Below, piece by piece: positions 1 through 64,000 of a DNA stretch of 64,000 nt. Source of the stretch: an uncultured Bacteroidia bacterium (GTDB lineage: Bacteria; Bacteroidota; Bacteroidia; Bacteroidales; UBA932); assembly GCA_902801205.1 (NCBI GenBank), contig CADCHE010000004.1:58695-122694 (forward strand). The letters are read 5' to 3'. Each line of letters begins with the position of its first letter. Within the stretch, counting starts at the first letter, position 1. Below the pieces are notes generated by a model. The model was not told where the DNA came from. It made no database searches and was given only the letters and a program-made list of their open reading frames with translations. The position numbers were made by a program, and so were the translations under genes.

Positions 1-674
1 ACCGCCGTCACTCCTTTTTGCGAATCTGCCGCACAAAGGCAACTGAGGTGCGTCATGAGCTGCTCCGCATCCAACCCTTGAAACAAAGGATAAGAACGGA
101 CGATTTGGCCCTTGGCATCTGAATGATGGAACACGAACTCATTGTTTTGCTTATCCATCGAAAAAAAAGAAGTTACGGATGAAGGAACCCATAAGACAGT
201 GTTGTCCGGAATCCCCTTCCAGGATAATGGTTCATCACTGTCCGGCAGAGACAAAGCACTGGCATCAATCGAGCAAAACCGCCCCATCATGATGTCATAG
301 ACATGCATGCAAACAGCACCAGGAGACGCCTTTGCGATACGGGGACTGAGCATCTCGGAGGGGCCACGCCCTTTTTTAATAAAAGATCCGAGATAACGGC
401 CGCACTCCAGGGAATAGGCCTTGAACCAACTCGAATCACCGGCGGAGCCTATGTCTTGAACGACCAGAATGGAATCTCTCACAATCTGCAGATCAAGGAA
501 ATGTCCAACTTCCCCGAAAAAGCCGGAGAAGGACGTGTCTTTCTCAATATGTGCCGCATGCCTTGCCTTCACCATTTCCACAGGGACATCCTGGAAAATG
601 CCGTTCCTGGAACAGGAAACAGCAGAGGCGGTCAGCATGAAGAGAAGCAGAATAAAGTAAAACCGGCGCATCAT
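1..674 (-). CDS. 6-bladed beta-propeller (TolB-like) lipoprotein, C-terminus cut by window edge
   Basis: Partial gene running off the left end. Two adjacent ATG codons start it; about 224 residues are visible. The N-terminus is a lipoprotein signal (basic MMRRF, hydrophobic core, lipobox AVSC with Cys21). Around residues 90-105 it carries GSFIKKGRGPSEM, matching the GxGPxE signature that recurs in the neighbouring paralogs and is typical of Bacteroidales 6-bladed beta-propeller/TolB-like lipoproteins. It is the last visible member of a leftward operon, 53 bases after the previous stop. The family is secreted and anchored to a membrane; its ligand is unknown. Function beyond fold is not inferable here. 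Confidence 0.75.
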   Translation of the reverse strand, partial: MMRRFYFILLLFMLTASAVSCSRNGIFQDVPVEMVKARHAAHIEKDTSFSGFFGEVGHFLDLQIVRDSILVVQDIGSAGDSSWFKAYSLECGRYLGSFIKKGRGPSEMLSPRIAKASPGAVCMHVYDIMMGRFCSIDASALSLPDSDEPLSWKGIPDNTVLWVPSSVTSFFSMDKQNNEFVFHHSDAKGQIVRSYPLFQGLDAEQLMTHLSCLCAADSQKGVTA

Positions 675-727
675 TGTGTATTATTATTTATTTCTTAGCC
701 CCTAGAGGGAGTGGATGGAGCAGTTCA

Positions 728-1756
728 TCAGGAAGGAAGGTCCCATCGGCATAGTTCCCATGAAGCGCCGTCAGATCCAGGCTTCATCCGTATGAAATAG
801 ATTCCGCCACGGTAGACCGCAAAGAGTTCCGGAGTCGTCAGGTCTTTCCACATGTAGTGCCAGGTGGAGGACAGCTTCCCGGACTGGAGTTTGTATAGGG
901 AATAGTATTTCCCGCCGGCGCCGTTGTTCTCCTTCACGGCGCCTTCCTGCGTCAGCACCCAGATCGTCCGCCCTTTCTTCATGACGAGCAAGGTGGAAGG
1001 GGTCGTATTCAGGAACTTCAGCAATTTCTGGATATCCCCATTGAAAGACGTCTCCATCGGATCGCAGGAGAAAGTAGGAGACTGGAAAACGGCGGACTTC
1101 TCCGGACGGCCCCGATCCGCAGGCACTTCATATACCGTCAGCGCATCCTTGGGCATGAATACGAAACGGCCTTTGTCAGAAAGGGACATTGCACCACGCC
1201 CCAAGGCACTAGTCAACATGTAATGCGCTTCCGAAGATTGTACAAGCGTATCAAGGACGGTTCCGTTGTTCCCATCAAGCAAATCGATGACATTTCCGTG
1301 ACGACGACCGGCGGTATATACCGCAAGGACCTGATCCGACAGCGGGAGAAAGTCGTATACGGCAGAAGGATATTTGAATGCCAGGCGAGGGGTTCCTGCC
1401 GCGTCATAAGAGATGAACTTCTGCGAGTCACTGCACCAGAGATAGAGATTCCCCTCTCCGTCTGCCCGGACCAATGTCGGCGTGACATACTCATACAACG
1501 CACGTCCGCTTTTGTTCAGGCATTGCTTCTGCGCACCTGCCATGGAATACGTATAGATATTCGAGTTCCCGTTCGAAATCAGGACGAAGGACGAATCATC
1601 ACAAAGGTCGAACGAAGTGACTCTCCCCAGCAGCCCCAAGTTTTCCTGCAATGTGCAGATCGGCGTGACATCCGGTGTACTGACCACAAAACCCGAATGC
1701 TGTTTACATCCAGCTAGGATGAAGACAAAAAGGACGAGAAGATAATATTGTCTCAT
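728..1756 (-). CDS. 6-bladed beta-propeller (TolB-like) lipoprotein
   Basis: 342 residues. I chose the internal ATG giving MRQYYLL because it leads directly into a signal peptide with lipobox LAGC (Cys17); the longer open frame upstream reads into the coding end of the preceding gene. The body is rich in short beta-strand-like segments, and around residue 100 LNKSGRALYEYVTP replaces the more usual GxGPxEY signature, so this is a divergent member. It is preceded by only 13 bases, so it is co-transcribed with the paralogs on either side. Predicted exported, membrane-anchored beta-propeller of unknown ligand. Confidence 0.7.
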   Translation of the reverse strand: MRQYYLLVLFVFILAGCKQHSGFVVSTPDVTPICTLQENLGLLGRVTSFDLCDDSSFVLISNGNSNIYTYSMAGAQKQCLNKSGRALYEYVTPTLVRADGEGNLYLWCSDSQKFISYDAAGTPRLAFKYPSAVYDFLPLSDQVLAVYTAGRRHGNVIDLLDGNNGTVLDTLVQSSEAHYMLTSALGRGAMSLSDKGRFVFMPKDALTVYEVPADRGRPEKSAVFQSPTFSCDPMETSFNGDIQKLLKFLNTTPSTLLVMKKGRTIWVLTQEGAVKENNGAGGKYYSLYKLQSGKLSSTWHYMWKDLTTPELFAVYRGGIYFIRMKPGSDGASWELCRWDLPS

Positions 1757-1769
1757 TCTCAGCCAACGA

Positions 1770-2900
1770 TTAATTGAACTCCAAGGAAGAAAGATATGGC
1801 GCAATAGGATATCTGTACACGGCACCTTCCGAAGCCTCTCGGACATACAGGTCCCCATGGACCATGTCAATGTCGAAAGAGGTGGCATTCACTGATAATT
1901 TCAACTCAAGCCGCGGGAAGCCGTTCCAGTCGAAAAAATGAATCGACGGCATCGGCATCCGGCCAGATTCGATTTCCATTTCCGTCGCCCCCTGATAAAG
2001 CGCAGCAAAAAAAGAATCATACGATCTTGTAACCAAGTATTCCAGACGCCTGTTTCCTAAATTCTGAGGCTTGAATGTCGTCTCGACATCGCGGATCGAG
2101 GATATTTTCGGTCCATAATATGAAGTGCTCATTACCTTTCCGGAAGGAGACACATCATAGACATGGACCGTATTGAGCACATACGACGTCTCAGCAATGC
2201 GGTGCAAGCCGGGATGATAGGCCGGGTTCGTCAGCAACACATTGAAATCGAACCCGGTATTTGCCTCATACACGCGGGAAGCATTCAAATATTCCATCGG
2301 AGTCGGGCAGAATCGATTCCCATCATCAATCAAGAAACGAAGCATTTGGGTTTGATCATCCGACCGTTGGATTCCCATGAACAATGAGGAAGAAAGAGGG
2401 ATCATGATCAGCCCATTATCGCTGTCAGTAATCTTCTCTTCGGATAGGATAACCGGATATGCAGATCTGAAGGATGCATCCAGATCAAGCGTTAGCGCCG
2501 TACCGCGGCCTTTCAGATATAAGATACCTTTCATGATGCCATCTTCCTTCATACAGAACAGCTCATGCGGCTGGAAAAGGTATTCCCCCGGGCCATTCCC
2601 CTTTTTCATGAACTGCCCCAGTTTCGTACAAGATGGAAGGGTGAAGGCTGCAATGGCACCCTGCGGATCCGGAGAGAAGACGAAAAGAACCGAATCAAAA
2701 ACCTGGATATAAGAGACTGCCGGCAAATGCAAGTCGACGATTTCCGGGCTATTCAGTGAAAAGGAAGTCGGAAAGGATTTGAACCCGTAGGTATTCGGAA
2801 GAGCACATTGATCTTTCGTGTCACCGTGCCCGCAACTTGCAAGCATAATCACAGCGATCGCAGCGACTTCCGCTAAAAAAACAATCTTTTTTGTTTTCAC
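1770..2900 (-). CDS. 6-bladed beta-propeller (TolB-like) lipoprotein
   Basis: 376 residues with a GTG start followed by a basic MKTKK stretch, a hydrophobic core and lipobox LASC (Cys23). The signature FMKKGNGPGEYLFQP (around residues 95-110) is a close match to the beta-propeller family motif GxGPxEY. The remainder shows alternating hydrophobic strands, and the C-terminus ends in a YRYPIAPYL-type last blade strand. It sits between two paralogs in a tight leftward operon. Known family members are Bacteroidales-specific secreted lipoproteins with no assigned ligand. Confidence 0.75.
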   Translation of the reverse strand: MKTKKIVFLAEVAAIAVIMLASCGHGDTKDQCALPNTYGFKSFPTSFSLNSPEIVDLHLPAVSYIQVFDSVLFVFSPDPQGAIAAFTLPSCTKLGQFMKKGNGPGEYLFQPHELFCMKEDGIMKGILYLKGRGTALTLDLDASFRSAYPVILSEEKITDSDNGLIMIPLSSSLFMGIQRSDDQTQMLRFLIDDGNRFCPTPMEYLNASRVYEANTGFDFNVLLTNPAYHPGLHRIAETSYVLNTVHVYDVSPSGKVMSTSYYGPKISSIRDVETTFKPQNLGNRRLEYLVTRSYDSFFAALYQGATEMEIESGRMPMPSIHFFDWNGFPRLELKLSVNATSFDIDMVHGDLYVREASEGAVYRYPIAPYLSSLEFN

Positions 2901-2936
2901 GGTTTGAATAAATTAAGCAGGAAACAATAGTCTATT

Positions 2937-4019
2937 TTACAAACGAAGCATCAGGACATAGTCGGTGTGGTCAAGGTCCGGGCAAAAAGCCCGCAGTTGC
3001 GGGACATCCATACCGGACGGAAGGAAGAAGGCCATCATATTGTTATCGCAATAAATCAGGGTCATCTGCCCAAAGACATCGCCGGGTAGATACAGAATCT
3101 CCTTTTCCCGATCCGCAAGGAAGAATGAGAGGGCCGTCCGGTCAAACAGTTTCCCGCCAGCCTTCCCTTTTGTAATGAAAACCGGAGCGCAAGCGCAGCG
3201 GTATCGGGCCAGTTCTTCCGGATGCGAAGATATGGAAGCACGCAGGTCATCCGGGAAGCGGTACTTGCCGAAATCAAAGGCAAACTGTTTGACAATGCCG
3301 CCATTCCCGTCAAGAAGCGTCACACGATCATCGATAAAAACATTACTGGAATAGAAGGACGATCCGTCTGCAGGGTTGAAACTGCATGAGGACAAGATGC
3401 CGGCAGGGTCGAATGATTTCAGTCCGGGGACGGCGCCGTCTTTCTGAACAAAGCCGTCCGAATACGCCTGTAATTGGAACTGCCAATCATTACCGTCCGG
3501 ATAACGGAAAAACATGAACCCTCCGTCCCCCAGGCATTTGATATCGACGGGAGTGATCTTCTCCAACGGATGACTTCCGAGAAATGCATAGGTGGCACCA
3601 TCGTACTCGAGTACCTTTTTACTTCTTGCATCAAGGATCCATATTTTGCCGGAGGCATCCCGATCGAAACCGGACACTTGAAGATACTCGTTGTTCGCCC
3701 TGCCCAAACTGCCGACAGAAGCCAGCCCGCGACCATCCGTTCGGGAGACAGCAACGATCTTCTGCATGCGAATGTCTCGAAGCAGGATCTCGGAATCCGT
3801 GAATAACGCACGGTCAATCTGTCCCAAACGATACTGCCGCGAAGTATCGACACCGAGGGCGGAGACATCTGCGACGTGCTCGGAAAGGTATTCCGAAAAA
3901 GGACGCTCCTCAAAACCGGCGAAATCGATCTTTTCAACAGTTAGGGCCCCGCCAGTAGTTTTAACGCATGAAACCGACAGAGGAAGAGCAAGCAAAAGGG
4001 AAAGCAGACGATGTTTCAT
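2937..4019 (-). CDS. 6-bladed beta-propeller (TolB-like) lipoprotein
   Basis: 360 residues, ATG start, short lipoprotein signal with LSVSC (Cys18). The family signature appears as GSLGRANNEYLQVSGF, followed by KIWILDARSKKVLEYD, the typical strand-turn-strand of a propeller blade. It directly follows the TPR/HTH regulator gene with a 12-base gap, suggesting translational coupling. Likely an envelope-exposed beta-propeller; substrate unknown. It is diverged from its neighbours, so this is an old paralog rather than a recent duplicate. Confidence 0.75.
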   Translation of the reverse strand: MKHRLLSLLLALPLSVSCVKTTGGALTVEKIDFAGFEERPFSEYLSEHVADVSALGVDTSRQYRLGQIDRALFTDSEILLRDIRMQKIVAVSRTDGRGLASVGSLGRANNEYLQVSGFDRDASGKIWILDARSKKVLEYDGATYAFLGSHPLEKITPVDIKCLGDGGFMFFRYPDGNDWQFQLQAYSDGFVQKDGAVPGLKSFDPAGILSSCSFNPADGSSFYSSNVFIDDRVTLLDGNGGIVKQFAFDFGKYRFPDDLRASISSHPEELARYRCACAPVFITKGKAGGKLFDRTALSFFLADREKEILYLPGDVFGQMTLIYCDNNMMAFFLPSGMDVPQLRAFCPDLDHTDYVLMLRL

Positions 4020-4031
4020 GATGAGCGAAAA

Positions 4032-5690
4032 TCAGCGTTCGTTTCTATCCAGGATGGACAGGAAATCGTTATGATGGATTGAAGAAGATTCCTTTATCTT
4101 GCGGCGAAGCCGCGAAAGACGTGTATAGAAAACCGGTCGGTCCACGTGCAGGATGGAACAGATCGACGGCGTGCTTAACCCCGAGGCCGACAGCACAAAC
4201 AACGAAAAATCCGATTCGGACAAATCCGGTATTTCTGCTCGCAAGTGAGACAAGATGGATTGCCGGGAAGCATCGACATACGTTTCGAATTCAGCACGAA
4301 ACGAGGGATCCTCGTAGAAATCGGCAATGGACTGGAGGAAAGCGGATATGACCATCCGGTTATTTTTCCCGCTGGACGTATAATAAGCATCACATAATCG
4401 CTCAAAAGAGCGGGCTCCCACTTTAAACGCCGCGCCGATCTGCGTCTTTGAAGCACGGTTCAGTTCATCGATCAACAGATGATAATCAGACTTTTCCTGC
4501 TCCCACTGTTTCCTTTCGAAAAGAAAACGTCTCACACGCCGGATCAAAAAGAACAGTGCAACAATCACCGCAACGCCGGCAAACCAGGCGACAGTCCGCG
4601 ATCGGCGGATCCGCTGCTGCTCCTGAGCCAATTGAAGCTCCGTGTACGATGCCATTGTCCGCACGGCAGACTGTTTGATGGTTTCGCGGACCTGTCTGAA
4701 AAGCGAATCAAGTATCTGGTCCATCATGCGGTAGGCACGCAAAGTGTCGCCCTTCAGCTTCGTCACTTCATAATCAGATGCATAAACATAGTTGAATTGT
4801 CGCCGCGATGAAACAGAACGATATGCGGAATCCAACAATTGAGAAACGGGCGAATTGCGATCCATTTTCGTTGAGATCAAAGCCAGGTCAGCATACTCTT
4901 CCGGAGTATAGGATCCGCGGAGGGCACGGATTTCCTTTAACCGCAGCATGGCGCTGTCCAACGATGGCGGAGTCCGCAGGGAAAAAGCAAGGACAGAGGA
5001 GGAGAGCGACTGTGTCAACAGGTTTGTATCACAAAGCGAGCGCGCCATTGAAATAACAGTATCCGCCGTATGCAGGGAGCCCGCATAATCCTGCAGGTTA
5101 TACCGTCCGCACTGCGCTTCATAGAGGGCGAAAGCCGCATGCAAGTCCTTTCCTGCCTTCCGGAAAAAATGACAGGCCAATTCCGAATACTTTACTTGAT
5201 CGGGATAGTCATGGGTGGCATAAAAAATCTCTGCGAGTTCCCGGCAGGCCATCCCCGCATAGAAATCGTCTCCTCGCCGTATGGCCAGTTGATACGTCTC
5301 CATGAAACGCGGGACTGCCGCCAGGTCGTCTCCGGCATCTTTCAGCTGGTCAGCGTAGTAATAAGCGGAAAGTTCCTTCTTTTCCGGAGCACCATGGTAC
5401 CGATAATATTTCCAGACGGCTTGCGCTCCGGAGAGGAACGAACCGTCATCCCTGTCGTTCTTGTCAAGCGCCATGGCGTACAGGAGTCCATAGGCTGCCC
5501 GGATACCACGCGAGCCCAAGCGTAGGGTATCGATCTCCTCCAGCACCGACAGAGCGCTGTCCGGTCTTTCCTGGATATATGTCGAAACATCCCGAATCGT
5601 ACGCCGCACATCAGAGGGTGAACAGGCGGCCAGAAACGCGGAAAGGACGATTGCAGAAAGCAGCAAAAAGCTCCGGGGTTTCATATCCAT
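4032..5690 (-). CDS. Membrane-tethered regulator: lipoprotein-like signal, TPR sensor, one TM helix, HTH output
   Basis: 552 residues. Visible in order: signal with lipobox LAAC (Cys23); helical TPR-like repeats at about 28-345 (for example residues 33-55 and 104-180); one transmembrane helix at about 367-383 followed by RRVRR as a positive-inside anchor; a coiled linker at about 392-415; and a C-terminal helical domain with a likely helix-turn-helix at about 491-533 (LSESDFSLFVL, then TPSICSILHVDR and FYTRLSRLRRKIK). This architecture is known in Bacteroidales as a periplasmic TPR sensor fused through one membrane pass to a DNA-binding domain. Placed in the middle of the beta-propeller operon, it is the natural candidate for the regulator of the cluster. 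The target is inferred, not shown. Confidence 0.75.
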   Translation of the reverse strand: MDMKPRSFLLLSAIVLSAFLAACSPSDVRRTIRDVSTYIQERPDSALSVLEEIDTLRLGSRGIRAAYGLLYAMALDKNDRDDGSFLSGAQAVWKYYRYHGAPEKKELSAYYYADQLKDAGDDLAAVPRFMETYQLAIRRGDDFYAGMACRELAEIFYATHDYPDQVKYSELACHFFRKAGKDLHAAFALYEAQCGRYNLQDYAGSLHTADTVISMARSLCDTNLLTQSLSSSVLAFSLRTPPSLDSAMLRLKEIRALRGSYTPEEYADLALISTKMDRNSPVSQLLDSAYRSVSSRRQFNYVYASDYEVTKLKGDTLRAYRMMDQILDSLFRQVRETIKQSAVRTMASYTELQLAQEQQRIRRSRTVAWFAGVAVIVALFFLIRRVRRFLFERKQWEQEKSDYHLLIDELNRASKTQIGAAFKVGARSFERLCDAYYTSSGKNNRMVISAFLQSIADFYEDPSFRAEFETYVDASRQSILSHLRAEIPDLSESDFSLFVLSASGLSTPSICSILHVDRPVFYTRLSRLRRKIKESSSIHHNDFLSILDRNER

Positions 5691-5727
5691 AAAACGAGCA
5701 TGATCGTTTTTTATGGGCTAACAATAA

Positions 5728-6837
5728 TCATGGCATCGACTTGTACCAAATCTTGTCCGAGATGGGATCGATGAAAAAAAGGCGCCGCCCCTTCTTGTCA
5801 TACGTAATCGAATACGCCGTTTCACTCATAGCATACTTTTGCAGCAGGTTCCCGTCCCAGTCAAAAACAAACAGTTTACGAGCCCCCACAGAAGTCTCCG
5901 AACGTGAAGACCCTGAGAAAAGAGCATAAACGCGGTCATCCGAGCATGTCACCGAGCGGAAACAGCAAAACTGTTTTTTCCAATTGGACTCGTTTTCTCC
6001 ATGGAGATACATCGCCCGTGCATGGAGATCTTTATCAATGATCATGATCTGAGGGAAATACCACATGGCCAAAAAGAGTTTTTCATGCTTGTCGCTGAAA
6101 CAGGCGACCGATGAGAAAACACCTTTTCGCGTGGCAAAATCCTCACTGAAACGTCTTGTATCAATCACTCGAAAAAGAGGCAACGGCTCAACGGCGGATT
6201 TTTCCGGGTCATAAGACAAAACCGCCGGAGATGCTGTCATTTCTTCGGAAGACGGATTCATTCCGGAATCCAGAAGCAATAAGCGACCGTCTTTCAAAAG
6301 ACTGAATGACATCAAACCGGACGCATTGTCCGAAAAAGAAGATCTGAGGTCCAGAACTTTCGAAAAGACCGTTCGGTGGGATTGAACCGATGCTGTGACA
6401 TCCCACAAGAACAATCTCCTGGTACTGTAATCCCAAAGGAGACACTCGTCCTGATCAGATGAGCCTTTCGCCATGTAGGGTTTCGGGTAACATGAAACAA
6501 GGTCCTCCGGCCCCCGGCCACGATATACAAAGCCGCCGCAATCCATTCCGGTATTCACCGATGCCACCTGAGCGAAATGCTTTGATCCGCTCCCATTGTT
6601 GAACGAGACGAAGAAAGAGTCGATGACCACCGATTCAGGCATCACGCCAAATGACGGAATGGTATGCCATTCTTCCAACGATAACGCTTCTTCTTTCAAG
6701 CTGGAAACCTCTTCTACTTTTATCAAAGAAGATTCCCAGCTCAAATGGCCCGTCCCGGGCCGGCAAGCAACCAGGAAGACACAAAACAAAAGGCAAGAGC
6801 AGAAGGGAAGGCGCATGGTCAGTTTTATTAAATCCAT
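5728..6837 (-). CDS. 6-bladed beta-propeller (TolB-like) lipoprotein, paralog of the gene at 8.3-9.4 kb
   Basis: Up to 369 residues; a second ATG seven codons in (start at 6816) gives a more compact lipoprotein signal ending FLVAC and may be the true start. The signature reads FVYRGRGPEDLVSCYP, followed by LLWDYSTRRLFLWDVTAS. The C-terminus RRLFFIDPISDKIWYKSMP closely resembles RLFFFNPQLEKVWYRDMQ of the gene at 8274-9368, so these two form a subfamily distinct from the other members. It is separated by 35 bases (56 if the later ATG is used) from the upstream paralog and by 37 bases from the downstream regulator gene. Exported lipoprotein of unknown ligand. Confidence 0.75.
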   Translation of the reverse strand: MDLIKLTMRLPFCSCLLFCVFLVACRPGTGHLSWESSLIKVEEVSSLKEEALSLEEWHTIPSFGVMPESVVIDSFFVSFNNGSGSKHFAQVASVNTGMDCGGFVYRGRGPEDLVSCYPKPYMAKGSSDQDECLLWDYSTRRLFLWDVTASVQSHRTVFSKVLDLRSSFSDNASGLMSFSLLKDGRLLLLDSGMNPSSEEMTASPAVLSYDPEKSAVEPLPLFRVIDTRRFSEDFATRKGVFSSVACFSDKHEKLFLAMWYFPQIMIIDKDLHARAMYLHGENESNWKKQFCCFRSVTCSDDRVYALFSGSSRSETSVGARKLFVFDWDGNLLQKYAMSETAYSITYDKKGRRLFFIDPISDKIWYKSMP

Positions 6838-6872
6838 CTCAAAAATACAAATTATTCCGAAAAAAAGCCGTA

Positions 6873-8003
6873 CTATTTGAAATCAATCTGGACGACAGAA
6901 GGGTTGGCGGGGAGGGCAGAAGGACGAACCGGCATTCCGGGAGCAGAAGCGTCTATCAGGCAGTAAACAGTTTCCCCCGCGACAGCAACGGGACGGGAAA
7001 GCGCCCATACGACATAGCTATCTTTATCGAGAAGAGGGCGCCCACCAGGAGACAAGCCTGAAAAGGAATATCCTGCCAGAAACGACTTCACCTCTCCGGT
7101 TCCGAGATTCCGAACCGACAGAAGAGACTGTCCTTTCGATGACGTGACAAGCCCTTCATACTTTGGCGTTCTCCAGTAATCGCCCGTAAAATAGGAATAA
7201 CCGCGTAACGGATACATACGCAACAATGTGTTGAAGTCTCCCTTTGATTGCCGCTCGAAGTCTGAAGGGAGCATGCTTCCATCAAAGACAAGGGCTGTTT
7301 TTCCGGACAGCTTCCCATCGAGGTTATAATACTCGATTTCCGGGCGCAAGGATTTATGATACACTGCTCCGCAATCGAACGTGGACAGACAGAAATGTGC
7401 AGTATAATTCATTGTGTATGAATGACGTGACAAGCCCTGAAGGAAACGCCCGTCTTCATCGAACAGGGACAGGTCATAGCCTTTCGTACGACTGGACGAG
7501 GAATCGCCGTTCACGCCGATGAACCGGGACGATCCCAAAAGCGCCACTTCCGTAACAGGAATATCCATTTTCACATCGGACAAATACCGCCCATCAATCG
7601 TATAGAGCAAGAGTCGCCTCATGAAATGATCCAAGACAAATACAGAGTCCCCTCTGACTGCAATATCATAAGGAACGGTATACTCCGAAGGACCGCGGCC
7701 GCATCTTCCGATCAGGTTCATGAAACGTCCTGTCGAGTCAAAAGCATACACTTGTTTGCGAATACGCCGGTCGAGAATCACAAAAGAGCCTGCCCTGCTC
7801 CGGCAGATCTTATCGGAAGAACCAATCAAGGATGCATCATCCGTGGCTTCCAAAGGGATGGTTCGTACCGATTGGACAACGGAGCGGATTTCATTCGCAC
7901 CATGGATCTTACCGTCCATTTGCACAGTCGCCACATCCGTGTTTTCATGGGCGCAGGAGCACAACAAGGATACGAAAGTGGCGAAGAGGAATCTTTTACA
8001 CAT
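6873..8003 (-). CDS. 6-bladed beta-propeller lipoprotein, first gene of the left-hand operon
   Basis: 376 residues, ATG start, lipoprotein signal ending LLCSC (Cys17). This is the most canonical member: NLIGRCGRGPSEYTVPYDIA followed by VRGDSVFVLDHFMRRLLLY is the textbook blade signature of Bacteroidales 6-bladed beta-propeller proteins. It is the first gene after the 118-bp promoter repeat (predicted transcription start near 8041, leader about 38 bases). Downstream genes follow with short gaps, so it probably heads a leftward operon of at least seven genes. Confidence 0.8.
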   Translation of the reverse strand: MCKRFLFATFVSLLCSCAHENTDVATVQMDGKIHGANEIRSVVQSVRTIPLEATDDASLIGSSDKICRSRAGSFVILDRRIRKQVYAFDSTGRFMNLIGRCGRGPSEYTVPYDIAVRGDSVFVLDHFMRRLLLYTIDGRYLSDVKMDIPVTEVALLGSSRFIGVNGDSSSSRTKGYDLSLFDEDGRFLQGLSRHSYTMNYTAHFCLSTFDCGAVYHKSLRPEIEYYNLDGKLSGKTALVFDGSMLPSDFERQSKGDFNTLLRMYPLRGYSYFTGDYWRTPKYEGLVTSSKGQSLLSVRNLGTGEVKSFLAGYSFSGLSPGGRPLLDKDSYVVWALSRPVAVAGETVYCLIDASAPGMPVRPSALPANPSVVQIDFK

Positions 8004-8044
8004 AATATAACTCAGATACGGTGCGCAACGTAATTTGGTTTATT

Positions 8045-8162
8045 GCAAATATACGCACGATCCAAGCTTTTTGCAAAAAAAACGACCTTACAAAAGCGGA
8101 ACTAAATAATTGACAATCAGCGCATATTGCTAAAAATAACCTTACACAGGCAAAATTTCCCC
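8045..8162. repeat. 118-bp promoter/terminator repeat, copy 1
   Basis: Aligns without gaps to 9660-9777. By hand 98 of 118 positions are identical, with the outer thirds nearly perfect and the centre diverged. It contains the promoter boxes, two CCTTACA motifs 54 bases apart, and on its right edge one arm of the terminator hairpin that ends the upstream unit. Confidence 0.85.
8046..8077 (-). promoter_or_regulatory. Promoter for the seven-gene beta-propeller/regulator operon
   Basis: Read on the minus strand there is TTTG, 20 bases, then TATATTTG, a perfect match to the Bacteroidota promoter consensus. The start of transcription is expected near 8041. It lies inside the 118-bp repeat. Two CCTTACA motifs (plus strand 8086-8092 and 8140-8146) sit upstream of the -33 box at equal positions in both repeat copies and could be activator sites. 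Confidence 0.75.
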
Positions 8163-8187
8163 GGAGAGAATAATCGCTCCGGGGAAA
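8156..8187 (-). terminator. Rho-independent-type hairpin ending the NVEALA/beta-propeller unit
   Basis: A perfect 11-base stem (8156-8166 with 8177-8187) around a 10-base loop, followed on the minus strand by TTTT. It separates the right-hand unit from the promoter of the left-hand operon. Confidence 0.75.
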
Positions 8188-8273
8188 ACTTGCGCGAACG
8201 ATCTCCGCCTTCGGACTGAAAATGAAGAACCTGCAGCCCGGCTGTTCAATGGGAAGCGGGAACGCATAACAAA

Positions 8274-9368
8274 TCATTGCATATCTCTATACCATACCTT
8301 TTCCAATTGAGGATTAAAAAAAAACAACCTCTGGCTTGCTTTGTCAAAAGAAATGCTTTGGACATCTTCCTTCAGGCGATACTTGTTCAAGAGATCTCCG
8401 TCCCAACTGAACTCATATAGCACAGTAGCCTTGCAGGCGACCTCCTTTCTACGCTTTTCTCCCGAATACAGCGCATATATACGATCGTCACTGGCCGAAA
8501 CGGATTGAAAAGAACGGAATCCTTTCCTGGCAATGGAATGAGGCTGGCCTTGAATGACAATGGTATTCAACTCTTTTGTTTGTGTATTGACGAAGACGAT
8601 GGCGGGAAAACAAGTCATTGCCATGCAGAGAAAATGGGATGAAGGATGATAACAATCGCTCGAGTTGAATATAACCTTGGAAACGACGGGATTATCCTCA
8701 CATCGATAATTCACCGGACGGAAAACAGGGATAGAATCGCGAATGGTCATCGATACCGGATCGAATAACAAAACACGAGGAGGAGAAAGCATTTCCTCCG
8801 TAAAAGCATTTTGACCCGAATCATTGATAACAATCTCTCCCTCTTCCGTCTTGAAGAACGACATCAACGGAATCTGACGATTCAATGACGACTCTTTCTC
8901 GAGAATCGTTCTCCCGGATTCAAGGGAAGATGTAACATCCCAACGAAAAAAAGAGGTGGAAGAAAAATCGTATAGCAAAGCGTACGTTTTCCCTTGAAAA
9001 GGGTACACATCAATGAAAAAAGAACAACTCAAGAGTTCCGTGGGACCACGTCCCCTAAGGACGAAATCCCCAAAATCGGTCCCGCTTTTCCATGACGACA
9101 CGTTCCAAAAAGAATCGCTCCTTCTATATCCCACGTACGAGATAGCCAATGAATCATAAACAGAGTAGATTCTCTGGTCACCCCAATCCGGAAAAGAATC
9201 GAAGGGATGCCAATCAAGTTCTTGCTCGGGCAAATCGGGGACGACTTTTATGGGAGACAACACCCCCTCATACAATAGCGACGTGGGGCGGCAGGAAAAC
9301 AGTGCCGCGCACGTCAGAAAAGGCACCAAAAGATGTTTACTTCTTCGTACAATAAAAAGGGAGCGCAT
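8274..9368 (-). CDS. 6-bladed beta-propeller (TolB-like) lipoprotein downstream of the NVEALA-like peptide
   Basis: 364 residues from the ATG giving MRSLFIVRRSKH, which leads into a signal ending ALFSC (Cys26); a longer frame exists but its extra codons only add a second hydrophobic start. The signature is DFVLRGRGPTELLSC, then ALLYDFSSTSFFRWDVTSS. It is closest to the product at 5728-6837. It follows the small NVEALA-like ORF by 17 bases, a gene pairing common for this family in Bacteroidales. Anchored envelope protein, ligand unknown; the adjacent peptide is an obvious candidate to test. Confidence 0.8.
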   Translation of the reverse strand: MRSLFIVRRSKHLLVPFLTCAALFSCRPTSLLYEGVLSPIKVVPDLPEQELDWHPFDSFPDWGDQRIYSVYDSLAISYVGYRRSDSFWNVSSWKSGTDFGDFVLRGRGPTELLSCSFFIDVYPFQGKTYALLYDFSSTSFFRWDVTSSLESGRTILEKESSLNRQIPLMSFFKTEEGEIVINDSGQNAFTEEMLSPPRVLLFDPVSMTIRDSIPVFRPVNYRCEDNPVVSKVIFNSSDCYHPSSHFLCMAMTCFPAIVFVNTQTKELNTIVIQGQPHSIARKGFRSFQSVSASDDRIYALYSGEKRRKEVACKATVLYEFSWDGDLLNKYRLKEDVQSISFDKASQRLFFFNPQLEKVWYRDMQ

Positions 9369-9385
9369 TGTAAATAGTAGTATAA

Positions 9386-9604
9386 CTAAGAGGGACATTC
9401 ATAAATGACTTCCGGCGTTGTCCTGCCGTCACATTCAAGGCCGAACGTGGACTCTGCGCCAGTTAAGAACGCAGTATAGTAACATGGGGCGATGTTCGTA
9501 CCTTCCCCATCGGCCAAGGCGTCCAGATTCTGGAGCTGAATCACTACACTGAAACATAAAAAGGTACGTCTTAAATCAACCGAACCCGGTCGGCAACCGG
9601 TCAA
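9386..9604 (-). CDS. NVEALA-family-like small exported peptide (start uncertain, possibly degraded N-terminus)
   Basis: The frame contains QNLDALADGEG, which I read as a variant of the NVEALAdGE motif of the Bacteroidales NVEALA peptide family, followed by a 38-residue Cys-containing tail with three Cys (CYYTAF, LECDG, YECPS). That tail resembles the mature part of NVEALA proteins. The usual MKKK plus hydrophobic leader is not clear: no in-frame ATG exists, and the start must be TTG (9604) or GTG (9544, 52 residues). A hairpin (CCGGT/ACCGG, 9586-9600) covers the first codons after the TTG. It could be a functional gene with an unusual start or an N-terminally decayed one. It is the first gene after promoter repeat copy 2, and a beta-propeller lipoprotein gene follows. 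Confidence 0.5.
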   Translation of the reverse strand: MTGCRPGSVDLRRTFLCFSVVIQLQNLDALADGEGTNIAPCYYTAFLTGAESTFGLECDGRTTPEVIYECPS

Positions 9605-9659
9605 AAAAAGAAAAAAGCTTGGTTATATCTTGGCAGTCAAAAAAGTAAATCGCACAACC

Positions 9660-9777
9660 GCAAATATACGCACGATCCAAGTTTTTTGCAAAAAAAACAA
9701 CCTTACAAAAGAAACGCTAAATGATTGATTATCAATACATTTCTCCAAAAGGAGCCTTACACAGGCAAAATTTCCCC
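9660..9777. repeat. 118-bp promoter/terminator repeat, copy 2
   Basis: Same length and order as 8045-8162, about 83% identical by hand count. CCTTACA motifs lie at 9701-9707 and 9755-9761. The right edge again runs into a hairpin. Confidence 0.85.
9661..9692 (-). promoter_or_regulatory. Promoter of the NVEALA-like peptide / beta-propeller unit
   Basis: Minus-strand TTTG, 20 bases, TATATTTG, identical in layout to the copy at 8046-8077. Expected transcription start is near 9656, about 50 bases before the TTG of the small ORF. Confidence 0.75.
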
Positions 9778-9791
9778 TGCTTGGAAGGGGA
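9773..9791 (-). terminator. Short hairpin after the DUF554 gene
   Basis: Six-base stem TCCCCT/AGGGGA with a seven-base loop, followed on the minus strand by AAATTTT. Weaker than the one at 8156-8187 but at the same place relative to the repeat. Confidence 0.5.
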
Positions 9792-9823
9792 TCTCCGGGA
9801 ACGATCTTGTTGATGACCCGCCG

Positions 9824-10510
9824 TCAGGTGAACAGCCCCTTCAGCAGGAACCACAGGACGGGCACCAGCAGGGCAGGAAGATAATTGAGGGTCTTGCAGT
9901 CCTTGACCTTGAGCAGGGAAAAGCCGGAGGAAATGATCAGCACCCCGCCCACGATGGCCAGCTCATGGACCATCGTCCCCTGCAGCAGCGGGCTGCCGGC
10001 GGCCAGTTTGGCCAGCAAGTAGAAAAAGCCCTGCCAGCAGAAGAGGACCGGCGCGGCCAGGATGATGCCGATGCCGAAGGTCGAAGCGAAGACGGTGGAC
10101 GTCACCAGGTCGAGGGTGGCATTCGTGTACAGGAAGGTATTGTCGCCCTGGGTGGCGCTGAGGACGGGGCCGACGATCGAGAACGTGCCGACGCAGAAAA
10201 GCAGGCAGGCCGTGATGAGGCCTTTGGCGAGCCCCTCCCCTCCCTTGCGGGCGACCAGGCGCGTCACCCGGCCGTCGAGGTCGAGGGCCGTCCCGAGCAA
10301 GCCGCCCAGGGCGAGGCTCAGGATGAACAGCACGGGGAATTCGCTCTTGGGCATGTTCTGGACGAAGGCATTCGCACCCAGGGCGATGGACGCCAGGCCC
10401 ATGGCCGTGAAAAGGGCGTCGTTGTATTTCTCGCCCAGGCCGCGCTTGAGCAGCGCGCCGGCGAGGCTTCCCACAATGATGCAGGCGGTATTGACGATGG
10501 TCCCGATCAT
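9824..10510 (-). CDS. DUF554 family membrane protein
   Basis: 228 residues from the ATG giving MIGTIVNTACIIVGSLAGAL, the conserved beginning of DUF554 (YdfK-like) proteins. A slightly longer start is ruled out because the promoter box CAAATATA (10517-10524) overlaps it. Six or so hydrophobic segments span the protein, with the family stretch MGLASIALGANAF near residues 37-50. Inner-membrane protein of unknown function, possibly a transporter. Transcribed divergently from the GDPD gene. Confidence 0.85.
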   Translation of the reverse strand: MIGTIVNTACIIVGSLAGALLKRGLGEKYNDALFTAMGLASIALGANAFVQNMPKSEFPVLFILSLALGGLLGTALDLDGRVTRLVARKGGEGLAKGLITACLLFCVGTFSIVGPVLSATQGDNTFLYTNATLDLVTSTVFASTFGIGIILAAPVLFCWQGFFYLLAKLAAGSPLLQGTMVHELAIVGGVLIISSGFSLLKVKDCKTLNYLPALLVPVLWFLLKGLFT

Positions 10511-10516
10511 ACGCAG

Positions 10517-10549
10517 CAAATATATTCATTTCTTTGGAAAAACGGCAAA
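10517..10549 (-). promoter_or_regulatory. Promoter of the DUF554 gene, abutting the start codon
   Basis: Minus-strand TTTG (10546-10549), 21 bases, TATATTTG (10517-10524). The expected transcription start is about two bases before the ATG at 10510, implying an almost leaderless mRNA. Confidence 0.6.
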
Positions 10550-10567
10550 ATATGATTAATATTGTAG

Positions 10568-11431
10568 ATGATGAAAAAGACGATTCTTTGCACCGTGGCG
10601 GTCATTGCCACCGTCCTCTGCACCTCTTGGCAGCCGCTGCGCGCCCAGAATGAACCTGCTCCCGGAGAAGGAGCCCGCCTGCTCGCCCACCGGGGCGGCC
10701 GCGCGGAAATCGACGAGAATACCCTCGAGGCCTTCGCCCACGCGTTCGACAGCGGCTGTACCGCTTTCGAGACCGACTTGAGAATGAGCAAGGACGGCGC
10801 CCTGATGATTCTCCACGACAACGACTTCAACCGGGTCTGCGGCGACCCCCGCGCCCCTGAAGAGATGACGGCCGAAGAAATCCGCGCGCTCCGGACGAAG
10901 GACGGGCACCGGATTCCCTTCCTGGACGAAGTGCTCGACTTCCTCAGCCGGCACGACTGGGCCTATGTCGAATTCGAGCTCAAGTGCTCCGATGTGAACC
11001 GGTATCCCCAGGCCCGCCTGGAGGAATACCTCGACAAAGTGGCCGCCGCCGTCTACGCCGCCAAGCCGGAGCATTCCGTCTACCTGATGACCAGTTTCGA
11101 CACGCGGGCCATGCGCTACCTCACGGTCAAGCACCCGGAAGCCGATCCGATGCTCATCACCGGCAAGCCTTGCAACGGAGAAACCATCGGCCTCTGCCAG
11201 GCGCTGGGGGTCAGACGGCTCGCCTGCACGATCGGCGGTTCCTCGCGCGAAACGCTCGCCGCGGCCCACAAGGCGGGGCTCCGCGTCAATCTCTGGCCGA
11301 CCACACGCGTGGAAGACGTCCACCTGGCCTGGCTGCTCGGCGCCGACTACATCTGCACCGACATCCCTGCGGAGGCAGTCCGCTACATCGCGGCCCGGAG
11401 CCTGCCGATCCGCACCGCGCCCGGAAAATGA
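10568..11431 (+). CDS. Secreted glycerophosphodiester phosphodiesterase (GDPD)
   Basis: 287 residues (a second ATG is three bases later). Signal peptide ends LRAQ near residue 27. GDPD catalytic signatures are visible: LLAHRGG (His41, Arg42), the following ENTLEAF (Asn51), FETDLRMSKDG (Glu68, Asp70) and ILHD (His83). The family hydrolyses glycerophosphodiesters, or with altered specificity other phosphodiesters, to glycerol-3-phosphate and an alcohol, here in the periplasm. The GH106-like gene follows after 29 bases and may be co-transcribed. Confidence 0.85.
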   Translation: MMKKTILCTVAVIATVLCTSWQPLRAQNEPAPGEGARLLAHRGGRAEIDENTLEAFAHAFDSGCTAFETDLRMSKDGALMILHDNDFNRVCGDPRAPEEMTAEEIRALRTKDGHRIPFLDEVLDFLSRHDWAYVEFELKCSDVNRYPQARLEEYLDKVAAAVYAAKPEHSVYLMTSFDTRAMRYLTVKHPEADPMLITGKPCNGETIGLCQALGVRRLACTIGGSSRETLAAAHKAGLRVNLWPTTRVEDVHLAWLLGADYICTDIPAEAVRYIAARSLPIRTAPGK

Positions 11432-11460
11432 CACACGAATATCACTAAAATAACACAAGA

Positions 11461-14400
11461 ATGAAAAGATTGATTACAGGGCTTGCCACCCTGCTGATGC
11501 TCGCCGCCTCGGGTCTGTCCGCCCAGGAAAGCATCGAAACCATGGAACGCAAATTCCGCGACATCCCTGAAAGCCAGCCCCTGGCCGTCTACTGGTACTG
11601 GGTCGCCGGCAACATGTCCAAGGAAGGCGTCGTCAAGGACCTGGAAGCCATGAAGGCCGTCGGCATCAACCGCGTGCAGATCGGCATGATCGGCGAAGGA
11701 CAGGGTGCCCCGCAGGGCCCCGTCCGGATGTTCACCGACGAGTGGTGGGAGATCCTCCACACGATGTTCAAGCGGGCCGGCGAACTCGACATCGAGGTCG
11801 GTCTGTTCAACTGCCCGGGATGGAGCCAGAGCGGCGGTCCCTGGGTGAAGCCTTCCCAGGCGATGCGCTACCTGGGCTACGCGAAGGACACCCTCTCGGG
11901 GCCCGTCAAGTATTCCGCGAAGCTTCCCGAAGTGGGTGAAGATGCCCAGGAAGTGAAGGTGCTCGCATTCCCGCTCATGGAGTCTTCGGTTGCTTTCAAG
12001 GCTTCCGGCAACGTGGCGAAGCAGAAGGAGATCACCCTGAAGGCCGACAAGAAAGGCACCGTCCGGTCCGTCACCGTCATTCCGGCCGGCAATGCCGGCG
12101 CCACCGGAGCGGAACTGTTCGTACGTGAGAACGGCCACCTGCGCAGCGTCGGGAAGTTTTCGGTGGACCGCAGCAACCCCGCCATCAACGTGGGATTCGT
12201 GCCGTTCGCACCCGTCATCATCTCGATTCCCGAGACGGAAGGCGACGAGTTCGTCCTGAAGGTGGACAAGGAAGGCATCGTCGGTGATGTCGTCCTGTCC
12301 GATGTTCCGGCCGTCGAGCGCTATGCTGAAAAGAGCCTGGCGAAGATGTGGCAGACGCCGCACCCGATGTGGGACGCCTACATCTGGCGCGACCAGCCCG
12401 AGAACTGCGCCTGCCTCTCCGTCCAGCCAGACGCCGTACAGGATCTTTCTTCCCTGGTGGCCGCCGACGGCACGCTGACCTGGGATGTCCCGAAGGGCAA
12501 GTGGGTGGTGATGCGCACCGCCATGCTGCCGACCGGTTCGAAGGACGCCCCCGCCCCCAAGGAGGGTGAAGGCCTCGAGACCGACAAGATGAGCAAGAAG
12601 CACATCCGCGCCCACTTCGACAACTACCTGGGCGTGATCCTCGACAAGATTCCCGCTGCCGACCGGAAGACCTTCAAGGTCGTGGTGGAAGACAGCTACG
12701 AGACCGGCGGCCAGAACTGGACGGACGACCTCATCGACGACTTCAAGAAGGCCTACGGTTACGACCCGGTGCCTTACATTCCGGTGCTGAGCGGTGTCGT
12801 CATCGGCAGCCAGGACATCTCCGACCGCTTCCTGTGGGACCTGCGCCGTCTCGTGGCGGACGAAGTGTCGTACAACTACGTGGGCGGCCTGCGCGAGGTC
12901 AGCCACGAGCACGGACTCACCACCTGGCTCGAGAACTACGGCCATTGGGGATTCCCGGGTGAATTCCTCCAGTACGGCGGGCAGTCCGACGAGATCGCCG
13001 GCGAATTCTGGAGCTTCGGTGACCTGGGCGACATCGAGAACCGCGTCGCCTCTTCCTGCGGCCACATCTACGGCAAGCAGCGGGTCTGGGCCGAGAGTTT
13101 CACCTGCGGCGGACCCGACTTCACGCAGTATCCCGGCCAGATGAAGCAGCGGGGCGACCGTTTCTTCACCGAAGGCATCAACGCCTCGCTGATGCACCTG
13201 TACATCCAGCAGCCTGACGACCGCGTTCCCGGCATCAACGCCTGGTTCGGCAACGAGTTCAACCGGAACAACACCTGGTTCTCGCACATGGACGTCTTCG
13301 GCCAGTACCTCAAGCGCTGCAACTACATGCTCCAGCAGGGCCGTTACGTGGCCGACGTGGCATACTTCCTCGGTGAAGACGCCCCGAAGATGACCGGCAC
13401 CCGCGACCCGGAGATTCCCGAAGGCTACTCCTACGACTACGTCAACGCCGAAGTGCTGATGGACGCCACCGTGAAGGACGGCAAGCTCCACCTGAAGAGC
13501 GGCATGGAATACGCAGTACTCGTGCTCCCGAAAATCAAGACGATGCGGCCTGAACTGCTCGAGAAGATCGAGCGCCTGGTCGCCGACGGAATGACCCTCC
13601 TCGGACCCGCGCCGGAGAAGTCGCCGAGCCTGCAGGGCTACCCTGCCGCCGACCGGAAGGTCCGCGAAACCGCCGCCCGGATGTGGCAGACCTCCGACCA
13701 GCCCTTCGCGGCATCCGTCCGTTACGGGAAGGGCCGGATCTACCGCGCCGCCTCCCTCGAGCAGATCTTCGCCGACAAGGGCATCGTGGCCGACTTCACC
13801 ACGGAGGATCCTGCGCTGCCCCTGCAGTTCATCCACCTCACGCACGCGGACGGCGACGTATATTTCGTCTCCAACCAGAGTGACAAGGCCATCGCTTTCG
13901 ATGGCATCTTCCGCAACCAGGGCAAGGCGCCCGAACTGTGGAATCCGCTGACGAGCGAAGTCCGCTTCCTGCCCGAATACAGGACCCTCTCCAAGACGAC
14001 GAAGGTGCCCATGGCCCTTGAGCCGTTCGAGAGCGCCTTCATCGTCTTCCGCAAGGGCGCGCAGGCGGTGGACGGCGCCAACTATCCCGCCAAGCAGGTG
14101 CTCGCCGAGATCGACTCCCCCTGGACGGTTGCATTCCAGGCGCAGCGCGGTGGCCCCGAAGCCCCCGTCGTCTTCCAGAAACTGAGCGACTGGACGACCT
14201 CCACCGACCCGAAGATCAAGTACTTCTCCGGCACGGCCACCTACACCGCTGTCTTCAAGGTGAAGAAACTCCCCCAGACGCCGGTCTACATCGACCTGGG
14301 CAAGGTCATGGTCATGGCGAAGGTCAAGGTGAACGGGCAGTATGTCGGTGGCGTGTGGACGGCTCCTTACCGGCTGAACATCACCGACGCCGTCAAGAAG

Positions 14401-14595
14401 GGCGTGAACACCGTCGAGGTGGAAGTCGTCAACTGCTGGCGCAACCGGCTGATCGGCGAGAAGGAAGCCATCCCCGAAGCGGACCGCTTCACCTTCCAGA
14501 CGTCGACCTACCTGAACAAGGATTCCGAACTCCAGGCCGCCGGCCTGCTGGGCCCGGTGCAGATCCTGTCGTACGACTACAAGATGGTCAAATGA
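11461..14595 (+). CDS. GH106-like (alpha-L-rhamnosidase-type) secreted glycoside hydrolase
   Basis: 1044 residues. Signal peptide ends LSAQ near residue 22. The N-terminal part has the family opening PLAVYWYWVAGNMSKEGVVK and GINRVQIGMIGEG, then FNCPGWSQSGGPW, characteristic of the GH106/alpha-L-rhamnosidase-type TIM-barrel proteins of Bacteroidales. The middle has VVVEDSYETGGQNWTDDL, containing acidic residues at the place of family catalytic glutamates. The C-terminus (about 900-1044) is a galactose-binding-like beta-sandwich (VYIDLGKVMVMAKVKVNGQ). Likely periplasmic removal of terminal rhamnose or a related deoxysugar from plant or bacterial glycans. No SusCD pair is nearby, so the substrate is uncertain. 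Confidence 0.8.
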   Translation: MKRLITGLATLLMLAASGLSAQESIETMERKFRDIPESQPLAVYWYWVAGNMSKEGVVKDLEAMKAVGINRVQIGMIGEGQGAPQGPVRMFTDEWWEILHTMFKRAGELDIEVGLFNCPGWSQSGGPWVKPSQAMRYLGYAKDTLSGPVKYSAKLPEVGEDAQEVKVLAFPLMESSVAFKASGNVAKQKEITLKADKKGTVRSVTVIPAGNAGATGAELFVRENGHLRSVGKFSVDRSNPAINVGFVPFAPVIISIPETEGDEFVLKVDKEGIVGDVVLSDVPAVERYAEKSLAKMWQTPHPMWDAYIWRDQPENCACLSVQPDAVQDLSSLVAADGTLTWDVPKGKWVVMRTAMLPTGSKDAPAPKEGEGLETDKMSKKHIRAHFDNYLGVILDKIPAADRKTFKVVVEDSYETGGQNWTDDLIDDFKKAYGYDPVPYIPVLSGVVIGSQDISDRFLWDLRRLVADEVSYNYVGGLREVSHEHGLTTWLENYGHWGFPGEFLQYGGQSDEIAGEFWSFGDLGDIENRVASSCGHIYGKQRVWAESFTCGGPDFTQYPGQMKQRGDRFFTEGINASLMHLYIQQPDDRVPGINAWFGNEFNRNNTWFSHMDVFGQYLKRCNYMLQQGRYVADVAYFLGEDAPKMTGTRDPEIPEGYSYDYVNAEVLMDATVKDGKLHLKSGMEYAVLVLPKIKTMRPELLEKIERLVADGMTLLGPAPEKSPSLQGYPAADRKVRETAARMWQTSDQPFAASVRYGKGRIYRAASLEQIFADKGIVADFTTEDPALPLQFIHLTHADGDVYFVSNQSDKAIAFDGIFRNQGKAPELWNPLTSEVRFLPEYRTLSKTTKVPMALEPFESAFIVFRKGAQAVDGANYPAKQVLAEIDSPWTVAFQAQRGGPEAPVVFQKLSDWTTSTDPKIKYFSGTATYTAVFKVKKLPQTPVYIDLGKVMVMAKVKVNGQYVGGVWTAPYRLNITDAVKKGVNTVEVEVVNCWRNRLIGEKEAIPEADRFTFQTSTYLNKDSELQAAGLLGPVQILSYDYKMVK

Positions 14596-15250
14596 AATAG
14601 TTCAAGAGCAGTTTCCTGGTATTGTCGGAGATCCGCTTGTGGACATCCGTTACGTTCTCCAGCATTTCTGCCAGGTTCTTGTACTTGATCAGCTCACGGG
14701 TGTCGTCGACACCTTCGAAGATGCAGCCGATGTAATCCTCATAGGATTCATCGGCTGCATGTTCCAATTCCGTCACACGGTCGCAGCAGAGGGAAATGGC
14801 GGAAAGATGGGTCTTGATGTCTTCCAGCTGCGGGACCATTTCGCACAACGCCTCCGATTGCGCCGCGGCGAGGCGGGCCAGGTCCTGCAGCTGCGGGTCG
14901 ATCCGGTGCGGCCGGTAGATCAGGACCGCCTTGGACGTGTCTTTGATGGCGTCGAGGCAGTCGTCCATCGCCATGGAAATGGCCTGCAAGTCGAGTTTGT
15001 TGACGGAAATCACACGGTTCGCCGCCAACTGCCCGTGGAATTCGGTAAGCATGGCGTCGCCCTGGTTCTCCAGCGCCTTGATCTCGCGCTCGATTTCCTT
15101 CCGCCTTTCCAGCGGGAGGCCGTCCTGGAACATCTCGACAAGCATCTGCGTGGACCGGCGCAGGAAGTCCGCCTGACCGGAAAGGATTTCGACGAAATCA
15201 TGCCCCGAATTGCCGCTCAGGAGCATTTTAATTTTTTTTGAAAGACCCAT
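14588..15250 (-). CDS. DUF47 (PhoU-like) putative phosphate transport accessory protein
   Basis: 220 residues from the ATG giving MGLSKKIKMLLSG; a longer frame upstream would run through the promoter region. All-helical, with DUF47 hallmarks: ERRKEIEREIKALENQGD, VISVNKLDLQAISMAMDDCLD and ELEHAADESYEDY. In most bacteria DUF47 genes sit beside a low-affinity phosphate transporter (pit) and modulate it; no pit is present here. It overlaps the convergent GH106-like gene by eight bases. Confidence 0.8.
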   Translation of the reverse strand: MGLSKKIKMLLSGNSGHDFVEILSGQADFLRRSTQMLVEMFQDGLPLERRKEIEREIKALENQGDAMLTEFHGQLAANRVISVNKLDLQAISMAMDDCLDAIKDTSKAVLIYRPHRIDPQLQDLARLAAAQSEALCEMVPQLEDIKTHLSAISLCCDRVTELEHAADESYEDYIGCIFEGVDDTRELIKYKNLAEMLENVTDVHKRISDNTRKLLLNYFI

Positions 15251-15574
15251 AAAAAAAAACTGACCCTCCCGTTTGGCGGGATTTGAATGCGCCAAATTTA
15301 CAATCATTTTCGACAAATCACCACAAAAGCCTGAAAAAAGAGAAAGAATTCCCTCTTTTTTTAAGGATTCCGCGGACGAAGGCGGCCGCAGGACTACTTT
15401 TGCAGCAGTACCCGACGCTCCGGCGCCAGACTACCGGAGGTTTTCTCACATTCCTCATCATCAAAAGGTGCCGCCTGGGACAGGCCGCTGCCCTTCATCA
15501 CGAATTGTACGCGGGTTCTGCCGCAAATCTTGCTTTATAGTTGATCCTTCGGTGGCGCCGGGCAGGTCGGGACC
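15251..15574. other. 324-bp intergenic region between the DUF47 and Stealth genes
   Basis: Holds a minus-strand -7 box TAAATTTG (15293-15300) for the DUF47 gene, and on the plus strand a TACTTTTG box (15395-15402) followed by a hairpin (CTCCGG 15418-15423 with CCGGAG 15434-15439) and a short T-rich run. No convincing coding frame was found. Confidence 0.5.
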
Positions 15575-16450
15575 TTACTTCTCGAAACGGGAAGGCACGG
15601 GGAACCGGGCTTGGAAAGACGAGAGCATCGCCTCGCGGTAAGCGGCGTACTGCGCCTCGGAAAGATGGACGTCGTTGATGCAGACAAGCGGACGGTCCGG
15701 CGTCAGGATGCAGTCACGCAGGGCGGTGACGGAAGTATGTGCCAGCGAGACGTGCTTGTTGGGGATGGCGCGCGGCACGGCACGGCCGGTGAAAAGCATG
15801 TAGTCCAGGAAGACATACTGGTTGACGTTGCCGTTGTCGCGAAGCGGGGTCGCCCGGCGCGTCAGTTCCTCTCCGGCAAGCGCGAACACTTCCTCGCAGG
15901 CACTGCGGAGCATCGGGGAGCAGGTGTGCTGCGGACGGCGGAACACCGGCCCGGCGCACTTCCCGGCCAGCCGGCGGGCGAGACGGTCGGAATTGAAGCA
16001 ATGGTGCCGGTAGATGCCATGGCGGGACAGGCACCGGCGGAAGGCGATGGAGGCCTTTCCGTCGCGGAAGAAATCCTCCTCACGGCAAGGGCCGACAGGG
16101 AACATGTCGTCGTTGAAATACAGGTAGCGCTCCCCCAGCCCGGGGATCCGGTGCAGGAAGTCCTCGATCGTGGCGCTGTTGAAGGTAGGCAGCAGCTGTG
16201 CAGGGATGATGTCGCGGTGCAGGACGATCCGCAATGCGTCCGAAGCCCAGGAAGGGACCTGGCTTTCGGAGGAGACGACAAGGAAGACGTTGTCCACGAA
16301 GGGCATGAAGCGCTCGATCCCGCGCAGCAGGTAAGGGAGCGTCCCCCAGTCGCGGAAGCGTTTCTGAAGGGCCGGCTGGTCGAAGGCGCGGGCGTATTCC
16401 GCCTGCCAGAAGGGGTCGTTGCCGTCTACATAGGTGATGACTGCGTCCAT
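15575..16450 (-). CDS. Stealth-family capsule/glycan sugar-phosphate transferase
   Basis: 291 residues. The conserved Stealth regions are clear: CR1 [15 protein letters not shown] at the N-terminus; CR2 RDWGTLPYLLRGIERFMPFV through LPTFNSATIEDFLHRIPGL to YLYFNDDMF; then a shorter CR3-like part with His-rich RHGIYRHHCFN. Stealth proteins transfer sugar-1-phosphate units in capsule or exopolysaccharide synthesis, acting in the cytoplasm. Here the gene stands alone rather than in a glycan cluster, and its first 25 bases overlap the end of uvrA, implying translational coupling. Confidence 0.85.
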   Translation of the reverse strand: MDAVITYVDGNDPFWQAEYARAFDQPALQKRFRDWGTLPYLLRGIERFMPFVDNVFLVVSSESQVPSWASDALRIVLHRDIIPAQLLPTFNSATIEDFLHRIPGLGERYLYFNDDMFPVGPCREEDFFRDGKASIAFRRCLSRHGIYRHHCFNSDRLARRLAGKCAGPVFRRPQHTCSPMLRSACEEVFALAGEELTRRATPLRDNGNVNQYVFLDYMLFTGRAVPRAIPNKHVSLAHTSVTALRDCILTPDRPLVCINDVHLSEAQYAAYREAMLSSFQARFPVPSRFEK

Positions 16451-19350
16451 GGCGATTGTGTTTTTCTGAGGTATTCTGCCGTATAGGTCGTTCCGGTGCG
16501 CTGGAGTTCCTCCGGCGTCCCCGCGTAGACGATCTCGCCGCCGCGGTCGCCGGCCTCGGGCCCCATTTCGATGATCCAGTCCGCCGCCCGGATGACATCC
16601 ATGTTGTGCTCGACGACGACGAGCGAATGGCCGCGGGCGAGCAGGACGTCGAACGCCTTGAGCAGGCAGATCACGTCGTGGATGTGCAGGCCCGTCGTGG
16701 GCTCGTCAAAGAGGAAGAGGATGCGGTCGCGCCGCGCGGAGCCGCCGTCGGGACTCATCGACAGGAAATAAGCCAGTTTGATGCGCTGGCTTTCGCCGCC
16801 GGAGAGGGTCGAGGAACTCTGCCCGAGCTTGATGTAGGAGAGACCGACGTCGACGAGGGGCTGCAGCCGGTCCGCAATGGCCTGAGCGGCCGGTTCACCC
16901 TGTGCAGAGAAGAAGGCGATCGCTTCCTCCACGCTCATGTTCAGGATATCGTCGATGTTCTTCCCCTTGTAGCGGACTTCCAGGATGTCGGGTTTGAAAC
17001 GCTTGCCGCCGCAGGCCTCGCAGACCATCGTCACGTCCGCCATGAACTGCATGCCGATGCGGACGAAACCGTCGCCCTGGCACTCCGGGCAGCGCCCGCC
17101 GTCCTGGTTGAAGGAGAAGAAAGAAGGCGTGTAGCCGTTCATCTTCGCATAAGGCTGTTCCGAGAGCAGGCGCCGGATGTCGTCATAGACCTTCAGGTAG
17201 GTGACGGCGTTGGAACGGGAACTCTTGCCGATCGGATTCTGGTCGATGTACTCCACACGCGAAATCCGGTTCAGGTGGCCGGAAAGGCCTTTGTGGATGC
17301 CTGGAAGGGCGCCGGTCTCGTTCAGGCGGCGGTAAAGGGCGGGATAGAGGATGTCGCCGACCAGCGAGGACTTGCCGCTGCCGCTGACGCCGGAAACGAC
17401 CGTCAGGACGCCCAGCGGGAACTCCGCATCGATATTCTTGAGGTTGTGCTCGCGGGCGCCTTCCACCTTGATGGAATAGGTCCAGGTGCGCTTTTCTCGC
17501 TGCAGGCGGGCACGGCGGCCCGTCAGGTACTGGAGCGAGAGGGAGCGGGCGATGGTTTCTTCCGGCAGCGGATCCTGGATCCGGCCCTGGAAGACGACTT
17601 CGCCGCCATTCACGCCGGCGAGCGGCCCCAGGTCGATCAGCAGGTCTGCCGCACGGATGATCTCTTCGTCATGTTCGACGACGATAACGGTGTTGCCCAG
17701 GTCGCGCAGCCGCCGCAGGACGCCGATCAGGCGGTCCGTGTCGCGCGGGTGCAGGCCGATGCTGGGTTCGTCCAGGATGTACATCGAACCCACCAGGGAA
17801 CTGCCGAGGGCGGTCACCAGGTTGATGCGCTGGCTCTCGCCGCCGGAGAGGGTGTTGCAGCCGCGGTTGAGGGTCAGGTACGCCAGGCCCACGTCGCGGA
17901 TGTACCGCAGCCGCGAGACGACCTCTTCGATGGCCTTGCTGACGATGCCGGCTTCGTATTCGGTCAGGGTCAGGTTGTCGAAGAACGCGAGCAGGGTATC
18001 GACGTTCATTTCCAGCAGCTGGGCGATCGTCTTGCCGCCGACGCGGACATAGTGCGCCTCCTTCCGCAGACGGCTTCCGTTGCAGGCATGGCAGACCGTC
18101 CGGCCGGAGAAGCGGCTGAGCATATACTTGTACTGGATCTTGTAGCGGTTGGCTTCGACCCAGGAGAAGAATTCGTTGATGCCGATGATCGAGTTTTCAT
18201 CCCCCTCCACGCTGTGGCCGTTCCAAATCGTGTCCTTCACCTCGGCGGAGAGGTTGCAGTAGGGCTCGAAAACAGGGATCCCGTAACGGTCGGCCACCTG
18301 GATGAGGTGGTCGCGGAACCAGCCCATCTTCTCGCCGCGCCAGCAGGCGATGGCGCCGTCGTAGAGGCTCTTCGTCTTGTCGGGGACGACGAGGTCTTCG
18401 CTGATGCCGATCACTTTGCCCAGGCCGCCGCAGACGGGGCAGGCGCCCAGCGGACTGTTGAAACTGAAGAGGTACTCGTCCGGCGGCCGGAAGGTGATGC
18501 CGTCGCGTTCGAAGCGGCTGTTGAAGATTTCGGTCCGAAAAGGGGCTCCGGAGGCGTCGGAGAGGTCTTCCTTCCGCAGGAGGAGGACACCGTCGCCGGA
18601 GCGGAACGCATTGTCGATGGAAGAGAGGAGGCGCGTGCGGAGATCTTCCCAATCGGTCTGCGGCCAGGGGTTGCCGTCCTCCCCGACGGGCCGTCCGCCC
18701 CGGAAAGAAGGAAGGCGGAGGCGGTCGATCAACAGGAGCAGGTCGTCGGGATAGTTTCCGTCTTCGGCCATGCGCATGATCTCTTCGATGCGGACGATGC
18801 CGTTGCCGCTGAAGAAACGCGAATAGCCTTCTTCCTTCAGGGAGAGCATCAGTTCGACCTTGTCCGGACGGTCCTTCCACTTGAGGTCCGCAAGCAGATA
18901 GATGGTGCGGGCGTCGCCGGCGGTGATGGAGGCCATCACGTCGTTCACCGTCTGGCACTTGACTTCCTCTCCGCTGACCGGGGAATAGGTTCGTCCGATC
19001 CGCGCGAAGATAATCCGCAGGTAATCATATATTTCCGTAGTCGTCGCCACGGTCGAGCGCGGGTTGCGCGTGTTGACTTTCTGCTCGATGGCGACGGCGG
19101 GCGGGATGCCTTCGATGCCGTCGACGTCCGGCTTGCTCATCCGGCCGAGGAACTGGCGGGCATAGGAGGAGAGGCTCTCGGCGAAGCGGCGCTGGCCTTC
19201 TGCGAACAGGGTGTCGAAGGCAAGCGATGACTTGCCCGATCCGGAGATGCCCGTGATGACGACGAAACGATTCCGGGGGATCTCAAGGTCGATGTTCTTG
19301 AGATTGTTGACGCGTGCGCCTTTGATGACGATCTTTCCTTCTTCTGCCAT
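16426..19350 (-). CDS. uvrA: Excinuclease ABC subunit A
   Basis: 974 residues, close to the normal UvrA length. Two ABC ATPase modules are visible, with Walker A motifs GISGSGKSS (about residue 34) and GVSGSGKSS in the second half. ABC signatures [11 protein letters not shown] and [11 protein letters not shown] are present. Zinc-binding pairs are CPVC/CHAC in the first half and CPEC/CEAC in the second. The DNA-binding landmark [20 protein letters not shown] is intact. It recognises bulky DNA lesions and loads UvrB in nucleotide excision repair. A promoter box CAAATTTA (19380-19387) lies about 30 bases upstream. Some Bacteroidota carry more than one uvrA, so this could be a paralog. Confidence 0.92.
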
Positions 19351-19379
19351 GCGAGTGCGTCCGGATCAGGCCGGACCGA

Positions 19380-19387
19380 CAAATTTA
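19380..19387 (-). promoter_or_regulatory. -7 box of the uvrA promoter
   Basis: Minus-strand TAAATTTG fits the Bacteroidota TAnnTTTG element 29 bases before the ATG. The -33 box is not obvious. Confidence 0.4.
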
Positions 19388-19422
19388 CGGATTTTTTTTC
19401 TTCCCTGAAAAGAAGTCTCTGC

Positions 19423-19545
19423 GCCTGCGGCGTCTTTCCCCCTCGGGGGGACGGAGGTCGAGGATTCTGGAACCACCATATAACCAAACAAGGCCCAACC
19501 ATAAAGATTGGACCTTGTTTGGCGGTGCGGAAGGGGCTCGAACCC
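19423..19545. repeat. Tandem repeat copy A: terminator hairpin plus 3' end of tRNA-Asp
   Basis: About 123 bases that recur at 19584-19705 with only a few changes. It ends in a 26-base piece (19520-19545) identical to the CCA-acceptor-T-arm part of tRNA-Asp, but the rest of the tRNA is missing and is replaced by an unrelated 38-base stretch. An imperfect palindrome (19484-19498 with 19508-19522) forms a terminator-like hairpin. Confidence 0.8.
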
Positions 19546-19583
19546 GCGCTGCGCGCGGTGGCTCATTACGTTACCCCCCTGCC

Positions 19584-19705
19584 GCCTGCGGCGTCTTCCC
19601 CCTCGGGGGGACGGAGGTCGAGGGTTCCGGAAACACCATATAGCCAAACAAGGCCCAACCATAAAGATTGGACCTTGTTTGGCGGTGCGGAAGGGGCTCG
19701 AACCC
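19584..19705. repeat. Tandem repeat copy B, running into the intact tRNA-Asp
   Basis: Same sequence as copy A, displaced by about 160 bases, here joined to the complete tRNA gene. It is the probable parent of the truncated copy. Confidence 0.8.
19644..19682 (-). terminator. Terminator-like hairpin at the 3' end of tRNA-Asp
   Basis: Arms 19644-19658 and 19668-19682 pair over 15 bases with one mismatch. The stem begins inside the encoded CCA end of the tRNA, which is unusual and could also be a processing signal. Confidence 0.55.
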
Positions 19706-19757
19706 TCGACCTCCGGCGTGACAGGCCGGCATTCTAACCAAACTGAACTACCGCACC
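19680..19757 (-). tRNA. tRNA-Asp (GTC), CCA encoded
   Basis: On the minus strand: acceptor GGTGCGG pairs with CCGCACC, discriminator G, then CCA. D-arm GTTCAGTTTGGTTAGAAT, anticodon loop CTGTCAC with anticodon GTC, T-loop GGTTCGAGCC. All arms pair. This anticodon reads Asp codons. Confidence 0.95.
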
Positions 19758-19782
19758 AGTGGCAATTCCTTGATTGCGGATG

Positions 19783-19813
19783 CAAATATACGCAATTTTG
19801 TCTTCTCCGCAAA
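19783..19813 (-). promoter_or_regulatory. Promoter of tRNA-Asp
   Basis: Minus-strand TTTG, 19 bases, TATATTTG; transcription is expected to start about 20 bases before the mature tRNA end. Confidence 0.7.
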
Positions 19814-19870
19814 TTTTTTTCAGTTTTTCGAACACTTTTTTCTATATTGCATCGAAATAAAAACCATATA

Positions 19871-20803
19871 ATGATGAAAAAGACCTTCCGCATCATTTTG
19901 CTTTTCCTCATCGTCGTCACCTTCCGCGCTCCCCTCTCCGGGAAAGCCGCCGACGGCCGGTCCACGCTCCCCTTCCGTCCGGACACCCTCCGGATCCTGG
20001 CGGTCGGGAACAGTTTCTCGGACGACGCCACGGAATACATCCCCTCGCTGCTCGAATCCGCAGGCATCCACAATGTCATCATCGGCCGCCTGTACATCGG
20101 CGGGTGCTCCCTCCAGCGCCACTGCAAGGAGTACGAAGCGCAGGCGCACAACTATATGTATTACAAATCCGGCGCGGACAACCACTGGAACGTACAGAAG
20201 AACGCGACGCTGCTGGATGGCGTGAAGGACGAACCCTGGGACATCATTACGATGCAGGAGCAGTCCGGTTACTCGGGAATCTACGACAATATCCATACCT
20301 GGCTTCCGCAGCTGATGGAAATCCTGAAACGGGAATGCACGAACCCGGACGTCCGGCTCGTCTGGCACGAGACCTGGGCCTACGCCAAGAACGCGTATCA
20401 GCATCCCGACTTCCCCAAGTACGGGAATGACCAGGACCGCATGCTGGAAGGCATCCGCTCCTGCGTGCAGCGGCTGCAGGATGATTTCGACATCGAAACG
20501 GTCATCCCCTGCGGCGAGGCGATCCAGCTGGCCCGCGCCAGCCGCCTGAACAATGTCGGAGAAGTGCCCGCCGATACGCGCGCCTACGACCTCACGCGCG
20601 ACGGCTACCACCTGAGCCGCCAGTTCGGGCGCTACCTGGCGGCCTGCACCTGGTTCGAAATGCTGGTCGCCCCCACGGTGGGCGTACCGCTCTCCAAGGC
20701 ACACAGCACCCTGCGCGATACGGAATACAGCCTCTCCTCCAAAGACGCACGCCTGTGCCGCAGGATCGCGGTGAAGGCCTGTAAAGCACAGCGCGCCAAA
20801 TGA
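19871..20803 (+). CDS. DUF4886 SGNH-hydrolase-fold secreted protein, first gene of the PTS operon
   Basis: 310 residues from the ATG giving MMKKTFRIILLF; the longer open frame upstream runs through the antisense of the tRNA and is not real. Signal peptide, then LRILAVGNSFSDDATEYIP near residue 40, whose GNSFS block is the SGNH/GDSL nucleophile motif of DUF4886, and later YDLTRDGYHLSRQFGRYLA, with Asp and His placed as in block V (DxxH-like). Likely a periplasmic carbohydrate esterase or related hydrolase. The stop overlaps the ATG of the mtlA-like gene (ATGA), so the two are translationally coupled; it may release a substrate for the transporter. Confidence 0.8.
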   Translation: MMKKTFRIILLFLIVVTFRAPLSGKAADGRSTLPFRPDTLRILAVGNSFSDDATEYIPSLLESAGIHNVIIGRLYIGGCSLQRHCKEYEAQAHNYMYYKSGADNHWNVQKNATLLDGVKDEPWDIITMQEQSGYSGIYDNIHTWLPQLMEILKRECTNPDVRLVWHETWAYAKNAYQHPDFPKYGNDQDRMLEGIRSCVQRLQDDFDIETVIPCGEAIQLARASRLNNVGEVPADTRAYDLTRDGYHLSRQFGRYLAACTWFEMLVAPTVGVPLSKAHSTLRDTEYSLSSKDARLCRRIAVKACKAQRAK

Positions 20804-22554
20804 TCCGCGACGGCATCCAGCGGTTCGGCCGCAGCCTCAGCGCGATGGTCATGCCGAACATCGGCGCCTTCATCGCGTGGGGACTGATCACTGCCTTGTT
20901 CATCCCCGGCGGATGGTGGCCCAACGAGCACATGGCGAAACTGGTTTCGCCCATGCTCAAGTACCTGCTGCCGACGCTGATCGCCTATACGGCCGGAAAG
21001 AACGTCGGCGGCGTCCGGGGCGGCGTGGCCGGCGCCGTGGCGGCGATGGGCGTCATCATCGGGACGGACACGCCGATGTTCCTCGGCGCGATGCTGATGG
21101 GCCCCCTCGCCGGCTGGTGCATCAAGCGGTTCGACAAGTGGACGGAAGGGAAAGTCGGCGCCGGTTTCGAAATGCTGGTGGACAACTTCTCGCTCGGCAT
21201 CATCGCGATGCTGCTGGCGATCACCGGCTATCTCGTCATCGGCGGCATCGTCTCCGGCCTCACCAACGCCCTGAGCAGCGGCGTCGACTGGATGCTCCGG
21301 CACAAGATGAACCCCTTGCTCGCCGTCCTCGTCGATCCGGCCAAAGTCCTCTTCCTGAACAACGCCGTCAACCACGGCATCATGACGCCGCTCGGCATCC
21401 AGCAGGCGGCGGAAGCCGGCAAGTCGATGCTGTTCCTCATCGATCCGAACCCCGGTCCCGGTCTCGGCATCCTCCTCTCCTGCTGGGTCTTCGGAAAGGG
21501 AATGACGAAGCAGTCCGCCCCGGGCGCCGCCGTCATCCAGCTCTTCGGGGGCATCCACGAGATCTATTTCCCGTATGTCCTCGCCCGTCCCCTCCTGCTG
21601 CTGCCGGTCATGCTCGGAAACATCTGCGCCCTGTCCTTCTTCACGCTGACCGACTTCGGCCTGGTGGCACCCGCCTCGCCGGGCAGCCTGATCTCGATCA
21701 TCCTCATGTCGCCGCGCGGCCAGACGCTGATCGGCATCCTGGGCGTCCTGATCGCAACTGCCGTTTCCTTCCTCCTCGCCATCCCGATGGTCAAGGCACG
21801 GCCCGATTTCCAGGGAGAAGAGGAACAGGCCGCCGCGGAACGCAGCGACGGCGGAGAAAGCGGAACGATCCGGAAGATCGTCTTCGCCTGCGACGCGGGC
21901 ATGGGTTCCAGCGCCCTCGGCGCCACCCGTTTCAAAGCACGGCTGCTGAAACACCGGATCGAAGGCGTTTCCTGCACCAACTGCGCCGTCGACGCGATTC
22001 CCGAAGATGCCGACCTGGTCGTCTGCCAGGGAACGCTGGCAGGCCGCGTGAAGGGACATCCCGTCCTGGAAATCACGAACTTCATCTCGGACCCGGCCCT
22101 GGACGGGCTGATCGCCCGGCTCGAGGGGAAAGACCGGTTGCTCACGCCGGAGCGGATCCTGACGGGGCTGGCCGCCGAGCCGATGGAAGATGCCGTACGC
22201 CGCGCCGGACACCTGCTCGAAGCGGCCGGCTGCGTCAAGGAAGGCTACGCCGAAGCGATGCTGGAGCGCGAAAGGATCACCAGCACCTACATGGGCGCCG
22301 GGCTGGCGCTCCCGCACGGAACCGCTGCCGCGAAAGACAGCGTCCTGCGGTCCGGAATCTGCGTGCTGCAATATCCGGAAGGCATTGATTACGCGGGAGA
22401 AACGGCCTACCTCATCATCGGCATCGCCGGCGTCGGCGACGCACACCTCGACATCCTCGCCCGTCTTTCATCGATCCTGGAAGACGAGGCCGTCCTCGAA
22501 CGGCTCAGCCACGAAGCCAAGGCGGAAGAAATCCTGCAAACCCTGCAACCATGA
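20800..22554 (+). CDS. mtlA: Mannitol-type PTS enzyme IICBA
   Basis: 584 residues with three domains. EIIC (about 1-340) opens with IGAFIAWGLITALFIPGGWW and holds the GGIHEIYFPY motif of the mannitol permease family. EIIB (about 360-450) has FACDAGMGSSALGA with phospho-acceptor Cys364. EIIA (about 450-584) has AGLALPHGTA with His506. The protein would import and phosphorylate a hexitol or related sugar, taking phosphate from HPr. It is shorter than E. coli MtlA, mostly in linkers. It lies between the DUF4886 gene and HPr with ATGA overlaps on both sides. No mannitol-1-phosphate dehydrogenase gene is visible, so mannitol itself is not certain. Confidence 0.9.
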   Translation: MIRDGIQRFGRSLSAMVMPNIGAFIAWGLITALFIPGGWWPNEHMAKLVSPMLKYLLPTLIAYTAGKNVGGVRGGVAGAVAAMGVIIGTDTPMFLGAMLMGPLAGWCIKRFDKWTEGKVGAGFEMLVDNFSLGIIAMLLAITGYLVIGGIVSGLTNALSSGVDWMLRHKMNPLLAVLVDPAKVLFLNNAVNHGIMTPLGIQQAAEAGKSMLFLIDPNPGPGLGILLSCWVFGKGMTKQSAPGAAVIQLFGGIHEIYFPYVLARPLLLLPVMLGNICALSFFTLTDFGLVAPASPGSLISIILMSPRGQTLIGILGVLIATAVSFLLAIPMVKARPDFQGEEEQAAAERSDGGESGTIRKIVFACDAGMGSSALGATRFKARLLKHRIEGVSCTNCAVDAIPEDADLVVCQGTLAGRVKGHPVLEITNFISDPALDGLIARLEGKDRLLTPERILTGLAAEPMEDAVRRAGHLLEAAGCVKEGYAEAMLERERITSTYMGAGLALPHGTAAAKDSVLRSGICVLQYPEGIDYAGETAYLIIGIAGVGDAHLDILARLSSILEDEAVLERLSHEAKAEEILQTLQP

Positions 22555-22814
22555 TCAAGAAGAACCTCCTTTTCAAAGCCCCGAACGGGCTCCACGCACG
22601 GCCGGCCGGTGAACTGGTCAAGACCGTCAAATCCTTCGAAGGAACGACCGTCACCCTGTCGACCGCCGCCAAGAGCGTCAAGGCTTCGGGCATCCTTTCC
22701 GTCCTGTCGCTCGGTGTGAAAGCCGGAACGGAGCTGGAAATCACCGCCGACGGCGATCGCGAGCAGGAAGCCCTGGATGCCGTCGTGTCCCTTCTTGAAA
22801 GCATTTCAGAATGA
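22551..22814 (+). CDS. ptsH: Phosphocarrier protein HPr
   Basis: 87 residues, the normal HPr length. The active-site motif NGLHARPA places phospho-histidine at His15. A serine lies at position 46 in VKASGILSVLSLG, where regulatory Ser46 is expected, but the segment appears one residue longer than in E. coli or Bacillus HPr, so regulatory phosphorylation is uncertain. It passes phosphate from Enzyme I to the EIIA domain encoded just upstream. ATGA overlaps join it to both neighbours. Confidence 0.93.
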   Translation: MIKKNLLFKAPNGLHARPAGELVKTVKSFEGTTVTLSTAAKSVKASGILSVLSLGVKAGTELEITADGDREQEALDAVVSLLESISE

Positions 22815-24310
22815 GAGCGTTACGCAAAGCCATCGGCGCCGTCGAGGGAAAGGCCGCCGGCTCCGCCTGTTTTCTCGGGAAACGGGGAAACAGGGTCCGG
22901 CCCCAGACGCTCGATGAAGCTTTCGAGGCCGAAAAAGCCCGGCTGGAAGCCTTGCAGGATGATCCGCTCTTCGCCGCGCACTTGGAAATGCTGGAAGACC
23001 CGATGCTCCGGGAGGCCGTCGACGCCGCCCTGGCGGAAGGCCTCTCGCCGGCCGATGCCGTCCGAAGCGCCGAAAGAAGCATCACGGCGATGTTTGAAGA
23101 AATCGAAGACGACTACCTCCGCGCCCGGGCCGATGATGTCCGCGACCTCTGCCGCGGTCTGCTCGAGCGCCTGGGAGGGGTGGCCCGCGACGGGGCTGCG
23201 GAACTGCCGGAAGCGGCCGTCCTCGTCGGCGAGGAGTTCTTCCCCTCCGACACGACCGGGCTGGACTACCATTGCGTCCGGGCCTTTGTCGCCGCCCGGG
23301 GCAGCGCGACAAGCCACGTCGCCGTCATCGCCCGCGCCAAGGGAATCCCGGCGCTGTTCGGCGTCGACACGGAAGGAATCCGCGAAGGCGACCGGCTCCT
23401 GGTCGACGGCGACGCGGGCACCCTCATCATCGGACCGACGGAAGAAGAGGAACGGGATTTCCTGCAGGAAACGCCCGGCCCCGCGCCGTGCACTCCCCTG
23501 CTCCGCCCTGACGGCAGCCGGGTGAAGATCTTCGGCAACGCCGGTTCGCTCCCGGAGATCGACGCCGCCATGGCAGCGGGGGCCGAAGGCATCGGCCTGT
23601 TCCGCACAGAATTCCTCTACCTGGCATCCGACCGGTTCCCGACGGAAGAGGAGCAATGGGAGACCTACCGGCAGGCGGTGCTCCACTGCAAGGGGAAACC
23701 ACTCACCATCAGGCTATTGGACATGGGAGCCGACAAGCAGCCCGCCTATTGGAAGCGGCCGGCCGAAGAGAATCCTTTCCTGGGCCTGCGCGGCATCCGC
23801 CTGGCCCTGGCGCACCCGAAAATCCTGTCCGTGCAGATCCGCGCCATCCTGCGCGCGGCGGCCGAAGGGCCGGTGAAGATCCTCATCCCGATGGTGACGG
23901 ACGTCGAAGAACTGCGGGAAGTCAAGAAGATGATCCGTTCCTGCGGTGGCGTCGTTCCCACGGGCATCATGGTAGAAACGCCCGCGGCCGTGCTCAACGC
24001 GCCTGAACTGGCCGCTGAAGCAGACTTCTTCAGCATCGGGACGAACGACCTCGCACAATACATCCAAGTCGCCGACCGGAACAATCCACAGGTCGCCGCC
24101 TTCTGCGATCCCGCGGCTCCGGCCGTCCGGCGCGCCATCGAAATGACGGCAGACGCTGCCCGGAATGCAGGGATTCCGTTCAGCGTCTGCGGTGAAATGG
24201 CGTCCGGAAAAGACGCACAAGCGTATCTGGCCGGTCTGGGCGTTGAAAGCCTCAGCCTCTCGTCCCCGGATCAGATCCGTGCGCGCAGTTCGGCGGTGCG
24301 CTCTTCGTAG
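22811..24310 (+). CDS. ptsI: PTS Enzyme I (phosphoenolpyruvate-protein phosphotransferase), short form
   Basis: 499 residues against roughly 570 in typical Enzyme I. The phospho-histidine motif GSATSHVAVIARAKGIP gives His169. PEP-binding blocks are present: EGIGLFRTEFLYL, NPFLGLRGIRLAL, and SIGTNDLAQYI. The catalytic acid Cys460 lies in SVCGEMASG. Shortening affects the N-terminal helical region and about 35 residues at the C-terminus, after which the frame ends inside the convergent pgi gene (40-base overlap). All catalytic residues are retained, so activity is likely. Last gene of the PTS operon. Confidence 0.9.
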   Translation: MRALRKAIGAVEGKAAGSACFLGKRGNRVRPQTLDEAFEAEKARLEALQDDPLFAAHLEMLEDPMLREAVDAALAEGLSPADAVRSAERSITAMFEEIEDDYLRARADDVRDLCRGLLERLGGVARDGAAELPEAAVLVGEEFFPSDTTGLDYHCVRAFVAARGSATSHVAVIARAKGIPALFGVDTEGIREGDRLLVDGDAGTLIIGPTEEEERDFLQETPGPAPCTPLLRPDGSRVKIFGNAGSLPEIDAAMAAGAEGIGLFRTEFLYLASDRFPTEEEQWETYRQAVLHCKGKPLTIRLLDMGADKQPAYWKRPAEENPFLGLRGIRLALAHPKILSVQIRAILRAAAEGPVKILIPMVTDVEELREVKKMIRSCGGVVPTGIMVETPAAVLNAPELAAEADFFSIGTNDLAQYIQVADRNNPQVAAFCDPAAPAVRRAIEMTADAARNAGIPFSVCGEMASGKDAQAYLAGLGVESLSLSSPDQIRARSSAVRSS

Positions 24311-25605
24311 CCCGGCTTCTCGAGCAGAGCGAACATGTTCTTCTTGTAGGCCTCCACGCCGGGCTGGTTGAAGGGATTCACCCCCAGCAGATAGGCACTC
24401 ACGCCGCACGCAAACTCGAAGAAGTAGAAGATTTCGCCCAGGGTGGCGGCATCGATGCGCTCCACCGAGATCCCGATCTGGGGCACACCGCCGTCGATGT
24501 GGGCGATCTTCGTTCCAAGGGCGGCCATCGCGTTGCAATGCTCCACGTGCTGCCCGGCCAGGTAATTGAGCTGGTCGAGGTTCTGCGGATCGGAACCGAT
24601 CACGACGCTGCGGCTGCTCTCCTTGACGTTGACGACCGTCTCGAAGACGATGCGGTCGCCGTCCTGGATGAACTGCCCCATCGAATGCAGGTCGGTGGTG
24701 AAGTTCACGGATGCCGGGAAGATGCCCTTTCCATCCTTGCCCTCGGACTCGCCGTAAAGCTGCTTCCACCACTCGCCCAGGTACTGGAACTTCGGATTAT
24801 AGGAGACGAGCACCTCCACCTTCTTGCCCAGTTCGGTATACAGGAGATTGCGCATGGCGGCGTACTGCACGGCCGGATTGGCGGCGTCGCGGACGGCCAG
24901 GGCCTGCTGCATCTGCCGGGCGCCTTCGAGCATCGCACGGATGTCGAATCCGGCGAGCAGGATCGGCAGCAAGCCGACGGGCGTCAGCACGGAGAAACGG
25001 CCGCCCACGTTGTCCGGAACGACGAACGTCCGGTAGCCTTCCTGGTCAGCAAGCGTCTTGAGCGCACCCCGGCGGGCATCCGTGATGGCCACGATCCGCT
25101 GTGCAGCGTCGGCGTACGTCTTCTCGATATGTTCCTTGACGATCCGGAAGGCGACGGCCGGTTCGGTCGTCGTACCCGACTTGGAGATCACGACGACGGC
25201 TGTGTTCCGCTCGGCGACCAGGTCCATCAGTTCAGCCAGGTATTCCTCCGAAAGGTTGTTTCCGGCAAAAACGACTTCGGGGGCCGCCTTCTTGCCGGAC
25301 AGCTGCTTGGCAAAAGTGTGCGACAGGGCCTCGATGGCGCAGCGGGCACCCAGGTAGGACCCGCCGATACCGATGACGACCACCAGGTCGATTCCCCTGG
25401 CCTTCCAGTCCGCCTGCACGGCCTCCAGCTGACGAAGGAGCGATTCGCTCACCTGCCCGGGCAGTTCCTTCCAGCCGAGGAAGTCATTGCCGGCGCCCTG
25501 GCCGCCCTGCAGGACGTCGAATGCGGCGAGGGCTTTCTCCACATATGCATCGAACGCAGCTTTGTTGACGAAGGAGCTGCAACCTTCCACATCGATCTTT
25601 AACAT
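24271..25605 (-). CDS. pgi: Glucose-6-phosphate isomerase
   Basis: 444 residues from the ATG giving MLKIDVEGC. Family landmarks include VVIGIGGSYLGARCAIEAL, VVISKSGTTTEPAVAFR, DNVGGRFSVLTPVGLLP and, near the end, PFNQPGVEAYKKNMFALL. It interconverts glucose-6-phosphate and fructose-6-phosphate in the cytoplasm. Being next to the PTS operon, it may process incoming phosphosugars, although it has its own promoter on the opposite strand. Its 3' end overlaps ptsI by 40 bases. Confidence 0.95.
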   Translation of the reverse strand: MLKIDVEGCSSFVNKAAFDAYVEKALAAFDVLQGGQGAGNDFLGWKELPGQVSESLLRQLEAVQADWKARGIDLVVVIGIGGSYLGARCAIEALSHTFAKQLSGKKAAPEVVFAGNNLSEEYLAELMDLVAERNTAVVVISKSGTTTEPAVAFRIVKEHIEKTYADAAQRIVAITDARRGALKTLADQEGYRTFVVPDNVGGRFSVLTPVGLLPILLAGFDIRAMLEGARQMQQALAVRDAANPAVQYAAMRNLLYTELGKKVEVLVSYNPKFQYLGEWWKQLYGESEGKDGKGIFPASVNFTTDLHSMGQFIQDGDRIVFETVVNVKESSRSVVIGSDPQNLDQLNYLAGQHVEHCNAMAALGTKIAHIDGGVPQIGISVERIDAATLGEIFYFFEFACGVSAYLLGVNPFNQPGVEAYKKNMFALLEKPGYEERTAELRARI

Positions 25606-25636
25606 GTTATGTCGTTTGTTTATCATTTTCCGGGCA

Positions 25637-25692
25637 CAAAAGTAACGAAATTCCCAACCAATTGCAATATTCCGCCGAATCTGCTATCTTTG
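25637..25692. promoter_or_regulatory. Divergent promoters of pgi (minus) and the GDPD lipoprotein gene (plus) sharing a TTGCAA core
   Basis: Plus strand: TTG (25662-25664), 20 bases, TATCTTTG (25685-25692). Minus strand: TTG (complement of 25665-25667), 20 bases, TACTTTTG (complement of 25637-25644). The palindrome TTGCAA at 25662-25667 supplies the -33 box in both directions. Confidence 0.65.
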
Positions 25693-25712
25693 CGGAAACC
25701 ATTTCAGCACCC

Positions 25713-26519
25713 ATGAAAAAGATTATCTGCAAGATGCTCGTTGTCGCGGCGGCTGTCGCGATGGCGTCCGCGTGCGCCCCGAAAGCGCACAAGATCCAGA
25801 TCACTGCCCACCGCGGATTCTGGAAATGCGAAGAGGCGCAGTTCGCCGAAAACTCCATCAAATCCCTCGCCCTCGCACAGGAGCACGGCCTCTGGGGCAG
25901 CGAATTCGACATCCGCCTGACGAGCGACAGCATCGTCGTCGTCAACCATAACGAAGATTTCCACGGCCTCGTCGTCATCGACCACACCTATGCCGAACTC
26001 CAGGAATTCAAGCTGGAAAACGGTGAGAAGCTTCCCACGCTGGACGATTACCTCACCCAGGGCGAGAAGAGCGACAAGACGGTGCTCGTCGTCGAACTCA
26101 AGCCGATGAAGAGCCAGGAACTGGACGAACTCCTCACCCAGAAGACGCTCGCCGCCCTGAAGGCCCACAACCTGTACGACCCCAAGCGGGCGATCTTCAT
26201 CTCATTCAGCAAGTATATCAGCGACCGGATCGCCGAACTTGCGCCGGAATTCACGAACCAGTACCTGGGCGGCGAAATCGCGCCCGATGACCTGGTGAAG
26301 GACGGAATCAACGGCATCGACTACCATTTCTCGGTCTTCGACAAGAACCCCGGCTGGATCGAGCAGGCCCGCGCCCACGACATGAGCATCAACGTATGGA
26401 CGGTCAACGACAGCACCGACATCCAGCGGATGATCGACTTCGGCGTCGACTGCATCACGACGAACGAGCCGCTGCGCGTCCGCGGCATGCTCGACGGAAA
26501 CGAGTTTGTGATCAAGTAA
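25713..26519 (+). CDS. GDPD-family lipoprotein
   Basis: 268 residues from the ATG giving MKKIICKML; the promoter box lies inside the longer frame, which excludes an earlier start. Lipoprotein signal ends MASAC. GDPD motifs: ITAHRGFWKC, FAENSIKSLALA, GSEFDIRLTSD (Glu and Asp) and VVNHNEDF, where His-Asn replaces the more usual HD. Near the end INVWTVNDSTDIQRMIDFGVD is the standard GDPD closing strand. Periplasmic phosphodiesterase. It converges on the next gene with a one-base gap. Confidence 0.85.
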   Translation: MKKIICKMLVVAAAVAMASACAPKAHKIQITAHRGFWKCEEAQFAENSIKSLALAQEHGLWGSEFDIRLTSDSIVVVNHNEDFHGLVVIDHTYAELQEFKLENGEKLPTLDDYLTQGEKSDKTVLVVELKPMKSQELDELLTQKTLAALKAHNLYDPKRAIFISFSKYISDRIAELAPEFTNQYLGGEIAPDDLVKDGINGIDYHFSVFDKNPGWIEQARAHDMSINVWTVNDSTDIQRMIDFGVDCITTNEPLRVRGMLDGNEFVIK

Positions 26520-26520
26520 G

Positions 26521-27456
26521 CTACTTCTTGTAGTTGAAGGTCGCCACGATCGGATAGTGGTCGGAGATCCACGTGGCGCCATAGTCCCCGTCCAGGACCC
26601 GGAATGTCTGCGCGGAAACCTTGTCGCCACAGAAGAAAATGTGGTCGATCTGGCTCTTCGGAGCGTTGTAACCGTTGAACGTGTTCTTCACGGACTCAGA
26701 CTCCGGGGCCTCGTTGCGGGCGGACTTCATCCAGTCACGGATCGGCGCAAAAATGGCGTTGTTGGGCTTTGCGTTGAAGTCGGCGCTCAGGAAGACGGGG
26801 AGGTTCTCCTTGTTGATGGACTTGATCCGCTCGGCGATCAGTTTCATCGACTCGGTCCGGGCGACGGATCCCTTGTTGTCCAGGTGCGTATTGAAATAAT
26901 AGAACGACAGACCCGTTCCCTTGTGGTAGAAACGCACCCAGTTCACGTTGCGGTTGTAATCGGCGTCCCAGCCTTTGCCGGGCTTGTCCGGCGTTTCGGA
27001 AAGCCAGAACGTTCCCTTTTCGGTGGCGTCGAGCGCAGCCGGATCCCACATGATCAGCATCGTCTCCTCGGAATCGTAATCGTCCTGCAGTTTCGGCGCC
27101 TTGCCGGTATCGCGCCCGAGGCCGTAACGGACGTATGACGGGCCATGCTTGACCAGGTACGTGATTTCATGGGCCTGGGCTTCCTGCAGGCCGATGACGA
27201 GCGGACGCTCCTGCTTGAGCATCTTCACGACCGCGTCGCGCCGCCAGTCCCAACCTTTGTCTTCCTGCCGGTTGTCGACGGCGATGTTGAACGACATGAT
27301 GGAAAGCGTGAACTCCGTCTGGGTAGGAGCCGGTTTCGTTTCGTCCTGCTTCTCCTCCTGTTTCGCGGCGGACTCGGGATTCTGCTTGCCACAGGCTGCA
27401 CAGGAACAGATCAGGAGAGCGGAGATGGCATAAAGCCAGATGCGTAAGCGTTTCAT
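26521..27456 (-). CDS. Endonuclease/exonuclease/phosphatase (EEP) superfamily lipoprotein
   Basis: 311 residues. Signal with lipobox-like ICSCAAC, then a low-complexity Glu/Lys/Gln/Pro linker to about residue 48. EEP fold motifs: LSIMSFNIAVDN, VIGLQEAQ (metal-binding Glu), FYYFNTHLDNKG, VFLSADFNAKP and a final WISDHYPIVATF (Asp-His). Secreted metal-dependent phosphodiesterase or phosphatase acting on sugar phosphates, lipids or nucleic acid; the substrate is not predictable. It follows the FAD gene by 54 bases in the same direction. Confidence 0.85.
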   Translation of the reverse strand: MKRLRIWLYAISALLICSCAACGKQNPESAAKQEEKQDETKPAPTQTEFTLSIMSFNIAVDNRQEDKGWDWRRDAVVKMLKQERPLVIGLQEAQAHEITYLVKHGPSYVRYGLGRDTGKAPKLQDDYDSEETMLIMWDPAALDATEKGTFWLSETPDKPGKGWDADYNRNVNWVRFYHKGTGLSFYYFNTHLDNKGSVARTESMKLIAERIKSINKENLPVFLSADFNAKPNNAIFAPIRDWMKSARNEAPESESVKNTFNGYNAPKSQIDHIFFCGDKVSAQTFRVLDGDYGATWISDHYPIVATFNYKK

Positions 27457-27510
27457 ATGGCGTAAATAATTGAGAATGAATTCATAAAAGGAGCGTGGCG
27501 TGGCATGGCG

Positions 27511-29172
27511 TCAGGCTTCTGCACGCAACGAAGCCGCCGCTGCGACGGCGCAGTTGATGCCGTCGATGGCAGAAGAAACGATGCCGCCGGCATATCCCGC
27601 CCCTTCCCCGCAGGGATACAGGCCGGGCATTTCCGGACAGGTGTACGATTCGGAATCGCGCTGGATCCGGATCGGAGAAGACGTACGCGACTCGACACCC
27701 AGCAGCAGGGCGTCATTGGTGAAATAGTCGCGGAACCCCTTGGCCGCCACCTCGGGGAAGGCCTTCCGCAGGCGGTCGGCGATCATCGGCGGCAGGAGTT
27801 CGTGCAGCGGGGCGGAGACGACGCCCGGCCGGTAGGACGTGGCGGGCAGGTCGGCGGAAACGACTCCGTTGCAGAAATCGATCATGCGCTGTGCGGGTGC
27901 GGCCATCGGGTGCTCGGAACGCCCGCGGACCGCCGCGGCCATCTTCCGTTCGACGTCACGCTGGAAATCCAGGCCGGCGAAGGCGCCGGCTTCCGCATAT
28001 TCCGCGGGGATGTCCTCCGGTTCGATCTGGACGACGACACCGGCGTCCGCCCACTTGCCGCTGCGCGCGGAAGAGGACATGCCGTTCATCACGATGGTGC
28101 CCGGTTCCGTGGCGGAAGGGACGAGCGTCCCGCCGGGGCACATGCAGAAGGAAAAGACGCCGCGGCCATCGACCTGCTGGACAAAGGAATACTCGGCGGC
28201 GGGCATGCCCTCCTCCCACTGGCCATGGTAACGGCTGGCATTGATCAGCGACTGGAGGTGCTCCACCCGCACCCCCATGGCAAAGCCCTTGGCCTGGAGC
28301 GGCACCTCCTTGCCCGAGAGCATCTCGTAGATGTCACGGGCGGAATGCCCGGTCGCGAGGATCACCTTCCGGGCGGAATACTTCACCGTGGACGGCTTGC
28401 CGGCCTTCGTGGGCTTGGCGCTGCACAGTGCCTTCACCTCGAAGGCGCCGTCGGCCTTCCGGCGGATGTCGGTCACGCGTGTGCTGAAATGATACTCGCC
28501 ACCGCAGTCGACGATCGTCTTGCGCATGTTCTCCACGATCTTCGGCAACCGGTCCGTGCCGATATGCGGATGGGCGTCGACCAGGATCTGCGGATTCGCC
28601 CCGAAGTGGACGAACTGGTGCAGGACCTCGCGGATGTCCCCCCGCTTGGAGGAGCGGGTGTACAGCTTGCCGTCGGAGAACGCACCGGCGCCCCCTTCCC
28701 CGTAACAGTAGTTGGACTCGGGGTCGAGCACGCCCTCGCGGGAGAGTTTCGCCATGTCGAACTTGCGCTCGTGCACGTCCTTTCCACGTTCCAGGATGAC
28801 GGGCTTGAGACCCAGCGTCAGGAGCTTCAGGGCAGCGAAGAGGCCGGCGGGGCCGGACCCGACGACAATCACCGGCTCGGCATCGGCCACCTGCTGGTAT
28901 GCAGGGAGTTCGTAGGGGACGTAGGATTCGAAGCGGTGGTTGTACCCCTCGATCCGGTAGCGGTATTTGACGTCTCCGCGCGCATCGATCGAGCGGTGCG
29001 CGATCACGCAGGTCGCATCCGGTTTGGGGAACGTCGGCTGGAAGGACTTCGTAGGGTCGATCACGTTGATGACCGCGTTGCTGCGGAGGTTCATCTCCCG
29101 CGCGGCGACGATGCGGACGTCGTCAGGACGCAGGTCACGGCCCACGCGGCCGGTCATTTCAAACTCTGTCAT
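27511..29172 (-). CDS. COG2509-type FAD-dependent dehydrogenase (uncharacterised)
   Basis: 553 residues, the usual length for this family. N-terminal domain (about 1-90) of RNA-binding-like character, then the dinucleotide fold PVIVVGSGPAGLFAALKLL (about residue 100) and family stretches NYCYGEGGAGAFSDGKLYTR and ATGHSARDIYEML. The C-terminal GLYPCGEGAGYAGGIVSSAIDG is the second FAD contact. Cytoplasmic flavoprotein conserved in Bacteroidota and Firmicutes without assigned substrate. Sixteen bases separate it from tsaD upstream. Confidence 0.85.
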   Translation of the reverse strand: MTEFEMTGRVGRDLRPDDVRIVAAREMNLRSNAVINVIDPTKSFQPTFPKPDATCVIAHRSIDARGDVKYRYRIEGYNHRFESYVPYELPAYQQVADAEPVIVVGSGPAGLFAALKLLTLGLKPVILERGKDVHERKFDMAKLSREGVLDPESNYCYGEGGAGAFSDGKLYTRSSKRGDIREVLHQFVHFGANPQILVDAHPHIGTDRLPKIVENMRKTIVDCGGEYHFSTRVTDIRRKADGAFEVKALCSAKPTKAGKPSTVKYSARKVILATGHSARDIYEMLSGKEVPLQAKGFAMGVRVEHLQSLINASRYHGQWEEGMPAAEYSFVQQVDGRGVFSFCMCPGGTLVPSATEPGTIVMNGMSSSARSGKWADAGVVVQIEPEDIPAEYAEAGAFAGLDFQRDVERKMAAAVRGRSEHPMAAPAQRMIDFCNGVVSADLPATSYRPGVVSAPLHELLPPMIADRLRKAFPEVAAKGFRDYFTNDALLLGVESRTSSPIRIQRDSESYTCPEMPGLYPCGEGAGYAGGIVSSAIDGINCAVAAAASLRAEA

Positions 29173-29188
29173 ATCTTATCTTAAATCA

Positions 29189-30211
29189 TTAATAATCACT
29201 GATTCGCGAGACCGGAGCCACGTCCAGCGACGTCCGTTCCCCGTTCAAATACCGGTAATAGCCGGCAATGGCGATCATGGCCGCATTGTCGGTCGTGAAC
29301 TTGAGTTCGGGGAGGTAGGTGTTCCACCCCAGTTTCCGGCCCGTTTCCTCGATCCGGGTGCGCAGGCCGCTGTTGGCGGAAACGCCGCCGCCGATGGTCA
29401 CCTCGCGGATGCCGGTCCGGCGCGCTGCCTTGACGAGTTTCTGCATCAGGATGTCGATCAGCGTCTTCTGGAAGGAAGCACAGAGGTCTTCCTTGTTTTT
29501 CTCGAGGAAGGCGGGATCCTTCGCCATCTCATCGCGGACGAAATACAAGAGCGATGTCTTGACGCCGCTGAAACTGTAGTCCAGGCCGGGAATCTGCGGT
29601 TTGGCGAAGTGGAACCGCTCCGGGTCGCCCTGCTTGGCAAGGGCGTCGATCACGGGGCCGCCGGGATAGCCCAGGCCCAGCATCTTGGAACACTTGTCGA
29701 AAGCCTCTCCCACCGCGTCGTCGATCGTCTGGCCGAGGATCGTGTATTCCAGCGGGCTGTCCACACGGACGATCTGCGAATTGCCGCCGGAAACGAGCAG
29801 GCACAGGTACGGAAAGGCGGGCTGCCGGTTCTCCTTGCCGTGCTGCTTGACGAACCCGGCCAGGAGATGTCCCTGAAGGTGGTTCACCATGATGATGGGG
29901 ATGTCCAGCGCAATGCCCAGCGCCTTGGCGAACGACGTGCCGACGAGCAGGGAGCCCAGCAGGCCGGGGCCGCGCGTAAAGGCGATGGCCGACAAGTCGC
30001 CCGGGCCGATGCCGGCCTTCTGCAGCGCCTGGCTGACCACCGGAACGATGTTCTGTTCATGGGCGCGGGAGGCAAGTTCGGGAACGACGCCGCCGTATTC
30101 CTTGTGGACTTGCTGGCTGGCGATGACATTGGAGAGAAGATATCCGTCTTGGATGACCGCCGCAGAGGTATCATCGCAACTCGATTCGATTCCAAGAAGA
30201 TATTCAGGCAT
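29189..30211 (-). CDS. tsaD: tRNA N6-adenosine threonylcarbamoyltransferase
   Basis: 340 residues from the ATG giving MPEYLLGIESSCDDTS. ASKHA/Kae1 landmarks: GIESSCDDTSAAVI, the metal-binding HLQGH in MVNHLQGHLL, SGGNSQIVRV, and GGGVSANSGLRTRI. It transfers threonylcarbamoyl to A37 of ANN-decoding tRNAs with TsaB/C/E. The product is the substrate that MtaB, encoded in the divergent operon, methylthiolates. A -7 box (complement of 30234-30241) lies just upstream. Confidence 0.95.
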   Translation of the reverse strand: MPEYLLGIESSCDDTSAAVIQDGYLLSNVIASQQVHKEYGGVVPELASRAHEQNIVPVVSQALQKAGIGPGDLSAIAFTRGPGLLGSLLVGTSFAKALGIALDIPIIMVNHLQGHLLAGFVKQHGKENRQPAFPYLCLLVSGGNSQIVRVDSPLEYTILGQTIDDAVGEAFDKCSKMLGLGYPGGPVIDALAKQGDPERFHFAKPQIPGLDYSFSGVKTSLLYFVRDEMAKDPAFLEKNKEDLCASFQKTLIDILMQKLVKAARRTGIREVTIGGGVSANSGLRTRIEETGRKLGWNTYLPELKFTTDNAAMIAIAGYYRYLNGERTSLDVAPVSRISDY

Positions 30212-30233
30212 GTTCAAAGATGTTTAACGCGTG

Positions 30234-30262
30234 CAAAGATAATGAATAATTTGCTATTTTTG
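30234..30262. promoter_or_regulatory. Back-to-back -7 boxes for tsaD (minus) and the tamB-like gene (plus)
   Basis: Minus TATCTTTG (30234-30241) and plus TATTTTTG (30255-30262). On the plus side the predicted transcription start is only about two bases before the GTG at 30269. Confidence 0.5.
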
Positions 30263-30268
30263 TAAGTT

Positions 30269-33200
30269 GTGAAAAAAGGATGGAAGATAATCCGGGCCAT
30301 CGTCACCGGCCTCGTCCTGCTGTGCCTCGCCCTCGTCCTGCTGAGCCAGATACCGGCTGTGCAGACGGCGGCGGTCCGGCTCGTCACCGGGCGCCTGGAA
30401 AAGATGATCGAAGGGGACATCTCCTTCGACAAGATTCATTTCATGCCTTTCAACACGCTGGTACTCAGTAATTTCTCAATCACGGACCGGCAACCTTCCA
30501 CCGACCGCGGGCAGGTGCTGGACACGCTGCTGAGCGCACGCAACCTGACCCTTTCCTTCTCCCTCAAGGGTCTGACTTCCAAAGAAGGCATCCACCTCGC
30601 GCGGGTGGCGCTGCGCGGCGGGTCCTTCACCCTCGTGCGGGAAGGACCGGGGCAGAGCAACCTGAAACGCATCCTGAACCGACCGCCGAAAGAGCCCTCC
30701 AAGGAGAAAAAGGCGGCGCCGGCCGTCCATGTGCGGAACGCCGAGGTACAGGATGTCCGGTTCCGGTACATCAACCTTCCCAAGGTCGCCGGAAAACCCT
30801 TCGGCATCAACTGGACGGACCTGGATGTAACCGCGGAGAACCTCTCTGCCCGGAATCTCAAGATGGAAGACGGCATCGTCACGGGGACGGTCACGGAAGG
30901 GGCCTTGCGCGAGAAAAGCGGCTATGCCGTCCGCAGCCTGTCGGGCGGCGTCCGCGTGCAGCCGGGGGAAACCGTGGTCTCCGACCTGCGGCTGGACGAC
31001 GGCTGGAGCGACCTTTCCGCCACCGAATTCAGCATGCGCTACGAGGATATCCAATCCTTCAACCACTATATCGAAGACGTCCGGATGGGACTCGTACTCG
31101 AAGGCAGCCGGCTCGACAGCCGCACCCTTTCCTACTTCGCACCCTCCCTGCAGGGACGCGACCTTTCCCTGCAGATCGCCGGGGCGGACATGGAAGGGAC
31201 GGTAGACGACCTGCAGGTGCACCGGCTGGATGTCGTCGAGACCGGCAGCGGCATCCGCGCCACCCTCTCCGGAGACGTGAAGGAACTGCCGAGGATGCAG
31301 GACCTGTCGACCGACATCGACATCGACCGCCTGGACCTGACGTCCGAAGGCCTCGGCCGCCTGCTGCAGGCCTTCTCCTCCGGCGGCAAGGCGCCGGACC
31401 TGACCCGCTATGCCCCGGGCACGACCTTCCAGTTCCAGGGACGCGTCCACGGACCGGCGCAGCACCTGGGGGTGAAAGGGACCGTCCGCTCCGACCTGGG
31501 CGAACTCGACGCTGACCTGAAAGGCCGCAACCTGCTGGGCGGCAAGGGCGAGAAAGGCATCGACGGATCGGTGGTGAGCCGCGACCTCGACCTGGGCAGG
31601 ATCGCCGGCGTGAAAGAGCTGGGCGCCTGCACGTTGCGGGGCTATTTCGACGCCGGCTTCACGGACCGCGGGCCGCAGGTGGAATTCGATTCCGTTTTCG
31701 TCGACCGCCTGCACGTCATGGGCTACGACTATTCGAACATCATCGGCGCCGGTACCTATTCCGAAAAAGCCTTCGACGGCCGCATCGTCAGCAAGGATCC
31801 GAACCTGAACTTCCTGTTCCAGGGACTCTTCACGACATCGGACAAGACGCGCAACGGGATCTACAAGTTTTACGCGAGCATCGGTTACGCCGACCTGCAG
31901 GCCCTCCACCTCGACAAACGGGGGGTATCGAAAGCCTCCGGCCAGGTGCGCGCCAACTTCAAGACGGTCAAGGGCGAAGACCTCATCGGCGAGATCACGG
32001 CCTCCGACATCTTCCTGGAGAGCGACAACGGCGGGCACGACATCGGGAACATCCGGATCCAGTCGCACTCGAACAACGACATCCACCGGATCAACTTCTC
32101 GTCGCGATTCGCGGACGGGACCTTCGTCGGGGACAAGAGTCTCAGCGGGATGGTCGTGGCGCTGAAGGCGCTGACGGCTGGAGACTGGCTGCCTTCCCTG
32201 CTGAAAGAGGACGATACGCCGCAGCACGGCAAAGAAAAATACGACCTGACGGTCGACTTCCACGACTCGCGCGAACTGCTCTCCTTCGTGATGCCGGGCC
32301 TCTACATCTCCGACAGCACGAAACTCCGCGTACACGTTTCCCCCGAGGGAGCCCTGCAGGCGGGCCTCACTTCGCCGCGCCTGGCTTTTGCACGCAACAA
32401 TGCGAAAGACGTCGCGCTCACCCTGGACAACAAGGGCGACGGCCTGTCGGCCCGCCTGACCACCTCGAACCTGCGCCTGCTTTCGATGGACCTCCTGCAG
32501 GACACCGTCCGGATCGGCGCCAAGGGAGACAGCCTCACGCTCGAAGGCCGCTTCCAGAGTGACACGCCGGGAGACACTCCCAGCCGGATCCTCCTCGGCG
32601 GAAAGGTCGACCGCGACAAAGAAGGCCGGATGGTCTGGGACGGCGCCGTCAAACCGACGGACCTGCAGCTGGGCGGTGCCGGATGGCACCTCGACCCGTC
32701 CTCCTTCCGCATCCATGACGGAGACTTCAGCCTCGACCGTTTCCAGGCCCGTTGCGACGAGCAACGGATCCGTGTCGACGGGACCTTCTCCCTCAACCGC
32801 CCGGACACCCTCCGGCTCGACCTTGAGAAATTCGACCTGGCCTTCGCCAACCAGTTGATGGACAAGGGGCTGGACATCGGCGGCGCCGCCACGGGAGAGG
32901 CTGTGCTGATCTCGCCCTGGAAAAGCGAAGACGCCTCCCTGCTGATGCATGTCCGCTGCGACTCCACCCGCGCGGGCGGTTACCCGCTCGGCACCCTGGA
33001 ACTGGCCAGCTCCCTGGACGAAAAGAAAGACCGGCTCCGCCTGCTGGCCCGTAACAACCTCGACGGAAAGAAGACGGTCGACATCAACGGCTACTATTTC
33101 ACGAGCCGGAAGGAACTGGAGACCGCCGTCCGGCTGGACGGCTTCGAGGCGGGCTGCCTCTCTCCCCTGCTGAAGTCCGTCTTCAACAGGATGGAAGGAA

Positions 33201-34807
33201 AGGTTTCCGGCCGGATCGACCTGAAGGGCCCGATGGACCGGATGAGCATCACCAGCACGGACACCCGCCTGGCGGACGCCTTGCTGGAAGTCGCCTACAC
33301 GAAGGTCCCGTACCGGGTAGAAGGGCCCTTCCACGTCGACAACACCGGCGTATGGTTCGACCGGATGCAGGTCACGGACCGGTCGACCGGCAAAGGGACC
33401 GTCTCCGGCGGCATCCTCTTCGACCACCTGAAAGATTTCCGGATGGACACGCACCTGCAGTTCACCGGTATGGAATGCCTGGCCACCACCGAGCGCGACA
33501 ACCCGGTTTTCTACGGGAACGTCGCCGCGACCGGCTCGCTCGGCATCACGGGACCGTTCAACGCCATCCAGATGGATGTCAACGCCCGGACGGCCCGCAG
33601 CGGCAACCTGCACATCCCGATCGACAACGCCAAACGCGACGGCAGCAGCGACCTGCTTACCTTCAAGGAACCGTACCACGAGGTCTATGTCGACCCGTAC
33701 GAACAGATGATCAACTCCCTGGAGGAACGCAAGGCAAAGGCAAGCGATTTCGGAATCCGCCTCCAGATCGGTGTGACCCCGGAAGTGCAGGCCTTCGTGG
33801 AAGTGGACCGCAATGCCGGCAACGTCCTGTCCGCCAACGGCCGGGGCAACATCGCCCTGGAAGTGCGTCCCGCCACCCATCTTTTCTCCATCCGGGGCGA
33901 CTACACCCTGCGCGAAGGGGACTTCCATTTCAACGCGATGGACATCGCCAAACGCGATTTCTCCATCATTGACGGCAGTTCCATCCGTTTCAACGGCGAC
34001 ATCATGGACAGTGACCTGAACATCGACGGGCGCTATTCCGTGAAGGCTTCGGTCGCCACGCTCATCGCCGATACCACCTCCGTCGCATCGCGCCGGACGG
34101 TCAACTGCGACATCGCCGTGACGGGCAAGCTGCGGGAGCCGCGACTCGGCTTCTCCATCGATGTGCCGGACCTGGACCCCACCACGCAGGCGCGTGTCCA
34201 GACGGCCCTGAACACCGACGACAAGGTCCAACGCCAGCTGCTTTCGCTGCTCATTTCCGGCGGTTTCCTTCCGGACGAGCAGTCGGGCGTCGTCAACAAC
34301 ACGACGCTGCTGTACGCCAACGTAGCGGAAGTGATGGCCGGCCAGTTGAACTCGATCCTCCAGAAACTGGACATCCCGCTCGACCTGGGTCTCAACTACG
34401 AGGCGGGGGCCGGCGGGACGGACATCTTCGACGTCGCCGTCTCGACCCAGCTGCTCGGCGACCGGATCCTCGTGAACGGCGCTTTTGGAAACCGGACCTA
34501 CCGGAGCGGCTCGGGCAGTGACGTGGTCGGCGACCTGGACATCGAAATCAAGCTCGACAAGCCCGGACGGCTGCGCCTGACGCTGTTCTCCCACTCCGTG
34601 GACGACTATACCAATTCGCTCGACAACTCCCAGCGCAACGGAATGGGCATCGCCTTCCAGCGGGAGTTCGACACCATCGGCGAATTCTTCCGCACGCTGC
34701 TGATGCCGCGCAGGAAACGCGAGCAGCTGCGCCAGGAAGGCTTCCGGCAGGAAAGGCCGATGAAAACCATCCGCGTCGGCAGCGACGCGGACCAACCGAA
34801 ACACTGA
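30269..34807 (+). CDS. tamB: TamB-like translocation/assembly module protein (DUF490)
   Basis: 1512 residues, GTG start. One N-terminal transmembrane anchor (about residues 8-26, IIRAIVTGLVLLCLALVLL), then an AsmA-like start and a very long run of beta-strand repeats. The last roughly 400 residues match the DUF490/TamB C-terminal domain, including FSIRGDYTLREGDFHFNAMD, LSLLISGGFLP and FGNRTYRSGSGSDVVGDLDI. It would span the periplasm and help move lipids or beta-barrel proteins to the outer membrane. Two bases separate its stop from the next gene, and the 3' neighbours form one operon. Confidence 0.85.
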   Translation: MKKGWKIIRAIVTGLVLLCLALVLLSQIPAVQTAAVRLVTGRLEKMIEGDISFDKIHFMPFNTLVLSNFSITDRQPSTDRGQVLDTLLSARNLTLSFSLKGLTSKEGIHLARVALRGGSFTLVREGPGQSNLKRILNRPPKEPSKEKKAAPAVHVRNAEVQDVRFRYINLPKVAGKPFGINWTDLDVTAENLSARNLKMEDGIVTGTVTEGALREKSGYAVRSLSGGVRVQPGETVVSDLRLDDGWSDLSATEFSMRYEDIQSFNHYIEDVRMGLVLEGSRLDSRTLSYFAPSLQGRDLSLQIAGADMEGTVDDLQVHRLDVVETGSGIRATLSGDVKELPRMQDLSTDIDIDRLDLTSEGLGRLLQAFSSGGKAPDLTRYAPGTTFQFQGRVHGPAQHLGVKGTVRSDLGELDADLKGRNLLGGKGEKGIDGSVVSRDLDLGRIAGVKELGACTLRGYFDAGFTDRGPQVEFDSVFVDRLHVMGYDYSNIIGAGTYSEKAFDGRIVSKDPNLNFLFQGLFTTSDKTRNGIYKFYASIGYADLQALHLDKRGVSKASGQVRANFKTVKGEDLIGEITASDIFLESDNGGHDIGNIRIQSHSNNDIHRINFSSRFADGTFVGDKSLSGMVVALKALTAGDWLPSLLKEDDTPQHGKEKYDLTVDFHDSRELLSFVMPGLYISDSTKLRVHVSPEGALQAGLTSPRLAFARNNAKDVALTLDNKGDGLSARLTTSNLRLLSMDLLQDTVRIGAKGDSLTLEGRFQSDTPGDTPSRILLGGKVDRDKEGRMVWDGAVKPTDLQLGGAGWHLDPSSFRIHDGDFSLDRFQARCDEQRIRVDGTFSLNRPDTLRLDLEKFDLAFANQLMDKGLDIGGAATGEAVLISPWKSEDASLLMHVRCDSTRAGGYPLGTLELASSLDEKKDRLRLLARNNLDGKKTVDINGYYFTSRKELETAVRLDGFEAGCLSPLLKSVFNRMEGKVSGRIDLKGPMDRMSITSTDTRLADALLEVAYTKVPYRVEGPFHVDNTGVWFDRMQVTDRSTGKGTVSGGILFDHLKDFRMDTHLQFTGMECLATTERDNPVFYGNVAATGSLGITGPFNAIQMDVNARTARSGNLHIPIDNAKRDGSSDLLTFKEPYHEVYVDPYEQMINSLEERKAKASDFGIRLQIGVTPEVQAFVEVDRNAGNVLSANGRGNIALEVRPATHLFSIRGDYTLREGDFHFNAMDIAKRDFSIIDGSSIRFNGDIMDSDLNIDGRYSVKASVATLIADTTSVASRRTVNCDIAVTGKLREPRLGFSIDVPDLDPTTQARVQTALNTDDKVQRQLLSLLISGGFLPDEQSGVVNNTTLLYANVAEVMAGQLNSILQKLDIPLDLGLNYEAGAGGTDIFDVAVSTQLLGDRILVNGAFGNRTYRSGSGSDVVGDLDIEIKLDKPGRLRLTLFSHSVDDYTNSLDNSQRNGMGIAFQREFDTIGEFFRTLLMPRRKREQLRQEGFRQERPMKTIRVGSDADQPKH

Positions 34808-34808
34808 C

Positions 34809-35543
34809 ATGGACGGAACCTTGCACCTGATTCCGACGACGCTCGGAGAATATGAACCGGCCGCGGTCCTTCCTGCTCCCCTGCTGGAGCAGGTCAGGAC
34901 GCTGAAACATTTCGTCGTCGAAGAGACGCGGACGGCGCGGCGTTTCCTTTCTGCCGCTGGACTCAAGGGACATATCGGCGAACTGACTTTCCGGGAACTG
35001 AACGAGCATACGTCTCCCGCCGAAGTAGATTCCCTGCTGGACCTCTTCCACGACGAAGACGGCCATCCCTGCGACGTCGGCCTCCTGTCCGAGGCCGGGC
35101 TTCCCGCCGTCGCCGACCCGGGCGCCCTCCTCGTCGCCCTCTGCCACCGGCAGGGCATCCGCGTGGTTCCGCACACCGGACCGTCTTCGCTGATGCTCGC
35201 GCTGATGGCCTCCGGGCTGAACGGACAGCAGTTTGCCTTCCGCGGCTACCTGCCGGCCAAGCCGGAGGAGCGGAAGAAATGCCTGCGGGCGCTGGAAAAG
35301 GATTCCGCCCGACGCGCGGAAACGCAGATCTTCATCGAGACGCCCTACCGGAACGACGCGATGTTCGCGGACCTGCTGGAGACCCTCTCCCCTTCCGTGC
35401 GCCTGTGTGTCGCTGCCGACCTGACCCTTCCCGATGAATTCATCCGCACGCAGTCCGTCCGCGAGTGGCGCACCGCCCCTGTCCGCATCGGGAAACGTCC
35501 CTGCGTATTCCTCTTCCTCACCCCTAGTAACGCAAAACAATGA
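34809..35543 (+). CDS. RsmI-like SAM-dependent methyltransferase (Bacteroidota short form)
   Basis: 244 residues. Tetrapyrrole-methylase fold with HFVVEETRTARRFL, VGLLSEAGLPAVADPGALLV (glycine-rich SAM loop) and VVPHTGPSSLMLALMASG, plus the RsmI-like FRGYLPAKPEERKK. RsmI methylates the 2'-O of C1402 in 16S rRNA, but this Bacteroidota branch is shorter and its exact target is unproven. It overlaps folB by four bases. Confidence 0.85.
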   Translation: MDGTLHLIPTTLGEYEPAAVLPAPLLEQVRTLKHFVVEETRTARRFLSAAGLKGHIGELTFRELNEHTSPAEVDSLLDLFHDEDGHPCDVGLLSEAGLPAVADPGALLVALCHRQGIRVVPHTGPSSLMLALMASGLNGQQFAFRGYLPAKPEERKKCLRALEKDSARRAETQIFIETPYRNDAMFADLLETLSPSVRLCVAADLTLPDEFIRTQSVREWRTAPVRIGKRPCVFLFLTPSNAKQ

Positions 35544-35920
35544 AAAATAACGACTTATACGGAACCATCACGCTGACGGGCATGGAATTCCACGCCTTCC
35601 ACGGCTGTCTGGAACAGGAGAAGCGGGAGGGGGGCACCTTCCTTGTCGACCTGGAAGGCAGGCTGCCGCTCGGGCGCGCCTCGCGGACGGACGACCTGGC
35701 GGACACCGTCGACTACGGAGCGGTCTACGCCGCCGTCGCCGAAGAGATGGCCGTGCCGTCCGACCTGCTCGAGCATGTCTGCGGCCGGATCCTGCGGCGC
35801 GTCGCAGCGGACTTTCCCGCCTTCCGCGCCCTGCGCGTCACCGTCTCCAAGCAGCATCCACCCGTGGGCGGTCCTTGCGCCTGGTCCCGGGTTACCTTAA
35901 GCCAGGGTTATGATGAATAA
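35540..35920 (+). CDS. folB: Dihydroneopterin aldolase
   Basis: 126 residues, normal for FolB. Motifs: LTGMEFHAFHGCLEQEK (active-site Glu and Tyr-equivalent region), DDLADTVDYGAVY, SDLLEHVCGRI and the C-terminal VTVSKQHPPVGGP with the conserved Lys. It cleaves dihydroneopterin to 6-hydroxymethyl-dihydropterin in folate synthesis, in the cytoplasm. Its stop lies ten bases inside the mtaB start region. Confidence 0.92.
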   Translation: MKNNDLYGTITLTGMEFHAFHGCLEQEKREGGTFLVDLEGRLPLGRASRTDDLADTVDYGAVYAAVAEEMAVPSDLLEHVCGRILRRVAADFPAFRALRVTVSKQHPPVGGPCAWSRVTLSQGYDE

Positions 35921-37154
35921 GACCATCGCCTTCCATACGCTCGGCTGCAAGCTCAACTACGCCGAGACCTCCACCTACGAACGCGGGTTCGTGCAGGCGG
36001 GCCTGCAGGTCGTCCCCTGGGAAGAACCTGCCGACGTCTACCTGGTCAATACCTGCAGCGTGACGCAGCGCTCCGAACAGAAATGCCGGAACCTCATCCG
36101 GAAGATGCACCGGACGGCCCCGGAGGCCAGGATCATCGTGACCGGCTGCTATGCACAGCTGCGTCCTGCCGACCTGGAAGCCCTCGAGGGGGTGGCAAGG
36201 GTCTTCGGCGCGCAGGAGAAAAACCGCGTCGTGCCCGAAACGCTTGCACTGCTGCGCGAGGAAACGCCGCCGCCCGCACCGCCGGAATCCGTCCTTCCCG
36301 CCTATTCGACCGGCGAACGGACGCGCTCCTTCCTGAAAGTGCAGGACGGCTGCGACAACTTCTGCGCCTACTGCACCGTGCCTTTCGCCCGCGGACGGTC
36401 GCGCAACCTTGCCATCGCCGACCTGGTTCCGCAGGCACAGGCAATCGCTGCGCAGGGCGTGAAAGAGATCGTGCTGACAGGAGTCAACACCGGCGACTTC
36501 GGCCGGACGACCGGCGAGTCGTTCCTCGACCTGCTGAAAGCCCTCGACGGCGTGGACGGGATCGAACGCTACCGGATCTCTTCCATCGAGCCCAACCTCA
36601 TCAGCGACGGTATCATCGACTGGATCGCATCGGGGACGAAGTTCCAGCCGCACTTCCACATTCCGCTCCAGACCGGCACCGATACCCTGCTCAAGCGGGT
36701 CGGACGGCGCTACACGACGGACTTCTTCGCCGGACGGATCGACCGGATCCGCGAACGGATCGGCGGACATGTTTTCTTCGGCATCGACGTGATCGCCGGG
36801 CTGCCCGGCGAGACGGACGAGGATTTCCGGCAGACCTACCGCTTCCTGGAGGAGCGGATCCGGCCGGCATACCTGCACGTCTTCCCCTACTCCCGCCGCC
36901 CGGGCACGCGGGCCGCTGCCTGGCCCGACCAGGTCCGGGACGGGATCAAGACGGAACGGGCGGCCGCCCTGGAAGCCCTCTGCAAGCGGCTGCACGAAGC
37001 GTTCCGGGAGCAGAACCGCGGAAGGAAGGAAACCGTCCTGTGGGAATCCGACCGGAAGGCCGGGCGGATGGGCGGCTATACGGGAAATTACCTGCGCGTC
37101 GAGCGTCCGTGGGACGCGGACAGGGTCGGCACGCTGGAAGAAATCATCTTGTAA
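35910..37154 (+). CDS. mtaB: tRNA (N6-L-threonylcarbamoyladenosine(37)-C2)-methylthiotransferase
   Basis: 414 residues (a second ATG lies three bases on). MTTase domain: HTLGCKLNYAET, VNTCSVTQRSEQKC and TGCYAQ provide the three Cys for the auxiliary Fe-S cluster. The radical-SAM motif is QDGCDNFCAYCTVPFARG (CxxxCxxC). LTGVNTGDFG and the later VFFGIDVIAGLPGETDEDF complete the radical-SAM barrel. It converts t6A37 to ms2t6A37 using the product of TsaD, encoded on the other strand about 6 kb away. It is followed directly by the MBL-fold gene. Confidence 0.92.
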   Translation: MMNKTIAFHTLGCKLNYAETSTYERGFVQAGLQVVPWEEPADVYLVNTCSVTQRSEQKCRNLIRKMHRTAPEARIIVTGCYAQLRPADLEALEGVARVFGAQEKNRVVPETLALLREETPPPAPPESVLPAYSTGERTRSFLKVQDGCDNFCAYCTVPFARGRSRNLAIADLVPQAQAIAAQGVKEIVLTGVNTGDFGRTTGESFLDLLKALDGVDGIERYRISSIEPNLISDGIIDWIASGTKFQPHFHIPLQTGTDTLLKRVGRRYTTDFFAGRIDRIRERIGGHVFFGIDVIAGLPGETDEDFRQTYRFLEERIRPAYLHVFPYSRRPGTRAAAWPDQVRDGIKTERAAALEALCKRLHEAFREQNRGRKETVLWESDRKAGRMGGYTGNYLRVERPWDADRVGTLEEIIL

Positions 37155-38096
37155 ATGGAAAAGAGCAGACTGACTTTCCTGGGAACGGGCACGTCGCAGG
37201 GTATCCCGATCATCGGATGCACCTGCGAGGTGTGCCGGTCGGCCGACCGTGCCGACAAGCGGTTCCGTTCCTCCGCCTTCGTGGAATACGCCGGCCGGAG
37301 GATCCTCGTGGACGCAGGCCCCGATTTCCGCATGCAGATGCTCGCGCACGGTTTGCATAACCTGGACGGCATCCTCTTGACACACAACCACAAAGACCAT
37401 ACGGGCGGGCTGGACGACGTCCGCTCCCTGAACTATATCGACCGCCAGGCGACGGAAATCTACTGCGAGCGGAACGTGCTGGAAGACCTGATCCGCGAGT
37501 ATCCGTACGTTTTCCGTTTTCCCAAATACCCCGGCGCACCGGAGTGGCAGCTGAACGTCATCGACGAGCGCCCGTTCCTCCTGCGCGACGACCTGCGCGG
37601 CAAGGAACTCGTCTGGGTGCACGACAAAGGCTACCATTTCCGCCTGCCGGACGGGACGCTTGTCCCCACCGGCAGCAAGATCGAAGACATCGTCCATGAA
37701 GCGCCGCACCCGGAAGGGGCCCCGTCGCCGGACGAATGCCGCATCATTCCCGTACGCGGCCTGCACGGGACGCTGCCGGTCCTGGGCTTCCGCTTCGGGC
37801 AGATCGCCTACCTGACCGACATGAGCAGCATCCCGGAAAGCGAGATGGAGAAACTGCAGGGGCTGAAGCATGTCACCCTGAATACGGTGTCCTACAAGCC
37901 GCACCACTCGCATTTCAGCCTGGACGAGGCGCTTGCGATGGCAGACCGGATCGGTGCGCAGCACACATGGCTCACACACCTGTCGCACACCTTCCCGCGG
38001 TACGCAACGTTCCGGGAAGACCTGCGCCGCCTCTGCCGGGAACGGGGCATCCACTCCGACGTGCAGCCGGCCTATGACGGGCTGGTCATCGAATAA
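37155..38096 (+). CDS. PhnP-like MBL-fold metal-dependent hydrolase with an extra internal segment
   Basis: 313 residues, about 55 more than the Bacteroidota PhnP-like proteins I know. It opens LTFLGTGTSQGIPIIGCTC with paired Cys of the family zinc knuckle. Metal ligands: THNHKDHTGG, IPVRGLHG, YLTDMS and the C-terminal THLSHTF. The additional stretch lies at about residues 140-200, between DERPFLLRDD and IIPVRG. Probably a cyclic phosphodiesterase or similar. It overlaps the convergent recQ end by 25 bases. Confidence 0.85.
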   Translation: MEKSRLTFLGTGTSQGIPIIGCTCEVCRSADRADKRFRSSAFVEYAGRRILVDAGPDFRMQMLAHGLHNLDGILLTHNHKDHTGGLDDVRSLNYIDRQATEIYCERNVLEDLIREYPYVFRFPKYPGAPEWQLNVIDERPFLLRDDLRGKELVWVHDKGYHFRLPDGTLVPTGSKIEDIVHEAPHPEGAPSPDECRIIPVRGLHGTLPVLGFRFGQIAYLTDMSSIPESEMEKLQGLKHVTLNTVSYKPHHSHFSLDEALAMADRIGAQHTWLTHLSHTFPRYATFREDLRRLCRERGIHSDVQPAYDGLVIE

Positions 38097-39982
38097 GGGG
38101 GAATCTCTCCGTCGTCGATCATCTTCCGAAGGAGCGGCAGCCAGTGGGGCGCCGCCTCGCTGGCGGGATTGTCCATCTCCGCCTGGATCGCCTGCAGCGT
38201 ATACACCCCGCCGGACCGGGCGACGAACGCTTGGATGCGTCCGCGCAGGAGACGTTCTCCGTCCGCCTTGGCGCGGCAGACGTCGCACTGTCCGCAGTCC
38301 GCACTTTCCTCCTGGCCGAAATAGCGCAGGAGGTAGCGGGAGCGGCATTCATCCGCTTCCGACGCATAGTCGAGCATCGCCTGCGCCCGCGTCTGCGCCT
38401 GCTCCTGGAGCATCGCGTACCGGGCCGGATCGAGGAAGACGTTGCCTTCCATCAGGCGGCCGTGATGCAGGTAGACCACGTCGGAATGCGCCGCGGGGAC
38501 ATAGCGGATGACGTGCTCGAGCGCCGTGCGGTAGAGCAGCTGGCGGAAAGCAGGGACCGTCAGGCCGAGCCGCCGGGCGAAATACTCCTCGTCGAGCGAC
38601 TGGATGATGCTGAAGATGCCGGGGTACGTCCGCATCAGCAGGTCCAGCAGGTCCACCATCTTCTGCTCGGGCAGGTCGATCTCGTACAGGGCGTTCCGGT
38701 CGGCCAGGATCCGTACCTTCGTCGGGATATCGACCTCTTCCAGATAGGTCAGGTGGTCCGTCCGCTCGAGGTATTTCAAGGCATGGTACACCGGGGCGCG
38801 CTGCAGGCCGTAACGCTGGCAGAACTCCGTGATCTGGAATTTGAGCTGCCGGCCCTCCCCCGCCTCGTAGGGGATCTCGAAAAACTGATGGAGCTTCTGG
38901 TAGATGTCTTCGATGTATTCCAGCGACGGGAACGACACGGAACCGATCTGGCGGATGCGGCGGACATCGATGCCGTTCCAGAGCAGTACGGCATACGAAC
39001 GGAGCCCGTCACGGCCGGCCCGGCCCGCTTCCTGGAAATACGATTCCGGGCTTTCCGGCAGGTCGTAATGGACGACGAAGCGGACATCGGGCTTGTCGAT
39101 GCCCATGCCGAACGCGTTGGTGCAGACCATCACGCGGATGGAGCCTTCCTTCCAGGCCGTCTGGCGCTCCATGCGGGTGGCCGTTCCCAGGCCGGCATGG
39201 TAATAGGATGCGCTGATGCCGGCGGCGGCGAGGGCGGAGGCGATCTGCTCGCAGCGGCTCCGGCTGCGGACATAGACGATGCCGCTTCCGGGGACGCCGT
39301 TGCAGATCCGTTCCAGCTGGCCGTTCTTATCCTCGACATGCCGGACGAGGTAGGTCAGGTTGGGGCGTTCGAAGGGCGACTTGACGAGCGTCTTCCCGCG
39401 GAAAGCGAGTTTCTCCATGATGTCGCCGGCCACCTGCGGGGTCGCCGTCGCCGTCAGGGCGATGACCGGGGCGTCGAAACGCTTGCGCAGCTCGCCGATG
39501 CGCAGGTAGTCGGGCCGGAAGTCGTATCCCCATTGCGAGATGCAGTGGGCTTCGTCCACCACGATGTAGCGCACGGGCAGCACGTCGATGTACGACTGGA
39601 ACAACGGGGAGCCGAGCCGTTCGGGCGACAGATACAGGAAGGAGAATTCTCCGTAAGCCGCATTGTTCAAGGCAACGTCGACTTCGTGCCGGCTCATGCC
39701 GGCGTGGACGGCGATCGCCCGGACACCCCGCTCCGAAAGGTTCTGCACCTGGTCTTTCATCAGGGCGATGAGCGGGGTGACCACCAGCGTGAGACCGTCC
39801 GTCATCAAGGCGGGCACCTGGAAACAGACGCTCTTCCCCCCGCCGGTCGGAAGGATGCCCAGTACGTCCTTCCCTTCCAGCGCGGCGGAAATGATCTCCC
39901 ATTGGGAAGGACGGAAACCGTCGTACCCCCAATACGCCTTCAACACCTGCAACGCCTCCCCTCGGCGTGATTCCGCTTTCAT
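38072..39982 (-). CDS. recQ: ATP-dependent DNA helicase RecQ
   Basis: 636 residues. Superfamily-2 helicase motifs: Walker A LPTGGGKS (Lys50), DEAH at 143-146 in VVDEAHCISQWGYDFRP, motif III ALTATATPQV, and motif VI QEAGRAGRDG. The RecQ zinc module has one Cys in CRSRYLLRYFG followed by CGQCDVC. The C-terminus is short and I see no HRDC domain. It unwinds DNA 3'-5' in recombination and replication repair. The 3' end overlaps the MBL gene. Confidence 0.92.
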   Translation of the reverse strand: MKAESRRGEALQVLKAYWGYDGFRPSQWEIISAALEGKDVLGILPTGGGKSVCFQVPALMTDGLTLVVTPLIALMKDQVQNLSERGVRAIAVHAGMSRHEVDVALNNAAYGEFSFLYLSPERLGSPLFQSYIDVLPVRYIVVDEAHCISQWGYDFRPDYLRIGELRKRFDAPVIALTATATPQVAGDIMEKLAFRGKTLVKSPFERPNLTYLVRHVEDKNGQLERICNGVPGSGIVYVRSRSRCEQIASALAAAGISASYYHAGLGTATRMERQTAWKEGSIRVMVCTNAFGMGIDKPDVRFVVHYDLPESPESYFQEAGRAGRDGLRSYAVLLWNGIDVRRIRQIGSVSFPSLEYIEDIYQKLHQFFEIPYEAGEGRQLKFQITEFCQRYGLQRAPVYHALKYLERTDHLTYLEEVDIPTKVRILADRNALYEIDLPEQKMVDLLDLLMRTYPGIFSIIQSLDEEYFARRLGLTVPAFRQLLYRTALEHVIRYVPAAHSDVVYLHHGRLMEGNVFLDPARYAMLQEQAQTRAQAMLDYASEADECRSRYLLRYFGQEESADCGQCDVCRAKADGERLLRGRIQAFVARSGGVYTLQAIQAEMDNPASEAAPHWLPLLRKMIDDGEIPPYSMTSPS

Positions 39983-40085
39983 CGTTTTATCACTAACAAT
40001 CAGTACCGTTCAGCGCCGTCCGTGGCAAATTATTTGCAGCACTTTTCGCGGCTCTGACAAATGTACGAATTTTTGACGGCGCTTA

Positions 40086-40117
40086 TTTGAGGAATGCATA
40101 AAAATTCTGTACATTTG
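40086..40117 (+). promoter_or_regulatory. Promoter of pckA
   Basis: TTTG (40086-40089), 20 bases, TACATTTG (40110-40117). Expected leader of about 40 bases, rich in A/T before the ATG at 40164, as usual for highly expressed Bacteroidota genes. Confidence 0.75.
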
Positions 40118-40163
40118 TGCCGCAATTTGAGTTGGAACAAAGTTTAACTTAATAAAAAAAAGT

Positions 40164-41780
40164 ATGCCGACAATCGATTTGAGCAAGTACGGAATCAAAT
40201 CTGTGAAGGAAGTCCTTTACAATCCGACTTACGAAGTGCTTTACAACGAAGAGACCAAACCCGGCCTCGAAGGTTACGACAAGGGTCAGGTGACGGAACT
40301 TGGCGCCATCAACGTCATGACCGGCATTTACACCGGCCGCTCTCCCAAGGACAAATACATCGTCTATGACAAGACGACCAAGGAAGGTGCTCCCGGCGAA
40401 ATCTGGTGGGACACCGAGGAATACCACAACGACAACCACAAGATGTCCGAGAAGGTTTGGAAGGAAGTGAAGAACCTCGCCAGGAAGCAGCTCAGCGGCA
40501 AGCGCCTGTTCGTCGTCGACGGTTTCTGCGGCACGCACGCCGACACCCGGATGAAGGTCCGCTTCATCATGGAGGTCGCCTGGCAGGCCCACTTCGTGAC
40601 GAACATGTTCATCCGCCCGAAGAACCAGAAGGAGTTCGACCAGGAGCCCGATTTCGTCGTCTACTGCGCCGCGAAGGCCAAGGTTGAAAACTACAAGGAG
40701 CTCGGTCTGCGCAGCGAGACCTGCGTGGCGTTCAACGTCACCTCCCGCGAGCAGGTCATCCTCAACACCTGGTACGGCGGTGAGATGAAGAAGGGTATGT
40801 TCTCGATGATGAACTACTACCTTCCGCTGAAGGGCATCGCCGCGATGCACTGCTCCGCCAACACCGACATGAACGGCGAGAACACCGCCATCTTCTTCGG
40901 CCTCTCCGGCACCGGCAAGACCACCCTCTCCACCGACCCGAAGCGTCTCCTCATCGGTGACGACGAGCACGGCTGGGACAACAAGGGCGTCTTCAACTTC
41001 GAAGGCGGCTGCTACGCCAAGGTCATCAAGCTCGACAAGGAGTCCGAACCGGACATCTACAACGCCATCCGTCGCGACGCCCTCCTGGAGAACGTCACCG
41101 TCGACGCCGAAGGCAAGATCGACTTCAACGACAAGAGCGTCACGGAGAACACCCGCGTCAGCTACCCGATCTACCACATCAACAACATCGTCCGTCCCGA
41201 CAGCCACGGCCCCGCCGCGAAGCAGGTCATCTTCCTGTCCGCCGATGCGTTCGGCGTGCTGCCTCCGGTCTCCATCCTCGACGCTGAGCAGACGAAGTAC
41301 TACTTCCTCTCCGGCTTCACGGCCAAGCTCGCGGGTACCGAGCGCGGCATCACCGAGCCTACGCCTACCTTCTCCGCCTGCTTCGGCCAGGCGTTCCTGG
41401 AGCTCCACCCGACGAAGTACGCCGAGGAGCTTGTCAAGAAGATGAAGAAGAGCGGTGCGAAGGCCTACCTGGTGAACACCGGCTGGAACGGCACCGGCAA
41501 GCGCATCTCGATCCGCGACACGCGCGGCATCATCGATGCGATCCTGAACCACAGCATCGACGCCGCCCCGACGAAGAAGATCCCGTTCTTCAACTTCACG
41601 GTCCCGACCAAGCTCGAGGGCGTCGACACGGGCATCCTCGATCCGCGCGACACCTACAAGAACGCGGCCGAGTGGGAAGAGAAGGCGAAGGATCTCGCCG
41701 GACGGTTCATCAAGAACTTCCACAAGTACGAGTCCAACCGCGCCGGAAAGGCCCTCGTGAAGGCCGGTCCTGTGCTCTAG
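40164..41780 (+). CDS. pckA: Phosphoenolpyruvate carboxykinase (ATP)
   Basis: 538 residues, typical length. Landmarks: [16 protein letters not shown] near residue 55, [13 protein letters not shown] with the ATP-binding Lys252, [20 protein letters not shown] with metal ligands, and ARG-type [14 protein letters not shown]. It interconverts oxaloacetate and PEP; in fermentative Bacteroidales it usually runs toward oxaloacetate to fix CO2 and gain ATP. Codon use is strongly biased to C/G-ending codons, consistent with high expression. Own promoter and terminator, so monocistronic. Confidence 0.96.
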
Positions 41781-41798
41781 GACACGCGATCCATACTG

Positions 41799-41831
41799 AA
41801 AAAGCCGGTCCCGTCGGGGCCGGTTTTTTTT
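41799..41831 (+). terminator. Rho-independent terminator of pckA
   Basis: Stem CCGGTCCC with GGGGCCGG around a GTC loop (41804-41823), followed by eight T residues. Confidence 0.9.
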
Positions 41832-41893
41832 GTCTCCGGCGGAAAGGTGGGGCCGGCTCCGAAAAAAGATTTTCACGGTTCGGCAAATCCTTT

Positions 41894-41901
41894 TATCTTT
41901 G
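41894..41901 (+). promoter_or_regulatory. -7 box of the BASS transporter operon
   Basis: TATCTTTG followed by GC, 17 bases before the ATG at 41919. The -33 box is weak. Confidence 0.5.
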
Positions 41902-41918
41902 CAACTTAACCACATGAT

Positions 41919-42872
41919 ATGAGCCCAGAGACAGCTGCCAGTATCGACAGGATCAGCGTAACCCTGAACGCAGGAGGGATGAACACGATCAACATCGTGC
42001 TCGCTTTCGTGATGTTCGGCGTCGCCCTCGGCATCAAGCCGCGCATCTTCATCGACGTATTCAAGCAACCCAAATCCGTCCTGGTGGGGATGGCCTGTCA
42101 GCTGGTCCTCCTGCCGGCCTTCACCTTCCTGCTGGCATACCTGATGGGCGGGTTCATCTCCCCGATGATGGGCCTCGGAATGATCCTAGTCGCCTCCTGC
42201 CCGGGCGGGAACATCTCCAACTTCATGTCCTCGCTGTCGAAGGCCAACATCGAACTGTCGGTCTCCCTGACGGCGATCAGCACCGCCCTCGCCGTTGTGA
42301 TGACCCCGGCCAACTTCTACCTCTGGGGCAGTCTCTACCTCCGTACGGCACAGGTCGCCGCGGATGTTCCGACCCTCGTCATCCCCCTGTGGGACGTCTT
42401 CAAGACCATCTTCATCCTGCTCGGTATCCCGCTTACCCTGGGCGTCCTCTGCACCCGTTTCCTGCCCGCCGTTGCGGAACGCCTGCGGAAGCCCTTCCAA
42501 TGGGTCTCGATCCTCTTCTTCATTGCGATGGTGGTCTTGTCCTTCACGGGAAACATCGACGCATTCCTGAAATGCATCCAATACATCTTCATCGTCGTAT
42601 TTGTCCACAACCTGCTTGCACTGGGTATCGGCTTCGCCATGGGAACGGTCTTCAAGGTCCCGTTCCGCGACCGCAGGACGCTGACGATCGAAACCGGCAT
42701 ACAGAACTCGGGCCTCGGGCTGGTGCTTCTCCTGGGCACCTCCCTTTTCTCCGGCTTCCCGCCCCACGGCGGCATCCTGGTGATCACGGCCTGGTGGGGC
42801 ATCTGGCACATCATCTCCGGGTTGACGGTATCCATGGTCTTCCATCTCCTGGACAAGCGCGCATCCGTTTAG
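41919..42872 (+). CDS. Bile acid:sodium symporter (BASS) family transporter
   Basis: 317 residues with nine to ten hydrophobic helices. Family features: VMFGVALGIKP at the start, LVASCPGGNISNFMSSLSKA (crossover helix with CPGG), LTAISTALAVVMTP, and later ETGIQNSGLGLVLL (second crossover). These inner-membrane carriers move organic anions such as bile acids, pantoate or 2-keto acids with sodium. The cargo cannot be told from sequence. One base separates it from the acyltransferase gene. Confidence 0.88.
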   Translation: MSPETAASIDRISVTLNAGGMNTINIVLAFVMFGVALGIKPRIFIDVFKQPKSVLVGMACQLVLLPAFTFLLAYLMGGFISPMMGLGMILVASCPGGNISNFMSSLSKANIELSVSLTAISTALAVVMTPANFYLWGSLYLRTAQVAADVPTLVIPLWDVFKTIFILLGIPLTLGVLCTRFLPAVAERLRKPFQWVSILFFIAMVVLSFTGNIDAFLKCIQYIFIVVFVHNLLALGIGFAMGTVFKVPFRDRRTLTIETGIQNSGLGLVLLLGTSLFSGFPPHGGILVITAWWGIWHIISGLTVSMVFHLLDKRASV

Positions 42873-42873
42873 C

Positions 42874-44118
42874 ATGGCAGCACTCTACGAGAAAGACTGG
42901 AAGTACTCCTGGGCGAGGGTCTGGTGCGACAGCGCCACCCGCAGCCTGTTCAGCGCCATCCGCTCCGAGGGGAAGGAGAACGTTCCCCGGGACGGCTCGG
43001 TACTGCTGGCACCGAACCACTGCAACACCCTGATGGACGCGCTTGTCATCCTGCAAGACTGGAAGGAGGCGACGCTCTTCGGAGCCCGCGCCGACATTTT
43101 CCGGAAACCCGCGGTGCGGAAGATCCTCCGTTTCCTGCGGATCCTGCCGATTCCCCGCGCCCGCGACGGTGCCCGCGAAGTGACGCGCAACCGCGCCACG
43201 ATGGAAGAAGTGGCGGAATGCCTGGAGCACGGGATGCGGTTCTGCATGTTCTGTGAAGGGACGCACCGCCCCAAGCACACCCTGCTGCCCCTGAAGAAAG
43301 GCATCGCCCGCACCGCGCTCGTCGCCAACGCACGGCCGGACGGACGCAAGCCCGTGTACATCGTGCCCGTGGGCCTCGAATACCAGGACTATTACCGGCT
43401 CCGCACCCCGGTCGCCATCCGTTACGGCGAGCCCATCAACGTGACGCAGTTCGTCCAGGAACATCCCGGCCTGGGCGAAGGGAAGGTGTACCGCACGCTC
43501 CTGTCCCTCCTCCGGGAACGCATCGCCGCGCTGATCACCTGCCTGCCGGACGACGGCACCTACGAGGCGCGATGGGCCCTGACCCGGATCGCCGACCCCG
43601 AAGCCGCCCTCACCGCGGACGGGGACCTGCTGCACGAAGCGGAGGCATTCGACCGGCGGCGGAAAGCGGCCGGGCTGTCCTCGTGGTCGTTCCTGAAGGA
43701 CCTGCCGAAAGCGCGTGTCCTCGCCAGGGCATCCGCGGGAATCCTCCTGCTGCCGCTGCTGCTTGCAGCCGCCGTGCTGGCCGCTCCCCTGTGGATTTCC
43801 TCCGCCGTCCTCGTGCGGCGGCTCAAGGACAAGGCTTTCTCGCGGACCGTCCATTTCGGCGTCCGCTTCGCGCTGACACCCCTCGTGCTCCTGGGCTGGG
43901 GCCTCGTCTTCTTTCTCTGCCTGCCCGCCGGGGCTGCTGCGGCGGCCTTCCTCCTCGCCGCCGCGTCGCACACGCTGCTGTACGAAGGCCTTGAAAGGGG
44001 GCGCATCCTCCTCTCCGACATACGGCTGGCCTTCGGTCACGCAGACCTCCGGGAAACCTTTTCCCGGATCCGCACCAACGCTCTGAAAACAACCTCTAAA
44101 GAAACCATTATAACATGA
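42874..44118 (+). CDS. PlsC-like 1-acylglycerol-3-phosphate O-acyltransferase family protein with C-terminal membrane segment
   Basis: 414 residues. Acyltransferase block I appears as LAPNHCNTLMDAL (His and Asp five residues apart, the variant seen in this branch rather than HxxxxD). Block III is MFCEGTHRP, with the acyl-acceptor-binding EG, and block IV is VYIVPVGLEY. A C-terminal hydrophobic part (about 290-375) forms two to four membrane helices. It probably acylates lysophosphatidate or another lipid at the inner membrane. Overlaps the following barrel gene by four bases. Confidence 0.82.
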   Translation: MAALYEKDWKYSWARVWCDSATRSLFSAIRSEGKENVPRDGSVLLAPNHCNTLMDALVILQDWKEATLFGARADIFRKPAVRKILRFLRILPIPRARDGAREVTRNRATMEEVAECLEHGMRFCMFCEGTHRPKHTLLPLKKGIARTALVANARPDGRKPVYIVPVGLEYQDYYRLRTPVAIRYGEPINVTQFVQEHPGLGEGKVYRTLLSLLRERIAALITCLPDDGTYEARWALTRIADPEAALTADGDLLHEAEAFDRRRKAAGLSSWSFLKDLPKARVLARASAGILLLPLLLAAAVLAAPLWISSAVLVRRLKDKAFSRTVHFGVRFALTPLVLLGWGLVFFLCLPAGAAAAAFLLAAASHTLLYEGLERGRILLSDIRLAFGHADLRETFSRIRTNALKTTSKETIIT

Positions 44119-45434
44119 AAAGAATGCTTTTGGCAGCCGCCCTCATCATCGGCTGCTCCCTTTCTTCCCAAGCCCAGGAAGTGGCAAAGACCGGGCTGAA
44201 TTTCGGCCCCCTTCCGGCCATCGGCTATTCCTCCGACCTGGGATGGCACTACGGCGCCCTGAGCGACATCTACTGGTACGGCGACGGCTCCACCTATCCT
44301 GATTACCGGTGGAAGGCCAATGTCGAAGTGTCACGCTACTCCAAAGGAAACACCGTTCTGCACAGTTTCTTCGACAGCAAATACGTGATTCCCGGCCTGC
44401 GGGTCTCCGCCGCCGTGTCGTATTTCGGGAACAACACCTACTCCTTCTACGGCTTCAACGGAGCCTCGTCACGGTACGTCCCGGAACTGGACGCCATCAC
44501 CGGAGACGGCCTCGGTTTCTTCCTGATGAAGCGTGACATCTTCCGCATCATGACCTGCCTGCAGGGAAACATCGGCGACAGCCACTGGGGCTGGGCCGGA
44601 GGCGTCACCTACTGGAACCTCGTGACCGGACACGCCAGGAACAAAGGGCTCAGGGACGGCACAAGCTCCCTGTACGACGTCTATGTCCGCAACGGCATCA
44701 TCCCCGAAGCGGAGAAAGACGGCGGCCAGCACCTGGAATTCAAGGCCGGCGTCGTGTACGACACGCGTGACCACGAGAACAATCCCACCCGGGGCGCGAA
44801 CCTGGAACTGTACGCCTTCGGATCACCGGACATCATCTCCAAACATGACAACAGCTACATCAAACTGGCGGCCCACTGGAAGCAGTTCTTCCCCGTGGTC
44901 CAGGACCGGCTGACCTTCGGCTACCACCTCGCCTACCAGGGGCTCGTCGCGGGAAACGCCCCCTACTACCTGCTCCAGAGCATCCAGTCCCTGAACATGA
45001 AACAGATCAACACGGAAGGCCTCGGATCGACCTGCACGGTGCGCGGTACGACATCCAACCGCCTGATGGGCAACAGCTATGCCTGGGCTAACTTCGAGCT
45101 GCGCTGGAGCTTCGCCCGCTTCCGCTGGATCAACCAGAACTGGGTCCTCGCCACCAACCCGTTCTTCGATCTGGGAAGGGTCGTGTCCCCCTACCGGGCC
45201 GAGCAGATGAAGTCCCTCGCGCTGGACAAGACCGTCGTCGGTACCGTTGACGGCAAGGAATATACCGCCGCGGACTTCTACACCAACAACGCCGAAAAGC
45301 TCCATATGAGTTCCGGTATCGGACTGCACGTCATCATGAACCAGAACTTCAACATCAACTTCGAGTTCGGCAAGTGCTTCGACGCCAACGACGGCAACAT
45401 CGGCATCAACATCGGACTCAACTACATCTTCTAG
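44115..45434 (+). CDS. Omp85/surface-antigen-type outer membrane beta-barrel protein
   Basis: 439 residues. Signal peptide ends SSQAQ near residue 21. The body alternates hydrophobic strands with Tyr/Trp girdles, and holds VVYDTRDHENNPTRGANLEL, the typical first-strand motif of BamA/TamA-type barrels. RGTTSNRLMGNSYAWANFELRW is another Omp85 landmark. The chain ends in IGLNYIF with a terminal Phe as outer-membrane sorting signal. No POTRA domains are visible, so it is a barrel-only member; function unknown. Third gene of the transporter/acyltransferase operon. Confidence 0.8.
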   Translation: MKRMLLAAALIIGCSLSSQAQEVAKTGLNFGPLPAIGYSSDLGWHYGALSDIYWYGDGSTYPDYRWKANVEVSRYSKGNTVLHSFFDSKYVIPGLRVSAAVSYFGNNTYSFYGFNGASSRYVPELDAITGDGLGFFLMKRDIFRIMTCLQGNIGDSHWGWAGGVTYWNLVTGHARNKGLRDGTSSLYDVYVRNGIIPEAEKDGGQHLEFKAGVVYDTRDHENNPTRGANLELYAFGSPDIISKHDNSYIKLAAHWKQFFPVVQDRLTFGYHLAYQGLVAGNAPYYLLQSIQSLNMKQINTEGLGSTCTVRGTTSNRLMGNSYAWANFELRWSFARFRWINQNWVLATNPFFDLGRVVSPYRAEQMKSLALDKTVVGTVDGKEYTAADFYTNNAEKLHMSSGIGLHVIMNQNFNINFEFGKCFDANDGNIGINIGLNYIF

Positions 45435-45453
45435 GAAAAGCCGCTCTGGTGGA

Positions 45454-46515
45454 TTACCGGACGGCTGGACCGGGCTGCGGCGTCTCGGAAGGGACGCCGC
45501 TTTCAATGCAGGGCCAGCCGTCGCGCCAGTGCAGGCGGTCCATCATCATTACGCGCCGGTCGCCGGCCTTGAATTCCGGCAGCAGGTAGCGGTTGTCCCG
45601 GTCGATGGCATGGTAGATCATCCATAAGTCGCCGGCCGCGTCCTCGATGACGGAGTTGTGCCCGGGCGCGATCCACTTTCCGCCGGCGGCCAGGATGGGC
45701 GAATCGCCTTCCTCCTCACGCTTCAGGACCTCGAAAGGCCCCTCAGGTGACCGGGAGCGGGCTACCATCACCGCGTAGTGCGCACGTTCTCCGCAGCAGT
45801 TGTCGCCGGAGAAGAAGAGGTAATACCAGCCTTCGTGCCAGACCACCCAGGAGCCCTCGACGAGGTACTGATAACTCTTCCGGAAGGGAAAGACCAGCTC
45901 CGTGGTCTTCGCGCGCTTCTTGAAACGCAGCAGGTTGCGGGAGAGTTCGCGTACTTTCAACGGCTCGAACCCGGACCCCCAGTAGAGATAGTACTTGCCG
46001 GAGACCGGGTCGCGGAAGGACATCGGATCGATGTTGATGAAACCGTCTCCGGAGAGCATCGGGCGGCCGGAATCGCGGAACGGGCCTTCCGGACGGTCGG
46101 CGACGGCCACGGCAAGGCACAGGCCGAGGTCCTTGCCCTGCTTGACGGCCGGATCCGGTTCCGCGGAGTAATACATGTAGTACTTTCCACGGGCTTCCAT
46201 TACGTGCGGCGCCCAGAAATTGTAGGTCGTGGAGGCCCATGCGGGGGCTTCAGGCAGGGCGTCGCCCAGGTGCTCCCACTGGACCAGGTCGGGGCTCCGG
46301 AGCACCTGGATATGGCATCGGGTGCCGTCCGGGGTGCTTCCCTGGGTCGTATAGGCGTAATACATCCCGTCCCGAGCGCGGATGACCGTCGGGTCCGGCG
46401 CGTTCTCCGGCCAGACGGGGTTCACGTAACGCCGCTGCGCCGGCAACGGCCATGCGGCAGCCAGCAGCAGGCCTGCCAGGACCAGGCGCTCAAGCAAACG
46501 GGAAACAAGATTCAT
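45454..46515 (-). CDS. Secreted GH43-family glycoside hydrolase
   Basis: 353 residues from the ATG giving MNLVSRLLERL; the promoter box 46534-46541 lies inside the longer open frame and rules out an earlier start. Signal peptide ends PLPAQ. Five-bladed propeller GH43 catalytic triad: Asp41 in ENAPDPTVI, Asp in PMSFRDPVSGKYYLYWG, and Glu in YLVEGSWVVW. The final part has APGHNSVIED and WMIYHAIDRDN, as in GH43 arabinanases and xylosidases. It would trim arabinose- or xylose-containing glycans in the periplasm or outside the cell. Confidence 0.88.
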   Translation of the reverse strand: MNLVSRLLERLVLAGLLLAAAWPLPAQRRYVNPVWPENAPDPTVIRARDGMYYAYTTQGSTPDGTRCHIQVLRSPDLVQWEHLGDALPEAPAWASTTYNFWAPHVMEARGKYYMYYSAEPDPAVKQGKDLGLCLAVAVADRPEGPFRDSGRPMLSGDGFINIDPMSFRDPVSGKYYLYWGSGFEPLKVRELSRNLLRFKKRAKTTELVFPFRKSYQYLVEGSWVVWHEGWYYLFFSGDNCCGERAHYAVMVARSRSPEGPFEVLKREEEGDSPILAAGGKWIAPGHNSVIEDAAGDLWMIYHAIDRDNRYLLPEFKAGDRRVMMMDRLHWRDGWPCIESGVPSETPQPGPAVR

Positions 46516-46533
46516 GATGGATTCCGATTTTGG

Positions 46534-46541
46534 CAAAGTTA
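46534..46541 (-). promoter_or_regulatory. -7 box of the GH43 gene
   Basis: Minus-strand TAACTTTG, 19 bases before the ATG. A near-match TATCTTCG on the plus strand (46555-46562) may serve the divergent lipoprotein gene. Confidence 0.45.
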
Positions 46542-46578
46542 AAGATAAAATGACTATCTTCGTAAAAAAAAGAACCGC

Positions 46579-47598
46579 ATGAGAAAGATTGTTCTCCTGG
46601 CCTGCGCCATGGCGTGCCTGGCGACGTCCTGCGTCCGTCAGGGCAGGCTGCCCCGGGCGGATCTCGCCCGGACGGGCATCGACACGTCGGAATACCACAA
46701 AGTCATCATCGCCGTCACGTCCCGCCCAACGGACGAACTGCACTCCCTGATGGTCGTCAAGGGCGGCGAGGTCATCTACGAGCGCTACCAGCCGGGTTTC
46801 GACGCGCAGTCCCTCAAGGTGCTCTGGTCGGCCAGCAAATCGTTCACGTCTACGGCCATCGGCCTCGCCGTCGGCGACGGGAAACTGCGCCTGGACGACA
46901 AGGCCGTCTCGTTCTTCACGCCGGAGGAACTGCCCGACACACTGAGCGACTGGCTGCAGCAGATGACGGTCGAAGACCTGCTGAAGATGTCCTCCGGATT
47001 CAAGCAGGACCATGTGGGCCGGTGCTGTTCCGGAGAGGACTTCGACTGGGCGAAGACGATCCTCGCCACGGAGCAGTTCTTTGAACCGGGGACGCTTTTC
47101 TCTTACAACAGCATGAATTCCTACCTGCTCAGCGCCATCTTCTCCCGGGCGACGGGCGAAGACGTGTCCACCTGCCTGAAACGCCGCGTATTCGCCCCAC
47201 TGGGCATCCGCGAAGACGTCTGGACCTACTCGCCCCAGGGCATCTTCGCAGGCGGCTGGGGGCTCTTCCTCTCCACGGAAAGCCTGGCGAAAATGGGCCT
47301 GCTCTATGCCCGCGACGGGGTCTGGAAGGGCCGCCGGATCCTGCCGGAAGGCTGGGCCGCGCAGGTCGGTGCGCCGCAGATCCTGCAGGACCCTGCCGGA
47401 CGCAACCCTGAAAACGACTGGGCAGCCGGGTACGGATACCATTTCTGGACCTGCCGGCACGGATTCCGGATGGACGGTGCACACGGCCAGCTGGTCATCA
47501 TCCTGCCCGAAAAAGACGCCGTGATCGTCCTGACCGGTTTCACCGACGCCCCGACCGAGATGAACGCCGTCTGGCAGTATATCTATCCGACCTTGTGA
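46579..47598 (+). CDS. Class C beta-lactamase-like serine hydrolase, lipoprotein
   Basis: 339 residues. Lipobox LATSC (Cys18). The SxxK catalytic motif is WSASKSFTST; the Tyr-x-Asn element is FSYNSMNSYLL; and DGAHGQLVIILP replaces the KTG/HTG strand. Family members are D,D-peptidases, esterases or lactamases; this lipoprotein would work in the periplasm, and drug resistance cannot be assumed. Confidence 0.82.
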   Translation: MRKIVLLACAMACLATSCVRQGRLPRADLARTGIDTSEYHKVIIAVTSRPTDELHSLMVVKGGEVIYERYQPGFDAQSLKVLWSASKSFTSTAIGLAVGDGKLRLDDKAVSFFTPEELPDTLSDWLQQMTVEDLLKMSSGFKQDHVGRCCSGEDFDWAKTILATEQFFEPGTLFSYNSMNSYLLSAIFSRATGEDVSTCLKRRVFAPLGIREDVWTYSPQGIFAGGWGLFLSTESLAKMGLLYARDGVWKGRRILPEGWAAQVGAPQILQDPAGRNPENDWAAGYGYHFWTCRHGFRMDGAHGQLVIILPEKDAVIVLTGFTDAPTEMNAVWQYIYPTL

Positions 47599-47666
47599 TC
47601 AACGCGTCGGGCGTTTCGAGCCTGGACAAAAATACTACAGAAACACGACAAAACGGATATTTTTCC

Positions 47667-47674
47667 TACTTTTG
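47667..47674 (+). promoter_or_regulatory. -7 box of the HI0933 flavoprotein operon
   Basis: TACTTTTG followed by a purine-rich leader GTGGAAGGAAG before the ATG at 47700, one of the few Shine-Dalgarno-like leaders in the window. Confidence 0.5.
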
Positions 47675-47699
47675 TAAAGAAGCCGTTCGTGGAAGGAAG

Positions 47700-48923
47700 A
47701 TGAGAATCGTCGTCATCGGTGCCGGCGCGGCCGGATGCATCTGCGCCATCGAACTGAAGCGGAGCCTCGGGGCGGCCGCACGGGTGGATGTTTTCGAAGC
47801 CGGCGACCGGACGCTCGCCAAAGTCGCCCGTACCGGCGGCGGCCGCTGCAACCTGACCAACACCTTCGAAGACACCGGCGACCCCGCGCAGGTCTATCCC
47901 CGCGGCGGAAGGCTGATGGGCAGGCTCTTCCACACCTTCTCCCCTGAAGACACCCGTCAGTGGTTCACCCGGGAAGGCATCGCACTGAAAGTGGAAGAGG
48001 ACGGACGCGTCTTCCCCGTATCCGATGACGCGATGCAAGTCGTCGGCACCCTCCGCCGCCTGCTGCGGGAGGAAGACATCCCGGTGCGGACCCGCTGCAA
48101 GGTCCTGGCCATCCGGCCGGAAGCGGACGGATTCCTGCTCACCATCGCCGGCGCGGCGCCGGAACGGGCCGATGCCGTCGTCGTGACGACGGGCGGAAGC
48201 CCCGTTGCGGGAACGCTTGCCGCCCTGCTGCCGCCGGACGTGGAGACCATTCCGCCCGTCCCATCCCTCTTTGCATTGAACATCCCCGACAAGGGCCTCC
48301 GCGCCCTGTCAGGGACCACTGTCCCCGACACCGTCCTCGCGCTTTCCGGAACCAAGATCAAAGCGGAAGGCGCCCTGCTCATCACCTTCAAAGGCCTGAG
48401 CGGGCCTGCCGCGTTGCGCCTGTCCTCCCATGCGGCCCGCATCCTGGCCGAGCGGCAATACCGGGCGGAACTGCGCGTCAACTGGCTCGGGCGGGAAAAC
48501 GTGGAGGAAGCCCTGGCGGCGCTGAAGGCGCGGTCCGGCGACCGCCTGGTCCGGAATGCCCATCCGGAGACGATTCCCGGGCGGCTGTGGGCCTTCCTCG
48601 CCGACCGTGCCGGGATTCCGCAGGAGCTCCGCTGGAAAGACGCCGGCGCAAAGAACACGGCGCGCCTGGCGGAGACCCTCCGGGCCGACACCTATCCCGT
48701 CGACGGGAAGAGCCCCAACGGCGAGGAATTCGTCACCTGCGGCGGCGTTTCCCTGGCCGCCGTCGACCCGAACACCCTGGAAGCCCGCTGCTGCCCGGGG
48801 CTCTATTTCGCCGGAGAAGTACTTGATATCGACGCTGTTACCGGAGGATTCAACCTGCAGGCCGCCTGGACGACAGGCGTCCGCGTGGCGCGGTCCCTCG
48901 CGCAGAAACACAAAGGAGACTGA
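47700..48923 (+). CDS. HI0933-family NAD(P)/FAD-dependent oxidoreductase
   Basis: 407 residues from the ATG giving MRIVVIGAGAAGC; a longer in-frame extension contains the promoter and is rejected. FAD-binding GAGAAG at residues 7-12. Family motifs ARTGGGRCNLTNTF, TTGGSP and, at the end, YFAGEVLDIDAVTGGFNLQAAW. Cytoplasmic flavoprotein of unknown substrate. It is followed after one base by the WYL regulator gene. Confidence 0.88.
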   Translation: MRIVVIGAGAAGCICAIELKRSLGAAARVDVFEAGDRTLAKVARTGGGRCNLTNTFEDTGDPAQVYPRGGRLMGRLFHTFSPEDTRQWFTREGIALKVEEDGRVFPVSDDAMQVVGTLRRLLREEDIPVRTRCKVLAIRPEADGFLLTIAGAAPERADAVVVTTGGSPVAGTLAALLPPDVETIPPVPSLFALNIPDKGLRALSGTTVPDTVLALSGTKIKAEGALLITFKGLSGPAALRLSSHAARILAERQYRAELRVNWLGRENVEEALAALKARSGDRLVRNAHPETIPGRLWAFLADRAGIPQELRWKDAGAKNTARLAETLRADTYPVDGKSPNGEEFVTCGGVSLAAVDPNTLEARCCPGLYFAGEVLDIDAVTGGFNLQAAWTTGVRVARSLAQKHKGD

Positions 48924-48924
48924 G

Positions 48925-49848
48925 ATGGACCAACCGAAAATGGAGCGGATGCTGCGGCTGATGGCCCTGCTTTCGAGCAACATCATGTATACCGTGGGCG
49001 AGCTGGCCGACAAGCTCGGCATGTCGCCCCGCACCATCTACCGCTATCTGGACACCTTCAAGGAAGCGGGCTTCTCCGTTGAGAAAGTCAGCGATTACGT
49101 CTACCGGCTGACCACGCTCAAGACCTCCGTCGCGGACCTGTCGAACATCGTCCATTTCTCGGACGAAGAGGCCTACATCGTCCATTCGCTGATTGACAAC
49201 CTCGACAACAGCAACACCCTGAAGGCCGGTCTGAAACGGAAGCTGGCGGCCGTGTACGACAGCACGTCCATCGCGGACTACGTGGACCGGCGGTCGAACG
49301 CCCGGCTGGTGCAGACACTCGCGGAGGCGATGAAGGAGCGGAAAGTCGTGGTGCTGGAAGGCTACGCCTCCTCACATTCGGGCGAGACGAAAGACTACCG
49401 GGTGGAGCCCTTCGACTTCACGTCCAATTACGTAGGCATCTGGGCATACGACACGGCGGACCGGATGAACAAGCAGTTCACTGTACTGCGCATGACGGAC
49501 GTGCGGAAGACCGAAGACGACTGGGCCTTCGCCGGCGCCCACCATGCGGCGCCGATGGACGCGTTCCGGATCCACGGGCAGGAGACGTTCCACATCGTCC
49601 TGAAGATGAACAACCGGGCGCGTAACCTGATGGTGGAAGAGTATCCCCTCACGGAACAGGACATCCGGCCGGCCGGAACGGACGACGGGCCAGGAAACCG
49701 CACCTGGATCTACGACGGGCTGGTGCGCGGGATGAACGGCATCGGCCGGTTCGTCCTCGGCCTGAGCGACAGCATCACCGTCGTGGAAGGCGAGGCCCTG
49801 AAGGCATTCCTGCGCGAGCGGGCCGAAGGCATTCTGGATCATACATAA
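48925..49848 (+). CDS. WYL-domain transcriptional regulator with N-terminal HTH
   Basis: 307 residues. N-terminal winged helix-turn-helix (about 1-60: TVGELADKLGMSPRTIYRYL). The C-terminal WYL-like domain (about 130-300) contains VVVLEGYASSHSGETKDYRV and VEPFDFTSNYVGIWAYD. WYL proteins bind nucleotide or nucleic-acid ligands and often control DNA-damage or stress genes. It sits between a flavoprotein and a sialidase-like gene in one operon; the target is unknown. Confidence 0.85.
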   Translation: MDQPKMERMLRLMALLSSNIMYTVGELADKLGMSPRTIYRYLDTFKEAGFSVEKVSDYVYRLTTLKTSVADLSNIVHFSDEEAYIVHSLIDNLDNSNTLKAGLKRKLAAVYDSTSIADYVDRRSNARLVQTLAEAMKERKVVVLEGYASSHSGETKDYRVEPFDFTSNYVGIWAYDTADRMNKQFTVLRMTDVRKTEDDWAFAGAHHAAPMDAFRIHGQETFHIVLKMNNRARNLMVEEYPLTEQDIRPAGTDDGPGNRTWIYDGLVRGMNGIGRFVLGLSDSITVVEGEALKAFLRERAEGILDHT

Positions 49849-49852
49849 TACG

Positions 49853-50926
49853 ATGAATATGAGAAAAATACTCGCCGCATTGGCTATCGCGCTCTGCAGC
49901 ATGGCGGAAACCGCCTGCTCGCAGGAAGGGGTCACCGTCTCCGTTGTGGAAGACGCCCCCGGTTACAACTGCTGGCCGATGATCCAACCGGTCGGAAACA
50001 GGTTGGTCTGCATCTATACGATCGGCAAGGAACACGACCCGGGAGAAAAGAACCGGAGCGCCTGGGCCCGGTACTCCGACGACGGCGGCCGGTCCTGGTC
50101 GGAGAAAATCCTCATCGACGGAAGCCCCGAATACGGGACCTCCTCCATCGGCAAGGGGACGGACAAGGAAGGGAACGCCCTGTTCTGGATCCGGCGCCTG
50201 AACGCAGACCGCCGCATGGCCCTGTACCGCACCACCGACGGCGAGCGCTTCGAGCAAGTCAGCACGCCTCCGCTGAACCCGCTCCCGATGCAGATCACGG
50301 ACATCTTCCATACCCCGGAAGGGCTTGTATGCTTATGGTTTTCTGACGATTACAGCGACGCTCCAAACAAGAGCTGGGGTACGTTGACAAGCCGGGACGA
50401 CGGCCGGACCTGGAAGCAGCGGACGGTCGAAGACAGCCTTTCACGGAAGGAATGGCCTACGGAACCGTCCGTAGCCGTGCTCGGTGACGGACGCCTCCTC
50501 GCCATCGCACGGTGCGAAGACGTCGGTGAAAGCCTGTTCCAGCTGACGTCGTCCGACTGGGGAAAGACGTGGAAGAAGACCCGCACGAACATCGATGATG
50601 TCCATCAGTCCACGCCAACGCTGATCTACGACGAGCGGAAAGAATTGATTTACACGTACTATTACCAAAGAGGGGCCGGACTGCTCAAACTGCGCGTGGC
50701 CCGGTGCCGGGACATCCTGGAGGACGCGGCCGCCTGGCCGGAACCGGTCGTCCTGGCGGAAGGAGGACGGGAGCGTCCGCACGATTCGGGGAATGCCAAC
50801 GCGGTCGCCATGGGACGGCGCCACTTCATCACCTACTATTCCGGTGACCCTGTCAACTGCCAGGTCCTCGTCGCTTCCCTGAATCCGCGGGCGGAGGAAC
50901 GGCTCAGTCCTGCTCGGCAGCGGTGA
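49853..50926 (+). CDS. Sialidase-like (BNR/Asp-box) secreted protein
   Basis: 357 residues. Signal peptide at residues 1-23. Asp-box repeats typical of six-bladed sialidase folds: SDDGGRSWS, SRDDGRTWK and SSDWGKTWK. TEPSVAVLGDGRLLAIARCE and HQSTPTLIYDERKELIY resemble active-site surroundings of exo-sialidases, but an arginine triad cannot be assigned with certainty. It may be a sialidase or another glycan-binding or cleaving propeller. The 3' end overlaps a small ORF on the other strand. Confidence 0.75.
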   Translation: MNMRKILAALAIALCSMAETACSQEGVTVSVVEDAPGYNCWPMIQPVGNRLVCIYTIGKEHDPGEKNRSAWARYSDDGGRSWSEKILIDGSPEYGTSSIGKGTDKEGNALFWIRRLNADRRMALYRTTDGERFEQVSTPPLNPLPMQITDIFHTPEGLVCLWFSDDYSDAPNKSWGTLTSRDDGRTWKQRTVEDSLSRKEWPTEPSVAVLGDGRLLAIARCEDVGESLFQLTSSDWGKTWKKTRTNIDDVHQSTPTLIYDERKELIYTYYYQRGAGLLKLRVARCRDILEDAAAWPEPVVLAEGGRERPHDSGNANAVAMGRRHFITYYSGDPVNCQVLVASLNPRAEERLSPARQR

Positions 50927-51002
50927 ATTCAAGGCCGAGTTCATCGATCAGGTTTCCGATTTCCGCGATGTTCGCGATGATGTTTTCAACTTCCTTGCTC
51001 AT
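50904..51002 (-). CDS. Candidate 32-residue small protein
   Basis: ATG to TGA, 32 codons, too short for usual gene finders. The peptide begins MSKEVENIIANIAEIG and continues NLIDELGLEFTAAEQD; it is acidic and can form an amphipathic helix. Support comes from upstream signals: a -7 box TACCTTTG (51024-51031, minus strand) about 20 bases before the ATG and a perfect palindrome at 51041-51059 just beyond it. Its 3' end overlaps the sialidase-like gene by 23 bases. Function unknown. Confidence 0.5.
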   Translation of the reverse strand: MSKEVENIIANIAEIGNLIDELGLEFTAAEQD

Positions 51003-51023
51003 GGCTTTTCGTTTTTGTTGATG

Positions 51024-51031
51024 CAAAGGTA
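51024..51031 (-). promoter_or_regulatory. -7 box for the 32-residue ORF
   Basis: Minus-strand TACCTTTG followed by C. The -33 region coincides with the palindrome at 51041-51059. Confidence 0.5.
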
Positions 51032-51040
51032 CGGCCCCGT

Positions 51041-51059
51041 ATTGTCAACTTTTGACAAT
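51041..51059. promoter_or_regulatory. Perfect palindrome, operator-like
   Basis: ATTGTCAA, CTT, TTGACAAT: eight-base arms with a three-base spacer, placed over the -33 region of the small ORF promoter and 26 bases upstream of the MATE promoter -33 box. This layout suits a dimeric repressor controlling both directions. Confidence 0.55.
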
Positions 51060-51084
51060 GAAAAACAAATGATGGAAAAATTTG

Positions 51085-51116
51085 TTTGCGGGTACGCATT
51101 TTCATGAATATCTTTG
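51085..51116 (+). promoter_or_regulatory. Promoter of the MATE operon
   Basis: TTTG (51085-51088), 20 bases, TATCTTTG (51109-51116). It lies inside the longest possible MATE reading frame and so fixes the start at 51125. Confidence 0.7.
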
Positions 51117-51124
51117 CATCGCGA

Positions 51125-52504
51125 ATGGAAGTCTCAAAGAAAGACATACTCCTCGGACTGATCCGGGACCAGCAGCCCATCACGGGCCGTCAGCAGTTGC
51201 AACTCTCATGGCTGCTGGCACTTCCGGCCATCCTGGCGCAGATTTCCTCCGTGCTGATGCAATACATCGATGCCGCCATGGTGGGGCACCTGGGTGCGAA
51301 TCCCTCCGCCTCCATCGGCCTCGTCTCGACCAGCACCTGGATCTTCAACGGCTTTTTCATGGCCGTGATGTCCGGCTTCTCCGTGCAGGTGGCACACCGG
51401 TTCGGCGCCAAGGACTTCCGCAACGCTCGGAACGTCGCACGGCAGGGCCTGCTGAGCGTCCTGCTCTTTTCCTGCGCCCTGGCGGCCATCGCCGTCGCCA
51501 TCAGCGGACCGCTCCCCCACTGGCTGGGCGGCAGTGAGGAAATCCGCGCCGACGCATCCGACTATTTCCGCATCTACTCCCTCTTCCTGCCCATCGGCGC
51601 CGTCGGCTACACCGCCAGCGCCATGCTGCAGGCCAGCGGGAACATGAAAGTTCCCAGCATCCTGTACATCGGCATGGGCGTGCTGGACGTCATCTTCAAC
51701 TACCTGTTCATCTACCGGATGGACATGGGCGTCGCCGGCGCCGCCCTCGGCACCGGCGTCGCCGAGACGATCACCACGCTCATTTCCCTGTGGTACATGG
51801 CCTTCCGGTCCGGCGAACTGGAAATCGGCCGGGGGAAAGGCTCCTTCCGGCCGCAGGAGCACGTGCTCCGGAACGCCATGGGCATCACCGGCCCGCTCTG
51901 GCTGCAGAACCTCGTCATGCGGGGCGCCTACGTCGTGAGCACGCTCATCGTTGCGCCGCTCGGTGCCGTCGCCATCGCAGCGAACACCTTCGCCATCACG
52001 GCGGAAAGCTTCTGCTACATGCCCGGATACGGTCTTGAAGAGGCCGCGACGACGCTGGTCGGCCAGAGCCTCGGTGCCCGGCGCCGCGACGTCGCCCGCA
52101 GTTTCGCCCGCATCACGATTTCGATGGCCGCCGTCATGATGACCATCCTCGGCGTGCTGATGTACCTCTTCGCACCGCAGATCATGGCCCTGCTCACGAA
52201 CGATGCAGAGGTCATCTCGCTGGGTGCGAAAGTGCTTCGTATCGAGGCCTTTGCGGAGACGATGTACGCCGTTTCGATGGTGGCCTACGGGGCCTGCGTC
52301 GGTGCCGGCGACACGATGGTTCCGACTGCGCTCAATTTTTGCAGTATGTGGGTCGTGCGCATCGGGCTGGCCTTCCTTCTGACGCCCAAGCTGGGGCTGG
52401 TCGGCTACTGGATCGCGATGTGCGTGGAACTCAATGTACGGGGCATCCTCTTCCTGTGGCATATCCGCGGCGACCGGTGGCTCAAGAAAATACTGACACC
52501 TTGA
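51125..52504 (+). CDS. MATE family efflux transporter
   Basis: 459 residues from the ATG giving MEVSKKDILLGLIRD. Twelve hydrophobic helices; family stretches LALPAILAQISSVLMQYIDAAMVGHLG in the first helix pair and GVAGAALGTGVAETITTLI further on, with GYGLEEAATTLVGQSLGA in the second half. Sodium- or proton-driven export of drugs, metabolites or lipid-linked molecules. First gene of an operon; the DUF3737 gene follows by four bases. The predicted mRNA leader is only a few bases long. Confidence 0.88.
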   Translation: MEVSKKDILLGLIRDQQPITGRQQLQLSWLLALPAILAQISSVLMQYIDAAMVGHLGANPSASIGLVSTSTWIFNGFFMAVMSGFSVQVAHRFGAKDFRNARNVARQGLLSVLLFSCALAAIAVAISGPLPHWLGGSEEIRADASDYFRIYSLFLPIGAVGYTASAMLQASGNMKVPSILYIGMGVLDVIFNYLFIYRMDMGVAGAALGTGVAETITTLISLWYMAFRSGELEIGRGKGSFRPQEHVLRNAMGITGPLWLQNLVMRGAYVVSTLIVAPLGAVAIAANTFAITAESFCYMPGYGLEEAATTLVGQSLGARRRDVARSFARITISMAAVMMTILGVLMYLFAPQIMALLTNDAEVISLGAKVLRIEAFAETMYAVSMVAYGACVGAGDTMVPTALNFCSMWVVRIGLAFLLTPKLGLVGYWIAMCVELNVRGILFLWHIRGDRWLKKILTP

Positions 52505-52508
52505 CATT

Positions 52509-53351
52509 ATGGAAAAGATCATAGGACAAGAATTCGGCGGCGAGAGGCCGCTTTACTGCAAGAAAGACCTTTATCTGGAAAACGTGACCATCCACGCGGG
52601 CGAATCCGCCCTGAAGGAGACGGGGAACATCACCGCCGTCCACTGCTGGTTCGAAGGCAAATATCCCTTCTGGGAGTGTGACGGCTTCGTCATCAAAGAC
52701 TGCCTGTTCACCGTCGGCGCCCGCTCCGCCCTCTGGTACTCGCGCGGCTGCGAGATGTACGACTCCCTGATCGACGCCCCGAAGATGTTCCGGCGCACGA
52801 AGGGGATCAAGCTGCGCAACGTGCAGATCCCCGGCGGGACGGAGACCTTCTGGGACTGCAGCGACATCGACCTGGAAGACGTGAACATCGACCGCGCCGA
52901 TTACATCTTCATGCACTGCGAGAACATCCGCATCCGCAACCTGCACCTGAACGGCAACTACGGCTTCCAGTATGCGCGGAACGTGGAGATCCACGACTCC
53001 GTCCTCAACTCGAAAGACTCCTTCTGGGAGAGCGAGAACGTCACCGTCTACGATTCCGTCATCAACGGCGAATACCTCGCCTGGTACAGCAAGAACCTGC
53101 GCCTGGTGCGCTGCCACATCACCGAGACGCAGCCGCTCTGCTACTGCGAAGGGCTGGTGCTGGAAGACTGCACCTTCGGCGACGACGCCGACCTGGCCTT
53201 CGAGTACTCCACCGTCGAGGCGACCGTCCGCGGGCACCTGCTCTCCATCAAGAACCCCACCTCCGGCCACATCCGCTACGAATCCGTCGGCGAGATCATC
53301 CTGGACGGAAACATCAAAGCCCCCGGCGACTGCATCATCGAAAAGATATGA
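52509..53351 (+). CDS. DUF3737 family protein (parallel beta-helix)
   Basis: 280 residues of short repeats, each with an aromatic and a turn, for example NITAVHCWFEGKYPFWEC, DGFVIKDCLFTVGAR and NVTVYDSVINGEYLAWYS. This is the characteristic DUF3737 pattern, predicted as a right-handed parallel beta-helix. No signal peptide, so probably cytoplasmic. Function not established for the family. It overlaps the transglycosylase gene by four bases. Confidence 0.88.
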   Translation: MEKIIGQEFGGERPLYCKKDLYLENVTIHAGESALKETGNITAVHCWFEGKYPFWECDGFVIKDCLFTVGARSALWYSRGCEMYDSLIDAPKMFRRTKGIKLRNVQIPGGTETFWDCSDIDLEDVNIDRADYIFMHCENIRIRNLHLNGNYGFQYARNVEIHDSVLNSKDSFWESENVTVYDSVINGEYLAWYSKNLRLVRCHITETQPLCYCEGLVLEDCTFGDDADLAFEYSTVEATVRGHLLSIKNPTSGHIRYESVGEIILDGNIKAPGDCIIEKI

Positions 53352-54238
53352 AACACCTCGTCCTCCTCTTCCTGGCCCTCCTTCCCTGCGCCGGCGCCGC
53401 GTCCGCCCAGACCCCCTTCAACGCGCCGCAGACGGCCGCCTACCATCCCAAATCCCCCAGGGTTCCCCCGTACGTCGTCTTCGCCGGCGACACGGTGCGG
53501 CTCGAGCGCAGCGACCTGTACGAACGCATGGACCGGGAACTGATGACGTTCACGTACATGCACAGCACCTCCACGCTGATGCTCAAACGCTCCAAGCGGT
53601 ACTTCACCCAAATCGAACCGATTCTCAAGGAAAACGGCGTCCCGGACGACCTGAAATACCTGATGGTGATCGAGAGCAACCTCGACCCGGCCGCCCTCTC
53701 CCGGGCGGGTGCCGCGGGACTCTGGCAGTTCGGCAAGGCGACGGCCCAGGAATACGGACTGGAAGTGAACGCCGACGTGGACGAGCGTTACAACATCGAG
53801 AAGGAAACCGTGGCGGCCTGCCGCTTCCTCAAGGACGCCTACCGCAAGTTCGGCGACTGGATGACGGTCGCCGCCAGCTACAACGGCGGACAGGGCGGCA
53901 TCCTGAGGAAACGTGCCGAACAGCGGCAGAAGAGCGCGCTGGACCTGCTGCTCGTCGATGAAACCTCGCGCTACATGTTCCGCCTGCTGACCGCGAAACT
54001 CTTCTTCGAGGACCCGGGCTCCTTCGGTTTCGATGTCACGGAAGACGAGAAATACCCCTACCTGCCGCCGAAAGCCCGGGCCACCGTCGACAAGCCGGTC
54101 GAGAACCTGGTCGACTTCGCCGAGAAGTACGGCATCTCCTACGCCCAGCTCAAACGGGCCAACCTGTGGCTCCGCGGCACCTCCCTGCCGAACAAATCCG
54201 GCAAGAAATACGAAATCATCATCCCTTCGGACGAATAA
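53348..54238 (+). CDS. Membrane-bound or secreted lytic transglycosylase (SLT/MltD-like)
   Basis: 296 residues. Signal peptide ends GAASAQ. The SLT domain has LKYLMVIESNLDPAALSRAG with catalytic Glu109, then AAGLWQFGKATA and VAASYNGGQGGI. The C-terminal segment FAEKYGISYAQLKRANLWL ending KKYEIIIP looks like a degenerate LysM. It cuts peptidoglycan glycan strands to form anhydro ends, for wall turnover. One base precedes the GH3 start. Confidence 0.88.
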   Translation: MKHLVLLFLALLPCAGAASAQTPFNAPQTAAYHPKSPRVPPYVVFAGDTVRLERSDLYERMDRELMTFTYMHSTSTLMLKRSKRYFTQIEPILKENGVPDDLKYLMVIESNLDPAALSRAGAAGLWQFGKATAQEYGLEVNADVDERYNIEKETVAACRFLKDAYRKFGDWMTVAASYNGGQGGILRKRAEQRQKSALDLLLVDETSRYMFRLLTAKLFFEDPGSFGFDVTEDEKYPYLPPKARATVDKPVENLVDFAEKYGISYAQLKRANLWLRGTSLPNKSGKKYEIIIPSDE

Positions 54239-54239
54239 C

Positions 54240-56711
54240 ATGAACTACAAGCACTTCCTGTTGACGGCGGTCCTCCTGGCCGTTCCCGTCTTCTCTTTCG
54301 CCGCGTCGGATCCCGACGGGCGCGAGGCCAAGATCCAGAAGATCCTCTCCCAGATGACGCTGGAAGAGAAAGTATCGCTCTGCTCCGGCAACGGCGGCTA
54401 CAAAGGTGTGCCGCGCCTGGGCATTCCCAACGTGAACCTCACCGACGGTCCCCGCGGACCGCACGGCGACAATTCGACCGGCTTTCCCTGCGGTATCGGC
54501 ATGGCCGCGACCTGGAATCCCGCACTGATGGAGGCGGCGGGCCGGGTGATGGGCGAGGAAACGCGCTCGTTCGGTTGCAGCGTCCTGCTCGGGCCGGCCT
54601 GCAACATCCTGCGCGACCCCGTGGGCGGGCGCTTCTTCGAGTACTACTCCGAGGACCCGTACCTCGATGCTGAGATCACCGTCCCCGTCGTACGCGGCAT
54701 CCAGAGCACGGACGTCGCCGCCTGCCTGAAGCACTACGCCTGCAACAACCGGGAGCGCAACCGCAACTTCTACTTCTCCGTCGTGGACGACCGGACCTTG
54801 CACGAGATCTATCTGCCCGCTTACAAGGCAGCGGTCGAGCAGGCCGGTCTGTGGTCGGTCATGACTTCCGCCAACGGCGTCAACTTCGAGTATGTCAGCG
54901 ACTCCCGCAAGCTGCTCACCGACATCCTCAAGGAGCGCTGGGGCTTCGACGGCGTCGTCATCACGGACTGGCTGCAGACCCGCTCGACGGAGAAGGCCGC
55001 CTTCGCCGGGCTGGACATCTCCATGCCGGGCGGTGACAACTGCGGCTTCGGAAAGCCCCTGCTGGAGGCCGTCCGGAAAGGCACGGTACCCGAAAGTTTC
55101 ATCGACGACAAGGTCACGCGCATCCTGCGCATGTATGACCGGATCGGGATCCTGGACGGAAATGGAGACGTGGTCCGCGGCTTCCAGCGCAACACCCCCG
55201 AGCACCGCGCCATCGCCCGCGAAGTCGCGGAAGAAGGCATGGTCCTGCTCAAGAACGAAGGCGGAATCCTCCCGCTCGACCCGAAGAAGGTCAAGAGCAT
55301 CCTGGTGACCGGCCCCAATGCGACCCTGCACACCTGCGCCTGGGCGATGGGCGGCAGCAGCTGGATGCTCTCGACGGACGAGACCACCATCCTGGACGGC
55401 GTGAAAGAGGCCTTCGGCGCAAAGAAAGTGACCTACCTCGACTTCGCCGAACTCGGCGGTTTCCAGGAGATCGAAGCCGACGTCAACGCCCGCTATTATG
55501 TGAAAGGCCAGGACCAGCCGACCCTCAGCCGCACCGAGAAAGGCATCAACTTCATGTGGGAGATGCGCTCGCCGGATGAGGAGAAAGTGCCCGTCGACAA
55601 CTGGCGCGAGGCCCGTTTCGACTTCACCGTCATTCCGCCGGCGGACGGCAAATACACCTTCCGCTTCACGGCGGGCGGCGGCGACGTCTTCGCCCTCAAC
55701 GGAGAATGGGGCGGCGCCCCGGTGGCGGTCGTGCATGCGGCCAACGCCGGCCACGGCACCTCCACCGGCTCCGTGGACCTCAAGAAGGGCGTTCCCTACC
55801 AGCTCTGCGTGATCTACACCAAGGGCAAGGGCGACGCTTCGCTGCACATCGACTGGACGACCCCGCAGACGGAGAACGCGGCCATGCAGTGGAAGAAACT
55901 GGAGAAAGCCGCCCGCAAGGCCGACATCGTCCTCTTCGTGGGCGGCCTCGACATGAACCTCGACACCGAGGGGCGCGACCGCTCCTCCCTGCTCTTCCCC
56001 GCCCTGCAGGAAGAAGCCATCAACCGGCTCGCCAAGCTGAACAAGAAGACGATCGTCACCCTCGTGAACGGCTCCCCGCTCGAACTCGGCGGCTGGATGG
56101 ACAATGTCCCCGCCATCCTGGAGAGTTGGTACGGCGGGATCGACGGCGGCACGGCCGTGGCCGGGATCCTCTCCGGCAAGGTCAACCCGAGCGGCCGCCT
56201 CACCTTCACCTGGCCCAAGAAATACGCCGACACGCCGATCGTCAAGCTGGGCTGGGAGGACAACGACATCATCCACTTCACCGACAGCCTGATGGTCGGA
56301 TACCGGTACTACGACACCCATGACGTCGAGCCTGAATTCGCTTTCGGCTACGGCTTGAGCTACACGACCTTCGAATACGGCGACCTGCAGGCCCACGCGG
56401 AGAACGGCAGCGTCCGCGGGAGCGTCACCGTCCGAAACACCGGCCGCAGGGACGGCAAGGAGACCGTGCAGGTCTACGTCCGCCCGCTCTCCCCTTCCGT
56501 GTTCCGGCCCGCGCACGAGCTGAAGGCCTTCCGGAAAGTGGAGATCGCCGCCGGCGAGCAGGCGGAAGTCCGCTTCGAGCTCGGTCCGGAGGCGTTCTCC
56601 TACTATGATGTCGGCATCGGCGACTGGCGGCTCGACCCCGGCGAGTACCTGATCGAAATCGGAACGGACTCCCGGCACATCGTCCGGTCGCAGAAAGTCA
56701 CCGTCCGATAG
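54240..56711 (+). CDS. Secreted GH3 beta-glycosidase with PA14 insert
   Basis: 823 residues from the ATG giving MNYKHFLLTAVL. Signal peptide ends FSFAAS. GH3 N-terminal TIM domain: GLPACNILRDPVGGR-like stretch GPACNILRDPVGGRFFEYY, ACLKHYACNNRE, and the nucleophile Asp243 in VVITDWLQT. A PA14-like insert is visible at about 410-560 (FDFTVIPPADGKYTFRFTAG). The C-terminal fibronectin-like domain has AFGYGLSYTTFEYG. It likely releases glucose, xylose or similar from beta-linked oligosaccharides in the periplasm. Last gene of the MATE operon. Confidence 0.9.
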   Translation: MNYKHFLLTAVLLAVPVFSFAASDPDGREAKIQKILSQMTLEEKVSLCSGNGGYKGVPRLGIPNVNLTDGPRGPHGDNSTGFPCGIGMAATWNPALMEAAGRVMGEETRSFGCSVLLGPACNILRDPVGGRFFEYYSEDPYLDAEITVPVVRGIQSTDVAACLKHYACNNRERNRNFYFSVVDDRTLHEIYLPAYKAAVEQAGLWSVMTSANGVNFEYVSDSRKLLTDILKERWGFDGVVITDWLQTRSTEKAAFAGLDISMPGGDNCGFGKPLLEAVRKGTVPESFIDDKVTRILRMYDRIGILDGNGDVVRGFQRNTPEHRAIAREVAEEGMVLLKNEGGILPLDPKKVKSILVTGPNATLHTCAWAMGGSSWMLSTDETTILDGVKEAFGAKKVTYLDFAELGGFQEIEADVNARYYVKGQDQPTLSRTEKGINFMWEMRSPDEEKVPVDNWREARFDFTVIPPADGKYTFRFTAGGGDVFALNGEWGGAPVAVVHAANAGHGTSTGSVDLKKGVPYQLCVIYTKGKGDASLHIDWTTPQTENAAMQWKKLEKAARKADIVLFVGGLDMNLDTEGRDRSSLLFPALQEEAINRLAKLNKKTIVTLVNGSPLELGGWMDNVPAILESWYGGIDGGTAVAGILSGKVNPSGRLTFTWPKKYADTPIVKLGWEDNDIIHFTDSLMVGYRYYDTHDVEPEFAFGYGLSYTTFEYGDLQAHAENGSVRGSVTVRNTGRRDGKETVQVYVRPLSPSVFRPAHELKAFRKVEIAAGEQAEVRFELGPEAFSYYDVGIGDWRLDPGEYLIEIGTDSRHIVRSQKVTVR

Positions 56712-56715
56712 GGCG

Positions 56716-58368
56716 TCAGTCGATCCGGATCTCGATCCGGCCGCTTTCAGGAATGATGCGGAAGACTTCTCCGGCGGAGCCGCCGCGAAGGTCTTCCGCT
56801 TTTCCTTTGGCCAGGGTAATCCCGTACGGAACGCCCTGGAAGACCGCTTTCACCGCGTCGGGGGTGATGTCCGTGAACGGCAGCGCCACACCGGGCAGCG
56901 TCTTCAGTTCCAGGCACCAGTCGCCGACTTTCCCCTTCGCAGCGATGCAGATGGCGTCCTCCGTCAAGTCGATGACGAACCGGGCGTCACCGGCAGCGGA
57001 AGGCCAGCGGATCTCCTGGCAGGAACCCTTCCCACGGACGGAGAAGACGGGGTCGCCGCCCGTGAAGGCGGGCGCGACGAAGCGCAGTGCCGCCATGTCG
57101 TCGGGCGCGCTCCACAGGCAGCCATCCACCAGCGGCAGCGTTTCGTAACGGAAGACGGGCAGGGTGTCCGGTTTGTCAAGGTACTCCGAGCGGAGCGACT
57201 CGTCGAACAGGTGGATGTCGCGGAACTTGAGCGCAGGCCCTTCCCAGAGGAGGTTGGCCCGGTAGTTCCGGCTGTTGAACCAGAGGGTCTTGCGCTGCAG
57301 GTCGCGGGTATCCTCCGTCGTGATCACGGAAGTAGGCGGGGTCAGCGGGTATGTTTCCTTGAACCAGCGGCCGGTCTCACCCAGGGTCTCGATACGCACC
57401 TTCCCCTCCGCCGCCAGGGCGGCCAGGCGCTCCGTCTGGATAGTGAACCCTTTCTCCATCGCGCTCCAGGTGAAGGAGTTCTCCTGTCCTACCTGAACAT
57501 AATTGTAGCCCATGTGCGGCTCCTGGGTGAACATCCGGAAGAACCAGTCGATCCACTCCGGATTGCCACCCCCTTCGAGGTAGACCGGCTCCAGGGTCGC
57601 CACGCTCTGGACGACGCCGCCCACGCCCGCCTCGTACTGGTAGATCGGGTCGGAACCCAGCATCCGGAACACGGGGACAGCGATGCCGCCCTCGGCCGTC
57701 TGTGCAGGCATGTAGGCGTTCTGCCGGCTGGGATAGAAGCCGCCGTTCCAGTAGCCGCCCCAGAGGGTGTATCCGTCCGTTCCGACCTGGTCGCGGCAGA
57801 CGCAGGACGCTTCGATGCCGTATTTGTCATAGAAGCAGGCCAGCGTCCCGGCCTCGATGAACCACGAACCGACCGACTTGGGATAGAAACCGAAGATCTC
57901 CTTGAATTTCGCCATGTAGACATCGACCAGTTTCTCCCGCTCCGCGGCCGTGTAGCCCACGGAGAAGCCGACATTTGCATGCCAGTCCCAGGGATAGCGG
58001 CCGCGCCACTCCATGCCAGCGGCCTCGACGTGCGGCTGGGTGATCTCCCACCAGGCGCCCACCTCGCATCCGCGGGCGAGTTCCTCCTTCATCAAGGCCT
58101 GGTAAGAAGGGTCGATGAGGGCATCGTACTGCAGGAGATAGGTCCCGGTCAGCCCCTTCGCCCGCAGGTCTTGTGCCTGTGAGACGACGGTCTGGTACAG
58201 CACTTCCTCGGTGATCGCGTCGATGCGCGGCTCGGTGTAGCGCACGAAGTTGATGATGTTGACGATCCGCGGGCTCTCCTGCGGGGCGTCCGGGCGGTCA
58301 CATCCCGGCAGGGAAAGGGCCAGCGCGGCACCCAGGGCAAGGGCCCGGAAGAATGATGCACGTTTCAT
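56716..58368 (-). CDS. Unrecognised lipoprotein with deacetylase/TIM-barrel-like N-terminal half
   Basis: 550 residues from the ATG giving MKRASFFRALAL; the -7 box at 58400-58407 excludes a longer start. Lipobox LPGC near residue 23. The N-terminal 350 residues resemble polysaccharide-deacetylase or GH57-like barrels: NIINFVRYTEPR, GAWWEITQPHVEAAG, WFIEAGTLACFYDKYGIEA. The remaining part is beta-rich. I cannot name the family with confidence. It would act in the periplasm, probably on carbohydrate. It converges on the GH3 gene with a four-base gap. Confidence 0.6.
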   Translation of the reverse strand: MKRASFFRALALGAALALSLPGCDRPDAPQESPRIVNIINFVRYTEPRIDAITEEVLYQTVVSQAQDLRAKGLTGTYLLQYDALIDPSYQALMKEELARGCEVGAWWEITQPHVEAAGMEWRGRYPWDWHANVGFSVGYTAAEREKLVDVYMAKFKEIFGFYPKSVGSWFIEAGTLACFYDKYGIEASCVCRDQVGTDGYTLWGGYWNGGFYPSRQNAYMPAQTAEGGIAVPVFRMLGSDPIYQYEAGVGGVVQSVATLEPVYLEGGGNPEWIDWFFRMFTQEPHMGYNYVQVGQENSFTWSAMEKGFTIQTERLAALAAEGKVRIETLGETGRWFKETYPLTPPTSVITTEDTRDLQRKTLWFNSRNYRANLLWEGPALKFRDIHLFDESLRSEYLDKPDTLPVFRYETLPLVDGCLWSAPDDMAALRFVAPAFTGGDPVFSVRGKGSCQEIRWPSAAGDARFVIDLTEDAICIAAKGKVGDWCLELKTLPGVALPFTDITPDAVKAVFQGVPYGITLAKGKAEDLRGGSAGEVFRIIPESGRIEIRID

Positions 58369-58399
58369 ATATGAAGCAATTTGAATGGTCTGCAATGCC

Positions 58400-58427
58400 C
58401 AAAGATAAGAAATCTTCCTTAACTTTG
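58400..58427. promoter_or_regulatory. Divergent -7 boxes for the deacetylase-like (minus) and serine hydrolase (plus) genes
   Basis: Minus TATCTTTG (58400-58407) and plus TAACTTTG (58420-58427). The plus box ends five bases before the first ATG at 58432, so that transcript would be leaderless or nearly so. Confidence 0.5.
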
Positions 58428-58431
58428 GTCC

Positions 58432-59532
58432 ATGATGAAACACTTCCTCCTGCCCTGGTTGCCCGCCGTGCTGCTCTGCGCCGCCTGCAGCCCCGAATCG
58501 AGCATCGACCGCCTGTGCCGCCGGCTCTTCCCGGAAGGCGAACCGGGTGCGGCCGTGCTGGTACTGAAAGGCGACCATGTCCTCTTCGACAAAGGTTACG
58601 GCCTGGCGGACCTGCAGACGCGGGCGCCCATCGACGGCAACACCTCCTTCAACATCGCCTCCGTCTCGAAACAGTTCACCGCCGTGGCCGTCCTGCAACT
58701 GGCCGGGCAGGGCGCGATCGACCTCGACGACAGCATCGCGGAATATTTCCCGGAACTGCAGAAGGACTTCTGGAAAGAGGTCAGGATCAAGCACTTGCTC
58801 TCACACTCTTCCGGCGTACCGGATGCGCGTGACTACCTGTCTCGGGAGCAGAAAATCCTCGGTGACGAGGACCTTGCCCTGGAGTATCTTCCGCACCTGG
58901 ATTCCCTCCGTTTCGCGCCCGGAACAGCCTACGAATACATGAACCCGACCTACGTCCTCCTGGGGCGGCTGGTGGAACGCGTCTCCGGCGAGCCCTTCGA
59001 GGCGTATGTCCGGACGCACATTTTCGCGCCGGCAGGGATGGAGCGCACGGTGTATTTCGACCGCGACCACCAGGAGCGGATCCCCGCCATGGCGCACGGT
59101 TACGGAAGGGACGACGCGGACGCCGCCTGGCAGGAGTATGATTTCGGCGAAGAGACCTTCTTCGCCACACGGCCGGACGGCGGGATCTACACCTCCACCC
59201 ACGAATTCGTCCTGTGGGAGAAGGCGCTCCGCAACGGGACCGTCCTGGAACCGGAGAGGCTTGCCGAGGCGATGCACCCCCATACGCTCGTGTCCGGAAG
59301 CCCCTGGAGCGATTACCAGAACCGCCCCGGAACGTGGTACGGCTACGGATGGTTCGTCGAGCCGGCGACGGCGGACACGCCCCTGCGCATCTACCATACC
59401 GGCGACAACGGCGGGTTCAAGATCCTCGCCGCACGCATTCCCGATAAAGAATTGCTGATCCTGGTCTTCGCGAACCGGTCGGACTGGGACCGCTACGACC
59501 TGCTGCTGCAGATCGAGAAGGCCGTCCGCTGA
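58432..59532 (+). CDS. Class C beta-lactamase-like serine hydrolase, lipoprotein
   Basis: 366 residues (second ATG three bases on). Lipobox LLCAAC. Catalytic motifs: SxxK in NIASVSKQFTAVAVLQLAG, YxN in YEYMNPTYVLLG, and HTG in YHTGDNGGFK. All three are intact, unlike the paralog at 46579-47598. Periplasmic esterase, peptidase or lactamase-like enzyme; substrate unknown. Confidence 0.85.
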   Translation: MMKHFLLPWLPAVLLCAACSPESSIDRLCRRLFPEGEPGAAVLVLKGDHVLFDKGYGLADLQTRAPIDGNTSFNIASVSKQFTAVAVLQLAGQGAIDLDDSIAEYFPELQKDFWKEVRIKHLLSHSSGVPDARDYLSREQKILGDEDLALEYLPHLDSLRFAPGTAYEYMNPTYVLLGRLVERVSGEPFEAYVRTHIFAPAGMERTVYFDRDHQERIPAMAHGYGRDDADAAWQEYDFGEETFFATRPDGGIYTSTHEFVLWEKALRNGTVLEPERLAEAMHPHTLVSGSPWSDYQNRPGTWYGYGWFVEPATADTPLRIYHTGDNGGFKILAARIPDKELLILVFANRSDWDRYDLLLQIEKAVR

Positions 59533-59542
59533 TACGTCCCCG

Positions 59543-60163
59543 CTAGCGGATGAAGTGCATCGGCGCCCACTCCTCGTCGCCGCGGCCCGGAGCGGGTTTG
59601 CCTTCCGTGGCCTTGAGAAGCCAGGCCAGGTTGTTGGCGAGGGCGCGCATCGTCTGGAGCCCTTCGGTATCCAGCGCCGCCTGCCCGACTTCCCGGCCGT
59701 AGACGATGTTCCAATACTGCGAGGTGACCACGGGCATGTTCATCATCTGGAACGGCAGGTTGAGTGTCTCGAAAGCGGCGCTGGCCCCGCCGCGCCGGCA
59801 GACCGCCACGGCCGCGGCCGGTTTTCCGGCAATCTGGGCTCCGTTCGAGAAGAACGCCCGCTGGATGACGCTGAGCACGGCCCCGTTGGGCTGCCCGTAG
59901 TAGACCGGCGAACCGACGACCAGGGCATCGGCTTCGGCGAATTTCTCGCTGATCCGGTTGCAGACATCGTCGTCGAAGACGCAGCGGCCGGAGGCCCTTT
60001 CCTTGCACTTGCCGCAGGCGATGCAGCCGCGTACCGGCTTGTTGCCGATCCACACGATCTCACTTTCAATGCCGTGCTGCGCAAGCTGCCGGGCGATCTC
60101 ACCCAGCGCAACCGATGTATTGCCCTTCGGACGGGGGCTCCCGTTGATCATCAGTACTTTCAT
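59543..60163 (-). CDS. Flavodoxin-like NADPH-dependent FMN reductase
   Basis: 206 residues from MKVLMINGSPRPKGNTS; an ATG five codons earlier (60178) overlaps the metX stop as ATGA and is an equally possible start. The FMN-phosphate loop is NGSPRPKGNTS. CIACGKCKE resembles a small redox-Cys insertion common in this iron-sulfur flavoprotein-like group, and VVGSPVYYGQPNGAV contacts FMN. Cytoplasmic reductase of quinones, azo or metal substrates. Second gene after metX. Confidence 0.85.
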   Translation of the reverse strand: MKVLMINGSPRPKGNTSVALGEIARQLAQHGIESEIVWIGNKPVRGCIACGKCKERASGRCVFDDDVCNRISEKFAEADALVVGSPVYYGQPNGAVLSVIQRAFFSNGAQIAGKPAAAVAVCRRGGASAAFETLNLPFQMMNMPVVTSQYWNIVYGREVGQAALDTEGLQTMRALANNLAWLLKATEGKPAPGRGDEEWAPMHFIR

Positions 60164-60174
60164 GTGCTTGGATA

Positions 60175-61206
60175 TCATTGTGGGTCCGCTTCTTCGAGGA
60201 TCGGGGTGAAGAGCGCCGTCATCTGCCCGGATTCGAGCAGGAAACCGTCGTGCCCGAAGGCGGAGGAAATGGTGACAAAGCGGCTTCCGGGAATATACGG
60301 GGCCCAAGAGGCCATCACGCGGGCCGGGAAGAGACAGTCGGAATCGATGCCGACCACCAGCGTCTTCGCGCGCACCTGGGAAAGGGCCGCCTCCACGCCG
60401 CCTCTCCCCCGTCCGACATTGTGGCTGTCAAGCGTGTTGCAGAGGCTCCAGTAGGAATAGGCGTCGAAACGGGTGATGAACTTGTCCCCCTGATGCCGCT
60501 GGTACGACGCAGCGCGGCCGGCGAAGAGCGTGTCGGGATCGGCTTCGAACTGCGTACGCTGGTAGCCGTCATAACTCCGGTACGACAGGATCGCCTGGGC
60601 GCGGGCGCAGCGCAGGCCGGCCCGTCCGCCCGACAAGTCGGCGGCCTCACGGAAAGTCGGGTCCGCTTCCAGGGCCATCCGCTGCGTTTCCGCCTCGGCC
60701 GTCAGCCAGGGGGAAATGCGGACGTCCGTGGCCATGAGAACCAGGTTCCGCACCCGTCCGGGTTCGGCGAGCGACCATTCCACGGCCTGGAATCCACCGA
60801 TCGAACTGCCCAGCAGCAGGTGGATGGAGTCGATGCCGACCTCACGGCGTACGTAGGTAAAGGTCTGCACCATATCACGGATGGTAAACGCCGGGAAATC
60901 AAAGAAATAAGGACGACCGTCCGACGGGCGGGGCGAAGCCGGTCCGCTGGTCCCGTAGGCGGATCCGAGCATGTTCACGCATACGATGAAATACTTCTGC
61001 GGGTCGAGCAGTTTGCCCGGGCCGTACATCTGCGGCCACCAGTCCTCGACGTCAGAATTCGCCGTCAGCGCATGGCAGACCCAGACGACCTTCTTGCGGC
61101 CGTCGTAGACCTCCTCGGAAACATGGTAGACGACCGTCAGGTCGTCCAGTACGGCACCTCCTTCAAAATGGAACGGCTCGGTGATGTGTAAGCTTTTCTG
61201 TATCAT
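60175..61206 (-). CDS. metX: Homoserine O-acetyltransferase
   Basis: 343 residues from the ATG giving MIQKSLHITEPF. Alpha/beta-hydrolase MetX signatures: VWVCHALTANSDVEDWW, NMLGSAYGTSGPASP, and the nucleophile Ser in LLLGSSIGGFQAVEW. The late Asp and His are in VVGIDSDCLFP and SAFGHDGFLLE. It acetylates homoserine on the route to methionine. Some MetX-like enzymes are succinyltransferases; the motifs do not exclude this. A -7 box TAAATTTG lies at 61224-61231. Confidence 0.92.
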   Translation of the reverse strand: MIQKSLHITEPFHFEGGAVLDDLTVVYHVSEEVYDGRKKVVWVCHALTANSDVEDWWPQMYGPGKLLDPQKYFIVCVNMLGSAYGTSGPASPRPSDGRPYFFDFPAFTIRDMVQTFTYVRREVGIDSIHLLLGSSIGGFQAVEWSLAEPGRVRNLVLMATDVRISPWLTAEAETQRMALEADPTFREAADLSGGRAGLRCARAQAILSYRSYDGYQRTQFEADPDTLFAGRAASYQRHQGDKFITRFDAYSYWSLCNTLDSHNVGRGRGGVEAALSQVRAKTLVVGIDSDCLFPARVMASWAPYIPGSRFVTISSAFGHDGFLLESGQMTALFTPILEEADPQ

Positions 61207-61223
61207 ATTTGTCAAGTCGGAGA

Positions 61224-61231
61224 CAAATTTA
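61224..61231 (-). promoter_or_regulatory. -7 box of the metX operon
   Basis: Minus-strand TAAATTTG, 17 bases before the ATG at 61206. The -33 box is not clear. Confidence 0.45.
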
Positions 61232-61293
61232 AGACAATTTGAGCAAAAACGCCGGTTTTTTTTGCCGGTTGATGCTTTTTCAAGTTTTTTCCT

Positions 61294-61301
61294 TATATTT
61301 G
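61294..61301 (+). promoter_or_regulatory. -7 box of tRNA-Ala
   Basis: TATATTTG followed by C, 11 bases before the mature tRNA, with a TTG at 61269-61271. Confidence 0.65.
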
Positions 61302-61312
61302 CATCCGAAAAC

Positions 61313-61385
61313 GGGGTATTAGCTCAGCTGGTAGAGCGCTAGGTTCGCAATCTAGAGGTCAGGAGTTCGATCCTCCTATGCTCCA
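61313..61385 (+). tRNA. tRNA-Ala (CGC), CCA not encoded
   Basis: Acceptor GGGGTAT pairs with ATGCTCC and includes the alanine identity pair G3-U70. D-arm GCTC/GAGC, anticodon stem CTAGG/TCTAG with loop TTCGCAA (anticodon CGC), T-arm AGGAG/CTCCT with loop TTCGATC, discriminator A. The DNA continues CAA rather than CCA, so the tail must be added enzymatically, unlike the tRNA-Asp in this window. Confidence 0.93.
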
Positions 61386-61386
61386 C

Positions 61387-61420
61387 AAAAAAGGCTTCCA
61401 GGAATCTGGAAGCCTTTTTT
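61387..61420 (+). terminator. Terminator of tRNA-Ala (bidirectional)
   Basis: Perfect stem AAAAAAGGCTTCCAG with CTGGAAGCCTTTTTT around a four-base loop. It works as a terminator on both strands and could also stop leftward transcription from the glmS fragment. Confidence 0.9.
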
Positions 61421-61444
61421 CATGCTCCGGTCCTGCGGCGGCCG

Positions 61445-61696
61445 TCAGTTGTAGCAGCTCTCGCCGTGCGTAGCCCAACGGGTGTGGGCGATGCCCACGG
61501 TACCGGATACATCCTTGCCTTCGGCCGCTCTCTCCAGGTCCTTGACCTTTCCCTTCGTTTTGTAGACGACCAAATCGCCATTGTCGTTCACCAGCGCCAC
61601 GCCGGCGCTGTCATACCCCCGGTATTCGAGCCGGGTCAGGCACTTGACCAGGATCGGATAGGCCTGACGCCCTCCGACATATCCCACGATTCCACA
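61445..61696 (-). pseudogene. glmS: N-terminal fragment of glmS (glucosamine-fructose-6-phosphate aminotransferase)
   Basis: The frame reads [18 protein letters not shown], then [18 protein letters not shown] and [12 protein letters not shown], an exact match in order to the start of GlmS, beginning at its catalytic Cys2. It then ends abruptly after SCYN with a stop, at about residue 84 of roughly 610. The codon where the initiator ATG should be is AAG, so no normal start is left. A -7 box TATCTTTG (complement of 61729-61736) remains upstream. Best read as a broken gene copy; a complete glmS must exist elsewhere. Confidence 0.8.
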
Positions 61697-61728
61697 CTTA
61701 ATGAATAAGATACACTATTTTTGAGGTA

Positions 61729-61736
61729 CAAAGATA
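61729..61736 (-). promoter_or_regulatory. -7 box upstream of the glmS fragment
   Basis: Minus-strand TATCTTTG between the asnB stop and the fragment, positioned as expected for the former glmS promoter. Confidence 0.4.
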
Positions 61737-61746
61737 GCAAATAGTT

Positions 61747-63444
61747 TTATCCTCGATAGGCTTGTTCGTGAACGCCGGCCACGGCCCTGCCGCTGGGGTC
61801 GTTCATTTCCTTGAACGCCGCATCCCATTCGAGGGCTATTGCCGTGGAACAGGCTACACTGGCCTCGCTGGGGACGGCACGGGCGGCACTCTCGCTCGGG
61901 AACAGTTCCGCGAATATCGAACGGTAGTAATACTCCTCCTTGCATTGCGGCGGATGGACGGGAAAACGTTCCGCAACATGTGCCATCTGCTCGTCGGAAA
62001 CCGCCTCGGATGTAATCCGTTTCAACGTGTCGATCCAGGAATAGCCCACTCCGTCACTGAACTGCTCTTTCTGCCGCCAGACAATTTCCTTTGGCAACAA
62101 ATCGGCAAAGGCCTCGCGCACGAGCCGTTTTTCGATCGTTTTGCCTGGGCACATCTTCGCCTCGGGGTTCAGCCGCATCGCCACATCCAGGAACTCTTTG
62201 TCCAGGAAAGGAACACGCCCTTCCACGCCCCATGCGGCCAGGCTCTTGTTGGCCCGCAGACAGTCGTAGAGGTGAAGCTTCGAGAGTTTACGGACCGTTT
62301 CCTCATGGAATTCCCGCGCATACGGCGCCTTATGGAAATAAAGATATCCCCCGAATATTTCGTCCGCCCCCTCTCCCGACAGGACCATCTTGATGCCCAT
62401 CGACTTGATGACCCGCGCGAGCAGATACATCGGCGTTGAAGCGCGGACAGTGGTGACGTCATAGGTCTCCGTGTAGTAAATCACGTCCCGGAGCGCATCC
62501 AGCCCCTCCTGGATGGTGTAGTTGATCTCGTGATGGACCGTGCCGATGTGCTTGGCCACCAGCCGCGCTTTCGCCAAATCCGGAGCTCCCTTCAAGCCGA
62601 CGGCGAATGAGTGCAAGCGGGGCCACCAGGCTCGCGTACGGGAATCGTCCTCAATACGCATGGCGCTGAATTTTTCGGCGATGGCCGAGATGACGGAGGA
62701 ATCCAGCCCGCCGGAAAGCAGCACCCCGTAGGGCACGTCCGACATCAGTTGGCGTTTTACGGCGTCCATCAGCGCCTCCCGTAATTCAAGGACTGAGGCG
62801 GGGCCGTCCTTGACGGCGTCGTACTCCATCCAGTCGCGTGTGTACCAGCGTTTCATGACGGGAGATTCCCGATTGAGCCGGGAGTGACGGACACTCCAAT
62901 ACAAATGCCCGGGCAGGAACGCTTCGTAACGCTCGCACTGCCCCTCCAGCGCCTTCAACTCGCTGGCGACATACACCTTCCCGTCGGCGTCGTCAAACCC
63001 GATATACAGCGGAATCACACCGATAGGGTCGCGGGCGATCAAGAAGGCATCCTTTTCTGCATCATAGAGCGCGAAGGCGAAGATGCCGCTCAGTTCTTCC
63101 AGGAAATCCGGTCCCTTGTCCCGGTAAAGAGCCAGAATGACCTCGCAGTCGCTTCCCGTCTGGAAATCATACTTCCCGGCATAACGGCGGCGGATCTCCT
63201 GGTGGTTGTAGATTTCGCCATTCACGGCCAGCACCAGTTTCCCATCCGGAGAGACCAGGGGTTGTCCCCCCGATTCCGGATCGACGATGCTCAGGCGTTC
63301 ATGGGCCAGTATCGCGCTCCCGCCACACCAGATGCCACTCCAGTCCGGACCGCGATGACGGATCCTGCGGCTCATTTCCAGGGCTTTCCGGCGCAGGACG
63401 TCAGATTGCTCCTTCACATTGAAAATGCCAACTATTCCACACAT
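61747..63444 (-). CDS. asnB: Asparagine synthetase B (glutamine-hydrolysing)
   Basis: 565 residues. Class II glutaminase with nucleophile Cys2 (MCGIVGIFN), RIRHRGPDWSGIW and NGEIYNHQEIRR. The synthetase domain has the PP-loop LLSGGLDSSVISAIA and later VLSGEGADEIFGGY. It makes asparagine from aspartate, glutamine and ATP. It lies 12 bases after the outer-membrane barrel gene and probably shares its transcript. Confidence 0.95.
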   Translation of the reverse strand: MCGIVGIFNVKEQSDVLRRKALEMSRRIRHRGPDWSGIWCGGSAILAHERLSIVDPESGGQPLVSPDGKLVLAVNGEIYNHQEIRRRYAGKYDFQTGSDCEVILALYRDKGPDFLEELSGIFAFALYDAEKDAFLIARDPIGVIPLYIGFDDADGKVYVASELKALEGQCERYEAFLPGHLYWSVRHSRLNRESPVMKRWYTRDWMEYDAVKDGPASVLELREALMDAVKRQLMSDVPYGVLLSGGLDSSVISAIAEKFSAMRIEDDSRTRAWWPRLHSFAVGLKGAPDLAKARLVAKHIGTVHHEINYTIQEGLDALRDVIYYTETYDVTTVRASTPMYLLARVIKSMGIKMVLSGEGADEIFGGYLYFHKAPYAREFHEETVRKLSKLHLYDCLRANKSLAAWGVEGRVPFLDKEFLDVAMRLNPEAKMCPGKTIEKRLVREAFADLLPKEIVWRQKEQFSDGVGYSWIDTLKRITSEAVSDEQMAHVAERFPVHPPQCKEEYYYRSIFAELFPSESAARAVPSEASVACSTAIALEWDAAFKEMNDPSGRAVAGVHEQAYRG

Positions 63445-63456
63445 AACTCATGAAGA

Positions 63457-64000
63457 TTAAGGCTGTAACGTGATTCCAAGCACCAGGAAGGCCACTCGGC
63501 TGTAAGGGTTGGCCGCCACCTGCGCGAAAACAGGGATCGAGAACGTATCCGTGATCCGGATATCCTTCGCCACCCTCAATGCCAGATTGGTAAATGCAAA
63601 GCCGCCCGTACCATAGAAATCCGTGGCAAACGGGACCGCGCCGACCGTGGCCGTCCAGTCGGCGCCACCGAACGTGAACGGGACATTGATCTCAAAATAA
63701 CTGCTGTAGGCCAGTTTTCCGGTGGCCTCCACAAGATCGTTGCCCGCAAAGTTGGTGTACCACTGCAGCGAAGCAAAGCCGAAATCATAGCCGACATTCG
63801 CCTCGAACACGTGGTTTGTTTCGTCAGCGGCATACTTGAAGTAACGGTTCAGCGGGTCCAGGCCCGCATTGAACCAATAATCCGTTACGCCGATATTGAA
63901 ACCGCCGACGGAGTAAGCGAGCGTCAGGTCCAGTTCCTTCGTATCTGCCGGGTTGGACAGGCCCACCGATCCCCAGGCCGACAGGCTCAGGCCCTTGTAA
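63457..64000 (-). CDS. Outer-membrane beta-barrel (porin-like) protein, N-terminus beyond the window
   Basis: 181 residues visible, open to the right edge in frame (SLSAWGSVGLSNPADTKEL leads in). Repeated amphipathic strands with aromatic ends, such as FNIGVTDYWFN, HVFEANVGYDFGF and SSYFEINVPFTFGG, and a C-terminal strand VAFLVLGITLQP. It resembles the TorF-like putative porins of Bacteroidota. Likely an outer-membrane channel of unknown cargo. Confidence 0.7.
   Translation of the reverse strand, partial: YKGLSLSAWGSVGLSNPADTKELDLTLAYSVGGFNIGVTDYWFNAGLDPLNRYFKYAADETNHVFEANVGYDFGFASLQWYTNFAGNDLVEATGKLAYSSYFEINVPFTFGGADWTATVGAVPFATDFYGTGGFAFTNLALRVAKDIRITDTFSIPVFAQVAANPYSRVAFLVLGITLQP

Follow-up and report, generated by a model that had tools for sequence, protein, structure and literature searches.

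The window, i.e. the whole stretch of 64,000 nucleotides that was analysed, opens with an array of genes for propeller lipoproteins that also contains a gene for a putative tethered regulator and a frame for a small NVEALA-like peptide. Coordinates are window positions, and negative values lie to the left of the window edge in the locus L001. The features are:

1..674, continuing to -411 in L001, minus strand: q6, propeller lipoprotein cut by the window edge, with GRGPSE and a lipobox-like AVSC
728..1756, minus strand: p1, propeller lipoprotein; DUF5128 22.5 bits, just below the cut-off of 22.9
1770..2900, minus strand: p2, propeller lipoprotein with a GTG start; GNGPGE, 33% identity to q2, TolB_like 15.5 bits (weak)
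2937..4019, minus strand: p3, propeller lipoprotein; DUF5128 51.1 bits
4032..5690, minus strand: TPR-TM-HTH-like regulator with a lipobox-like cysteine 23 (alignment, model, hydropathy)
5728..6837, minus strand: p4, propeller lipoprotein; TolB_like 34.9 bits
6873..8003, minus strand: p5, propeller lipoprotein, first gene of the long unit; DUF5128 79.7 bits
8045..8162, minus strand: promoter cassette of the long unit, core 8046-8077; 118-nt repeat, 83%; TTTG-N-TANNTTTG
8150..8193, minus strand: hairpin behind p6, a possible terminator; inverted repeat I8, 20-nt arms, 85%
8274..9398, minus strand: p6, propeller lipoprotein adjoining the peptide frame (AlphaFold2 propeller; cassette ranking)
9386..9604, minus strand: NVEALA-like peptide frame with a cysteine-containing tail and a TTG start; NVEALA 13.7 bits, tail comparison
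9660..9777, minus strand: promoter cassette of the peptide-p6 unit, core 9661-9692; second copy of the 118-nt repeat

Only part of the propeller array and its pump lies inside the window. The same strand runs on leftward, where the propeller lipoproteins come to 12 in all and a TolC-MFP-RND-RND pump is encoded. An earlier note had described seven propellers, a regulator and a peptide; these genes are present, the peptide scores below the NVEALA cut-off and the window holds only part of the array. Being situated beyond the window edge, the RND-TolC pump had escaped that note. The pump components exceed their cut-offs (ACR_tran permeases 521 and 374 bits, HlyD-type adaptor 43.7, OEP channel 113.8), giving the permeases, adaptor and channel of an RND efflux system.

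Among the propellers, p3 and p5 pass the DUF5128 (PF17170) cut-off that p1 narrowly misses, q1 and q3 to the left of the window likewise match this family, and p6 has a predicted beta-propeller fold. A PDB sequence search with the propeller alignment gave no match at 0.01 and p5 alone led to NHL propellers (best E 1.5e-11); DUF6377 (PF19904) reached 14.2 bits at the window locus against a curated cut-off of 36.7, and no cut-off was reached in the NCBIfam search.

The promoter cassette occurs twice, once ahead of each unit, as copies of a 118-nt repeat (83%). What we take to be the general promoter motif of the phylum, used here for comparison, occurs seven times in the window, and we reject the idea that the two-copy repeat is merely that motif. 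Recent duplication of the two units was also rejected: p4 and p6 have only 35% of residues in common.

The peptide frame scores 13.7 bits (E 0.051) against NVEALA (PF14055), below the curated cut-off of 27, and no NVEALA match was found in its own genome at E 0.001; even a loose form of the motif is matched by 58 of 70 coupled peptides of relatives. The frame, read from its TTG start, lacks a signal-like leader ahead of the motif, and its 15-residue hydropathy of 1.36 is the lowest of 71 leaders (median of the other 70, 2.50). The leader has probably decayed.

To relate peptides to propellers we used 70 curated peptide-propeller pairs. Sixteen of 86 raw pairs had been set aside by hand beforehand (frames lying over other genes, redoxin-like proteins, two spurious frames of the own genome, and the window's own pair, kept back for a held-out check), and propellers shorter than 250 aa and the second contig copies L062, L066, L068, L098, L218 and L219 were omitted. 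For tail neighbours with a similarity of at least 0.2, the propeller was nearest in 35 of 46 cases and among the three nearest in all 46; without a threshold the counts were 36/70 and 47/70, and for leader neighbours 1/70 and 5/70. At most six nearest-propeller agreements arose in 500 shuffles. In 23 tail-similar pairs the propeller similarity had a median of 0.39 and a minimum of 0.10 (background 0.03), and the downstream genes had a median of 0.02 (highest 0.07); the upstream genes also had 0.02, with 0.22 or more in 3 of 19. Simple synteny was rejected on these grounds, the downstream genes being unlike and the upstream genes alike in only those three cases. Taken over the full set of 2381 comparisons, rank correlation is weak (rho 0.07), its partial value being reached by 3 of 300 shuffles. 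Judged by these sequence comparisons, a tail and its propeller are passed on together as a single cassette. Even in the absence of binding, a crossover in the leader could carry a closely linked tail and propeller along together.

The window pair, a cysteine tail with a 3' propeller of one cassette type, agrees. Its nearest tail is L100 1616 (similarity 0.22) and its third nearest L065 9702, and among the 70 coupled propellers p6 is closest to those of the same two pairs (ranks 1 and 2, respectively). Given that p4 and q4 also put these two foreign propellers first, at the low similarity of 0.09-0.15, the held-out check supports the subfamily and not p6 alone. These comparisons support the proposals in the earlier note that peptides and propellers belong together and that paralogs differ in their ligand, in that different paralogs match different peptide tails.

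The pump is linked to the propellers as well. In a survey of 79 TolC loci, with L178 left unclassified, propellers were present in 40 of 44 RND-linked and 0 of 18 MacB-linked loci with at least 3 kb of upstream sequence (Fisher 4e-12), and in 40/54 and 0/24, respectively, regardless of upstream length; 123 of the 125 propellers of RND-linked loci share the strand of TolC. Among 37 genomes of the genus, 6 have a close TolC and RND operon, 7 have DUF5128 and 6 have both (p 3e-6), a count not independent of the TolC-locus count because several of the 79 loci are on the same contigs as congeners. The association between the predicted pump and the propellers is conserved. The contrast between RND- and MacB-linked loci, together with the cassette tests, argues against the propellers being general binding lipoproteins for vitamins, metals or glycans that have no joint function with peptides or pump. 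Propeller folds do serve many ligands, and the B. thetaiotaomicron surface lipoprotein BT1954, of similar fold, appears alongside a B12 transporter in the entry titles of 8bn0 and 8bmx, yet we regard this explanation as very unlikely.

The comparisons suggest a peptide-recognition system of matched peptide and propeller. As a candidate role we tentatively propose, at somewhat less than an even chance, that the propellers bind cognate tails and, jointly with the pump, shield the cell from such peptides. In this model, which makes the present array one locus of a Bacteroidales system, (i) small secreted cysteine-rich peptides would combine a conserved leader type with hypervariable tails, (ii) each propeller lipoprotein would be matched to one tail type and bind its cognate tail, and (iii) the propellers and the dedicated TolC-MFP-RND-RND pump would capture and then expel the peptides; in producers, the same pump may export the peptide. 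NisI is a peptide-binding lipoprotein and NisFEG a transporter, which jointly protect against nisin, and the capture and expulsion proposed here are likened to this pair. RND pumps usually transport small molecules. Against protection, the tails of the 70 coupled peptides (median 45 residues) differ from many antimicrobial peptides in not being cationic (median net charge -1).

Propellers outnumber peptides: 31 loci hold 90 propellers versus 33 curated coupled peptides. Of 29 pump-propeller loci, 20 carry a peptide and 9 have none in the stretch examined. A CxxC lipoprotein is present in 18 of the 20 peptide-bearing and in 0 of the 9 peptide-less loci (p 5e-6). The latter were examined to only ~10 kb from TolC. 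For L172 (genome G013), one of the nine, L063 shows both a peptide and a CxxC lipoprotein ~1-2 kb beyond the point where L172 stops; leaving this locus out gives p 1e-5. In the same 29 loci S26 (p 0.04), Wzy_C-like (p 0.014) and transglutaminase-like genes (p 0.011) are associated with peptides, the S26 and transglutaminase-like counts having their seeds kept apart and three proteins matching both models. Peptide loci mostly carry a predicted CxxC lipoprotein, often with a putative S26 peptidase and a Wzy_C-like protein. All three are absent from the 34.7 kb examined at the own locus, and the own genome gave no Wzy_C match and, in a search run without a positive control, no CxxC lipoprotein match; in the PDB this lipoprotein had five matches, all with E 0.37 or worse, one being a thioredoxin-signature protein. 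The own genome, that of a gut-type Bacteroidales, appears partner-rich and peptide-poor, with 12 propellers, a pump and one decayed-looking peptide frame. Its propellers resemble partners of several tail types, and the nearest coupled propellers of q6 in other genomes sit behind RMKSCKDC-type tails. The pump may be retained without peptides for a different substrate.

The accessory genes fit an alternative in which every peptide has a propeller of its own as periplasmic escort or maturation factor: Sec and then the RND-TolC pump would export the peptide, the CxxC lipoprotein would form disulfides, S26 would cut the leader and the peptide would be used outside the cell. Even cysteine numbers in 50 of 70 tails (p 4e-4; 37 of 52 non-redundant tails, p 0.003) point the same way, as do leaders that are more alike within a locus (median 0.37 versus 0.19, p 7e-4), which is expected if local machinery reads leaders; tails and propellers are only slightly more alike within a locus (p 0.02 each). 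Pure escorts would not readily account for the excess of propellers or for a 12:1 array like the present one, and we consider this alternative quite unlikely.

The regulator bears on signalling. Cys23 is invariant in all 16 aligned sequences, and the model places TPR at 26-338, a long helix at 342-438 and C-terminal helices at 492-534, with a hydrophobic segment at 366-383. TPR_2 was found by Pfam in 10 of the 16 sequences and sigma-70 region 4 in one; the window regulator's match to the latter is weak (13.3 bits). The lipobox-like Cys23 before and the hydrophobic segment after the TPR suggest that this domain is periplasmic. The three gene types are close neighbours in the congeners G013 and G036, whose NVEALA matches pass only E 0.001 and not the curated cut-off, and the co-occurrence anticipated by the earlier note was found to this extent. 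Its placing of the tethered regulator as a core component is not supported: 6 of the 44 RND-linked TolC loci that pass the 3-kb upstream limit have the regulator, and among 29 genomes carrying one, 23 lack any DUF5128 match. In the proposed circuit the peptide would be a pheromone, the propellers cognate receptors or binding proteins and the regulator a relay to DNA, with orphan propellers eavesdropping on neighbours. The regulator is optional, so that this circuit is only partly supported; we regard it as unlikely. In its own genome, this TPR-TM-HTH protein is probably a modulator of array expression.

Both NVEALA peptides and DUF5128-type propellers belong to families that have a name but no explanation; neither word occurred in the open literature searched, 5.39 million papers, nor did we find there a joint treatment of Bacteroides, beta-propellers, RND and secreted peptides. 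From the cassette result one can predict, directly and cheaply, the peptide that a given propeller should bind, perhaps also for a locus of the laboratory strain B. thetaiotaomicron. If true, gut and rumen Bacteroidales would compete or communicate at a further, peptide-based level, and many propellers lacking an assigned function would gain a ligand class. More speculatively, and in our judgment rather improbably, these could be an undescribed class of inter-bacterial, hypervariable disulfide peptides in Bacteroidales, exported by Sec and a dedicated RND-TolC pump and neutralised or sensed by their own propeller, with cassettes swapped between species and partner-only arrays, the present one included, as a memory of neighbours' peptides.

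Several known systems share traits with this one. Tables for B. thetaiotaomicron describe BT0662 as O-antigen ligase family, BT0664 as 6-bladed beta-propeller and BT0678-80 as TolC/MFP/RND (PMC10434189), and by these descriptions BT0662-BT0680 holds the same gene kinds. The window peptide resembles the NVEALA family (PF14055) in a motif near N-V-E-A-L-A and a short tail; relatives in several families of the order have a signal-like leader and propeller neighbours, whereas the window frame scores 13.7 versus 27 bits and lacks the usual leader. The propellers share sequence matches (p3, p4, p5) and fold (p6) with the DUF5128, TolB_like and DUF4221 families (PF17170, PF15869, PF13970), for which no function was found in the portions of the literature searched, and differ in being paired with peptide tails and a pump. 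In RRNPP sensors (Rap, NprR) the TPR sensor domain is cytoplasmic, whereas that of the window regulator would, by its inferred topology, be periplasmic. Polymorphic toxin systems combine a conserved delivery part, a variable tail, a matched partner downstream and orphan immunity genes. Here, too, a conserved delivery part is followed by a variable tail matched to a partner just downstream, and partners are in excess, as orphan immunity genes are; the tails have a median of 45 residues in contrast to large toxins, and no toxin domain is known in them. Lantibiotic self-protection by NisI and NisFEG (PMC4828448, PMC4234265) would share with this system a peptide-binding lipoprotein and a transporter; here a propeller would take the place of NisI and RND-TolC that of the ABC transporter, in a Gram-negative host, the linked pump being RND and not of the LanFEG kind.

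Every gene of the system found in the window lies on the minus strand, the order from right to left being the NVEALA-like frame, propeller lipoprotein p6, a hairpin and promoter cassette, p5, p4, a 552-aa TPR protein, p3, p2, p1 and finally q6, a propeller truncated at the window edge. The seven window propellers had been described in the earlier note as sharing a GxGPxE signature, which is exact in four and not in the remaining three. The window covers positions 58695-122694 of its contig. Leftward of it, on the same strand, lie five further whole propellers (q1-q5), giving 12 in total, followed by TolC (31 bases behind q1), a membrane-fusion protein and two RND permeases. All four matches of the own genome to the propeller family DUF5128 fall within this array.

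Features of the array (window coordinates; L001 is the own-genome stretch reaching leftward)
9386-9604, minus strand: NVEALA-like frame, 72 codons
8274-9398, minus strand: propeller p6, directly after the NVEALA-like frame
8045-8162 and 9660-9777, minus strand: promoter cassettes, a 118-nt repeat
L001:12258-13454, minus strand: AAA_14 / DUF4143-type ATPase (AAA_14 90 bits), between q2 and q1

The promoter cassettes said to precede both units are present as two 118-nt copies with 83% identity, and a 36-nt cassette core occurs at only these two sites at up to three mismatches. In the alignment TGTAAGG is found twice per cassette, about 54 bases apart and upstream of the core promoter; this pair is a possible operator.

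Judged by gene neighbourhood, the TolC-MFP-RND-RND pump belongs to the propellers. In a set of 61 genomes (the own genome, 36 congeners and 24 from other families), close TolC relatives (>600 bits) are present in 8 of the 37 genus members, six with the RND operon and two (G021, G026) with a MacB-type exporter. DUF5128 is present in all six of the former and gave no match in the latter two; in G011, the seventh genome with DUF5128, no close TolC was found. The pump adjoins propellers in five of the six RND-operon genomes, that of G036 lying on a 13.4-kb contig without a propeller. Among 79 named TolC loci, 54 are RND-linked, 24 MacB-linked and one unclassified, and where at least 3 kb of upstream sequence is available propellers occur in 40/44 RND-linked versus 0/18 MacB-linked loci (Fisher, 4e-12), the four RND-linked loci without one being L143, L160, L163 and L170. 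Pump genes and propellers also occur together in other families (L090, L216, L220, L222, L223), and no gene like those of the pump was found within the stretch examined in 13 of 20 NVEALA stretches. Relatives of the own TolC come from Candidatus Cryptobacteroides, other Bacteroidales and Bacteroidia, many of them from rumen and gut. Loci L082, L083 and L085 (G021, G026) carry close TolC relatives and the MacB-type exporter without propellers; the channel is here put to a sister use.

The peptides are tied to the propellers by position. Of 24 NVEALA-motif frames in named loci, 21 end at most 300 bases before a same-strand propeller, many overlapping it. NVEALA is rare by its Pfam model (4/61 relatives and 25/393 genomes of the order at E 0.001), and in all three congeners with a match (G012, G013, G036) the peptide has propeller genes nearby. 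G057 and G058, two genomes that belong to other families, have 26 and 19 DUF5128 matches and no NVEALA match at E 0.001; propellers are therefore also plentiful without recognisable peptides. The motif end A-L-A could serve as a cleavage site.

By comparison across loci, tail and propeller form one cassette. From 86 raw peptide-propeller pairs 70 were kept, in 44 locus groups and excluding the pair of the window, and the nearest tail or leader was taken from another locus. For tail neighbours at or above a similarity of 0.2 the propeller is also nearest in 35/46 cases and within the three nearest in 46/46; without the threshold the counts are 36/70 and 47/70, for leader neighbours 1/70 and 5/70, and in shuffles at most 6 and 9. 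The rank correlation over all 2381 comparisons is weak (rho 0.07), a weak value being expected where most tails are unrelated. Among 23 pairs with similar tails, the propellers resemble each other and the downstream genes do not; upstream genes do so in only 3/19. Different tail types are found within 17 of the 18 loci having at least two pairs, and leaders resemble each other more closely inside one locus than across loci. The neighbour tests, flanks and within-locus leader likeness together suggest that the leader goes with the local machinery and the tail with its propeller.

The window frame itself scores below the family cut-off. Its tail has as neighbours those at L100 1616 (0.22), L126 1622 (0.16) and L065 9702 (0.14), in this order, and p6 ranks the L100 propeller first (0.15) and the L065 propeller second (0.12) of 70. 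Because p6 thus ranks first and second propellers belonging to neighbours of the tail, the frame very likely is, or was, a true peptide gene of the system. The propellers p4 and q4 also put those of L100 and L065 first. Among 71 leaders this one has the lowest hydrophobicity, and the start codon is TTG, for which reason the frame may have decayed; other genomes carry intact relatives. Further own-genome propellers look like partners of additional tail types, and in the 34.7 kb of own genome examined no other frame was accepted as a peptide gene.

Four companion genes recur beside the pump and the peptides.

Companion genes in RND-linked loci, MacB-linked loci and NVEALA stretches
CxxC lipoprotein: 21 RND-linked; 0/24 MacB-linked; 14/20 NVEALA
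S26 signal peptidase: 17 RND-linked; 0/24 MacB-linked; 7/20 NVEALA
Wzy_C-like: 20 RND-linked; 0/24 MacB-linked; 9/20 NVEALA
Transglutaminase-like protein: 14 RND-linked; 0/24 MacB-linked; 7/20 NVEALA

The CxxC lipoprotein, its CxxC invariant in 7/7 aligned sequences, was compared across the 29 propeller-bearing pump loci for which at least 8 kb of upstream sequence is available; it occurs in 18/20 peptide-bearing versus 0/9 peptide-less loci (p 5e-6). For one of the nine, L172, the neighbouring stretch L063 shows both a peptide and a CxxC lipoprotein shortly beyond the L172 end. The own stretch lacks all four companions; the own genome gave no CxxC lipoprotein match in a search without positive control, and no match to the Wzy_C model, which does match two proteins from such loci of relatives. 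In other families, the NVEALA regions encode S26 signal peptidases (L222, L223), O-antigen-ligase-like proteins (L222, L216) and large proteins matching transglutaminase (L222, L223) or F5/8 C (L209, L210, L220). Three long proteins (L065:4971-7502, L149:18636-21107, L120:6116-8680) match both S26 and transglutaminase-like models and look like fusions of two companions.

The earlier note had made the TPR-TM-HTH protein, the only one of its kind in the own genome, integral to a signalling circuit. In its AlphaFold2 model (pTM 0.59) a signal helix precedes the TPR part (26-338), which is followed by a long helix and then by a helical C-terminus containing an HTH-like unit; a hydrophobic segment spans 366-383. 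Since a lipobox-like cysteine is invariant in 16/16 sequences, the TPR part is probably periplasmic. The regulator is found in only 6/44 pump loci (one on the other strand, one a weak match), and in the 29-locus set a Wzy_C-like gene is present in 0/6 loci with it versus 14/23 without (p 0.017). On these two grounds we regard it as optional and not integral. The TPR-TM-HTH family is large (A3; L043-L081), with matches in 29/61 genomes and up to six per genome; 23 of these 29 have no DUF5128 match.

The sequences show both that peptides match propellers and that the pump is linked to propellers, and we are confident that peptide and propeller are a cognate pair. We infer that each propeller would bind its matching peptide. 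As to function, we tentatively place protection against peptides first. It ranks above signalling, which we consider unlikely, because (i) what stays constant is a lipoprotein plus a pump, (ii) there are more partners than peptides (90 versus 33 in 31 loci), and (iii) pump and propellers persist without a peptide seen in 8/29 loci, L172 set aside. A role in biogenesis seems less likely still; in producers, there may also be escort or export roles. Neither NVEALA nor DUF5128 occurs as a word in the 5.39 million open papers searched, and within the same bounds DUF4934, DUF4221 and DUF6377 were not found, BF3164 occurring in one paper. The likely working of the system resembles that of known peptide-immunity systems.
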